IMG/VR virus record: IMGVR_UViG_3300024353_000004
Coordinates: 1 to 37,030 of that record
Origin: a virus
Length of the DNA: 37,030 nt
Direction: 5' to 3' (one strand)
The notes beneath the pieces are model-generated. The model was given only the letters and a program-made list of their open reading frames with translations. It ran no database searches and was not told the origin of the DNA. Positions 1 through 37,030 of this stretch are shown here, one piece after another (position 1 is the stretch's first letter; each line of letters opens with the position of its first letter). The translations under genes were made by a program, and so were the position numbers.

Positions 1-935
1 AAAATCTGGGCGCGGGCAACAGCGAAGTTCTCCTCGGTGCCTGGGATAACCGTGTAAGTCTTGGTATTTAGGTTATGGGTGATCGTGTATAAACCAAGAC
101 TGGCTCTAAGCGACGTCCACCCTGTAGGAAGCCGCGCCTTCGTACCGTTCCCAAAAATCCGCCCATGAACCGTATTCCCGTCGTGCCGTGCGATTTTCGA
201 GTTGAAAGTGACGACACCGGTATCTGATACGGAGAGTCGTTCGGTGACTGTCGCGACTGTATCAGCCGTCCCCGACGGTGCGTTTAAAAAACGGATTCCG
301 CCTAATGCCGATTCGATAATCGTAGCGTTAGTGGTGCCACGGTACCGCCACGATGTGCCGTCGTACCACAAATTATTTACAATATAGGAAACTCCGGACG
401 ATCCTTCGACGATCGAATTTTGCGCGCCAACATCGACCCCGCGCCAGGTGGACGGCCACGCGGGCATTGCCTCCGGGCCAACTTTAAAAGTAGTGTTAAT
501 AGCCCCCCCATTCGCCCTCTCATACTTCGTCACAATCCAGTTACCCGCACCAAGGCTTCGTGCTTCGTAACGGTCATCGGGCGCCGTGGTGATGTTTGCA
601 GCCCCTGGCAAAATCAGCGAAGTTGCGTTATGGGTAAGCGTCAATATTCCAGTAAACCTACCCTTGCGATTAATCCCCTCGGCAATCGTACCGAAGCCAG
701 TAATCGTGGTTGTGCCCGATATATCGACGTTCTCAGACGCAGCCGCGCCGATAGCGGTGGATGTGGCAGAGGCGACAATAACTGTGGGGGCAGCAACAGT
801 GTTGGCGTGTAGCTGCGCAATGAAAGCGGCATGGGCGCGTTGGTAATCGTCCAGGCTGGCGGGTGATTCTGATCCGGCAGGGCTGTTGCTGGCTATCGTT
901 GTGGATAGCTCGGTAATGAGTGTGGGAACTGGCAT
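1..935 (-). CDS. Tail fibre / receptor-binding protein, N-terminal part (continues across the contig ends)
   Basis: The frame is open from ATG at 935 down to base 1 with no stop. It continues in phase at 36903 and ends at a TGA at 36807-36809, giving a 343-aa protein on the circular molecule. AAGGA lies 5 nt before the ATG. The protein is rich in Thr, Gly, Asn and Ala. It has a short helical N-terminus, then beta-rich stretches (ENVDISGTTTITGFG, RYEARSLGAGNWIVTKYERANG) of the kind seen in phage tail fibres and tip proteins, and a late segment FNSKIARHDGNTVHGRIF. It follows the ejection-protein genes and precedes the lysis genes in transcription order, where podoviruses often keep the fibre or spike. 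Role inferred: adsorption. Specificity unknown. Confidence 0.75.
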   Translation of the reverse strand, partial: MPVPTLITELSTTIASNSPAGSESPASLDDYQRAHAAFIAQLHANTVAAPTVIVASATSTAIGAAASENVDISGTTTITGFGTIAEGINRKGRFTGILTLTHNATSLILPGAANITTAPDDRYEARSLGAGNWIVTKYERANGGAINTTFKVGPEAMPAWPSTWRGVDVGAQNSIVEGSSGVSYIVNNLWYDGTSWRYRGTTNATIIESALGGIRFLNAPSGTADTVATVTERLSVSDTGVVTFNSKIARHDGNTVHGRIFGNGTKARLPTGWTSLRASLGLYTITHNLNTKTYTVIPGTEENFAVARAQI

Positions 936-1062
936 ATTTTTCCTTATTGCTCAAGCGCATGGTAAAATGCGCAATTGCGTATTTGGTGATGGAATGGTTG
1001 CTTTCGATCCTGTGTTTTTAGGTTATCTTGTCGCACTTTTCGTCCTAGCAGTCATTGATCGG
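936..1062. other. Intergenic spacer between ejection-protein and tail-fibre genes
   Basis: No convincing gene on either strand. It holds a perfect short inverted repeat, GCGCAT-loop-ATGCGC, at about 956-973, without a T-run on either side. A plus-strand hydrophobic reading (886-1071) has no ribosome site and overlaps the fibre start. Confidence 0.4.
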
Positions 1063-3153
1063 CTATTGTGAAAGTAGCCCGCCACTTGCCACCATGCCAG
1101 GCAGCAACAGGCCGTTCAGCAGCGGGGGGCGCGGCTCTATTTTGAGAAGCCCCGGCTGATAGTTTGCAGCCTGCCGTTGCCGCAACGAAACTTCGATGTT
1201 TTTCAGCGACGGCCCCGCCAGTGGGCCAACTACCGGGATTTTGTTCAATAAATCCATGCCTCTCCCAAGCAGCAGCGCCCCGCTGTTGGAATTATTCACA
1301 GCTGACCCAACAGGCTGTGACATCATTAAAGAAGCCACCCTGGCATTGGTATTGAGTGCGTGTAGTTCTTCGGGGGAGAAAATCAAAGCCAGCTTGTCTT
1401 TTCCTATGGCATTTAAAGCCCTATTAAACGCCGCCTGGCTGAATTTTCCGGTTTCGTCGGAAGCCCCACTAAGGGCTTTATCCTTTAGGTGGCCTAGAAT
1501 TGCCTCTTTTATAGGCGCTACGCCCTGCGGCCCGACTTGCTGCATCACATCCTTTGCTTCTTTGGCCGTGCCGCCGATGATGTAGCTTTGAGCTATCCGC
1601 ACAGGATCGCTTGTGCGCCCATCAGACAAAACCGACCGAACCAAAGGAGAAGAGTCTTCATAGCTATAAGCCGCGCGGGTTGCGCGTCTTGCTGCGTTTA
1701 CCGCGTCTATAGCCCCCGTGGCTGCGTCATCAACCCCACGCATATGCGATGCCACGCCCTGGTTTACTAGCGCGTTACCGCCAGCCTGAAAGCCTGCTGG
1801 CATTAAGTCCCCGTCGCGCATGACGCGAGCCGCCAAACTTGCCGCAGCTCCCTCATTGCCACCCCTCGCCGCTTCATTGGAAAGCATGGATTGCAGGTTC
1901 TTGTAAGCCTGTGGCGTGAATGGCTGCCCCATCTGAAACGCCTTTATGTAATTGCTGATCTTTGGGTTCATAAAGGGCATCAATCCCTCGCTATCCAAAG
2001 CTGCGTTAACGTCGCTCAGCACCCCCGCGCTGATGGGCTGTTTGTAGCCTGGGGATGCTTTAGCCGTATCCCACAAAGACTGCTCTGAGCCGCGCAACCC
2101 GGCCTGCTTGCCGAAGATGGAGCCTGTAACAGCTTCGCCAGCCCTCTGCACATCGCCACGGTTAGCCCCCAAGTCGTTCAGGTTCCGAATCATCTGCGCA
2201 TTATTGCGGTTCTGGATCATCGCCATACCATGCAACGAGTCATCCGCGCTGTTCGCCCCAACCTTGGCAAGATTCATTTCGCGGGTAATCTGTACCGGGT
2301 TCTGGCTAATCATCCCGCGTGTCGGCGTGGCACCAACGGTCTTGAAGTCGGCCAGCCGTGATACGGCCTGCGGGTCTAATTGCTTTCCAGTTTTTAGTGA
2401 TGCGGCGAGTTCGTCGCGCAGTTGGCGCTGCACTTGCCCCGGCAATTTGCTGTAATCTACGCCCGCCCTTCCAAGAGTTTCCGTTAATTTAATGTCAATT
2501 TGATGGGGGTTTAATGCGGGGGCCAAAATGCGCCGACCAGCGTTTGCCACGCCACTGGCTGCGCTCGGCGTAAGCCCTCCAGCCACGCCACCTAGTAGTG
2601 ATGCGCCAGCCTGCATCAAGCCATCGCCGCCCGCTTCGCGCGATGCCCCGCCAGCCAGCCCAGCGCCAGCAGCGGCCCCGAGTTGCTGCGTCGGGTTGGC
2701 CGCCATGCTGGCGAACACCTTCCCGGCCACGCCAGGGATTGCAGACGCAGCCTGCGCCCCGCGAAGCATCGCACCACCGCCAGTAACCAACCTGGACGCA
2801 TCACCGATTACCCGCTCGTTAGCGCCTTGCGGCCTTGGCAGACCCAGCCAGTCAGCCAGCGCCGACGCCTGCTCTCCGGTTGGCCTGACCTTAACCCCCG
2901 CGCTGCGCATCAGTGCGGCAACAGGCTCCGTGAATATTTGCGCCGTCTGCGCTGGCCCTTCCAGCGCATACCGGGCAGTTAAGCCCAATTGACGCGGAAG
3001 GCTGTTTATAGCCTTACCTGCCGTGACAGCAGCGGGCTTTTCTGCTGGCTTGATTGACATGAAGCTTGCCTTGATAGCGCCCTCCATGTCAGCGGCAGAC
3101 ATTCCGTCAGGGAATTCAATAATCTGGCCGTTAACCTCAACGTTTTGCGCCAT
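1063..3153 (-). CDS. Large internal virion / DNA-ejection protein (696 aa)
   Basis: A 696-aa protein, largely alpha-helical by composition and rich in Ala and Gly. It has two Gly/Ala hydrophobic stretches (about residues 130-200) and a hydrophobic C-terminus with LLNKIPVVGPLAG and LLPGMVASGGLLSQ. Podoviral ejection proteins that form the trans-envelope channel share this size, helical make-up and amphipathic Gly/Ala segments. It begins directly after the stop of the 426-aa gene upstream (3154), as the last of a tightly packed run of four such genes. The opening residues (VNGQIIEFPDGMSAADMEGAIK) resemble the small N-terminal module found in many phage ejection proteins. Family assignment rests on context and composition. 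Confidence 0.6.
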   Translation of the reverse strand: MAQNVEVNGQIIEFPDGMSAADMEGAIKASFMSIKPAEKPAAVTAGKAINSLPRQLGLTARYALEGPAQTAQIFTEPVAALMRSAGVKVRPTGEQASALADWLGLPRPQGANERVIGDASRLVTGGGAMLRGAQAASAIPGVAGKVFASMAANPTQQLGAAAGAGLAGGASREAGGDGLMQAGASLLGGVAGGLTPSAASGVANAGRRILAPALNPHQIDIKLTETLGRAGVDYSKLPGQVQRQLRDELAASLKTGKQLDPQAVSRLADFKTVGATPTRGMISQNPVQITREMNLAKVGANSADDSLHGMAMIQNRNNAQMIRNLNDLGANRGDVQRAGEAVTGSIFGKQAGLRGSEQSLWDTAKASPGYKQPISAGVLSDVNAALDSEGLMPFMNPKISNYIKAFQMGQPFTPQAYKNLQSMLSNEAARGGNEGAAASLAARVMRDGDLMPAGFQAGGNALVNQGVASHMRGVDDAATGAIDAVNAARRATRAAYSYEDSSPLVRSVLSDGRTSDPVRIAQSYIIGGTAKEAKDVMQQVGPQGVAPIKEAILGHLKDKALSGASDETGKFSQAAFNRALNAIGKDKLALIFSPEELHALNTNARVASLMMSQPVGSAVNNSNSGALLLGRGMDLLNKIPVVGPLAGPSLKNIEVSLRQRQAANYQPGLLKIEPRPPLLNGLLLPGMVASGGLLSQ

Positions 3154-4422
3154 TTATTTCACCTGCTCAAGTTTGCGGGTTTGCGGGTTCCACCGCATTG
3201 TTGCGGCTGGCGATTGCGCGCCTTCCAACCCTTTTATTTGCGCACGCTTTGTTTGAATAAACGACCGAAGAACGGCGTCCTTCTCTTCAGGAGATGCGTT
3301 TGGGTCGCCAAGAGTTGCCTTTAGAGAATCGCCTTCCTTTGCGGTGAATGCAGCACCAAAAGTTGACCGGAGCAAAGGCAGTATTTCGTTATCTACTTTT
3401 GAGATATATTCTTTCCTTGCAACAGACCCCTCGCCCGCGCTCATACCGAGCTGACGGCGTACTGCATCAACGCCCTGCCCGGTCATTGTGTAGGTGGCTT
3501 TCTTTCCGAGTGCACTTAAATCAGCCGCTACTTGCTCAAGCCCTGGCAGTGATGTTTTTAATTCTTTCAACTTAACTGTAGATTCACCCTTTGCTTGGCC
3601 TACTTCTTGATTTGACGCTTTAGAATAGGAAATTTCACCCTGCAAGCCTGGCGAATACTGCGCCCCCTGAATTTGCTTGCCGTTCATAGACACAGGCTTT
3701 ACTGTGTTCGTGTACGGGTTTACATTAAACGCATTGCCTTGCGCGTCAAATATTATCTGTCCACGTTGAGCGTCGGAGCTAGCGGGCGCGGGCTTCAAGC
3801 TGCGCTGATAATCCTGATATGGCACGTTTGGCACAATCGACCCATCATGGCCAAGCGAAAACGGCTGATTCGGGTTTTGCTCTTTTGGCGCGAAAGGCGC
3901 GGTGAAAATAGGCTGATTTGTGCGGCGGTCAAACACGGTTCCGCCCGGTGCGACATTTATTGGCGCGTCTTCTTTTTGCATTGCCTGCAACCATGCTGCG
4001 CCCTTTCCCGGGTCAACACCCATCAAGGCGCTACCGTAGCCCTGCGCGTCAAAGCTTGGCGGTGTAGCGGGGATGGGCGGCATGGGGCCAATATCACTAG
4101 GGATACCACCAGGCACCGCTGGTGCGCCAGGCCTGATGAAGTTTTGAGCAAGCGCAGCCACGCGATCCTCTCTTTCCCCTTCCTTGCTCCAACGATCCAT
4201 CTGCATCTTCTGGAACGCTTGCGCCTGCGCGTCCTTTATAGTCTGTGCATTACGATCCAGCGCATTACCGTAGCCCATGATGCCAGCCATGCCAGCCCGC
4301 CCGATGCTGTTCAGCGGTTGTCCACGGCTAGCCCCAGCCAGACCACCGAATACGGTAGCAAGCAAGCCTTGGCCCTCTGGTGTGGCGATAAAACCGAGCA
4401 ACCCTTTTTTATCGTCCGTCAT
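3154..4422 (-). CDS. Internal virion / ejection-type structural protein (422 aa)
   Basis: I chose the ATG at 4422 (MTDDKKG) because it overlaps the upstream stop as ATGA. An in-frame start at 4434 would lie inside the upstream gene. The N-terminus is a Gly-rich helical stretch (GLLATVFGGLAGASRG, then GMAGIMGYGNAL). The middle is Pro/Gln/Asn-rich and looks unstructured, and the C-terminal 150 residues look helical with many Lys/Glu. Position between a Gly/Ala-rich small protein and the 696-aa protein suggests a second ejection protein or chaperone of the internal core. No catalytic motif was seen. Confidence 0.5.
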   Translation of the reverse strand: MTDDKKGLLGFIATPEGQGLLATVFGGLAGASRGQPLNSIGRAGMAGIMGYGNALDRNAQTIKDAQAQAFQKMQMDRWSKEGEREDRVAALAQNFIRPGAPAVPGGIPSDIGPMPPIPATPPSFDAQGYGSALMGVDPGKGAAWLQAMQKEDAPINVAPGGTVFDRRTNQPIFTAPFAPKEQNPNQPFSLGHDGSIVPNVPYQDYQRSLKPAPASSDAQRGQIIFDAQGNAFNVNPYTNTVKPVSMNGKQIQGAQYSPGLQGEISYSKASNQEVGQAKGESTVKLKELKTSLPGLEQVAADLSALGKKATYTMTGQGVDAVRRQLGMSAGEGSVARKEYISKVDNEILPLLRSTFGAAFTAKEGDSLKATLGDPNASPEEKDAVLRSFIQTKRAQIKGLEGAQSPAATMRWNPQTRKLEQVK

Positions 4423-4880
4423 GACCGCCCCCACATCTGCATGCGCTGCATGCGTGCCTGCCTCGCTTGGTTTATTTGATCTTGCACGTCCTGTTGGCTG
4501 GCTTGGTAAATCTGTTCCACTGTTTGCGGTCCAGCGGGGTTGCCTTGACTCACTTGCGCTGGAGGGGCTTCTTGGCCGGGGAATAGGCTGTTTATTGCTC
4601 CGACTGCACCTGCCGCTTGCCCTGCACTCTTCAGACCGCTCATGACTTGTGCGCCACTATAGCCAGAGCCAAGCAATCCACCAGTAGCAGCGGGGGCAAC
4701 ACCAGCAGCTCCAGTTTCGCCAGTCGCGCCGAGTAATCCCCCCCCAGCTGCTCCGGCACCTGCTGCTCCAGCCGCTCCAGCACCAGTTGCTCCAGCCACC
4801 ACCGGAGCAGCTGCGCCAGCAGTCATGGCCGTCGCCCCTGCTGCCGCCGCCAATAACGCTAGCTTCTGCCATGGCGTCAT
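4419..4880 (-). CDS. Ala/Gly-rich small internal virion protein (153 aa)
   Basis: Starts MTPWQKLALLAAAAG, then about 90 residues made almost wholly of Ala, Gly, Thr and Val, ending in a Gln/Arg-rich helix (QDVQDQINQARQARMQRMQ). The start overlaps the upstream stop by 4 nt, and its own stop overlaps the next ATG. The hydrophobic Ala/Gly region could insert in a membrane, as proposed for small podoviral ejection proteins. Function inferred from neighbours only. Confidence 0.5.
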   Translation of the reverse strand: MTPWQKLALLAAAAGATAMTAGAAAPVVAGATGAGAAGAAGAGAAGGGLLGATGETGAAGVAPAATGGLLGSGYSGAQVMSGLKSAGQAAGAVGAINSLFPGQEAPPAQVSQGNPAGPQTVEQIYQASQQDVQDQINQARQARMQRMQMWGRS

Positions 4881-5635
4881 TTCCCACCTCCGGTAGACAC
4901 GGTATTCTTCGTTGGCTGTCCGCTAAGCAATCCGCCGAAAGCGCCCATCTGTTTGTAGGGCGCGTTCTGCTGATCTTGAAATTGCTGGTACGAGAAATCC
5001 TTCACCTGCTGCCCTTGGTCTTGCATCTGACCGCCCACCTTCATCAGCTGGCTTGCATCGGTGTAGGCCTGGTTCCCGTAGGTCGGCGCGATCTGTAGCG
5101 CGTTTAATTTATTTCCTGCGTTGATTTGTTGCGCCTGCATATCACGGTTCAACCCTGATTCAGCTAACTGCTGTTGCATGCCGTAATCCTGCATCCGCAT
5201 GTTGCTGGCAATCTCCCCCATCTGGCGAGCGCCGACCTCTTGGATGCCTGAATTGCCAAATGATCCACTGGTGGCGTTGATCTTCGCCAAATTGCCCGCT
5301 GTGCCGAGCTGGGCCTTTTCAATGGCGGATTCAAGGTATGGGTTTGCCCCGGCATAGGCGTTAGTGCCAGCCTTCACGCCCCCGCCATCGCCTAGCACGC
5401 CTTGAATAGTGCTGTTGGCCTGCCGCATCGTCGGGTCTCCGCCGATCGCGCGGTTTTGGATCATATCAAGTCCGGCGTTCTGCGTGGCGTTAAGCCCTTC
5501 GAACCGCTGACCTTGGTAGGGCTGAAACCCGGCATTGTTTACCCTACCTGCGGCTTGTGTGGCGTAGTCGATTATCGGCGAAAATCGCGGGTCAATCGAG
5601 CTTGTAGTGGTTCGTTCGCCGCCGCCGCCGCTCAT
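4877..5635 (-). CDS. Virion-associated helical protein, ejection module (252 aa)
   Basis: Gly-rich start (MSGGGGERTTTSS), then a Gln/Asn/Ala-rich helical body with segments such as YATQAAGRVNNAGFQPYQG and FGNSGIQEVGARQMGEIAS. Proteins of this size and make-up precede Ala/Gly-rich ejection proteins in many environmental podoviruses. First gene of the overlapping four-gene ejection block (5635 to 1063). No enzyme motif. Confidence 0.5.
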   Translation of the reverse strand: MSGGGGERTTTSSIDPRFSPIIDYATQAAGRVNNAGFQPYQGQRFEGLNATQNAGLDMIQNRAIGGDPTMRQANSTIQGVLGDGGGVKAGTNAYAGANPYLESAIEKAQLGTAGNLAKINATSGSFGNSGIQEVGARQMGEIASNMRMQDYGMQQQLAESGLNRDMQAQQINAGNKLNALQIAPTYGNQAYTDASQLMKVGGQMQDQGQQVKDFSYQQFQDQQNAPYKQMGAFGGLLSGQPTKNTVSTGGGK

Positions 5636-5662
5636 CTTGCTACCCCAGAGATTGTTTTCATA

Positions 5663-6082
5663 TTACGCCTCATAGTCAACCGAAACTTCCAAGATATTAT
5701 ACACTGGTTTAAAGCCGCAAAGTGAACGGTAAAGCCGTTCCTGCGCCGGGCCTGCCGCACACCTGACTTTTGAACACCCCAAGTCCCTTGCAAGCTGCTT
5801 TAAAGGCTCAAAAAAATATTGGAATCCGCCGTTGTGCGCCACTAAGTCGGTAACGAACAATACCCGCATGTTTGGCAGTTGATCTACTCGAATCACACCC
5901 CAGCCGCGTACTGCTTCACCGCCCCACATCCTCAGCAAGGTGCGTTCGCCACGGGACAGTATCATCTTGAGTTGAGACCCTGTTATCTCCCCACCGGACA
6001 CGTCACAAGCCTCTGATAGGCAGGAAGCGCCATCTGCCCATGCGCGGTCAATATGTATTGCTGGGACGGGTTGGAGTTCCAT
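5663..6082 (-). CDS. GNAT-fold-like virion-module protein (139 aa)
   Basis: The C-terminal half follows the pattern of phage GNAT-like proteins: beta strand RVLFVTDLVA, helix with FEPLKQLARDLGC, strand SKVRCAAGP, then QERLYRSLCGFKPV and a final strand ILEVSVDY. Proteins of this type sit between tail and ejection genes in several podoviruses and are thought to help morphogenesis rather than to be proven acetyltransferases. It starts one base after the upstream stop. The acetyl-CoA loop is not clearly conserved, so activity is uncertain. Confidence 0.5.
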   Translation of the reverse strand: MELQPVPAIHIDRAWADGASCLSEACDVSGGEITGSQLKMILSRGERTLLRMWGGEAVRGWGVIRVDQLPNMRVLFVTDLVAHNGGFQYFFEPLKQLARDLGCSKVRCAAGPAQERLYRSLCGFKPVYNILEVSVDYEA

Positions 6083-6733
6083 TTAAGTCCTGTAAAGTGT
6101 AATAGCCGTAGCTGAATCAATCCTTGCTTTCCATGTACCAGATACGTTGTTGATTATTGCTTTACCCGACAAAGTTATTCCCGTACCGGCGGCGAGAGTT
6201 ACATCAAATGCCGCTGTGTTGACGATGGTAAAGTCAAACCAAGTACCAACTTGGTAACGGGGCAAAGCAGCCACGATGTTAGCTACCGTGTCTGTCGTGA
6301 GAGTACGAGCCACGGTTGGTGTAATCGTAAAAATCCCGTTATCAACTAGCTGTGCGGCAGTGAGTGTTGCCGCCGCATCAGCCAAGGCAACGACAGATTT
6401 AATCTTCATATGTGACTGAGTTATTGCGCCGTCGGCGGTAGTCCATGTCTCAGTAGGAATGCGGCTTTCTACCCACGTTCCGGGCGTACCGGCAGCGACA
6501 CATCTCCAACCGCTAATCGCATATTTATTCGGCGCTGTCCCTAACTCTTCCGGTGCGGAATTGGTAACAAAATCCCCCCGCATCCATGTCCCCGTTGTTG
6601 GGGCAGATGTTGCAGCTTGGTAGCTGGCGGCAATCTTGCCCTCAGACAGCCCGTTGACCTGCTGTGCAATCTCCCGATACCATCTTGCCGTATCTGCATC
6701 GACGTTAGCGCGTGGCGTGATGTTTAGCTTCAT
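6083..6733 (-). CDS. Tail-associated beta-structured protein (216 aa)
   Basis: N-terminus MKLNITPRANVDADTARWYREI, then a helical linker and a Thr/Ala/Val-rich C-terminal half that looks like repeated beta strands (FTITPTVARTLTTDTVANI, WFDFTIVNTAAFDVTLAAG, GTWKARIDSATAITLYRT). This resembles the tail-fibre or adaptor modules that follow the tail hub in podoviruses. Its start overlaps the stop of the hub gene (ATGA). Exact role unknown. Confidence 0.5.
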   Translation of the reverse strand: MKLNITPRANVDADTARWYREIAQQVNGLSEGKIAASYQAATSAPTTGTWMRGDFVTNSAPEELGTAPNKYAISGWRCVAAGTPGTWVESRIPTETWTTADGAITQSHMKIKSVVALADAAATLTAAQLVDNGIFTITPTVARTLTTDTVANIVAALPRYQVGTWFDFTIVNTAAFDVTLAAGTGITLSGKAIINNVSGTWKARIDSATAITLYRT

Positions 6734-8187
6734 GCAACACCCATCGGTTTAAGAGTTGCAGCCATTGCCAACACCCGGACATCGCCCGTCATGTCGACGC
6801 GTGCCCGGTGAAAGCGTGCGGCCTGTAATACGTCAAACTTTCCATCGTTTAGTGTGTGTGTGCTGCCAACAGTAAGCCCAGCGCCCTCGGTCATTTTGCG
6901 GAATACCTGAGCCGTAGCGGTTGCAGGCGCATAACCAGGGGCGAACCTGATACGGATTTTGCTCAGTAGTGAAACCCCTTCATCATCGCCCATATCGCCC
7001 GTGGTGTAGCTGCTGGACGTTGATACACCTGTCAGCAATTTGAGCTGATGCGCAGTATCAAACACCGTCAAAGCACGTCCACCACTGAGCCATAATTGTG
7101 AATCAAACGAGTATGCTGATAACCCGTCAATCGTGGCACTGATACCGCTCAGGCCGTCAATCGTTGCCCCCGCGCTGATGTAATTCAGCACCGCCTGAAC
7201 ATTGATCGTTGCCAGTCCGAATTGCTTTGTTGCGAGGTGATAAACCATCGCAGAATCAAGCGTTGCCGAGTTCGTTGATGGATAGAAAATCCAGACTCGA
7301 TTCGTTTGACGGTCAAAAATGCACTGTATTTTATAGCGATAGGACGGGTTTGAGTTGGAATAGAACCACTCTCTAACCTGCCCCAATCCAATAGGAACGG
7401 GACGCGAGCCATCGAAGAGCCATAAATTATCCCGCCCTACAATGAAGTGAGCGCCGCCAATATCGGTAAAAGCGTCTTGACCGACACACCCAGCATCGCC
7501 GCCTGAAACCTGCGTCCAATCCCACACCGCCGGCGCACCGACAAACTGACCAAGGAAAATAGCCTTGTCCTTGTATGCAACGGCGTAATCACCCAGCTTC
7601 CCACCGGCGGTAATTTGCCCCGGTGCCGATACCAGCATACCCGTGGCACATTGAGCCGTGACGCTGGGCGTCCAGCTTGTTTCGTTAAACGTGGCACTGC
7701 ACCACCAGCGATTTTGGGATACGCCATAGGTCGCGTCGGAAGTATTCAGCGCCATGACAAACGAGCCGATACTAAACACAATCTTGGCCTTTGGAGCCGT
7801 GGCAATGTCTGCAAACGCGCCCGATGTACTACGCTGCATGGTGTCGGACAGGTTCGAGGCGATTGTGGCATTGCCGAATTGGGTGTAGCTCCAGCGCGTA
7901 TCAACGCCACCGGTGTAATTTTCCCCCCTCGTTACGTCCGTCCATACTCCACCAGACAGCTCATAGAGCTTAGTGGCCGTGCCTGCAAGGATGCGCCGTG
8001 TATCGTCCAGCTTAGTTACCACCACCGCACCGACACACGCAGCAGCAAGAGCCGGGGTTGATGCAGGAGTCAAGCCAGAGGGCGCACCCGCCATGCCCGT
8101 TTCGTATGGGATGAAGTTCACGCAGGCGGTAATGACGCCCGGTGTCGTTGGGTCTTGATCCGGAAGGAAACCGAGCAGCTTATCCAT
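6730..8187 (-). CDS. Tail hub / packaged-DNA stabilisation protein, P22 gp10-like (485 aa)
   Basis: Starts MDKLLGFLPDQDPTTPGVI, the usual opening of this family, in which a short tail-hub subunit binds below the head-tail adaptor. Repeating strands with GG and W/Y turns (YELSGGVWTDVTRG, NRWWCSATFNETSWTP, AVWDWTQVSGGDAG, NLWLFDGSRPVPIG) fit a beta-propeller. A C-terminal domain contains FRKMTEGAGLTVGSTHTLNDG. The gene lies between the gp4-like adaptor gene and tail genes, as expected. Length is close to that of P22 gp10. Confidence 0.7.
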   Translation of the reverse strand: MDKLLGFLPDQDPTTPGVITACVNFIPYETGMAGAPSGLTPASTPALAAACVGAVVVTKLDDTRRILAGTATKLYELSGGVWTDVTRGENYTGGVDTRWSYTQFGNATIASNLSDTMQRSTSGAFADIATAPKAKIVFSIGSFVMALNTSDATYGVSQNRWWCSATFNETSWTPSVTAQCATGMLVSAPGQITAGGKLGDYAVAYKDKAIFLGQFVGAPAVWDWTQVSGGDAGCVGQDAFTDIGGAHFIVGRDNLWLFDGSRPVPIGLGQVREWFYSNSNPSYRYKIQCIFDRQTNRVWIFYPSTNSATLDSAMVYHLATKQFGLATINVQAVLNYISAGATIDGLSGISATIDGLSAYSFDSQLWLSGGRALTVFDTAHQLKLLTGVSTSSSYTTGDMGDDEGVSLLSKIRIRFAPGYAPATATAQVFRKMTEGAGLTVGSTHTLNDGKFDVLQAARFHRARVDMTGDVRVLAMAATLKPMGVA

Positions 8188-8205
8188 TTTTAAATATCCA
8201 GCTTA

Positions 8206-8802
8206 TCAACGACGCGGGCGAATTTGCAAGGAGCCTGAGGATGGCTGTCCACGGCGCTCAGCGAAGCGCCTGGCGGACTCCAGCGCCAGCATGACGGCCT
8301 GCGACAAGGCGCTGATCTCCCCCGCGTCTCTGATATACCGTGCGGCCTCAAGACAGGATGCGTAGAGATACAGTTCGCTGGCATTATCCAGAATCCAATT
8401 AGTCGCCACCGTCCCCGACAAGGGCGGAATCTTGGGAGTGTAGAAAAGCGTGTAAGCCTGATCAGCACCCGCGCCGATGATGCGGATTTGATTCTTTTCA
8501 AGTGAGTAGTATTGAGGGTGAGTGTTCACCGTGGACGGCACATCGGCCACGGCCATGTAGTCAAGGTTTGTAGTCCATGACCCATGTGATACGGTGATCT
8601 TCGCCACCGCTGCGAAGTCAGTCGGCAATGTGCCATAACCCCCCGCAATCGTTGTGCCAGCAACCGAGACTTGTAGCTCCTGGACGTTCAGTTCCCGGAA
8701 CAGATATGACTCAGCCAGTTCGATAAAGCCGGGTATCTGAGCCGTCAGGTTGTCGCGGTGCAGGTAGTCCGCTATCCCAGATTTTAGCGTGGTGTAGTTC
8801 AT
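8206..8802 (-). CDS. Head-tail adaptor protein (198 aa, gp4/SU10-adaptor-like)
   Basis: Starts MNYTTLKSGIADYLHRDNLT, followed by a helix with PGFIELAESYLFRELNV and then strands including YGTLPTDFAAVAKITV and QIRIIGAGADQAYTLFYT. The C-terminal helices contain ASELYLYASCLEAARYI. This is the usual pattern of podoviral adaptor proteins that extend the portal: an N-terminal helical hairpin, then a beta core with GxxLPxDF. It lies just before the tail hub gene and overlaps the upstream stop by 4 nt. Confidence 0.65.
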   Translation of the reverse strand: MNYTTLKSGIADYLHRDNLTAQIPGFIELAESYLFRELNVQELQVSVAGTTIAGGYGTLPTDFAAVAKITVSHGSWTTNLDYMAVADVPSTVNTHPQYYSLEKNQIRIIGAGADQAYTLFYTPKIPPLSGTVATNWILDNASELYLYASCLEAARYIRDAGEISALSQAVMLALESARRFAERRGQPSSGSLQIRPRR

Positions 8803-9119
8803 CGCTTCAGGAACTTGTCAAAAGTGACCATCTTGGGATTAGCTTTGAGCCATAGCAGCATTTGGAGTTTGCGCTCTTCTGCGCCTTGGTAGGTTTGATT
8901 GATGCGCGTCACCTCAGCCATCGGCACAATGCCGACGAAGTGCCCATCCCCCCAACGATCCCCGGCGGTCGAGCTACGCGCTGCCGCTGCATATTCCAGC
9001 ATTGGTTCGGCGTCATAGGTCAGCTTCGTGATGGCCTGGTCGCCTTCGAGAATTATCTCTCGCCGGATGCCGAAGCCATTGACGCCTTCGTCTATCGTTA
9101 CGCTGGAATCAAGCACCAT
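8799..9119 (-). CDS. Small virion-module protein (106 aa)
   Basis: I chose ATG 9119 (MVLDSSVTIDEG), one base past the upstream TGA at 9121-9123. The longer reading to 9182 would overlap the neighbour. The protein has ILEGDQAITKLTYDAEPMLEYAAAAR, then GDRWGDGHFVGIVPMAE, and a helical basic end MLLWLKANPKMVTFDKFLKR. Length and place suggest a head-completion or tail-assembly factor. Not recognised by family. Confidence 0.55.
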   Translation of the reverse strand: MVLDSSVTIDEGVNGFGIRREIILEGDQAITKLTYDAEPMLEYAAAARSSTAGDRWGDGHFVGIVPMAEVTRINQTYQGAEERKLQMLLWLKANPKMVTFDKFLKR

Positions 9120-9120
9120 G

Positions 9121-9411
9121 TCAAATATCCTCGCATGGTGAGATTTGCACTGTCCCCGCCGCAGCCTGTTGAATCGCTGCAATGTGAGTGCATTTCCCCG
9201 TTGAGATGATTAGAGCCTCCCCAGGCTGCACAACAGCATCGGTATCCACTGCCGTCTGAGCGCCTAGCCCAACTCGGACGCACGCGGCAACCGATGCGGT
9301 GATGCGCACAAAGAGCGGCACTGTGCCATCCAGCCTAAGCGGGATTGTTGCCCCGACTGAAGCGGCTCCAGTGGTGATGTTGATGCCGGTTGCAAAGATT
9401 TGTAGTGCCAT
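9121..9411 (-). CDS. Small beta-rich structural protein (96 aa)
   Basis: MALQIFATGINITTGAAS followed by strand-rich sequence (PLRLDGTVPLFVRITASVAACVR, EALIISTGKCTHIAAIQ). The pattern resembles small capsid-decoration or head-surface proteins found near major capsid genes. GAGG lies 7 nt before the ATG. A strong hairpin precedes it in the 67-nt gap after the upstream gene. Function unknown. Confidence 0.5.
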   Translation of the reverse strand: MALQIFATGINITTGAASVGATIPLRLDGTVPLFVRITASVAACVRVGLGAQTAVDTDAVVQPGEALIISTGKCTHIAAIQQAAAGTVQISPCEDI

Positions 9412-9431
9412 GTTACGTCCTCATGTTAATT

Positions 9432-9470
9432 TTTAGTGCCATCACACCACACCGTAGTGATGGCACTAAA
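9432..9470. other. Perfect 14-bp inverted repeat between structural genes
   Basis: Arms 9432-9445 and 9457-9470 pair perfectly over 14 bp around an 11-nt loop, the strongest intergenic hairpin in the head region. It has no T-run on the minus strand, so it is not a standard terminator. An RNA-processing or transcript-stabilising element between capsid-level and tail-level expression is the simplest reading. Confidence 0.6.
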
Positions 9471-9478
9471 GTCGCTCT

Positions 9479-10264
9479 TTACGCGGCCAGTCCTTTTGCT
9501 TGCAAATCATCGATGATGGCATTGACTACTTGCTTCAAGTTCGTCACGTCAGCCAGCAGAGCTGTGTAATCGAGCTTTACCTCATTTGCCAAAGTTACCG
9601 CGCCCGCGTACTTTGTGCGGATATCTGCGACGTCAGCCAATAACGCATCATGGTCAAGTTTTAGCTCAATAGCCATTGTGCGTAGGTCATTGATGGTAAC
9701 GATTGCAGCATCACGGTTAGCAGCCGTGTCCCATGCGCCAGCAGCAGCGCCCGTACCGCCCGCAGGGGCAGCATCGGGAGCTACAGCAGCGATACTGGTG
9801 GATGTTGCGGCGGCCGCGTTAGCCGCGTTAGCCGCCGCAATAGCGGTAGCGGTAAGCGCTGCGTGTGTTTTGGTGGCCGTCGAATAGGTTTGTGTGTAGG
9901 CGGAGGCTCTTGCAGTAGGCGCTACACCGTGAAAGCCAACCAACGCCGCAGCCGAAGCGCCAATACTGTAAGTCTTCAGGCCTGTTGATCCGATGGTAAC
10001 TATGTCCACCGTATCAGACTCGATTACCGGCGATACACCCATAGCAAAGTCGATCTCACTCTCTGCGCTGGAAGTCAGCACGATGACAGTACCGTCACTG
10101 TAGGGGCCGTAAGTCCCCCCGGTTGCGGCTGAAGCAATAGAGCCTTGGCCCGCGCCTGCAACAATCTCGGCGTTGTAGGTGCCCGATACAGCGACCACGA
10201 CGAGGCTGTCAGCTTTGATGATGTTGAGTCGAATAGCTTGTCCGTTGCGAATAGTTTGTGTCAT
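9479..10264 (-). CDS. Virion protein with shared anchor-like N-terminal module and helical Ala-rich tail (261 aa)
   Basis: I chose ATG 10264 (MTQTIRNGQ), which has AAGGA 7 nt before it; the longer 10303 start has none. Residues 1-85 (TIRNGQAIRLN, VVAVSGTYNAEIV, GPYSDGTVIVLT, SEIDFAMGVSPVI) match the first 85 residues of the protein encoded at 13515-14414. The rest is an Ala-rich segment and then repeated helices (IELKLDHDALLADV, NEVKLDYTALLADV) that look like a trimeric coiled coil. It follows the capsid gene, so a head-surface fibre or decoration is plausible; that is inference. Confidence 0.6.
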   Translation of the reverse strand: MTQTIRNGQAIRLNIIKADSLVVVAVSGTYNAEIVAGAGQGSIASAATGGTYGPYSDGTVIVLTSSAESEIDFAMGVSPVIESDTVDIVTIGSTGLKTYSIGASAAALVGFHGVAPTARASAYTQTYSTATKTHAALTATAIAAANAANAAAATSTSIAAVAPDAAPAGGTGAAAGAWDTAANRDAAIVTINDLRTMAIELKLDHDALLADVADIRTKYAGAVTLANEVKLDYTALLADVTNLKQVVNAIIDDLQAKGLAA

Positions 10265-10334
10265 CACGTTTTCCTTTAAAAGTGGAGGGGCCTTACCCCC
10301 CAACTGGAGCTTTGCGGCCTCTAGCCGTCAATCA

Positions 10335-11303
10335 TTACGGGGTTAAATTTGTGATTTTCGCCTGCGCCGTAGGAGCACGCACAGCCAAAGCACAATCTGC
10401 CGTAATCAGCACCTTGTCACTGTCGCCCGTCTTGGCCAAGTCAACGGTTTTGAAGCCGTCAAGGAAGGCCAAGTCGAGGTAGTCAGTGTTCAGGACGTAT
10501 GCTGTGTCGGAACCGGCCAGCAGGTAATGAGGGACAACGGAGATAGCCCCGAAGTCGCTCATATACACTTCAGCACCACCGACCACAACACCCTGTTGCT
10601 TACCCTTCACTTCAAACCGGTTCTGCGCAATCGAGGCGAAAGCGGAGAACAAGCCCTTGTGAGCCGGGGAAACAACCAACATTTCAGCGAACTGGCCTGA
10701 AGTGGTGTAGATGTTCTGGCAAGCGGTATCCAGCAGCGCCTTGGTGAAGGTGCGGTTCGTACCAGCGGTAATAGCCGCTGTAGGAGCGCCCGAAGTCCAC
10801 GCGGGAGTTGCACCAGCGCCGTTATGCAGCGGGTTACTGACTGCCTGCACACCCAAGCCACCAGACTGGCCGGCAACCGAGGTTGTGGCGGCAATGGCAA
10901 CCTGAGTAGGGGACAACACCATCGCTTCGATGTTGCGCTTCAGCTCCAGCATTTTCTTACCCTTGAGGTAAGGCATTTCCATCGTGCGGCCTGCCTTTTT
11001 CACGATATTGGCGCGGCGAGATACCCCGACCGTACCGTTGAAAATTTGCAGGTGGTTACCGATGCGCAGGGTTGCGACCTGAGCGTCCAGCGTTGCATCG
11101 TCACCGTCGATCATCTTGTTCGAGGCGGATGCGGCGGCCAGGGAATCAGTCTGCCACTCGTGGAAGTCACTTACCGCAGTGACGCGGCCCATCGCGGAGG
11201 TGATAGGGGTTTCGCTGGGCGAGGTGTTGAAGATTTTGTCGATCAGGTCTTCGCGGTTTCCTTTGAGGGAAGCCTTCTGATACATGTTAGTTGGGACAGT
11301 CAT
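10335..11303 (-). CDS. Major capsid protein, SU10/DUF5309-like (322 aa)
   Basis: Opens MTVPTNMYQKASLKGNRED with LIDKIFNTSPSETPITSAMGR, the typical start of the DUF5309 (SU10-type) HK97-fold capsid family. It continues with FHEWQTDSLAAASASN, then GVSRRANIVKKAGRTMEMPYLKGKK with the following helix ELKRNIEAMVLSP, and near the C-terminus VYMSDFGAISVVPHYLL. Length of about 320 aa matches the family. It lies right after the scaffold gene. Forms the icosahedral shell. Confidence 0.85.
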   Translation of the reverse strand: MTVPTNMYQKASLKGNREDLIDKIFNTSPSETPITSAMGRVTAVSDFHEWQTDSLAAASASNKMIDGDDATLDAQVATLRIGNHLQIFNGTVGVSRRANIVKKAGRTMEMPYLKGKKMLELKRNIEAMVLSPTQVAIAATTSVAGQSGGLGVQAVSNPLHNGAGATPAWTSGAPTAAITAGTNRTFTKALLDTACQNIYTTSGQFAEMLVVSPAHKGLFSAFASIAQNRFEVKGKQQGVVVGGAEVYMSDFGAISVVPHYLLAGSDTAYVLNTDYLDLAFLDGFKTVDLAKTGDSDKVLITADCALAVRAPTAQAKITNLTP

Positions 11304-11315
11304 TTCGTACTCCTT

Positions 11316-12275
11316 TTACCGCAAGAATGCGGCCAAATCATTTAGTTTTGCCTTGCCGGATTTGAATTTTGCATCAAGCTCACGGTCGCGGCGTTCATTT
11401 GCTGGTTGCGCTTGGCGGGTTGGCAAGCGGGGCGCGGATTGCACTTTCTTGGTTACGTCGGCCTTTTGAGCCTTTAGCGCGCGATATGCAACAGCGTCTC
11501 GCATCACTTGCACCATGCGATGGTCAAGAACGGTAGCCAGCTCCTCCTGGGAAAAACCGTAGTTCTTGGTTACATCCCCATAAATACTCTCCAGTTTAGG
11601 CTTGTCGATACCCTCCTTTTGGAGGTTCGCCCAGGCGTTGGTGAAGAGATTCGCCTTGCGGGCTTGCTCTGCCTGCGCTGCCTGGTACGCGGCCTGCTGC
11701 TTTTCACCCTGGATAGACTCATCCAGTTGGTTCAGGTAGCTGGCTATCTGTCGCTGCCGCTGGTTTTCCGCCACCCACGCCGCCGGATCAGTGTTGGCGA
11801 GTTGCGCCATCTCCTGTTCCGATCTTAACCCCGCCATATTTACGATAGCCGTGCGCGTTAGCTCGGCTTGTGATAGGTAATCCTGTCGGATTTCCTCGTG
11901 TTTTTGCGTCAGGAACTGCACCGCTTCATTCTCGCGCGTAGCTAGCGCCTGAGTTTTTTTGGTGTAGTCCTTTTGGCGCATGTAAGATGCCGCGATTTCT
12001 TCGTGAGTCGCCTCAACGGTTTCTTCTACGCCATCCTCGCCCTTCACCTTGAAGGTAATCTTCTCGACGGGTGCAGGTTCGTCTTCGGATTCGTCATCTG
12101 ACTCTTCCGGTTCGTCGCTATCGTCGTTTGTATCCTCGTCGGTTGTCTCTTCCGAGGCCGATTCGTCTACGTTTTCCGCTTCTATTTCTTCATTAGATTC
12201 CTCTTCAGGTTGATCCAGAAATGAAGCGAGGTCGTCCAATCCGCCTGATTCGAGTGCTTGCGCTTGTTCGGTCAT
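11316..12275 (-). CDS. Scaffolding protein (319 aa)
   Basis: Very acidic first 75 residues (SNEEIEAENVDES, TTDEDTNDDSDEPEESDD), then long Gln/Ala/Glu/Lys helices (MRQKDYTKKTQALATREN, AAYQAAQAEQARKANL) and a basic C-terminus (RRDRELDAKFKSGKAKLND) of the kind that docks to capsid subunits. Acid N-terminus, coiled-coil middle, basic tail and position just before the capsid gene are standard for phage scaffolds. AGGA precedes the ATG with good spacing. Confidence 0.75.
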   Translation of the reverse strand: MTEQAQALESGGLDDLASFLDQPEEESNEEIEAENVDESASEETTDEDTNDDSDEPEESDDESEDEPAPVEKITFKVKGEDGVEETVEATHEEIAASYMRQKDYTKKTQALATRENEAVQFLTQKHEEIRQDYLSQAELTRTAIVNMAGLRSEQEMAQLANTDPAAWVAENQRQRQIASYLNQLDESIQGEKQQAAYQAAQAEQARKANLFTNAWANLQKEGIDKPKLESIYGDVTKNYGFSQEELATVLDHRMVQVMRDAVAYRALKAQKADVTKKVQSAPRLPTRQAQPANERRDRELDAKFKSGKAKLNDLAAFLR

Positions 12276-12300
12276 GGTGATTTCCTATTTTATGAATGTT

Positions 12301-13515
12301 TCAAAACGTGTATTCCGTGCCGTTAACAGTAATGCAAACCCTCTCATCTGGAAGGATATTGCAATTCTGAATGGTATTGCCGATCAAAACGCCGCGCATT
12401 TCTTGCCACGCGTCTTTTTCAAGGCTGCTCATTTTCATGGCCGGGTTATCATGGGCGTACCAAAACATACGCTCCACCCCTTTTGCCGCCGATATGGCAA
12501 GGTGACGCTTGATCATTTTGGCTTTCCACTCGTCGTGAATTACCCTAGCAGGATCGTACAGCATCCCGGTTTCCGTGTTCCAAACTTTTGTCGCCGTTTT
12601 TCCTGCTGCATCAAGGATAGTTCTCACACGATCCATCTGGTCCCAAACAATTCCAAAATTGTATTTTGGTGGGTACAGGTGGACAAAACAAATATCCATA
12701 TGGTCTTTGCCTGTTCCTGCCGCCCCATCTGATGCTGCAAGGAAAGTTTGCAGCCAGTCATCACCAGTTCCTTCCGGTTCTTGGATGGTTGGAGCACCAA
12801 CAATCAAAGCGGGATTCGCAGCTCTAACGGCGTTCCTAAACAGACGCAGAATATTGGCATATTCGGCATGCGTGCCAGCCCAGTAACTTGAGTAATTGAC
12901 CTCGTTATATATCTCGTAAGTGTCAATTAGCCCGCGTGTGGTGCCATTGTACCGGGTAGCTAACTGAGTGCCAAAATTGGCAAAAGCAGTAGCGCCCGCA
13001 GACGTTGGCACTTGATTCGACCCTGTGTTAGTAGTGCCGTTGTCATATTTGCCATTGTTTGGCGTGGCAACGGCATACCTGTTGGGCGTGCCAATAACCA
13101 TGTACAACAGCTTTTTCCCGGCTGCATAGAATTGGTCACACACAACATCAAGATTTGACCAATCGTATCCGCTGGCATTGTCGATATTGTGCCAGCGTAG
13201 CCCCGCACCATTGATCGGCCCCTTAACGTCATGTAGCCGCACACCGTAATAGTCAATGTCCGTTGGCACGCCAGTTACTTTGGGGTCGTACACATGGATA
13301 TTAAAAAAGGTGCCGTCAATCGTCCGCGAGCCGTTAAAGATGTTTTTAACGGCATTCTTCGGGCTAGAAATGCCACCTTTTGCGTGGTAATCATACTTTG
13401 TTAACGCCTGGTATTTAGTGCCGTCAAACCAAGCCTCGACCGTACCTTCCGGGTCTGGACTTGCTTTCGACGACACCCCTTCCGCCGTTATAATATTACC
13501 AAGCTGGGCAGGCAT
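12301..13515 (-). CDS. Clan GH-A-like glycoside hydrolase, probable virion-borne depolymerase (404 aa)
   Basis: The sequence has features of a (beta/alpha)8 retaining glycosidase. Strand beta-4 ends IDTYEIYNEVNYSSYW with the Asn204-Glu205 acid/base pair, and strand beta-7 ends KVWNTETGMLYDP with Glu315 as candidate nucleophile. His and Tyr residues in FVHLYPPKYN fit the active-site rim. It resembles GH39/GH5-type enzymes, but subfamily and substrate cannot be told. The first 60 residues look like an attachment domain. Its ATG overlaps the stop of the anchor-like gene upstream. Lying between portal and scaffold genes is unusual and suggests inserted cargo carried on the capsid. Confidence 0.65.
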   Translation of the reverse strand: MPAQLGNIITAEGVSSKASPDPEGTVEAWFDGTKYQALTKYDYHAKGGISSPKNAVKNIFNGSRTIDGTFFNIHVYDPKVTGVPTDIDYYGVRLHDVKGPINGAGLRWHNIDNASGYDWSNLDVVCDQFYAAGKKLLYMVIGTPNRYAVATPNNGKYDNGTTNTGSNQVPTSAGATAFANFGTQLATRYNGTTRGLIDTYEIYNEVNYSSYWAGTHAEYANILRLFRNAVRAANPALIVGAPTIQEPEGTGDDWLQTFLAASDGAAGTGKDHMDICFVHLYPPKYNFGIVWDQMDRVRTILDAAGKTATKVWNTETGMLYDPARVIHDEWKAKMIKRHLAISAAKGVERMFWYAHDNPAMKMSSLEKDAWQEMRGVLIGNTIQNCNILPDERVCITVNGTEYTF

Positions 13516-14414
13516 CAGATGAATCTAACATTGCACTGTTCGAGCGCCAGAGTATTTGCGCTTGTGCCCGCAACAGGGAATTGACCTGTGATGGTGAGCA
13601 CTTGTGCAACCGAGAAATCTACAGTAAACGCCTGTGAGCCGACCGAGCCGATAGGCCCGAATATCGTAGAGCTATTAGCCTGCGCAATCTGCGAGGCTAC
13701 CGACCCACGGTTAAGCAGCTTGAAATTCTGGCGATAAGTTAGATGGGTTGTTAAGTCCAGGTTGAATAAAACACTACCCCCGAACCGGGCGCGGATGCGC
13801 TTTGCCGCCGATGTGTTGGTACAAGACCAGATCAGATCAAGCTCAATACCGTCAGCATCACCAACGGCGAGGGCGGGAATGGTTAGAGAAGCAAAATTTG
13901 TTTCCGTAGTCCCCTGCCCTGCGCTATCTGTGATTGACTGCGCTATAGCGGTTTTATAAGCGTCACATGGCGTCATCAGAACCCATGCCCCGTTAACTGC
14001 CGCCCAGCGGGCGCGCCCCAGGTCTGTCGCCAAAAATTCTTTGCCGCTAGAAACGGCGGAGGCTGCGGGGCGTTGCGCGAATGTTCCTACGATCATCTCA
14101 TCATCTCCATAAAGTTCTAAAAGTTTGGTTGTGTCCAGCCTGGATGCGGCGAAAGTCGTGTCAGACGCAATGACCGGCGTGACGCCAATATCAAAGTCAA
14201 TTTCACTTGCCGCGCTTGCAGTTAGTAATATCACTATGCCATTAGCATACGGGCCATATGTTGCGACTGTTGCGTTTGTGGCTATCACGCCAACCCCTTC
14301 CCCCTGCACAATGGATGCATTGTAAGTGCCGGTTACAGCGACCACCGCGACACTTTCGCCGGGCAGAACGTTGAGCCTGATGCTTTGCCCGTTTCGGATT
14401 GTTTCCGTCGCCAT
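13515..14414 (-). CDS. Virion protein with shared anchor-like N-terminal module and beta-rich C-terminal domain (299 aa)
   Basis: Residues 1-85 (ETIRNGQSIRLN, VVAVTGTYNASIV, GPYANGIVILLT, SEIDFDIGVTPVI) are a clear paralogue of the N-terminus encoded at 9479-10264. A central motif (GTFAQRPAASAVSSGKEFLATD, ARWAAVNGAWVLM) is typical of phage fibre linkers. The C-terminal 150 residues are strand-rich and jelly-roll-like (ELDLIWSCTNTSAAKRIRARFGG, QAFTVDFSVAQVLTITGQF). It is coupled to the glycosidase gene. Inferred role: platform or fibre that carries surface-binding activity. Confidence 0.6.
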   Translation of the reverse strand: MATETIRNGQSIRLNVLPGESVAVVAVTGTYNASIVQGEGVGVIATNATVATYGPYANGIVILLTASAASEIDFDIGVTPVIASDTTFAASRLDTTKLLELYGDDEMIVGTFAQRPAASAVSSGKEFLATDLGRARWAAVNGAWVLMTPCDAYKTAIAQSITDSAGQGTTETNFASLTIPALAVGDADGIELDLIWSCTNTSAAKRIRARFGGSVLFNLDLTTHLTYRQNFKLLNRGSVASQIAQANSSTIFGPIGSVGSQAFTVDFSVAQVLTITGQFPVAGTSANTLALEQCNVRFI

Positions 14415-14450
14415 ACGTTGCTCCTAAATTTTCACATTGTTCGTATTATA

Positions 14451-14753
14451 TCAGTATCCTGAAACTTTTCTAAATATTTGACGCGGCTTCGATTCATTTC
14501 TCACGGCTGCTATGTCAATCCTGGATTTTGCCAGCTTGCCGTTCTCGACCATCCCGCGCAGAATCCCCTCGTACATGAATGCCAGCTTGCGTAACTGGGT
14601 TAAGAGCAGCCGCCCTTCGTTGTCCCTGATCGGGCACGCATCAAGCTGCGCAAGAACGGCCTCGTTCAGCTTTTCAAAGGCTTCTTTGAATGCCGCGTTC
14701 TCTAACACCTGGGTTGCGTCTATGCCGCGCTGGTTCGTTCTTTGGTCGTTCAT
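14451..14753 (-). CDS. Small helical protein between portal and virion genes (100 aa)
   Basis: A charged all-helical protein (NAAFKEAFEKLNEAVLAQLDAC, RDNEGRLLLTQLRKLAFMYEGI) whose start overlaps the portal stop by 4 nt. Small helical genes here are common in SU10- and P22-like head modules, but their role is rarely known. No family recognised. Confidence 0.55.
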   Translation of the reverse strand: MNDQRTNQRGIDATQVLENAAFKEAFEKLNEAVLAQLDACPIRDNEGRLLLTQLRKLAFMYEGILRGMVENGKLAKSRIDIAAVRNESKPRQIFRKVSGY

Positions 14754-17002
14754 GGTGATACCCCCGCTTCCGCGCTAACGGTCTGGGTGAATCCGTCAAT
14801 GCTCTGCGCAAGTGCGTTGCTGGCGTCGGCCTCCTGCTCTGCCTGTGCCGCGCCCAGCTCCAGTTGCTTGATGTATATCTGCGTATTAGCGACCAGCTCA
14901 GTCTTCCACTTCTCAGTGCTGTCAGCTAACTCAGCCTTCCACTTCTCGAACTCAAGCCGCTGCTGTTCAAGGTTCATATCCATCATGGCCTTGTTCTGAT
15001 CACGCTCACTATCACGCTGATCATTAGCGGCCTGTAGCTCAAGATTGCCCTGTATCTCACGAAGCTTTGCGTCGGCTTTAATCTGTTCGACCTCGCGTGT
15101 CATCTGCGTTTCGGCCTGGAATTTCTGCACGTCACTTTGCGTGGCAGCCTGATGCTTTCTCTCATCAGCTTGGATCTTCATCTGCGCAATCTGAATTTCA
15201 AGCGGCGGTTCTTTGGGCTGCGGCTCTTGCTTGCTTGGGTCTTGCAAGAAGTTCTGCACGTCCTTGAAGCCAGCATTTTCAATGATCTTTGCACCTGTGT
15301 GGTACAGGTGTGCTGGGGTTGTCAGGCCGATAGCCATGCCCTCTTTCTGTAGCTGTGCGATCATCATCAATTGCGCGGCTTTCTGCTGCACATCTCCCGT
15401 GCCCAGGCCAACATTGATGGTCATATCGTACTGATCACGCCACTCATTCGGGTCGTATTCCACGAATTCATCCCGCAGCCGAAATGCCATTTTCTGCATG
15501 TCGCCATCGGTCAGCACTTTGAGAATGCCCTGAAAGATGGGCTTGACCAGTGTCTCGGCGATGATGCGGGCGATCAGCTCCACCCGCTGCATGGCTGCGC
15601 TCATGTCCATAGCGCGGCCTGTGGCGGTGTTGTTCATCGAATCGGGGTTAAGACCTTGGCTTGTCCTGGAAACGCCTGTGCGGTTCTCTCGCATCGACTG
15701 GACGTACTCCAGCATGGGCATAGAAGCCCCGGCGGCGAAGGGCGTCACATGCTCGACCACCGCGTTTACGTCACGCTGGCGAATCACGCCACCAGGGCGT
15801 GAGTCCAGCAGGTCATCGATGTTAGCAAGGGGTGACCAGTTGGCATCCGTCAACACCTTGGTGCGGGGATTGTTGGTCAGGTAGAGGTTGTTAAGAGTCT
15901 GCCGTAGCAGCTCGGTATGCAGCTTTTGCAGGTCTGATACCGCATCCGCAATGCTCATGCCGTCCCAGCGGTGCGGATTGAGTATTGGGCTAGATGTTGC
16001 AATCGGGACGTGACTCACAACCTCGCGCTTAAGAATCTTTTCCTCAAGTCGGTAAACGCAGAGACGCTCAGCTATGCCGTCACCGTCAAAGTCTGCCAGC
16101 ACCCATTCCATGCGCAGCCAGCCGGTCGCCATCGAGTCATCGGTGCTTTGATTCTCGCCAAAGTCAGCGGTTTGGATACTCTCAAGTTGGTTCGTCCGGG
16201 TTAGCCGGTTGACTAAATCGCCATGGTCGCTGGCACGCAAATCTGAGGCGTCTACATCTTTATACCCCATCAACTTGAGGTCTGTCAGGGTAACGCGAAT
16301 CAATCTGGCGACATAAGGGCATTCGGCCAGCAAGGGCGATGTCCAGTCACGATCCACCAGCAAGTCTTCAGGGCTGAACGCTTCAACCTTCACGATTGAG
16401 CGCTTCTCAGTCTTTTTCATGCGCCCGGTATAAACCGTGACAGGCTGCCCGAACTCGTCGATTTGCGGCTGGCCGTCCTGCCCAATCATGGGGCTGGGGG
16501 TAGCTGACTCAATCTCACTGTCCTCAGACTCTTGCAGCATCATTGCCAGCATCTCTTCAGACGCGCCCTTGAATGGCACGCTCGAAACCGTCTCTGAGTC
16601 TTCCTTGCGCCACATGACCGCGCAATTCCTAATCGTTAGCATGTCCTTGATGGCTGCGTAGAGGATCAGAAAGCCATTGTTTTGCTTGTAGAACACGTAA
16701 TTGCAGGCGTCCGTAGCTTGATCAGCGCCAGCTACGTCTTTTTCTGTGGTTGGCTCGAACGACACCGCTTTATCGGTAGAGGTGAACGTTTTAAGCAGCG
16801 CCGGGAGTATCCACTCTACCGAGTCAGACACGTCAGAGGCCACTATCTGAGACCAGCCCGGCTCTTCATTTCCGTATGGCATGCGGTAGTATTCGCGCAT
16901 TGCCATCTCGCGCTCGTCGCCAAGCTGCCCGTGAATGTAGTGGCTTGCGGCTTGCTCCTTTTGCCGCAGCAGCTCTAGCAGTTCTGTCTCATCCATCTTC
17001 AT
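14750..17002 (-). CDS. Portal protein, P22/SU10-type (750 aa)
   Basis: Opens with an acidic helix and HYIHGQLGDEREMAMREYYR, then MPYGNEEPGWSQIVASDVSD and VEWILPALLKTF, a pattern of large podoviral portals. The core has DPRTKVLTD-like and GVSRTSQGLNPDSMNNTATG motifs, the latter typical of the stem/crown region. The C-terminal 150 residues form a long Gln/Glu/Lys coiled coil (EIQIAQMKIQADERKHQA onward), the barrel domain. Length is near P22 gp1 (725 aa). It forms the dodecameric DNA channel at one capsid vertex. Overlaps TerL upstream by 4 nt. Confidence 0.85.
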   Translation of the reverse strand: MKMDETELLELLRQKEQAASHYIHGQLGDEREMAMREYYRMPYGNEEPGWSQIVASDVSDSVEWILPALLKTFTSTDKAVSFEPTTEKDVAGADQATDACNYVFYKQNNGFLILYAAIKDMLTIRNCAVMWRKEDSETVSSVPFKGASEEMLAMMLQESEDSEIESATPSPMIGQDGQPQIDEFGQPVTVYTGRMKKTEKRSIVKVEAFSPEDLLVDRDWTSPLLAECPYVARLIRVTLTDLKLMGYKDVDASDLRASDHGDLVNRLTRTNQLESIQTADFGENQSTDDSMATGWLRMEWVLADFDGDGIAERLCVYRLEEKILKREVVSHVPIATSSPILNPHRWDGMSIADAVSDLQKLHTELLRQTLNNLYLTNNPRTKVLTDANWSPLANIDDLLDSRPGGVIRQRDVNAVVEHVTPFAAGASMPMLEYVQSMRENRTGVSRTSQGLNPDSMNNTATGRAMDMSAAMQRVELIARIIAETLVKPIFQGILKVLTDGDMQKMAFRLRDEFVEYDPNEWRDQYDMTINVGLGTGDVQQKAAQLMMIAQLQKEGMAIGLTTPAHLYHTGAKIIENAGFKDVQNFLQDPSKQEPQPKEPPLEIQIAQMKIQADERKHQAATQSDVQKFQAETQMTREVEQIKADAKLREIQGNLELQAANDQRDSERDQNKAMMDMNLEQQRLEFEKWKAELADSTEKWKTELVANTQIYIKQLELGAAQAEQEADASNALAQSIDGFTQTVSAEAGVSP

Positions 17003-18291
17003 GCGATATAGCGCCCCTGTTTGTACTTTATTGGCTTGGCGATATTGCTATCGTTGGTCAGGCTATCGGCCACCAGCGCCAGGTACCGAGCCGCATCAGC
17101 GCCGTGACTGAACTCATCGTGCAGCGGCTGCGTGGCCTGCCCGGTCTTGCTGTTGATATTCCATCTGTAGCGTTTCAAGCATTCTACCAGCCGCTCAGTG
17201 CGCGCCTTGTTGAAGTAAATGCGGGGAAATATCTCCCGTAACCTGTCGATCCCGGTGTTGACCTCGGTGTTAGGCACGCGCTCAACGGCCCATCCTAACC
17301 CCTCCAGCACCTGCCTATCGTCCTTGCCGGTCTGGTGGCGCTTGTGGAATCCGTCATGCGGTAGCCACACAGAACCCCAATTCATTGGCTGATCGTCCAG
17401 CCGTAGCGCCCGCAGCTCTTGCGAGTAATCCGCCAGGATGCGCTGATTACCTTCGATATAGTGTATCACACGAATCTCACTGGCTACACGCTGCACTAGT
17501 ATCAGCGTCATACTGTCGGCCATTCCTAGATCAAACACGACATGGGTCTTGAGTGCGCCATCATGCGGCACCTCGCGTATGCGACCGGCGGCAATGGTGG
17601 CGCTCATAGCGTCAAAATAGATGGCACCATCCACCGCTGGCTTGCACTGCCCGCCCCATATGTGATTATAGTCCTCTTCCCTCATCGTGGCCTGAGCATG
17701 CAGTCGCTCTTTTTCAAGCACTTCAGGGAACCACGGATTATCGTTGTAATTGATCTCGACGCTGATCGTATCGGGCTGCGGCTCAGTCACGGCCATCCTG
17801 TGAGTTTCGTCTGTATCCAACTCGGGGTTGTAGGTTGCCCATATCTCAGAGTCATCAGCGCGTATCGTCGGTATTAGGATGCGCCATGAACGTTGGGTTA
17901 TTGTGTGGGCTTCTTCGCACCACACCAGCGTGCAGCCCTCGAAGCTCTTGATCGACTCGACGGTCTGATCTGACAGGCCAGAGAAATAAAACGCGGAGCC
18001 ATTCAGCCCCCGTATCTCGTTTTCCAACACTTGGAAGAACCCGCCCAGCCCGAGCGCGGCGATCTGATCTTTAATGAGCTGGTGGACTGACTGCTTGATG
18101 GACTTCTGCACCTCGCGGGTGCATAGAATGCGCTCGGGCTTGGAGAAGGCTTTTACGATTAAGGCTCTTGCCACTGACCACGATTTGCCACTGCCGCGCC
18201 CACCACGGATGAATTTGTACCGGCTCGGCGTAAATAACGCAGTCGCCAGCTTCGGCGGAAACTCGACGTTAAGAGCGTCCGGCGATGACAT
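16999..18291 (-). CDS. terL: Terminase large subunit (430 aa)
   Basis: ATPase plus nuclease that packages DNA into the procapsid. Walker A is GGRGSGKS (residues 30-37). Walker B is LVWCEEA (122-128) with the catalytic Glu. The coupling motif region is IWATYNPE. The C-terminal nuclease has a first Asp in VVFDLGMADSMTL and the final acid cluster in HDEFSHGADAARYL. Length and motifs match the Terminase_3/PBSX-like group. Start ATG 18291 overlaps TerS by 23 nt, and its end overlaps the portal start. Confidence 0.93.
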   Translation of the reverse strand: MSSPDALNVEFPPKLATALFTPSRYKFIRGGRGSGKSWSVARALIVKAFSKPERILCTREVQKSIKQSVHQLIKDQIAALGLGGFFQVLENEIRGLNGSAFYFSGLSDQTVESIKSFEGCTLVWCEEAHTITQRSWRILIPTIRADDSEIWATYNPELDTDETHRMAVTEPQPDTISVEINYNDNPWFPEVLEKERLHAQATMREEDYNHIWGGQCKPAVDGAIYFDAMSATIAAGRIREVPHDGALKTHVVFDLGMADSMTLILVQRVASEIRVIHYIEGNQRILADYSQELRALRLDDQPMNWGSVWLPHDGFHKRHQTGKDDRQVLEGLGWAVERVPNTEVNTGIDRLREIFPRIYFNKARTERLVECLKRYRWNINSKTGQATQPLHDEFSHGADAARYLALVADSLTNDSNIAKPIKYKQGRYIA

Positions 18292-18727
18292 TAATTGTCC
18301 TTGGCAGTGCGGTATTGTTTATCTGGATAGCGGTATCAGGTGACTTGCCAAGCACGGTCTCCTTGCCCTTAAGGATCGTCTCGGCACGCATCCTATACCC
18401 CATCTGCCCCTCACACGGTTCCGCCATTGCCTGCTTGACATTGATAACCGCCGCATTGGTGAAGAACTGGATATGCTTGGTGCGTTCGTCTACTGCCTCA
18501 GTAACAGCGCTCACCATCCGCTCATCTTGCCCAGCCAGGCCTTGCCTGTATTGGATCCCCGCGCTCACGATGTGGGCCGCGTCTTTTGGCACGCCCTTGG
18601 TAATCTGCGCCACCTTGCCAGCACTTACGCCGTGCCTGTCCGCAAGGTCACGCTGACTATACTCGCCTGTGCGCCATTCGGCGTCTATCTTAGAGACAGT
18701 ATCGGGGTTGATTGGTTTAGCTGCCAT
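18269..18727 (-). CDS. terS: Terminase small subunit (152 aa)
   Basis: The N-terminal helix-turn-helix (residues about 15-50: EWRTGEYSQRDLADRHGVSAGKVAQITKG) would recognise the packaging site. The helical middle (ERMVSAVTEAVDERTKHIQFF) likely oligomerises, and the C-terminus probably contacts TerL. It sits directly upstream of terL, overlapping it. GAGG precedes the ATG. Typical size for the family. Confidence 0.8.
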   Translation of the reverse strand: MAAKPINPDTVSKIDAEWRTGEYSQRDLADRHGVSAGKVAQITKGVPKDAAHIVSAGIQYRQGLAGQDERMVSAVTEAVDERTKHIQFFTNAAVINVKQAMAEPCEGQMGYRMRAETILKGKETVLGKSPDTAIQINNTALPRTINVIAGRS

Positions 18728-18735
18728 TCAGCACC

Positions 18736-19014
18736 TCAATGATCATCGTGAATAATCACTGGTGGATTTGTCGCGTAGGGATTAGTGGCGGAATTATTGC
18801 TGTACGGGTTTCCATATTCCCCATACCTGTTATTGATCGAATCCGGGCTGTACTTGCTGCCGTACCTTCCGTATGGATTCGATGTGCTGTTCGGGTCGTA
18901 TGGATTTGCGCTAAGCGTACCCAGATATTTCCCTGTACTCGGATCGACCAGGATAGGCGGGGCAGCGAACACCGGTGCACTAATTAATGCTACCATCATG
19001 ATTAAATTACGCAT
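18736..19014 (-). CDS. Secreted small protein with Asn-Pro-Tyr repeats (92 aa)
   Basis: I start at ATG 19014 (MRNLIMMVALISAPVFA), which gives a clean signal peptide with a cleavage site after APVFA; the longer reading to 19083 would bury it. The mature part is built of repeats of NPY-x-x-x-S/N-x-NPYG/YG (for example SNPYGRYGSKYSPDSINN). Proteins of this kind are widespread in proteobacteria as uncharacterised periplasmic proteins. It lies next to terS and is not an obvious assembly gene, so it looks like a host-derived 'moron'. Confidence 0.6.
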   Translation of the reverse strand: MRNLIMMVALISAPVFAAPPILVDPSTGKYLGTLSANPYDPNSTSNPYGRYGSKYSPDSINNRYGEYGNPYSNNSATNPYATNPPVIIHDDH

Positions 19015-19027
19015 TTGATATGATACC

Positions 19028-19207
19028 TCAATCCGCAGCCTTAAAATACTTCGCGTCTGACCCACAGTGCCGCCATCCGCCACCGGTGCGCTCTGTGTGG
19101 CACGACACAGAGATTCCGTATCTCTTACGTGCGCACATGGCGACTTTTATGACACCGACGGTATGAGCGGTTTTGTGCGCACAATAATCACATTTTTTAT
19201 CAGTCAT
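19028..19207 (-). CDS. Small Cys/His-rich protein (59 aa)
   Basis: A short gene reading MTDKKCDYCAHKTAHTVG... with CxxC near the start, later Cys and His residues (SVSCHTERTGGGWRHCG), and ending YFKAAD. Its ATG overlaps the TGA of the gene upstream (ATGA), which argues for translational coupling. The Cys/His spacing suggests one zinc site. Function unknown. Confidence 0.55.
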   Translation of the reverse strand: MTDKKCDYCAHKTAHTVGVIKVAMCARKRYGISVSCHTERTGGGWRHCGSDAKYFKAAD

Positions 19208-19395
19208 GCCCCATTTTCCCTTATAATATCAATATCGTCAAGCGCAGCGCGTGGACATCCCCACATATGCCGGGTAGTGCAGGAGTAGCCGGCCTCAGTA
19301 CCGTGATTATCTTTTGGCGTGTAGCAGTCGCGCTTGACGCACGACTCATGTAGCACGTCTACCGCTAGCCGGAGCGTGCTGTCGATGATTTTCAT
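19204..19395 (-). CDS. Small Cys-rich protein (63 aa)
   Basis: MKIIDSTLRLAVDVLHESC followed by four more Cys (KRDCYTPKDN, GYSCTTRHMWGCPR) and an acidic tail. It shares ATGA overlaps with both neighbours, making a chain of small coupled genes from 19777 to 19014. Possibly metal-binding. Not recognised. Confidence 0.5.
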   Translation of the reverse strand: MKIIDSTLRLAVDVLHESCVKRDCYTPKDNHGTEAGYSCTTRHMWGCPRAALDDIDIIRENGA

Positions 19396-19571
19396 TCGTC
19401 CACCAGCCTAAAATGCTGGATCAGCGCGGCCTCGATCATCTTACCCTGGCTCGATCCTTGAGCTTTGAGCCAATCCCTGATAGCAGGCGGCAGCTTGACG
19501 GTCACAGCCACCCTCTTAACTCCTTTGGGGAGCTTCTTCCGGCCCGCCCCCGCTCGCTTTCCGCCTATCAA
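19392..19571 (-). CDS. Ribbon-helix-helix-like DNA-binding protein (59 aa, TTG start)
   Basis: The sequence IGGKRAGAGRKKLPKGVKRV then VTVKLPPAIRDWLKAQG and a helix MIEAALIQHF matches the strand-helix-helix of Arc/CopG/MetJ-type repressors. I prefer TTG at 19571: AAGGAG stands 7 nt before it and it overlaps the upstream TGA. An ATG at 19598 or 19607 would add only an Arg run that mirrors the upstream gene in another frame. It may autoregulate the small-gene operon in front of terS. Confidence 0.6.
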   Translation of the reverse strand: MIGGKRAGAGRKKLPKGVKRVAVTVKLPPAIRDWLKAQGSSQGKMIEAALIQHFRLVDE

Positions 19572-19777
19572 TCTTCTTCTCCTTCGTCGTAGCAGCATGG
19601 CGCCCATGGAGCTTTTGGCGTCTCTTTAAGCTGGTCGGGGCTATACAGAATCCGCGCCAGCGCCAGTGCCCCTCTTTCATCCTCGTCACTCCAGCCTGCC
19701 GAGTCGGCGTATTCGATACCTTGATCAACAACTTCTTCGCTGTAGGTCTCAATCAGAATTTCGCGAGCGGTTTTCAT
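19568..19777 (-). CDS. Small acidic protein (69 aa)
   Basis: MKTAREILIETYSEEVVDQG with an acidic middle (SDEDERGALALARILY) and tail. AAGGAG six nt before the ATG is a near-perfect ribosome site. First gene after the non-coding stretch, so it leads the transcript that may run into terS/terL. No family recognised. Confidence 0.6.
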   Translation of the reverse strand: MKTAREILIETYSEEVVDQGIEYADSAGWSDEDERGALALARILYSPDQLKETPKAPWAPCCYDEGEED

Positions 19778-19823
19778 TTCATTCTCCTTTTTCCCCGGTT
19801 TGCTTTATTGCTTGACCGTGATA

Positions 19824-19854
19824 ATAGTATGCACCTATTTACAGCAAGAGTCAA
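19824..19854 (-). promoter_or_regulatory. Candidate leftward promoter ahead of the packaging operon
   Basis: On the minus strand TTGACT (19854-19849) and TACTAT (19829-19824) are separated by 19 nt, longer than the ideal 17. It is followed by 46 nt of leader and an AAGGAG ribosome site before the 69-aa gene. The surrounding A/T-rich stretch fits a promoter, but spacing lowers confidence. Confidence 0.4.
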
Positions 19855-20020
19855 TACTTATTTTAACTATTTTTTGATGTCAAATTTCCACCTCGCCGCT
19901 ACAGTCAATTTTGTAAATCTGCCTATGTTCGCGCATACGTTTGCCCCGTGTGTAGTGGAAAGCCCCCGGCTTTAGCCGTGGGGTTATTTACTTATCTCCA
20001 CTTTTTGGTGTATAAAAAGC
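19855..20020. other. Non-coding A/T-rich spacer left of the minus-strand cassettes
   Basis: No gene seen. It contains the palindrome at 19963-19983 and the word TATACACCAA (minus strand) just beyond the last R'' box of the cassette cluster. Base composition changes sharply from the cassettes. Confidence 0.5.
19963..19983. repeat. IS200/IS605-type palindrome (left of cassette cluster)
   Basis: Sequence CCCCCGGCTTTAGCCGTGGGG folds as CCCC-CGGC / GCCG-(T)GGGG with a TTTA loop. This GC-stem/TTTA-loop form is characteristic of IS200/IS605 family ends. No transposase or TnpB gene is present nearby, so it would be an orphan end. Confidence 0.55.
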
Positions 20021-20028
20021 GTTAGCCG

Positions 20029-20286
20029 TCACAGGCGCGTGTATCCGCTCTCGAAAGCACCAGCCGGTGAAAACGACTTATAGCCATCCTCATAGACCAC
20101 GTAGTAGCCACCGACCTCGGGCTTGTGCTTCGCTACGTACTCCGGCGACATCGGCACCTTGTCGTAGCCTTCTTCGGACGGCTGGAAATAAACCCCTCCA
20201 TGTTGGTCGCCAACAATTCCGGCAATCTTCAGCGCCCAAACCTTTTTGTGGCATTCGTACTTCGGCATTTCGCGGCTTACGTTCAT
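20029..20286 (-). CDS. Cassette L3 protein (85 aa)
   Basis: I start at ATG 20286 (MNVSREMPKYECHKK), with GAGG 7 nt upstream; the longer ORF begins inside the attC region. The protein reads KVWALKIAGIVGDQHGGVYF, then EYVAKHKPEVGGYYVVYEDG with a YKSFSPAGAFESGYTRL end. This ending is common in small phage- and cassette-encoded proteins of unknown function. The stop lies just before the R'' box, the usual place in cassettes. Confidence 0.65.
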   Translation of the reverse strand: MNVSREMPKYECHKKVWALKIAGIVGDQHGGVYFQPSEEGYDKVPMSPEYVAKHKPEVGGYYVVYEDGYKSFSPAGAFESGYTRL

Positions 20287-20325
20287 GTTTAAGTCCTCAA
20301 AAACCGTGGCTTCGTCGGGCGTCAC

Positions 20326-20383
20326 GGCTAACCCGTCAATCAACGCGGACGGCTTTCAGCCGCCGGTTATTTTTGCGTTATGC
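20326..20383 (-). repeat. attC site L2 (58 bp)
   Basis: Minus-strand order: R'' GCATAAC, spacer, L'' AATAAC, inner stem CGGCGGC, loop, GCCGTCCG, L' GTTGATT with the extra-helical G, spacer, R' GTTAGCC. The arms pair as expected for a folded attC bottom strand. R'' is the exact complement of the GTTATGC that starts its cassette. Confidence 0.8.
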
Positions 20384-20790
20384 CCAGCCTTCGCCAGTGC
20401 CCTCGCATCTTCAAGGGCATTGTGGGGAATGGCCGAGGTCGTCGCCGTGTCAGGCAAATCGCGGCGAACCTCAAAGGTCATCGTGTCAGGGCCAATTCTG
20501 TCGCCCGGCGCATATTCCAAAAAGTTGCAAAAGTGCGCAATATCACCCGGCCAGTCCGAGACGATATGCACGGCATCAAACTGCCCAAGAAACTCGGCCA
20601 GTCCGGTGCGCAAATCTGCGTCCCGCTCCGGTTGTTGCAGTAGTTGCGGCATCACATGCTCACGCACCCACCATCCAGGGTCATCGCAGAACCGTACCCC
20701 GTACCACTCGCGCCCATCTTCGGCCACCAGCGCCATTGAAATCAGCGCACCGTGGTATTCGTTAAATTCAGTGTCAATCCAAATTCGCAC
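20356..20790 (-). CDS. Cassette L2: DEDD-type 3'-5' exonuclease, Rv2179c-like (144 aa, GTG start)
   Basis: GTG at 20790 is preceded by GGAG. The product begins VRIWIDTEFNEYHGALISM with the first DxE pair, continues HIVSDWPGDIAHFCNFL with the second Asp region, and ends HNALEDARALAKAG with the His...Asp of a DEDDh active site. This set fits the RNase-T-like fold of Rv2179c-type exoribonucleases. The gene fills one cassette from TTATGC (20820) to the end of attC L2, so it travels as a unit. Substrate is unknown; RNA or ssDNA trimming is expected. Confidence 0.7.
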   Translation of the reverse strand: MRIWIDTEFNEYHGALISMALVAEDGREWYGVRFCDDPGWWVREHVMPQLLQQPERDADLRTGLAEFLGQFDAVHIVSDWPGDIAHFCNFLEYAPGDRIGPDTMTFEVRRDLPDTATTSAIPHNALEDARALAKAGHNAKITGG

Positions 20791-20814
20791 TATCGTTCTC
20801 CTAGTCAAAAACCG

Positions 20815-20873
20815 GCATAACACGGCGCTCAAGCGGGACCGGCTGAAGCCGGCCCCTTAGCTATGCGTTGGGC
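20815..20873 (-). repeat. attC site L1 (59 bp)
   Basis: Minus-strand order: R'' GCCCAAC, spacer GCATA, L'' GCTAAG, inner stem GGGCCGGC / GCCGGTCCC, L' CTTGAGC carrying the extra-helical G, spacer GCCGT, R' GTTATGC. Full pairing on both arms. Its left half closely resembles attC R2 at 32614, with the same R'' and spacer. Confidence 0.85.
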
Positions 20874-20874
20874 G

Positions 20875-21156
20875 TCACCACAAATCCTCGCTGTACAATT
20901 TAGGAGGGTGCGCCAGTTCTTTTATCTGCCCTGCCAGAATCGCGACCTTCCCTGCTTCTTCTCTTCCGGCGAAAGTTCCGTCGCTCATCACAAAACCTTG
21001 CTCACCGCGTGCCACGATCAACCCTTCCGTATCACCGCTGCTTCGGCTTCTGTGCAGCGCATGAACGGTGTGGTGGTGGCGGCAAGGAGCGGGGAAGAAA
21101 TGAATCAGCCCATCCTCAGTTTTCACCGCCGCTGCCACAACTCGCTTAGTTTCCAT
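20875..21156 (-). CDS. Cassette L1 protein (93 aa)
   Basis: METKRVVAAAVKTEDGLIHF, then FPAPCRHHHTVHAL, a clear ARGEQGFVMSDGTFAGREEA segment and a final PPKLYSEDLW. The stop is followed by one base and then the R'' box of attC L1, a standard cassette ending. The ribosome site GGAGG comes from the flanking IS605-type palindrome. The protein looks like a small soluble alpha/beta fold seen in phages and cassettes. Function unknown. Confidence 0.65.
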   Translation of the reverse strand: METKRVVAAAVKTEDGLIHFFPAPCRHHHTVHALHRSRSSGDTEGLIVARGEQGFVMSDGTFAGREEAGKVAILAGQIKELAHPPKLYSEDLW

Positions 21157-21373
21157 TTTGACATCCTCCCCGACCTAAAGGACGGGGCTTTACGGGCTTA
21201 TTGTAAATCTCTCCACGCCTGTATGGCGCTATTGGCCTTCCGGCCTCCACCGTGACCTCGCCAACACCATGCACGCGCTCCACTGGCGCGGGGGCCGTTA
21301 CCAACCTGGTGCGATATCCCGGCGTCACAGTGTCGCGCGGTGTGATTGCTATGTGTGTTTTTTTATTTGCCAT
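21146..21373 (-). CDS. Small basic protein ending in the IS605-type palindrome (75 aa)
   Basis: MANKKTHIAITPRDTVTPGYRTRLV... with AGGA 7 nt before the ATG. The first 55 residues look like a real short protein (a Val/Thr/Pro-rich strand pattern). The last 17 (KPRPLGRGGCQ...) are translated palindrome, so the original 3' end was probably replaced by the insertion. It overlaps the next gene by 11 nt. Confidence 0.45.
   Translation of the reverse strand: MANKKTHIAITPRDTVTPGYRTRLVTAPAPVERVHGVGEVTVEAGRPIAPYRRGEIYNKPVKPRPLGRGGCQNGN
21168..21187. repeat. IS200/IS605-type palindrome (right of cassette cluster)
   Basis: CCCCGACCTAAAGGACGGGG preceded by GACATCCT, the usual wording of an IS605/IS1341-type right end. 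It differs at one base from the reverse complement of the palindrome at 36183-36202. It replaces the expected start of cassette L1. Confidence 0.6.
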
Positions 21374-21394
21374 TGTTAGTCCTGATTCGTGAAT

Positions 21395-21436
21395 AAAAAA
21401 AAGTGCCAGTCAGCGGATGAGGCGCTTGAGTGGCAC
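21395..21436 (-). terminator. Rho-independent terminator after the replication genes
   Basis: Minus strand: a stem starting GTGCCACTCAAGCG pairs with CGCTGACTGGCAC and is followed by eight T (21402-21395). The stem includes the last codons and the stop of the primase-like gene. It closes the leftward early/replication transcript. Confidence 0.8.
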
Positions 21437-22066
21437 AGGGGTTAAAGGAGTGCTTTTATTATTTATTGAACCTGCGCTATGATTGCAAATGTCCACCGCC
21501 TTGTCAACCGCCACCTTTTGTTGGTAATTTTTTTCGCCCGGACACGCGCGGCGGTACATCGCCCGGTTGAGCAGCGGCAAAAGCTCCCCATATGTCAGCG
21601 CCGCAATAATGGCCTCGTGCTGCACCTGCTCTATAATTTTTCTGGCCTCCCTGCCGATCCGAGGCGCTTCGTGAAATAGGCTCGTCACAATCTCATCATA
21701 CCGCCGAAGCGTGGCCGCCTGCACAGCGCCCCCCAACGCCAGGTACGCAGATATCCCCGCCAGCCCTTTGCGCTCGCTTATCGTCAGCGCGATAATGCGG
21801 CTGGTACGCTCACACGATGCCCTGTGCTGTGACGTGTTGTATTCAGGGCGAGGTTTCCACGCCTCTTTTTTGTCCAGCCCGACGGCGGCAAGAATATCGT
21901 CTGGCTGGCACCCAGCGAAGCAGTGTATGCCGGTAGAGCCATCCTCGCGCTCGGAAATCATCAGCGACGGAGACCGATCATCGTGCGCAGGGCATTTAGC
22001 TATGTACCTTTTGCCCTGCCGTTTGGCGTCGAGCGCTGCGATTATAATTTCAAACGACATCCGCAT
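21410..22066 (-). CDS. DNA primase-like CHC2 zinc-finger protein (218 aa)
   Basis: The N-terminal zinc module has C25, H28, C49 and C53 (AKCPAHDDRSPSL, then IHCFAGC), the CHC2 finger by which bacterial and phage primases read the template. It is followed by DDILAAVGL, also typical. The rest is helical and lacks a visible TOPRIM domain, so it may act as a priming-site reader or as an accessory to the helicase encoded just upstream. The gene starts 3 nt after the helicase stop, and a terminator overlaps its end. Confidence 0.7.
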   Translation of the reverse strand: MRMSFEIIIAALDAKRQGKRYIAKCPAHDDRSPSLMISEREDGSTGIHCFAGCQPDDILAAVGLDKKEAWKPRPEYNTSQHRASCERTSRIIALTISERKGLAGISAYLALGGAVQAATLRRYDEIVTSLFHEAPRIGREARKIIEQVQHEAIIAALTYGELLPLLNRAMYRRACPGEKNYQQKVAVDKAVDICNHSAGSINNKSTPLTPVPLKRLIR

Positions 22067-22069
22067 ATC

Positions 22070-24424
22070 TCATCGGCAACCATTCCCACGCGCCTTGCTG
22101 TAGGCGATATTTTTTTGCTTTATTTTGTTGAGCACCGCCGCCGTGATAGGGGCACTCGGCGTAGATTCAAATCGCCACGATTTGGGCGGGTAGGTGCCCA
22201 TAATATCTTTGTAAAGGTGTGCGGCGCGTCCAGCCTGTTTTTCCGGCGCTGAATTGCCTCTGGCGTAAGCGCACATCTGCTCATATAGGTGGCGCGAATC
22301 ATCCGCCAGCTTGCGCTTGCCAATCATAATCTCGACCATCTCGCCCGGCACTGACTCGATCAGCGACGGCTTGACAATCGCGAAGCCGCACGCCATGCAG
22401 CGCTTGGCGAATGGCTTGCTTCCGCATGCTGGGCACCCCTTCGCCGGTTCTTTTTCCTCGTCATCGTCGCGGCGGATGGTCTTATCCAATTTTTCACCCG
22501 CATCCAGTACATCCAGGCCGTTAAAATAAATGTCCTCAAAATCCTCCTTGAAGCGGATGATATTCCCCGAAAAATCCAGCAGCTTGAAATGGTCTTTGCC
22601 GGGATGTGATCGTGCCCCCCTACCCCACATCTGTATTGCTGTGGACAGAGATTTGCGCAGCGGCCTAATATCCAGGATTACAGTCACGTCGGGACAGTCA
22701 AAGCCCTTCGCGAGAGCCTCCACGCTCAGAAGCACGCGTATTTTTGAGTCAGGCTTGGTGAACTCGGCAAGAAGAGATTCGCGCTCGTCGGCTTTTGTCT
22801 CGGACGTGAATACCTCTGCGCGCACGCCAGCGGCTATAAATTGCTCGCGCAGCTCCTCGCAATAGGCTATCGTCGGCCCAAATCCGATAGTCTTGCCCCC
22901 AGATGCATGCTCAAGCCACTCGTTAACGACATCTCCCACAATCTCCATACCTCGCTCTGCGGCTGCGTTCTCAGTCCATTCACCACCGGATGTCTCAGCA
23001 CCGCGCATATCGACCGTAGTGCAGCTCAGCACGCGCATCGGCACAAGCGTCCCCTGCTCGACAAGCTCGGCCATTGTGGTGGCGTTGATCAAATTTGAGT
23101 AGATCAGACCAAGCCCTTTTGAAAATGGTGTTGCCGATAATCCCACGCAATGCGCGCCGCTATTTTTGATGTAATCGGTAGTTACCTTTAGCTGGGTGTG
23201 GCAATTGTGGACTAATACGCCATTTGCAAAATAGGACGGATGATCATCGACCCGTAAGTTGTACACATTGATTCCCCCAGGGTATTCGACAATCTTAATA
23301 CTTTCCACCCAAGGCTTCTCAGCAATGCATCTTTTTTCCTGTCCTGTGCTTGCCTCGATAGAGCACAATGGCTCATTCCGTCCAATTCTATTGCTATTTT
23401 CATGGCGGGATTCGCTATGTCTATTTTGTAATGATGCGGGTATCCCTGCGTATTGCTTTTCAGTGTTTTTTCTGCATATTCCGCTTTCCAACCGGCACCT
23501 AAAAGCCCCATCATCGCCGCTTGAACTTTCGTCATACCACGCCCGTTCCCGCCCTGCTTCGGAGGTCTGTGGCCCATAGAAAGAAGAGTTGCAGATACTT
23601 TTTCTCGCGCTTCCAATTTGTGCATCGGATTTTTTAATTTCTTTGCGCAAGATTTCCCGCAACATTCTCGTGCGCTGAACGACACCTCTGCTTCGTATAT
23701 CATCTTCCCTTTGTATCCCTTCACTTTCCCTGGGTAAAAATCCCCCCCACACTTCCTGCACGTCTTTACGGCGAAATAAGCGCGTACCGACACCCAGGGA
23801 GCTAGCGGATCTCCATCCCATATCGGTAAAGATTGGATGATCTGCTGTGCATTCGATAATTGTCCCATCCGAAATCCTTATTTTTAATGTCGCATATACA
23901 ACTTTTGAGAATACACTGAGAATCTGTGACTCTCCGCATGAATTATATATGAGTTCACCACAAGAAAGCGAATCAATTCTCTTTTGCCCTAGTGGTGTGT
24001 CAATAAGTGTATGTCCTGGAAAACATTCGTCGATTATCACGGTATCAAAATGGTCTATCCCTCGCCGCGCCAAAGTCTGTGCAGAGGCTATCTGAAATGG
24101 CATATTGCGGTTGGCGCGCCAATGCCCTGACTGAAAAATCCCGTGCGCGGACAATCCATACTCATCTGCTTTTTTGCTGGCCTGATTTATGAGCGTGATC
24201 CGGTCACAGATGAATATCGCACGCTTGCCACGCTTAAGCGCTTCATGGGCGATCCGCAAGCCAAGGTACAGCTTTCCAGCGCCGGTCGGTGCCATGACCA
24301 CTTGGCACCGATGTCCGGCCCTTGCTCCGGCTCTTAGAGACTCATGAGCGGTGACCTGGAATGGCCTTGGATCGGGAAAATTCGACGAGGCGTAATTCGG
24401 CGCATCCAAAAATGTGGTCTGCAT
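22070..24424 (-). CDS. SF2 DNA helicase interrupted by an intein (784-aa precursor, about 510-aa mature protein)
   Basis: The extein is a superfamily 2 helicase: Q-like region PDPRPFQVTAHESL, motif I APTGAGKL (45-52), motif Ia AIFICDRITLINQ, motif II split as DE (132-133) and CH (408-409), motif III GLSATPFSKG, motif V region VEALAKGFDCPDVTV, motif VI IQMWGRGARSHPG, and a C-terminal zinc ribbon CPACG...CMACG. Residue 52 is Leu where Ser or Thr is expected in a Walker A. Replicative or recombination role is inferred from the primase-like, ParB-like and RepL-like neighbours. The precursor must splice to rebuild the DECH box. Confidence 0.88.
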   Translation of the reverse strand: MQTTFLDAPNYASSNFPDPRPFQVTAHESLRAGARAGHRCQVVMAPTGAGKLYLGLRIAHEALKRGKRAIFICDRITLINQASKKADEYGLSAHGIFQSGHWRANRNMPFQIASAQTLARRGIDHFDTVIIDECFPGHTLIDTPLGQKRIDSLSCGELIYNSCGESQILSVFSKVVYATLKIRISDGTIIECTADHPIFTDMGWRSASSLGVGTRLFRRKDVQEVWGGFLPRESEGIQREDDIRSRGVVQRTRMLREILRKEIKKSDAQIGSARKSICNSSFYGPQTSEAGRERAWYDESSSGDDGAFRCRLESGICRKNTEKQYAGIPASLQNRHSESRHENSNRIGRNEPLCSIEASTGQEKRCIAEKPWVESIKIVEYPGGINVYNLRVDDHPSYFANGVLVHNCHTQLKVTTDYIKNSGAHCVGLSATPFSKGLGLIYSNLINATTMAELVEQGTLVPMRVLSCTTVDMRGAETSGGEWTENAAAERGMEIVGDVVNEWLEHASGGKTIGFGPTIAYCEELREQFIAAGVRAEVFTSETKADERESLLAEFTKPDSKIRVLLSVEALAKGFDCPDVTVILDIRPLRKSLSTAIQMWGRGARSHPGKDHFKLLDFSGNIIRFKEDFEDIYFNGLDVLDAGEKLDKTIRRDDDEEKEPAKGCPACGSKPFAKRCMACGFAIVKPSLIESVPGEMVEIMIGKRKLADDSRHLYEQMCAYARGNSAPEKQAGRAAHLYKDIMGTYPPKSWRFESTPSAPITAAVLNKIKQKNIAYSKARGNGCR
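23204..24025 (-). mobile_element. Intein in the DECH box of the helicase (274 aa)
   Basis: Precursor residues 134-407. Block A is CFPGHTLIDTPLGQKRI with Cys1. Block B is GTIIECTADHPIF with the TxxH set. Block F is INVYNLRVDDHPSYFANG. Block G is VLVHN followed by the +1 Cys of the extein. All splicing residues of a class 1 intein are present (Cys1, block-B His, penultimate His, terminal Asn, +1 Cys). The region between blocks B and F (about precursor residues 215-370) shows no LAGLIDADG or HNH motif in this frame; it reads as Ser/Arg/Glu-rich shadow of the nested endonuclease gene. Confidence 0.93.
23212..23868 (-). CDS. Vsr-like (EDxHD) homing endonuclease nested out of frame inside the intein (218 aa)
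   Basis: The ORF is shifted by one base from the helicase/intein frame and lies wholly inside the intein. ATG 23868 has AAGGA 6 nt upstream. Residues 37-74 hold a Cys cluster (CRKC, then ECCGKSC) for zinc. Residues 147-195 carry the EDxHD core: YKIDIANPAMKIAIELDG with E161 and D163, H167, then DRKKDALLRSLGWKVLRL with D176. This matches the Vsr-like homing family known from I-Bth0305I and from split-intein loci. It probably cuts intein-less helicase alleles at the DECH-box site. The first 35 residues overlap intein block B, and the last 30 overlap block F. Confidence 0.88.
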   Translation of the reverse strand: MGQLSNAQQIIQSLPIWDGDPLAPWVSVRAYFAVKTCRKCGGDFYPGKVKGYKGKMIYEAEVSFSARECCGKSCAKKLKNPMHKLEAREKVSATLLSMGHRPPKQGGNGRGMTKVQAAMMGLLGAGWKAEYAEKTLKSNTQGYPHHYKIDIANPAMKIAIELDGMSHCALSRQAQDRKKDALLRSLGWKVLRLSNTLGESMCTTYGSMIIRPILQMAY

Positions 24425-24425
24425 G

Positions 24426-25331
24426 TCAGACGCTCCAATCCAGATTGGCTTTGCGTAGCCGCGCCTGCAACCGCTTCACGGCCTTTATCAGCACATTATT
24501 TTGCGCCTTCATGCCAGCGTAGCGCTCTTCGGCGATGCGACGCTTTTCGACCGCCTCTGCCAATGGGTCTTTGCTATCAAGCAATTTCACGAACGCCTCG
24601 AAGTCCTCTTCCATCGCCTTCCTCTTACGCTCATCATCGGCGGATTGCTCTACCTCAGCCATATCGTGCGCCGCTATGTCATCCGGCGTAATCTCGGCAA
24701 GCTCAGCGGCTGATGGGCCGTAGTCGGCTTCATCGTCGTACTCGATTGATGGATCTTCGACCGGATTCTTCACGGTATGCGAAGCAGTTTTTCCGCTCGA
24801 AGTTGTGAATTTTACGTTTTTCTCGCCTTTGATTTTATTATAGTTTTTCCCAACTGTGTCATCCGATGACACTTCTCTCGGTTGTTTAACATGAGTTATT
24901 TTTTTGATTATTACGCTCACGAAATTATTGCTTACCCCGCATTGTTCGGCAATTTTCCGCGCCGACCATTGCGACCACTCAGCATCATTAAGCATCGCGG
25001 TAACAGCCTTTGCCTTATCGGCATTCGTGCGGCGCAGGCCGTGCCTTGCATTGGCGCCGAATGAATATAGAATAGCGTCACGCGCTAGGCCGTCCCGCAC
25101 ATCAACTTCGCATTCGTCGATTCCCGCGCCACGATAAGCCCAATACCGATGGAATCCATCAGCAAGCCAGTGTTGCGCTCCATCAAAAAAAGTTACAAGC
25201 GGCGGGAATTTAACGCCCCCATTCATCGCCTCAACATAATCTGCGACGACTTTCTCGTCTATTTTTTCTCGCTGCTGTGTCCCGCCATCATGTACTATTT
25301 CCGACAATTTCAATGTTTTAATCTTGCTCAT
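24426..25331 (-). CDS. ParB-like nuclease-domain protein (301 aa)
   Basis: N-terminal ParB/Srx-type fold: LKLSEIVHDGGTQQREKIDE, VTFFDGAQHWLADGFHRYWA (the xDGxHR signature of ParB nucleotide-binding proteins), followed by a helix-turn-helix (SARKIAEQCGVSNNFVSVIIKK). The C-terminal 110 residues are acidic, then a coiled coil (EKRRIAEERYAGMKAQNN). Such proteins occur in phage replication modules and may bind or nick DNA or act in regulation. GAGG lies before the ATG within the tiny ORF upstream. Confidence 0.75.
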   Translation of the reverse strand: MSKIKTLKLSEIVHDGGTQQREKIDEKVVADYVEAMNGGVKFPPLVTFFDGAQHWLADGFHRYWAYRGAGIDECEVDVRDGLARDAILYSFGANARHGLRRTNADKAKAVTAMLNDAEWSQWSARKIAEQCGVSNNFVSVIIKKITHVKQPREVSSDDTVGKNYNKIKGEKNVKFTTSSGKTASHTVKNPVEDPSIEYDDEADYGPSAAELAEITPDDIAAHDMAEVEQSADDERKRKAMEEDFEAFVKLLDSKDPLAEAVEKRRIAEERYAGMKAQNNVLIKAVKRLQARLRKANLDWSV

Positions 25332-25431
25332 TATTCGTTCCTCGTTTTTGGTGCTGCCGGTAAAACCCCTCGCGCAGTGCCTGCTTGAGCATGTCGATTG
25401 ATTTTTGCTGGTAATCTCTAAGTTCGATCAT
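25318..25431 (-). CDS. Mini-ORF resembling the Q-motif start of an SF2 helicase (37 aa)
   Basis: MIELRDYQQKSIDMLKQALR followed by EGFYRQHQKRGTN. LRDYQ..SID is the typical opening (Q motif) of SF2 helicases, which normally continues into the Walker A. Here the frame ends at TAA and the ParB-like gene begins inside it. The ATG overlaps the upstream TGA (ATGA). It could be a remnant of a helicase gene cut off by the ParB-like gene, or a small coupled peptide. Confidence 0.5.
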   Translation of the reverse strand: MIELRDYQQKSIDMLKQALREGFYRQHQKRGTNNEQD

Positions 25432-25961
25432 AGCTTTCCGCCTTTTACCAGCGTTAACACCGCCGCTGGCTTTTTAATCTTTTTCTTCTTTTGCGTGGGC
25501 TTCTTTTCAGGAGGGAGCTTTGCAAGTGCCGATAAATGTTGCGAAGTTGTCCCACGGAACATGCGCCTGGGGTCAATTCGGTAAAGGTCACGCATCCCTA
25601 TCCTCTGCGAAGGCCAAACTAATCCATCGGCGATGAGATTTTTTAATTCCGTGCAAAAATGGGAACGTTGCATCCCAATCAAATTCGCCATTTCAGTCTG
25701 ATTGACGGAAACCCAATTGTCCATTTCGACATGAGCGAGTAGGCAATAAAATACCCTGCTCGACCTCGTCGTGGGAGGGTTTTTTGATGCGGCCATAAAA
25801 TATTCTTGTGATACGATCAAAAACCCTGAATCGGAAAATATTGATTTCGTCTTTTCTCTCGGCTTGGCGACTATGGCATAGGGTAATATTTCTCCAGTAT
25901 CAAGGTCGATGGTCGCTGTGTTTACGTTCTTCGCGTGGATTTTATGGGGCTTATGTTTCAT
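25428..25961 (-). CDS. RepL-like winged-helix replication/regulatory protein (177 aa)
   Basis: Segment EYFMAASKNPPTTRSSRVFYCLLAHVE followed by the helix-turn-helix VNQTEMANLIGMQRSHFCTE and wing LYRIDPRRMF matches RepL-type and related phage replication initiators or regulators. A basic Lys-rich tail follows (KKPTQKKKKIKKP). Two 22-bp-spaced repeats lie just before its start, as expected for an initiator or autorepressor site. Confidence 0.65.
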   Translation of the reverse strand: MKHKPHKIHAKNVNTATIDLDTGEILPYAIVAKPREKTKSIFSDSGFLIVSQEYFMAASKNPPTTRSSRVFYCLLAHVEMDNWVSVNQTEMANLIGMQRSHFCTELKNLIADGLVWPSQRIGMRDLYRIDPRRMFRGTTSQHLSALAKLPPEKKPTQKKKKIKKPAAVLTLVKGGKL

Positions 25962-25977
25962 TGTCTATTATCCCGGA

Positions 25978-26021
25978 AAGTTACCTCTGGCGGTAACTTA
26001 GTGTACCGCTGGCGGTAACTT
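25978..26021. promoter_or_regulatory. Two direct repeats upstream of the RepL-like gene (iteron or operator)
   Basis: The word CTGGCGGTAACTT occurs at 25987-25999 and 26009-26021, a 22-bp period (two helical turns). The first copy also forms an inverted repeat AAGTTACC...GGTAACTT (25978-25999). They stand 17-60 bp before the ATG of the winged-helix gene on its own strand. They could be replication iterons or an autorepressor site. Confidence 0.6.
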
Positions 26022-26465
26022 TTAAAACACACAAACCCACCAACCACGCGGGTTTGACGCTTGTTGGAGTCTACAGTAGTGAGTAGTAAAGAAGGGGAAC
26101 GAGAAAATTGTATGGCAAACCGTGCTATTTTCACGCGCATATCCTGATTCTGAAGTCTGTTTCATCCCATGCGCCTTTGCCCTTGAAGCAGGCAAGGCAC
26201 AATACCTGCAAGTTGCCGGCTAACGATTTCTCGCGCCGGGCCAGAGCGTACTGCCAAACCGTTAGACTCCCGGCGCTTTATTCAGGGCAAAAAAAAGCCC
26301 GGTGACGCTTTCGCGGCCCGGGCTGTCGTGTTTGTTCGATCACACCGGGCGGCTTGGTCGTCAAATCGGTCATGGGGAACCTTGTGACGGCATGCACTCT
26401 CTGCACACTCCGCCCCATGTCTGTCAGCGGCACCACCCGCTAACGTCTAAAATTTACATCATTGC
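26022..26465. other. Non-coding region holding the leader of the RepL-like gene and a terminator
   Basis: About 440 bases without a convincing gene. A possible 60-aa reading (25958-26140, minus) is made of the repeats and spacer and has no ribosome site. The stretch holds the terminator at 26289-26324 and probably the promoter for the RepL-helicase-primase transcript, which I could not place with confidence. Confidence 0.5.
26289..26324 (-). terminator. Rho-independent terminator ending the first leftward transcript
   Basis: Minus strand: AGCCCGG (26324-26318) pairs with CCGGGCT (26302-26296) around a 15-nt loop with further pairing, followed by a run of eight T (26296-26289). It separates the Cro-RusA small-gene operon from the RepL-helicase operon. 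Confidence 0.85.
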
Positions 26466-26645
26466 TCATCCGTTGTCAACATATTCTTCACCGCTATTTT
26501 GCTTGTATTCCGGGCAATCGTCGACCTCTTGCCCACGACTAAAATCATCGCATGGCTGCCAGTATGGATTATGCTTTGCAGTGTGTCTGTAGCACCTGTC
26601 ACGCGCTTTACAGGTTGTCGTGGCGCACATTGTCAAGTCTGGCAT
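26466..26645 (-). CDS. Small Cys-rich protein (59 aa)
   Basis: I start at ATG 26645 (MPDLTMCATTTCKARD), after the upstream stop at 26653; the longer ORF to 26681 overlaps it. Sequence CATTTCKARDRCYRHTAKHN with PYWQPCDDF and an acidic tail is a common small phage protein with four Cys that may bind one metal ion. Last gene before the terminator. Function unknown. Confidence 0.6.
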   Translation of the reverse strand: MPDLTMCATTTCKARDRCYRHTAKHNPYWQPCDDFSRGQEVDDCPEYKQNSGEEYVDNG

Positions 26646-26652
26646 GGATATT

Positions 26653-26823
26653 TCATCCTGTTTTTTTGTTGCGCTTTTCAAAAATTGCTATGACATGCGC
26701 CATGACCATAGCCCGAAGATGCTCCGGCACGCGCCCGATAGCCTCTCTGCGCTCCTCGCGCGTAGTCATGGCGGCTATTTCAAAGGCATATGAGCGGGGA
26801 CGCTTATCGTCCATGGCGGGCAT
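26653..26823 (-). CDS. Small helical protein, paralogue of the one at 34372 (56 aa)
   Basis: MPAMDDKRPRSYAFEIAAM followed by TREERREAIGRVPEHLR and MVMAHVIAIFEKR. It matches the protein at 34372-34542 in the order RPR-x-YA, ..R-ER..A...VPEHLR, HV...F.K. I start at 26823 because the two paralogues align from about there; the ORF itself extends further upstream. Overlaps the end of RusA by 20 nt. Function unknown. Confidence 0.55.
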   Translation of the reverse strand: MPAMDDKRPRSYAFEIAAMTTREERREAIGRVPEHLRAMVMAHVIAIFEKRNKKTG

Positions 26824-27208
26824 GATCGTAGAGCGGCGCGGGCAGCGTGTATGCGGGGCCATCGATCACCGTAATTGATCCACTCACGGCCCAAAACTTG
26901 CAGCCAGAAATGTCATAAATTCGGCAATCGTCGTCTAAAATGGCGTCCTGAACCGCTTTAATCAGATTGTCCGTGTCCGGCTTTTGCTGGTGCGGCTGGC
27001 CCGCCATGCTCGCCCGCTTTTTTGCGCTCCACGAGGCGGGCATTGGCAGCATGAAAACTATCCGCGCCCCGCCCTCTGGGAGGGCCATGCCATGCAATCT
27101 CACCTCGTCACAGAATGCTCTATACCTGAGCACGGGCGGGCGCCGCGCCCACTTGTCGCGCTGCGTCATGCGAGGTTTTGGCACCGGGGTAATCATGTAT
27201 GTCATCAT
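26804..27208 (-). CDS. rusA: RusA-type Holliday-junction resolvase (134 aa)
   Basis: Start ATG 27208 overlaps the upstream TGA; the longer ORF to 27316 lies in the neighbour. The product begins MMTYMITPVPKPRMTQRDKW, the RusA opening, has IVFMLPMPASWSAKKR and the catalytic aspartates D78 and D80 in KPDTDNLIKAVQDAI, then D92-D94 in LDDDC. Length matches RusA (about 120 aa). It cuts recombination junctions, fitting the ERF/exonuclease genes on the other strand. Confidence 0.88.
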   Translation of the reverse strand: MMTYMITPVPKPRMTQRDKWARRPPVLRYRAFCDEVRLHGMALPEGGARIVFMLPMPASWSAKKRASMAGQPHQQKPDTDNLIKAVQDAILDDDCRIYDISGCKFWAVSGSITVIDGPAYTLPAPLYDHARHGR

Positions 27209-27471
27209 CCGTAAACCCTTATTGCCGTCAGCACAATCAAAAAAAGAAATTCTTCGCTCATCTCGATGCTTTTTCGCTCGGTGGGATTGTCGAAAAATAA
27301 ATGACACGCGTGGCATAGGTGCGCACCGGCAATGTCATGCGCTTTTATGCCACGTCCTTTCCCGAGGGCGTGCTGGCGGAGTCCGGTATAGTGGGCCAGC
27401 ACTACGGTACCATCATCGGCACCGCACCTGACGCAAGATTTGCCGCGAGCGAGATCCCTTAACCACGCCAT
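27205..27471 (-). CDS. DUF1364-like zinc/HNH-type small protein (88 aa)
   Basis: MAWLRDLARGKSCVRCGADD then VVLAHYTGLRQHALGKGRG, AHDIAGAHLCHACHLFFDN. The CxxC, AHxxG, and CHxCH set matches the DUF1364/lambda-nin-type family of small HNH-like proteins next to rusA or ninB genes. Likely metal-binding; nuclease activity is not shown. Confidence 0.65.
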   Translation of the reverse strand: MAWLRDLARGKSCVRCGADDGTVVLAHYTGLRQHALGKGRGIKAHDIAGAHLCHACHLFFDNPTERKSIEMSEEFLFLIVLTAIRVYG

Positions 27472-27788
27472 TGCGGCCTAACCTTGATGCCGTTGTGACG
27501 AAGCCACTCCTCATGCGACTGATCCACATGCGGGGTATATATTTTTGGCCGGATGGGAATATAAGGTACAGGTGCCGCCTTTTGTGGGATCTTTTTCTTT
27601 TTGCTTAATGTCCCCCGTGGCGCTCTAGGCTTTGGCGCCGACGCCGCCCTACGCTTTGCCGCCGAATGCGCGTGGCATACCCTACAGTATCTCCGCCCAT
27701 CCCCGGACATCCCCGTATTATTCGGCGTGTACGTGTGCCCATTTACGCATTTCCCGGAGGCTATTTCAGATTTTGATCTTTTTGCCAT
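27459..27788 (-). CDS. Small basic zinc-binding protein (109 aa)
   Basis: MAKRSKSEIASGKCVNGHTYT has the C-x-N-G-H start and YCRVCHAH provides the second Cys pair, forming the treble-clef-like module often fused to phage HNH enzymes. The rest is a Lys/Arg/Pro-rich linker and DQSHEEWLRHNGIKVRPQ. It overlaps the next gene by 13 nt. Possibly DNA- or RNA-binding. Confidence 0.55.
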   Translation of the reverse strand: MAKRSKSEIASGKCVNGHTYTPNNTGMSGDGRRYCRVCHAHSAAKRRAASAPKPRAPRGTLSKKKKIPQKAAPVPYIPIRPKIYTPHVDQSHEEWLRHNGIKVRPQWRG

Positions 27789-27800
27789 AATTTATTAAAG

Positions 27801-27995
27801 TCAGGTGCGGATGAGTCGGTCAGGGTTGACGCCTGCGGCCGCACCAAGAGCCTCGGCGTACTTGCGCCGCATCCCGCCCCCATGCGCCCACCTCCACACA
27901 GCCATTTGCGATACCCCCATGCGCCTGGCTAGTGCGTTCTGCCCCCCGCATTTTTTTATGGCCTTGTCGATGTAATACTGTCGATCTTTTATCAT
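27801..27995 (-). CDS. Cro/YdaS-like repressor (64 aa)
   Basis: I start at ATG 27995 (MIKDRQYYIDKAI), since the longer reading runs through the leftward -10 region. The helix-turn-helix is GGQNALARRMGVSQMAVWRW, followed by a helix with the DRLIRT end, as in YdaS/Cro-like phage regulators. It is the first leftward gene and lies next to three copies of GTCAACAACA, its probable operators. Confidence 0.75.
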   Translation of the reverse strand: MIKDRQYYIDKAIKKCGGQNALARRMGVSQMAVWRWAHGGGMRRKYAEALGAAAGVNPDRLIRT

Positions 27996-28027
27996 TTTAA
28001 TCCATCCAGTTAATTGCTGATGTGCCA

Positions 28028-28057
28028 ATACTAACAACAATTCTCCGGCTTTGTCAA
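28028..28057 (-). promoter_or_regulatory. Leftward early promoter
   Basis: Minus-strand TTGACA (28057-28052) and TAGTAT (28033-28028) with 18 nt between. The -35 lies within the operator copy at 28053-28062. It would drive the Cro-RusA operon. Confidence 0.55.
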
Positions 28058-28130
28058 CAACAAAATATATTTTAAAATGTTGTTGACAACATGCCGATGC
28101 GGGTGTAATGTAGCCCCATGGTCAACAACA
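28053..28130. promoter_or_regulatory. Operator cluster: three copies of GTCAACAACA
   Basis: Copies at 28053-28062 (direct), 28078-28087 (inverted) and 28121-28130 (direct). The first two form a large inverted repeat around an A/T-rich centre. Each of the first two overlaps a -35 box. They probably bind the Cro-like protein encoded next door and switch both early directions. Confidence 0.65.
28083..28111 (+). promoter_or_regulatory. Rightward early promoter
   Basis: TTGACA (28083-28088) and TAATGT (28106-28111) with the ideal 17-nt spacer. The -35 is embedded in the inverted operator copy. Drives the 28189-onward operon. Confidence 0.75.
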
Positions 28131-28188
28131 CGTCGACCACCTGATCCACTCCAGGATAGAGTAGGAGCCAAGATAGGAGCAACAGATC

Positions 28189-28398
28189 ATGACCACAAAC
28201 ACAAAAAATCTAGTAGTAGGCGACAATTACGGCGGTTGCTTTGGTCTCGACACCAACAGCGGCAAGCAGCTTATTTATCTGGGCGGCATCACCTGGCGTG
28301 CGATTAATGGCGACAAAAGTCTCGAAAAAGACAGCGAGGCGACGACGACTAAAGCTCTTGAGTACATCAATCGTCCATCAATAATGATGGGGGCATGA
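28189..28398 (+). CDS. Small protein, first rightward early gene (69 aa)
   Basis: MTTNTKNLVVGDNYGGCFGL followed by LGGITWRAINGDKSLEKDSE. A short Gly-rich soluble protein. The stop overlaps the next ATG. It may be an early host-takeover or antitermination gene by position. Not recognised. Confidence 0.55.
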   Translation: MTTNTKNLVVGDNYGGCFGLDTNSGKQLIYLGGITWRAINGDKSLEKDSEATTTKALEYINRPSIMMGA

Positions 28399-28649
28399 TC
28401 ATGCGCACCACAGTAATCATCAGCAAGCGAGGTGCGGGCTATATCAGCACAGTCCACGGACAATTCGGCGGTGGACATGACGGGGCGAGGGCGGGCCTCA
28501 CCGCCTACGATGCGGCAGCGGTGGCGGCAAAATATATGATCAGGTACGCAAAGTCGAACCCAGAAGGTGGCGATCTGATGGCCCCACTAGAGGTAATGGA
28601 TCTTGTGCCTATCGAGCTGCGCAATATTAAAAAATCCGAGGATCTGTGA
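28395..28649 (+). CDS. Small protein (84 aa)
   Basis: MIMRTTVIISKRGAGYISTVH, then GARAGLTAYDAAAVAAKYMI and an acidic end. It could begin at ATG 28401 (MRTTV). ATGA overlaps with both neighbours suggest coupling. The AYDAAAVAAKYM segment is often seen in small phage early proteins. Function unknown. Confidence 0.55.
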   Translation: MIMRTTVIISKRGAGYISTVHGQFGGGHDGARAGLTAYDAAAVAAKYMIRYAKSNPEGGDLMAPLEVMDLVPIELRNIKKSEDL

Positions 28650-28933
28650 TGAAAACTGAAAATAGAAAACCAATGGCAACACGCGGCCATGACGACGGCG
28701 GCGGGACGGGCCTGCTTATTGGCACTGCGCAGGCGTTTTTTATTTACTCGGGAGTGGCGCTGATTTTTTCGGCGGTAATCACCGAGGTGGTGATCTGGCG
28801 CATGGGCGATGGTCTCGCTGATCAGTGGTGGGCGCTGCTGCACGCCATGGCACTTTTGGGTGTGCTGGCCGGTGCCATATGCCTTATCTGGGCGGGCGAG
28901 TACGATAAGGGTGATCATGATGAGCGCTCTTGA
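28646..28933 (+). CDS. Two-helix membrane protein (95 aa)
   Basis: After a short charged N-terminus it has two membrane segments (GLLIGTAQAFFIYSGVALIF region at about 22-46 and LLHAMALLGVLAGAICLIW at about 63-82), ending DKGDHDERS. Early membrane proteins may affect host envelope or exclusion; nothing specific is seen. Confidence 0.55.
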   Translation: MMKTENRKPMATRGHDDGGGTGLLIGTAQAFFIYSGVALIFSAVITEVVIWRMGDGLADQWWALLHAMALLGVLAGAICLIWAGEYDKGDHDERS

Positions 28934-29246
28934 TAACCTGATCGAGGAGGCGCGAGGGATCACGATTGATGATCTGATTGAGGATGCGCGAGGCAGAGGC
29001 GTGCGTGACATTGACGATCTGCCCGTGTATCAGCAAAGGCGCATGCTTGCCTTGACTGTCCCCATCCTTGATGAATCGAGCGTCCTTGACGGGGTCGATC
29101 TCCTGACCTTAGTCGCTGATGCCATGATGGCGGGGATGATTGACGTGGCCGTGAAGCGGCACTCGGAAATTTCCTGGGCCGTCTATACCGCATATCGGGA
29201 TGCTGCGACACGATACATAAATAGGGAGCTTAACAATGGCAAATGA
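28917..29246 (+). CDS. Acidic helical protein (109 aa)
   Basis: I start at ATG 28917 (MMSALDNLIEEARG), with AAGG 6 nt before it; the longer frame to 28809 is a shadow of the membrane gene. It contains a near repeat EEARGITIDDLIEDARGRGVR and the helical end SWAVYTAYRDAATRYINREL. Ends overlapping the next start. Function unknown. Confidence 0.55.
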   Translation: MMSALDNLIEEARGITIDDLIEDARGRGVRDIDDLPVYQQRRMLALTVPILDESSVLDGVDLLTLVADAMMAGMIDVAVKRHSEISWAVYTAYRDAATRYINRELNNGK

Positions 29247-30198
29247 TCTGCTTCCGATTGAATCCGTTAATGCTATCGAGTTATTTTCGTCGCCCATTAA
29301 TATGCAGGTGATGCTAGACAAAATTACGGAGATGGCCGGATCTCTATCTCCAGATACATCTACCGCCGCCGGACGAAAGGAGATAGCGTCCATGGCCTAC
29401 GCCGTGGCTAGGTCGAAAACGACCATCGACGACGCCGGGAAAACCCTCGTTGCCGAGTGGAAGAAACGATCTGGAGAGGTCGACGCAGGTCGCAAACAGG
29501 CCCGTGATTACCTGGATGAATTGCGCGACAAAACGCGCCTACCGCTGACGGAATGGGAGCAAGCGGAGGAGGCCAAGCGACAGGCTGAAATTGACGCCGA
29601 AGCGGCGCGCGTCGCTGAAATCGAAGCCGCCAGAATCGCCGAGATAGAGCGCCGCGAGGCGGCCATAAGGGAGGCGGAGGAGCGCATAGCAGAGGCCGAG
29701 AGAGTGGAGCGGGCAAGGGTCGAGGCCATAGAGGCCGCCAGAGTCCAGCAGGAACGCGACGAGGCGATCAGGGCCAAAGCGCGGGCCGATGCAGAGAAAG
29801 CCGCAGCCGAGGCCATTGAAGCCGCCCGCATGGCCGAGGCGCGTGCTATAGCGCGCGCGGCTGCGGCGGAAGAAGAAGCGCTTGCCGAGGCCGCGCGCAT
29901 TGCCAGGGCGCGCGAAGATGCCATTGAGTCGGCCAGGGTGAGCCAAGAGCGTGCCGTGCGTGAGGCGGAACAGCGGGAGCGCGACAGAGCGGCGGCGGAA
30001 TTGGCCGAGCAAGAAAAAGCGCGGCTACGCATGCTCGCAGAAGAGGCCGAGCGTGCGGCTGATATTGAGCACAGGCGGATAGTGAATCGCCAGATATTGA
30101 CCGCCATGGAGGCGCTGGATGTCCCTACGACGTGCGCTAAGCTCGTTATTTCTCTGATCGCATCTGGCAAAATCAAGAACGTATCAATCAATTATTGA
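29236..30198 (+). CDS. Long coiled-coil protein next to ERF (320 aa)
   Basis: The first 90 residues (IEALxxx-like ESVNAIELFSSPINMQ, then RKEIASMAYAVARSKTTIDD) resemble the N-terminal domain of phage proteins paired with recombinases. Residues about 105-285 form an almost unbroken Ala/Glu/Arg coiled coil. A short C-terminal globular piece has ILTAMEALDVPTTCAKLVI. Likely a structural or accessory factor for the annealase; inferred from position. Confidence 0.65.
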   Translation: MANDLLPIESVNAIELFSSPINMQVMLDKITEMAGSLSPDTSTAAGRKEIASMAYAVARSKTTIDDAGKTLVAEWKKRSGEVDAGRKQARDYLDELRDKTRLPLTEWEQAEEAKRQAEIDAEAARVAEIEAARIAEIERREAAIREAEERIAEAERVERARVEAIEAARVQQERDEAIRAKARADAEKAAAEAIEAARMAEARAIARAAAAEEEALAEAARIARAREDAIESARVSQERAVREAEQRERDRAAAELAEQEKARLRMLAEEAERAADIEHRRIVNRQILTAMEALDVPTTCAKLVISLIASGKIKNVSINY

Positions 30199-30208
30199 GG
30201 GGCAGGAG

Positions 30209-30823
30209 ATGAAAGTTTATCAGGCGATATCGGCGGTACAGAAGGGCTTATCTTCTGTGGGAATTGCAAAAGAGCGCGTAACGCAGGCGCAGGGCCGCTA
30301 TAAGTATCGCGGCATTGATGATGTTTACGCGGCGCTCTCTACGCTATTGCCTGAGCATGGCCTGTGCATTCTTCCGCGTATGATCGAAAAGACCACAGCG
30401 GAGCGCACAGGCAGTGGAGGCGGGGCGGTTTTCTATACCACGATAAAGGTAGACTTTGATCTTGTTTCGACGGAGGATGGAAGCGTGCATACGGTGAGCG
30501 CCTACGGCGAGGCCATGGACAGCGGCGATAAGAGCTGCGGGAAGGCCATGTCATACGCTTACAAGTCGATGGCCTTCATGGTGTTTTCGATCCCGATTGA
30601 TGGTCAAGATAATGATCCAGATCAGCACGGGCATACCGTGCAGCCGGTCGACAATGGGTTGCCGTGGCTCGATATCTCAATGGAAACCGCATGGAAAAAC
30701 GCCAAAATAGCATACAAGCGTGATAATAATTTTGATGCTATTTTGAAAAGGTTCAGGGTATCGAGCGCGATGATGAACCAGATCAAAAAAGAAGTTCTAG
30801 AAGATGAATTTAGCGAGGCATAA
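30209..30823 (+). CDS. erf: ERF-family single-strand annealing recombinase (204 aa)
   Basis: The family core is clear: GRYKYRGIDDVYAALSTLLP followed by HGLCILPRM, and GEAMDSGDKSCGKAMSYAYK with SMAFMVFSIPID. ERF proteins anneal complementary single strands during phage recombination and circularisation. GGGGCAGGAG precedes the ATG. Flanked by the coiled-coil protein and, after an inserted HNH gene, an exonuclease. Confidence 0.88.
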   Translation: MKVYQAISAVQKGLSSVGIAKERVTQAQGRYKYRGIDDVYAALSTLLPEHGLCILPRMIEKTTAERTGSGGGAVFYTTIKVDFDLVSTEDGSVHTVSAYGEAMDSGDKSCGKAMSYAYKSMAFMVFSIPIDGQDNDPDQHGHTVQPVDNGLPWLDISMETAWKNAKIAYKRDNNFDAILKRFRVSSAMMNQIKKEVLEDEFSEA

Positions 30824-30825
30824 TA

Positions 30826-31329
30826 ATGACTATACTTACATGTAAGGTAGATGGATGCGGGTCTCCAAAGGATGGGGCGCATCCTACCTGTGGCAAACAC
30901 AGAAGACGAATGAGGCTTTACGGCGATTATTCGGAGACCAAAAACAACAAGCCCGGCGAAGGATTCATGGTGCGTGGTTATCATGCCGCACAGATAGACG
31001 GCAAAAAGAAATTCACTCATGTGAGAATTGCCGAAGCAGCGTTAGGTCGTGAATTGCCAGAAGGCGCTGTTGTCCATCACGCTAACGGCATCCGTGACGA
31101 CAACAGGAATGCCAATCTTGTTATCTGCCCGGACAAAAAATACCATAATCTTCTTCATGCGAGAATCCGCGCCCTGGAAGCGTCAGGCGACCCGTCAAAG
31201 CGCAAATGTAGACGCTGCGCCACGTATGACAGTGTTGAAAATTTGAATTTATCTGGAGCGGGATACTGGCATAAATCGCACAAACGAAACCCCGGTAAGT
31301 GCATAATTCAAAAGGTGAATATTTTATGA
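30826..31329 (+). CDS. HNH homing-type endonuclease (167 aa)
   Basis: An N-terminal zinc site (CKVDGCGSPKDGAHPTCGKH) is followed by a GYHAAQIDGKKKFTHVRIAE strand pair. The HNH core is GAVVHHANGIRDDNRNANL with VICPDKKYHNLLH, as in phage homing enzymes. A second CxxC lies in KRKCRRCATYDS. It sits two bases after erf and overlaps the exonuclease start (ATGA), so it has inserted cleanly between two recombination genes. Confidence 0.85.
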   Translation: MTILTCKVDGCGSPKDGAHPTCGKHRRRMRLYGDYSETKNNKPGEGFMVRGYHAAQIDGKKKFTHVRIAEAALGRELPEGAVVHHANGIRDDNRNANLVICPDKKYHNLLHARIRALEASGDPSKRKCRRCATYDSVENLNLSGAGYWHKSHKRNPGKCIIQKVNIL

Positions 31330-32036
31330 TTGTATACCTAGATTTGGAGACTTTGCCCACGAATGACCCGGTGCTAATAGAAAGATTAGGCGCATTGATC
31401 AAGGCTCCTGCTACACATAAAAAACAGGAGACCATTGACAAATGGCACGAAGAGAACGGAGCGGATGCCCTCGCAAAAATCGTAGCAGAGACCAGCTTTT
31501 CAGGGCTTTATGGCCGCATCGCCTGCCTTGCGTGGATGGTCGATGACGAGGAGGTTTTGGCGACCGATGCAGCAGACACCGAGGCGCAGGCAATCAGAAA
31601 GTTTTATGACTTCATCCAGGATTATTCTCGGTTTGGGAATTCTGCTCTGACATTCTGCGGCCATGATATCGCCAGATTTGATTTGCCATTTTTGAAGCAC
31701 CGCAGCATCATTCTCGGCATCAAGCCGCCACCGGCCATCTACAAGGCCATGCACGCCAAGCCATGGGATAGCTGCATTGCAGACACTAAAGTAATGTGGA
31801 CAGCCGACCAGTGGGGGCACGGGAGTATGGACAAATTGTGCTATGCGCTCGGCATCCCGGGCAAGGGCGATTTTGACGGATCGATGGTTGCGGAGACGTG
31901 GCCGCGAGACCCCGCGAAAGTTATCGAGTATTGCAAGGATGATGTTCGTCGGACTCGTAAAATATACAAGAGACTCACATTTTCGGAGACGAAGCACGGC
32001 AACGGCACTCTGTTAGGCGCAGAACTGGAGATATGA
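31326..32036 (+). CDS. DEDDy 3'-5' exonuclease, PolB-exonuclease-like (236 aa)
   Basis: Start ATG 31326 overlaps the HNH stop. MIVYLDLETLPTND gives D6 and E8. TFCGHDIARFDLPFLKHRS provides the second Asp region. VIEYCKDDVRRTRKIYKRL gives the Y...D of the DEDDy set. This matches phage 3'-5' exonucleases related to PolB proofreading domains, used with ERF-type annealases. The last codons run toward the edge of the cassette cluster, so the C-terminus may have been altered by the insertion. Confidence 0.8.
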   Translation: MIVYLDLETLPTNDPVLIERLGALIKAPATHKKQETIDKWHEENGADALAKIVAETSFSGLYGRIACLAWMVDDEEVLATDAADTEAQAIRKFYDFIQDYSRFGNSALTFCGHDIARFDLPFLKHRSIILGIKPPPAIYKAMHAKPWDSCIADTKVMWTADQWGHGSMDKLCYALGIPGKGDFDGSMVAETWPRDPAKVIEYCKDDVRRTRKIYKRLTFSETKHGNGTLLGAELEI

Positions 32037-32038
32037 AG

Positions 32039-32329
32039 ATGGAGAACGCACAAACCGAAAACAGCGCCGCTGGCGGGGCGTCCGAGTTGACTGACGTGTT
32101 AGAGCGCATGCGTGCCAGGGCAGATAACGCCTATTGCGACTACATCGGACAACTGCGGCGCGATGAGTGCTTGGGCTGGGAAATTAAGGTTGCGCGCGGC
32201 AAGTTTGGCGAGGCCGAGATGAAGGCGCACTGCGCGGCGGCTGAAAAGCTCGGGCGTCACCGGGCACTGCATGAGGCGGCGAACATGCTGGCCGAGGTGT
32301 TGCGCTCTAACGTAAAGTTAACCGGCTAG
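32039..32329 (+). CDS. Cassette R1 protein, read from the preceding half-attC (96 aa)
   Basis: GGAG stands 8 nt before ATG 32039. The first 23 residues (MENAQTENSAAGG...) are translated half-attC. The cassette proper starts at 32099 (TTAGAG), and ATG 32108 in the same frame would give MRARADNAYCDYIGQLRRDE... (73 aa) but lacks a ribosome site. The body is a small helical protein with KAHCAAAEKLGRHRALHEAA. The longer form would be an accidental fusion made by the insertion. Function unknown. Confidence 0.55.
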   Translation: MENAQTENSAAGGASELTDVLERMRARADNAYCDYIGQLRRDECLGWEIKVARGKFGEAEMKAHCAAAEKLGRHRALHEAANMLAEVLRSNVKLTG

Positions 32330-32371
32330 GCGGGATTTATCGCCTAGTCCGAGTTGAACGCCGGGTTGGGC
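32305..32371 (+). repeat. attC site R1 (67 bp)
   Basis: R'' CTCTAAC, spacer GTAAA, L'' GTTAAC, inner stem CTAGGCG / CGCCTAG, L' GTTGAAC with the extra-helical G, spacer GCCGG, R' GTTGGGC. Its R'' is the exact complement of GTTAGAG at 32098, the start of cassette R1. Confidence 0.87.
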
Positions 32372-32386
32372 AACGAAAGGATGAAA

Positions 32387-32626
32387 ATGGATATTATTGA
32401 ACGGCTACTCGACGATGCACTACACCATGATGATATGGCAACTCAATGCGATTGCGCGCCTGAGCACACAGTAAACTACGACCATGCTGTAAATGCAAGA
32501 GAGGCTGCAAAAGAAATTGAGAAACTTCGCAAAACTCTTAATCAGGTATTAGTTGACGCGAAATCTCAGGATGTTTTGTTCGAATGGTGGGGAGCAATAG
32601 AATTTTCCCTGACGCCCAACGCATAG
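32387..32626 (+). CDS. Cassette R2 protein (79 aa)
   Basis: I start at ATG 32387, with AAGG 6 nt upstream (32377-32380). The product begins MDIIERLLDDALHHDDMATQ, has CDCAPEHTVNYDHAVNAREA and ends in the attC (LTPNA, stop TAG within the R'' spacer), a common cassette trait. A small acidic helical protein of unknown function. Confidence 0.65.
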   Translation: MDIIERLLDDALHHDDMATQCDCAPEHTVNYDHAVNAREAAKEIEKLRKTLNQVLVDAKSQDVLFEWWGAIEFSLTPNA

Positions 32627-32678
32627 TTGTGGGGCCGCGCGGCTTTTTGCGCGGTCCCGCACGAACGCCGGGTTATAC
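32614..32678 (+). repeat. attC site R2 (65 bp)
   Basis: R'' GCCCAAC, spacer GCATA, L'' GTTGTG, inner stem GGGCCGCGC / GCGCGGTCC, L' CACGAAC with the extra-helical G, spacer GCCGG, R' GTTATAC. R'' exactly complements the TTGGGC that starts cassette R2. Confidence 0.87.
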
Positions 32679-32938
32679 GTCTTTTCCACGCGACCACGCA
32701 AAAAAAGGCCAAACAGTACCGCCAGACCGGGGCTATAAAAAGCCCTGTGCGCGGCTTTACAACGATGACCGGGGCGATGGCTTGGGCGATGAAAGTTGGG
32801 CGCACGGTCATCATCGAATTTGAGGCTGGTAACGCCCATAAGCTACCAGACCACCACAATGATTTTGGAGAGGCGTGGTGGAACGACGGGGACGTGACAG
32901 ACTGGCGCTGCGCGTTTTCAGCGAACGGAGACGCATAA
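32627..32938 (+). CDS. Cassette R3 protein, start codon uncertain (up to 103 aa)
   Basis: The cassette gene itself starts at or before VIRLFHATTQKKAKQYRQTG and goes on PVRGFTTMTGAMAWAMKVGR, then HKLPDHHNDFGEAWWNDGDV, ending inside attC R3. The shape (HATT..KA..Y..TG.I, then A..WA...GR.V) recalls small ADP-ribosyltransferase-like proteins, a weak guess. No ATG precedes the conserved part within the cassette; the only in-frame start upstream is TTG 32627 inside attC R2. So the gene may be read from a rare start or may have lost its own. Confidence 0.5.
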   Translation: MWGRAAFCAVPHERRVIRLFHATTQKKAKQYRQTGAIKSPVRGFTTMTGAMAWAMKVGRTVIIEFEAGNAHKLPDHHNDFGEAWWNDGDVTDWRCAFSANGDA

Positions 32939-32995
32939 CGCTGGCGTAACCGGCGCTGAGCTTGCGAAGCGTCCGCGTTGACGCAAATGTTAGAC
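32933..32995 (+). repeat. attC site R3 (63 bp)
   Basis: R'' GCATAAC, spacer GCTGG, L'' CGTAAC, inner CGGCGC / GCGTCCG, L' GTTGACG with the extra-helical G, spacer CAAAT, R' GTTAGAC. One mismatch to the cassette start TTATAC. Confidence 0.83.
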
Positions 32996-33006
32996 ATGGA
33001 GCGACG

Positions 33007-33357
33007 ATGAAAGTAAAAGACTGGCACGAACCGAAAGAACAAATGTGCAACCTCGGACGCCACAGCTGGAGCGTACCGCGCCTGTTTGAGCTTGCGCGAG
33101 AACTGCCGGTGATGGACGTTCCGCTCAACCACCTGAGCCTCTACTACACCTACGAAAAGCTCACGCTGCGCGAGATGGTTACTCACATGAAAGCCGTGAA
33201 CGCTGCCGACCTCGAAAAGCCGATCATCTTGGACGAGGATGGCGAATTGATGGACGGCAGGCACCGGCTGATGAAGGCTCTGCTTACCGGAGCAGAAACG
33301 ATCAAGGCGGTACGGTTTGACGATAACCCATCGCCGTGCCAAGTGAGAGATGCCTAA
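33007..33357 (+). CDS. Cassette R4: small ParB-like fold protein (116 aa)
   Basis: GGAG 5 nt before ATG 33007. MKVKDWHEPKEQMCNLGRHS, LFELARELPVMDVPLNHLSL, then PIILDEDGELMDGRHRLMKA, in which DGRHR is the ParB/Srx nucleotide-binding signature also found in the phage's own ParB-like gene (ADGFHR). It ends just before R''. The fold would bind a nucleotide or act in regulation; partner unknown. Confidence 0.68.
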   Translation: MKVKDWHEPKEQMCNLGRHSWSVPRLFELARELPVMDVPLNHLSLYYTYEKLTLREMVTHMKAVNAADLEKPIILDEDGELMDGRHRLMKALLTGAETIKAVRFDDNPSPCQVRDA

Positions 33358-33408
33358 CGACCCGAATTAAGCGGCGGCGTAGCCGTCCGCTTGGATGACG
33401 TGTTAGGC
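33352..33408 (+). repeat. attC site R4 (57 bp)
   Basis: R'' GCCTAAC, spacer, L'' ATTAAGCGG, inner stem CGGC / GCCG around GTA, L' CCGCTTGGAT with the extra-helical G, spacer, R' GTTAGGC. This is close to the classic 59-base-element form of mobile-integron cassettes. Confidence 0.87.
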
Positions 33409-33418
33409 GGCACCCCAC

Positions 33419-33604
33419 ATGGATACGAAAATGCACAACGACGAAGTAGAAAAGTTTGAGGCGTGGTTTGAACAACGCAAAAAGGAATCTTGGGCGGCGG
33501 CGCTGTTGCCCGGAGAAAATAAGCCATGCCCACAGAACTGGAGCGCAGCATACAAGCCGTATTTCCGTGAAGCATGGCTTGCACGGGCGAATCTTGCCAC
33601 CTAA
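33419..33604 (+). CDS. Cassette R5 protein (61 aa)
   Basis: MDTKMHNDEVEKFEAWFEQR followed by WAAALLPGENKPCPQNWSAA and YFREAWLARANLAT, stopping in the R'' box. ATG 33431 is a possible alternative start. A small protein with several Trp; such short proteins with FEAWF...AWLARA are frequent in cassettes and phages. Function unknown. Confidence 0.6.
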   Translation: MDTKMHNDEVEKFEAWFEQRKKESWAAALLPGENKPCPQNWSAAYKPYFREAWLARANLAT

Positions 33605-33682
33605 CGGCGTTGAGCTAAGGGGCGAACCGCGCAGCGGTGAGTCCAGCGAATGAAAGGAGCGACCTTGAGCGAATTGTTAGCC
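33599..33682 (+). repeat. attC site R5 (84 bp)
   Basis: R'' ACCTAAC, spacer, L'' GCTAAGG, a longer loop region, L' CCTTGAGC with the extra-helical G, spacer GAATT, R' GTTAGCC. One mismatch to the cassette start TTAGGC. Confidence 0.78.
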
Positions 33683-33853
33683 ATGAAGCCAACGTGTAGG
33701 AACTGCGAAGCCGTATTGGAAATTGATGAGATTCATTACTACGACCACGGTGATGGAACCGCAACCTGCAACAATTGCGAAGCCGATTGGCTGGCAGCGA
33801 TAAACGCTTGGCGGAGTGGTCGCGGCGGTGATGAGCCACCTCTGCCACCGTAA
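33683..33853 (+). CDS. Cassette R6: small zinc-finger-like protein (56 aa)
   Basis: ATG 33683 comes straight after the R' box (GTTAGCC ATG). MKPTCRNCEAVLEIDEIHYY, then GTATCNNCEADWLAAINAWR with two CxxC pairs, a compact zinc-ribbon layout. It stops 1 nt before R'' GGCTAAC. The remaining attC is missing. Confidence 0.65.
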   Translation: MKPTCRNCEAVLEIDEIHYYDHGDGTATCNNCEADWLAAINAWRSGRGGDEPPLPP

Positions 33854-33854
33854 T

Positions 33855-33904
33855 GGCTAACTACTAATATACACCAATAAAATACCTAAAATTTTAGCAG
33901 ACAC
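33855..33904 (+). other. R'' box of a truncated attC and joining sequence
   Basis: GGCTAAC (33855-33861) exactly complements the start of cassette R6, but no L', R' or stem follows. The next bases include TATACACCAA at 33868-33877, the same word found at the same distance after the last R'' of cluster L. A palindrome CTAAAATTTTAG (33886-33897) precedes the next gene. Confidence 0.6.
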
Positions 33905-34369
33905 ATGGCGGCCAAAAAAGAATTGTATTTGATGCGCGTGACAAAGGGCGCTCTTGAGCCAGCAGACGGGTATACAAGATCCCTGCTGCGGGCGAAGGGA
34001 TACAAAAAAGGTGACTCGGTATTTGTCAGCATCACCAAGCCACGCAACCCCGGATACCATAGGCTGGCTCATTCTCTAGGCGCCATTATCGCCGAAAACG
34101 TGGACGCATTCGCAGGGCTGGACGCGCACGCCGTCCTTAAGCGGTTACAGCTAGAGGGTAATATTGAGTGTGACGAGATTGCGTTGATCTTCCCAGGCCT
34201 TGGGCCGTGCGCGTACCGTGTGCCTAAGAGCTTGAGCTTTGCGAGCATGGGGCAGGATCAATTCGAGGCGTGCTATCTTGCGATGTGTCGGCATGTGTCG
34301 TGTCAATATTGGCCGTTGCTGAGCGCGGACGAGGTTGCAGAGATGGCGGAGGTTATGGCTAACGAGTGA
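33905..34369 (+). CDS. DUF1367-like phage protein (154 aa)
   Basis: MAAKKELYLMRVTKGALEPA with DGYTRSLLRAKGYKKGDSVF, then SITKPRNPGYHRLAHSLGAI, the RNPxxHR motif typical of DUF1367, and a C-terminal helical part. Usually near replication/late-switch genes in lambdoid-like phages. Role unknown. Last rightward gene; it meets the leftward lysis operon head to head at its 3' end. Confidence 0.6.
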   Translation: MAAKKELYLMRVTKGALEPADGYTRSLLRAKGYKKGDSVFVSITKPRNPGYHRLAHSLGAIIAENVDAFAGLDAHAVLKRLQLEGNIECDEIALIFPGLGPCAYRVPKSLSFASMGQDQFEACYLAMCRHVSCQYWPLLSADEVAEMAEVMANE

Positions 34370-34434
34370 TATCACCTGTCCTTATTTCGGAGGTGTTGAG
34401 TTTTAGCGAACGCCGTTTTGACGTGTGATATCAC
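34366..34434. repeat. Pair of identical 10-bp palindromes GTGATATCAC
   Basis: Copies at 34366-34375 and 34425-34434, 59 bp apart, at the point where the two transcription directions converge. The first includes the stop of the DUF1367-like gene; the second lies within the small gene on the other strand. They may be a protein-binding site or chance. Confidence 0.4.
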
Positions 34435-34542
34435 GATCCCCCTTAAATGCTCTGGTACTTTTTCAAGGGCGGCGACTCTCTCCGCCCTGTCTTTTATCAG
34501 GCAGATATCGGCTGCGTAATGGCGTGGCCTCATTTCGGCCAT
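34372..34542 (-). CDS. Small helical protein, paralogue of 26653 gene (56 aa)
   Basis: MAEMRPRHYAADICLIKDRAERVAALEKVPEHLR (positions shared with the 26653 protein: RPR-x-YA, ER, VPEHLR), ending HVKTAFAKTQHLRNKDR. I begin at ATG 34542; the ORF to 34575 lies inside the spanin gene. Last gene of the lysis operon. Function unknown. Confidence 0.5.
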   Translation of the reverse strand: MAEMRPRHYAADICLIKDRAERVAALEKVPEHLRGIVISHVKTAFAKTQHLRNKDR

Positions 34543-34823
34543 GCTGCATTCAGCTCCCGCACTTGGGCGGCACACTGGCCGTACTTTCCGAGTAGATCAA
34601 TTGCCCACTCACCCCATGCGTCATAGTCTGGCGCGGGCTTATCGACTGGAGGGCACGGCGCTTTCAACCGGCTGTCCAGCACGGGCGGCGTTGGCCTCAT
34701 CAACTGCGGCGGAGAGGAGGCGCACCCGCTCATCATCAGGAGCGCAGCCAGCGACAAGAGGAGCCGATTTTGTAGCGCGGCCAAAATTCGTTTTGATAGT
34801 TTCAATTTTGCCTCCAAGTGCAT
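34530..34823 (-). CDS. Outer-membrane spanin subunit, Rz1-like lipoprotein (97 aa)
   Basis: Signal peptide LLLSLAALLMMSGC gives a lipobox with Cys34, then a Pro-rich segment (SSPPQLMRPTPPVLDS, APCPPVDKPAP), the signature of Rz1-type o-spanins. It overlaps the i-spanin gene in another frame, as in lambda Rz/Rz1. Fuses the outer and inner membranes at the end of lysis. Confidence 0.82.
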   Translation of the reverse strand: MHLEAKLKLSKRILAALQNRLLLSLAALLMMSGCASSPPQLMRPTPPVLDSRLKAPCPPVDKPAPDYDAWGEWAIDLLGKYGQCAAQVRELNAAWPK

Positions 34824-35055
34824 CTTGCGCAGATATCAGGCGCGTGGCGGCGTCATTGATGCGCCGGGTGGATATTGCCATATCCGCGAGTGTTGCAACT
34901 GCCTGAGCGGCCCGTGCGTCGGCTGCGGTGGCCTGCATGTCGCTGATCACGCGGTCTTTGATGAGTCCCTGAGCATACCATCCGGCCCCGGCCCCTGTAA
35001 TGGATCCGATCAGTAGTGCCGCCCCGATAGCCTGCGCATATGGCAAAGTTATCAA
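34639..35055 (-). CDS. Inner-membrane spanin subunit, Rz-like (138 aa)
   Basis: One N-terminal membrane segment (AIGAALLIGSITGAGAG, about residues 9-26) followed by a long periplasmic helix (ADARAAQAVATLADMAIS, NDAATRLISAQDALGG). The o-spanin gene overlaps its 3' half in another frame. Four-base overlap with the holin-like gene upstream. Confidence 0.78.
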   Translation of the reverse strand: MITLPYAQAIGAALLIGSITGAGAGWYAQGLIKDRVISDMQATAADARAAQAVATLADMAISTRRINDAATRLISAQDALGGKIETIKTNFGRATKSAPLVAGCAPDDERVRLLSAAVDEANAARAGQPVESAVPSSR

Positions 35056-35288
35056 GTGGCTTTCTCCTCTTCGGAAGGCTTGCCATATTTCAGCGAAAGA
35101 AATTTACTGGCCGTTGCCGATGCGCCGACAGTGCCGAGATAGATAAAAAATACCTCTGGGAAAATAACGCTGCTGGAATCGGCGGTGATGAGAACACCTG
35201 TGGCGCTCGCATAAGCCACATTGGCCCACAATTTTGTATGACTTACCTGGCCTGTCGCCGAGTCGGTGATGAGATCACGCCAGTTCAC
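35052..35288 (-). CDS. Small membrane protein of the lysis module (78 aa, holin candidate)
   Basis: MNWRDLITDSATGQVSHTKL then two hydrophobic segments (WANVAYASATGVLITA and VFFIYLGTVGASATASKF) and a charged tail GKPSEEEKAT. The DLITDxxTGxxSHTKLWA opening is a recognised small phage membrane family found beside lysis genes. A holin or holin-accessory role is inferred. Confidence 0.6.
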   Translation of the reverse strand: MNWRDLITDSATGQVSHTKLWANVAYASATGVLITADSSSVIFPEVFFIYLGTVGASATASKFLSLKYGKPSEEEKAT

Positions 35289-35455
35289 GGGGCATCCTTA
35301 AAGGACTGTATACGCTCATCGACGATCTTCAAAAGATCCGACAGCGGCACACGCATATCCTTGAGCCGCTCAATCCCTGCGTCCAGCACCTCGCCATGTA
35401 ACTGGGATAAAATCCGGAACGATTTCTCAGTAATAAAATTCGTCGTGTCTTTCAT
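35285..35455 (-). CDS. Small helical protein (56 aa)
   Basis: Start ATG 35455 overlaps the endolysin stop. MKDTTNFITEKSFRILSQLH and ERLKDMRVPLSDLLKIVDER form two helices. It lies between endolysin and holin-like genes. Not recognised. Confidence 0.5.
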   Translation of the reverse strand: MKDTTNFITEKSFRILSQLHGEVLDAGIERLKDMRVPLSDLLKIVDERIQSFKDAP

Positions 35456-35985
35456 GCAAGCACCTCTTTTGCCGCTTCCCACCGTGCCAGCCTATCATCA
35501 AGACCATTCAAGCCGCCGTTGATTCTGCGTGTGATGCGCTCGAATTTCCCTGCATCAGCAAGATCATTTAGACCCCTGGAGTCCCAAAACCATGCTGCCG
35601 ATAATGACGCCCATTCCGCCGTTTCAAGCAATTCTGGTCGCTCGACGAAATCCCTTCCCAGCGCTTCACTCACCTCGACATAATTTGCACGCCCAGTAAT
35701 CTGGATCAGGCCGCGCCCCATAAAGAGTTTTCCGTCGCCCCTCTGAGTGTTGCCCAGATCCTTGCGCCCCTCATATTTGATCTGCGCCGGTGTCGGCCCC
35801 CATATCTCACGCGTGTAGCGCAGTCCGCCGGATTCGTGGCCGATCTGGGCGAGGAACGCGGATTGTCTACGCGGCGTAGTGATATCGTAGGCAAGCATGG
35901 CTTTATTGAGCCACGATGCAAACACAGACGCCCGCGATATCGGGCCGCCTGTTGATTTCGCTATTTGCGTAACGGTTAGTGTCAT
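35452..35985 (-). CDS. Endolysin, GH19 chitinase-like muramidase (177 aa)
   Basis: I chose ATG 35985 (MTLTVTQIAKSTGG), which follows AAGGG and lies just after the upstream TAA. The GH19 core is FLAQIGHESGGLRYTREIWG with the catalytic Glu in HES and a second Glu downstream, then YEGRKDLGNTQRGDGKLFMG and RGLIQITGRANY, the family hallmark. It degrades peptidoglycan. No signal peptide, so a holin is needed. Confidence 0.88.
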   Translation of the reverse strand: MTLTVTQIAKSTGGPISRASVFASWLNKAMLAYDITTPRRQSAFLAQIGHESGGLRYTREIWGPTPAQIKYEGRKDLGNTQRGDGKLFMGRGLIQITGRANYVEVSEALGRDFVERPELLETAEWASLSAAWFWDSRGLNDLADAGKFERITRRINGGLNGLDDRLARWEAAKEVLA

Positions 35986-35989
35986 GCCC

Positions 35990-36166
35990 TTACCAATCCC
36001 CACCAGCGCCACATAGCGCGTACATATTATCCGTAGCGATGTCATGCAGTTCATCAACGTCTGGCGATTGCGGCATATCCGCCAGCCGTGACATTATAGT
36101 CCTTAACTGCTCAACATTCGCTACTGCTATCTCGTCGAGCAGTGATTCTCTTTCTTCCGGCTTCAT
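35990..36166 (-). CDS. Small acidic protein upstream of the endolysin (58 aa)
   Basis: A short gene (ATG 36166, GGAG 6 nt upstream) reading MKPEERESLLDEIAVANVEQ, RTIMSRLADMPQSPDVDEL and ending MYALCGAGGDW, stopping 4 nt before the endolysin start. Coupled by spacing. The ribosome site lies just after an IS605-type palindrome. Function unknown. Confidence 0.55.
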   Translation of the reverse strand: MKPEERESLLDEIAVANVEQLRTIMSRLADMPQSPDVDELHDIATDNMYALCGAGGDW

Positions 36167-36182
36167 CAGTGTCTCCGTGAAA

Positions 36183-36202
36183 CCCCGTCCTTTAGGGCGG
36201 GG
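36183..36202. repeat. Third IS200/IS605-type palindrome
   Basis: CCCCGTCCTTTAGGGCGGGG, the reverse complement of the 21168-21187 copy apart from one base. It sits in a short gap between two lysis genes with GAAAC before and GAACAGTTAC after it. No transposase nearby. Confidence 0.6.
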
Positions 36203-36207
36203 AACAG

Positions 36208-36513
36208 TTACTTCCTGTCTCGCTTTATTTCGCCTTCGATTGCTGACAGCTTGCCCATAACCATCATCTGGAACGCCTCGAATTTATCATCGCGCCCACG
36301 GATATCTTGCGTAAGCTGCGTGATCTGCCCCTTGAGGTGGCTTATCTCAAGATCGTTTTGCTTGCCCGTGGAATACATCAGAATCAGCGCTACGGCAATA
36401 CCTGGGATACTCGTCTCAATCAATCGCGTAATCAATGGCCTGTTCCTCTGGTCTCCACGAACGGCCATGCCGATGAATGGAATAAAATCTAGTATGTGAT
36501 ATTCAGGTCTCAT
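36208..36513 (-). CDS. One-TM coiled-coil protein of the lysis module (101 aa)
   Basis: I start at ATG 36513 (MRPEYHILDFIPFIG). One membrane segment IETSIPGIAVALILMY (about residues 34-50), then a helix SHLKGQITQLTQDIRGRDDK. The layout suits a holin-partner or antiholin-like protein, or a second spanin-like factor. No family recognised. Confidence 0.55.
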   Translation of the reverse strand: MRPEYHILDFIPFIGMAVRGDQRNRPLITRLIETSIPGIAVALILMYSTGKQNDLEISHLKGQITQLTQDIRGRDDKFEAFQMMVMGKLSAIEGEIKRDRK

Positions 36514-36552
36514 AAGATCACCACCAGCCAAGTGTTGTTGAATAGTTGCTGG

Positions 36553-36768
36553 TCAATCATTTCTCGGTTTCTGTATTGGGTCGAACAGGTTGTACACGAA
36601 AGCCACGCACGGCCAGAAGAGCGCCGCTGCTGTCATTATATACCATGGAGGCAATGTCTCTCTACCGATGAGCGCCAATAATGTCAGGCCCGTGATGAGG
36701 GCGACGGCGGACACCTGCACGTCGTTTGTATTGCATGCTGCTTTAAGCCGTTTCATCAATAATGACAT
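36553..36768 (-). CDS. Two-TM small membrane protein (71 aa, holin candidate)
   Basis: MSLLMKRLKAACNTND then VSAVALITGLTLLALIG and WYIMTAAALFWPCVAFVY as two membrane segments, with a charged tail DPIQKPRND. AAGGGGG precedes the ATG. First gene of the lysis operon after the tail fibre. Holin role inferred from form and place. Confidence 0.6.
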   Translation of the reverse strand: MSLLMKRLKAACNTNDVQVSAVALITGLTLLALIGRETLPPWYIMTAAALFWPCVAFVYNLFDPIQKPRND

Positions 36769-36806
36769 CGACTGCCCCCTTATGATTGATGCTCCAGATA
36801 TCCACT

Positions 36807-37030
36807 TCAGTCCATCATCATTATGAACGTACTTATCATATCAGTCGATGCAGCGTCTGTTCCTGAGGTCGTCCCAATCTGGAAATCATTTAGGCCTTTA
36901 TTGAAAATCTGGGCGCGGGCAACAGCGAAGTTCTCCTCGGTGCCTGGGATAACCGTGTAAGTCTTGGTATTTAGGTTATGGGTGATCGTGTATAAACCAA
37001 GACTGGCTCTAAGCGACGTCCACCCTGTAG
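36807..37030 (-). CDS. Tail fibre protein, C-terminal part (the 36904-37030 portion duplicates bases 1-127)
   Basis: This is the 3' end of the fibre gene that starts at 935. Reading minus, it runs through the duplicated 127 bases and on to residues ending STFIMMMD and TGA at 36807-36809. It has no start of its own here. The final unique coding part is 36807-36903 (97 nt). Together with 935 nt this makes 1032 nt, an exact multiple of three, which confirms that the two contig ends are contiguous in the molecule. Confidence 0.75.
   Translation of the reverse strand, partial: TGWTSLRASLGLYTITHNLNTKTYTVIPGTEENFAVARAQIFNKGLNDFQIGTTSGTDAASTDMISTFIMMMD
36904..37030. repeat. Terminal direct repeat of 127 bp (circular-assembly overlap)
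   Basis: Bases 36904-37030 are identical to bases 1-127. A gene reads through the join in frame, so the molecule (or its concatemer) is circular or circularly permuted at this point. A 127-bp overlap is the usual footprint of a k=127 de Bruijn assembly and is not evidence of biological terminal repeats. Confidence 0.95.

Follow-up and report, generated by a model that had tools for sequence, protein, structure and literature searches.

Bacterial integrons are known libraries of gene cassettes. Chromosomal and class 1 integrons resemble the phage arrays described here in the structure of their attC sites, in the family to which their integrase (IntI) belongs, in the geometry of intI, attI and attC, and in a crossover placed between G and TT (G|TT). 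In the phage arrays, however, the cassette genes are reversed and run with intI and the operon, there is no divergent array, and the genome that is our main subject contains no intI. Loot et al. 2024 (cited in PMC11023631) reportedly describe the insertion of cassettes at non-classical attG sites, a situation that is similar in that cassettes lie outside a standard integron and the integrase is supplied in trans. It differs from ours in that the head of the array described below is similar, across 40 positions, to a true attI from one bacterial family, rather than to a generic site.

CALINs (two or more attC sites without a neighbouring intI) are already known from phages: Qi et al. 2023 (PMC9892861) report attC arrays and integrons in 21 phages, some of them virulent, and five of six phage attC sites tested there were recombined by IntI1. 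In the available portions of that article the cases with intI are for the most part Vibrio, Shewanella and class 1 integrons carried by temperate phages. Our phages share with theirs the attC arrays and the methyltransferase cassettes; the same portions contain no mention of reversed polarity, of a phage IntI lineage with its own attI, of host-type attI without an integrase, or of natural turnover between sister phages. A search of the literature, excluding preprints, returned this article alone as a description of phage attC arrays and found no account of reversed cassettes, a phage IntI/attI lineage or the use of host-type attI, all of which appear to be unreported.

Two cassette arrays in a phage genome

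The window, by which we mean the whole stretch of DNA analyzed, is a single IMG/VR record of 37,030 bases. It carries a 127-bp exact direct terminal repeat, which points to an apparently complete phage genome. No match to an IntI or tyrosine recombinase domain (TIGR02249, PF00589) was obtained in the whole genome, in agreement with an initial annotation of this DNA. Three other genes were noted by eye: a helicase-like gene (22070–24424, minus strand) with an apparent intein, between CFPGHTL and VLVHNC, that splits a DEC/H motif; a long protein of the structural region with the look of a glycoside hydrolase (12301–13515); and a chitinase-like lysis enzyme (35452–36057, minus strand).

A covariance model (CM R1) trained on 37 attC sites, from bacterial integrons only, was run on the window with filters off and returned seven matches at 25–46 bits; the next-best match scored 11.8 bits. 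Five make up the main array and are the five sites that the initial annotation had proposed, each scoring well (25–45 bits) in the search of both strands; the remaining two form a second array, at 20.3–20.9 kb, which that annotation had overlooked. A weight-matrix-plus-pairing score placed six of the seven sites (four of five in the main array) at 26–44, where the best value from 40 shuffled windows was 22.1. An Rfam scan returned no match. An early search that required strong complementarity between R'' and R' overlooked most sites, since the two boxes of an arrayed site derive from different cassettes. The integron cassette array in the window is genuine.

The polarity of the sites is the reverse of what had been supposed. 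Canonical attC sites beside intI, and those of a class 1 integron, carry the extra base (mostly C) in L'' of the gene-carrying strand. Read on the plus strand, the sites of the main array carry an extra base, a G, in L', that is, in the other arm. It follows that the five sites of the main array are canonical on the minus strand. The extra-helical G described initially does lie in the plus-strand L', but the canonical extra base is that of L'', the R''/L''/L'/R' labels are mirrored, and inspection by eye shows no clean single bulge in attC2. Since the canonical strand is opposite to the genes, the expected crossover (in R', between G and TT) falls in the box previously called R'', and a cassette therefore comprises an attC and the gene downstream of it.

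So defined, the main array contains five whole cassettes, all with their genes on the plus strand and their sites on the minus strand. The first (32311–32619) holds attC1 (32305–32371, predicted cut 32310|32311, 45.4 bits), which is similar to one from an integron in a Gallionellaceae MAG (L207), and ORF2 (32354–32626), without a family match. The second (32620–32938) holds attC2 (32614–32678, predicted cut 32619|32620, 40.5 bits) and ORF3 (32627–32938), with homologues in Pseudomonas and Aeromonas phages; the third (32939–33357) holds attC3 (32933–32995, predicted cut 32938|32939, 37.7 bits) and ORF4 (32962–33357), a ParB-like phage protein (phrog_17560). In the fourth (33358–33604), attC4 (33352–33408, predicted cut 33357|33358) scores 42.9 bits on the minus strand and 10.9 on the plus, and is followed by ORF5 (33419–33604), again without a family match. 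The fifth (33605–33860) contains the weakest site, attC5 (33599–33682, predicted cut 33604|33605, 25.0 bits), which folds poorly, and ORF6 (33650–33853), with a weak zinc-ribbon match. Among phage and plasmid records, homologues were found for ORF3 and ORF4 only.

The main array had been described as one of six genes; the sixth is a truncated first cassette. Its gene, ORF1 (32033–32329, plus strand, 98 aa), is retained in a sister phage (L082, below), and of its attC there remains only an orphan R box, GTTAGGC (32012–32018, minus strand), fused to the exonuclease gene. This flanking gene, of the DNA_pol_B_exo2 type (31326–32036, plus strand), encodes a 3'-5' exonuclease and continues at its 3' end into the truncated cassette. 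Past the array head lies a gene for a NinB/Orf-like recombination mediator (33905–34369, plus strand). Right after it, within 34362–34434, GTGATATCAC occurs twice, 59 bp apart, as a direct and inverted repeat; the pair may be an operator. In relatives of the NinB and exonuclease genes at 50–60% identity (L083–L086) no comparable array was found at the same locus.

The second array has its genes on the minus strand and its sites on the plus strand. One cassette (20022–20377) carries a gene at 20029–20343 and is 90% identical to a cassette in another phage (L290); the other (20378–20867) carries a gene at 20356–20832 with an RNase H/exonuclease-like profile (phrog_2259). The sites are attC6 (20326–20383, predicted cut 20377|20378, 45.5 bits) and attC7 (20815–20873, predicted cut 20867|20868, 45.8 bits). 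All seven window sites thus score on the strand that does not carry their genes.

Reversed cassettes and their turnover among phages

In bacteria a gene and its attC usually share polarity; some bacterial cassettes are reversed too, so that the rule is usual rather than absolute. The window cassettes are all reversed, and comparison of sequences indicates that this is general in phages. Viral loci were drawn from a pattern scan of IMG/VR together with loci fetched earlier, and at least 69 of them contain at least two attC sites (up to 13 per locus): phage-borne arrays, initially described as rarely reported, are a common feature. Among the matches listed, and with all loci taken together, cassette genes at 99 viral loci were reversed in 356 cases and normal in 44, whereas those at 33 bacterial loci were normal in 115 and reversed in 16, both samples having been chosen by sequence similarity and not at random. 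Bacterial integrons found using a phage IntI as query had 50 normal and 6 reversed genes. When only those phage cassette genes were counted that have a homologue in a further phage array, 106 were reversed and two were not, among the matches listed. Phage MW202573, from the set of PMC9892861, has five sites in our analysis, and its annotated genes lie on the other strand; TJE1 has normal polarity. No support was found for viewing the reversed cassettes of bacterial arrays as phage cassettes kept in store; several resemble toxin-antitoxin pairs or doubtful ORFs.

Across 99 phage intervals, among the matches listed, the reversed ORFs match 60 PHROG and 16 Pfam families, while the longest ORFs of the other strand match one and none, respectively. 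The families include N6_N4 methyltransferases (six members), Mom, Dam, Tad2-like and Acb2/Tad1 proteins, MazG and exonucleases.

Comparison with the sister phage L082 shows that content changes by whole cassettes. The two genomes share a flank that is 99.96% identical over 2.8 kb, and L082 lacks window positions 32311–33357, which is exactly three cassettes. The array is thus not fixed among near-identical phages, and the exchange between related phages that had been anticipated is borne out. The junction lies in a common core of six identical bases, CTAACG, 2–3 bp off the predicted cuts. The GTTAGGCGCAGAACTGGAGATAT leader of the truncated cassette sits, in L082, ahead of a different cassette gene. 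A candidate attC after the L082 exonuclease gene (177–255) failed the covariance model. L082 also contains, at about 490–1790, an insertion with a tnpB-like gene, which we take to resemble an IS200/IS605 element; it breaks the attC of an extra cassette (protein MNIPTHEEMEKVL...) that is absent from the window.

The same pattern holds beyond this pair. Among 54 similarity ends inside arrays, taken from 24 non-redundant pairs of phage arrays, 25 fall within 10 bp of the canonical cut (∼5 expected) and four near the mirror-image R box (∼5 expected). L238 and L289 have one cassette in common (98% identity), both ends of which lie no more than 1 bp from the cut, within unrelated flanks. In the comparison of L082 with the window, as at the 25 ends, it is units bounded by G|TT that are gained or lost whole.

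Cassettes common to phage and bacterial arrays are almost absent from this sample. At the DNA level, the matches listed between phage and bacterial arrays look like integrase sequence; in a protein search for such exchange a single bacterial gene matched. It lies on a Gallionella sp. MAG contig (L206) with an IntI and a reversed array, and is homologous to cassettes of phages L393 and L394. L206 is probably a prophage, and suggests Gallionella as a host of phages with such arrays.

Array heads and phage integrases

Both window arrays open with GGCTAAC-N6-TATACACCAA. In the second array this motif, read on the minus strand, places the head at 20005–20023 (listed on the plus strand; predicted cut 20021|20022). 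The head of the main array (33855–33899, minus strand, predicted cut 33860|33861) is attI-like. At 33859 it was compared with the attI of a bacterial chromosomal integron (L472): 30 of 40 cut-anchored positions are identical, with a shuffled maximum of 24. Some attI copies in the L472 family (e.g., L506) have 26 exact bases in common with the window head. The motif TAGACACCAATAAAATACC occurs in six of eight genomes of this family, the reversed motif in none, and its copies adjoin intI and attC wherever the fetched stretch permits the check. An IntI of the family is ∼71% identical to that of Gallionella. The likeness of the heads suggests that the host of the window phage belongs to an L472-type family; a search for an infection link, such as a spacer, between the phage and the matching genomes found none. 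The genome does have at least two attC sites without a neighbouring intI, as the initial label of a CALIN-like cluster implied, but that label is too weak given the attI-like site, which exceeds the definition.

Four other phages without IntI match other bacterial attI regions at 25–31 of 40 positions, three of these being Gallionellaceae or Gallionella. A head motif that recurs in IntI-less arrays (e.g., L291, L229, L226, L104) is an inverted repeat, AAC-N7-TAKACACC with GGTGYNTA ∼6 bases further on. The layout of the phage attI is similar (CGACA-N5-TGTCG).

Many other phages encode an integrase, and most of these fall in a single viral group. A full-length IntI above the TIGR02249 cut-off was present in four of 50 viral records searched, two of the four being near-identical phages. 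In one of them (L344/L345) the genes follow one another on one strand as terminase, cassettes, methyltransferase, intI, portal, protease and tape measure. A scan returned 237 viral relatives, and 80 loci were kept; any attC sites in these are located upstream of intI and on the other strand in all but a few loci (L368, L378, L398), and the cassette genes are almost always co-directional with intI. A FastTree analysis of 175 rows united 60 viral IntI and the class 1 IntI1 in one group (support 91). In a smaller IQ-TREE analysis IntI1 again fell among viral rows with moderate support, and a few bacterial IntI were mixed in with weak support. Class 1 IntI1 is placed inside the phage group with viral L397 as its sister, at moderate support and in a sample from which close bacterial relatives may be missing.

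Upstream of phage intI a conserved attI, AACTTAAATTCNNCGACA, was found at 28 of 63 loci and at zero bacterial loci; it is absent from the window. In three pairs of sister phages identity stops exactly at AAC|TTAAATTC, beyond which the cassettes differ, the footprint expected from insertion at attI.

Probable recombination in trans and the alternatives

We regard it as probable that the window arrays are attI–cassette platforms adapted to phage life, on which a host IntI works in trans. Each would consist of an attI-like head and of cassettes in which the phage coding strand is also the recombinogenic strand of attC; along the direction of phage transcription attC would come first and the gene second, with expression driven by the phage operon in place of an integron Pc promoter. 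As the window has no IntI, activity in this genome would depend on an enzyme supplied in trans, and since the main head is of the attI type of one bacterial family's chromosomal integrons, host IntI would most likely act during infection to recombine the attI and attC of the phage. A role for a host integrase, raised in the initial annotation, is made plausible by this head. Cassettes would be inserted, removed and swapped, and would come from a pool, specific to phages, of accessory and counter-defence genes; other phages that draw on it bring their own IntI and attI. The reversal itself may reflect retention of the ancestral geometry of IntI, attI and attC inside a single operon running in the direction of intI: cassette genes would then have to flip to be transcribed with the operon, and the recombinogenic attC strand would fall on the coding strand. 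In a chromosomal integron, a recombinogenic attC strand on the lagging-strand template leads to more cassette excision (PMC11023631).

The helper could instead be an IntI supplied by another phage, co-infecting or resident. Many phages encode IntI, cassettes recur across different phages, and an attC × attC exchange needs no matching attI; but the phage attI motif is absent from the window, whose head instead matches the attI of a bacterial family, and we consider this alternative unlikely. We think it rather less likely still that the arrays are a passive relic, a stretch of host chromosomal integron acquired once and now inert. The absence of an integrase and the similarity of attC1 and the head to host sites would fit a relic, whereas gene polarity in host integrons is opposite, ORF3 and ORF4 have phage homologues, near-identical phages differ in array content, and the window has two arrays that share one head motif.

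Nor is it at all likely that the differences between sister phages arose, independently of IntI, by homologous or slippage recombination at short repeats at attC edges. The six identical bases at the L082 junction would permit this, and phages encode annealing proteins (ERF in this one); yet similarity ends cluster at the canonical cut and not at the mirror R box, which has a similar short repeat, the cassette shared by L238 and L289 is base-exact at both ends in unrelated flanks, and three pairs diverge exactly at attI. That the hairpins are transcription or translation elements merely resembling attC, as their position between co-directional genes might suggest, can be set aside given matches of up to 61 bits to the bacterial attC model, a strand asymmetry of the attC kind, and their place at the edges of moving units. 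The initial reading of canonical plus-strand cassettes, each a gene followed by its attC, accommodates the alternation of genes with near-palindromic sites but is refuted by the scores of all seven sites, attC4 among them, and by indel boundaries at the other box.

Beyond the window, we lean slightly towards an integron system of the phages' own: a mostly phage-only IntI lineage with its own attI, joined by IntI-less phages that would use the host integrase through host-type attI, and a common phage-specific pool of reversed cassettes, including counter-defence genes; the closest kin of IntI1 may lie in the phage lineage.

Such arrays would be the phage counterpart of the bacterial cassette libraries: arrays in which site-specific recombination exchanges whole accessory genes between phages, among them those for methyltransferases, Mom, Tad2-like and Acb2/Tad1 proteins. 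They would offer a concrete mechanism by which the accessory and anti-defence loci of phages evolve in modules. They also make several questions testable: why the genes are flipped, whether host IntI is used by way of a matching attI, whether the closest kin of IntI1 are in phages, and how reversed cassettes arise, the genesis of cassettes being an open problem.
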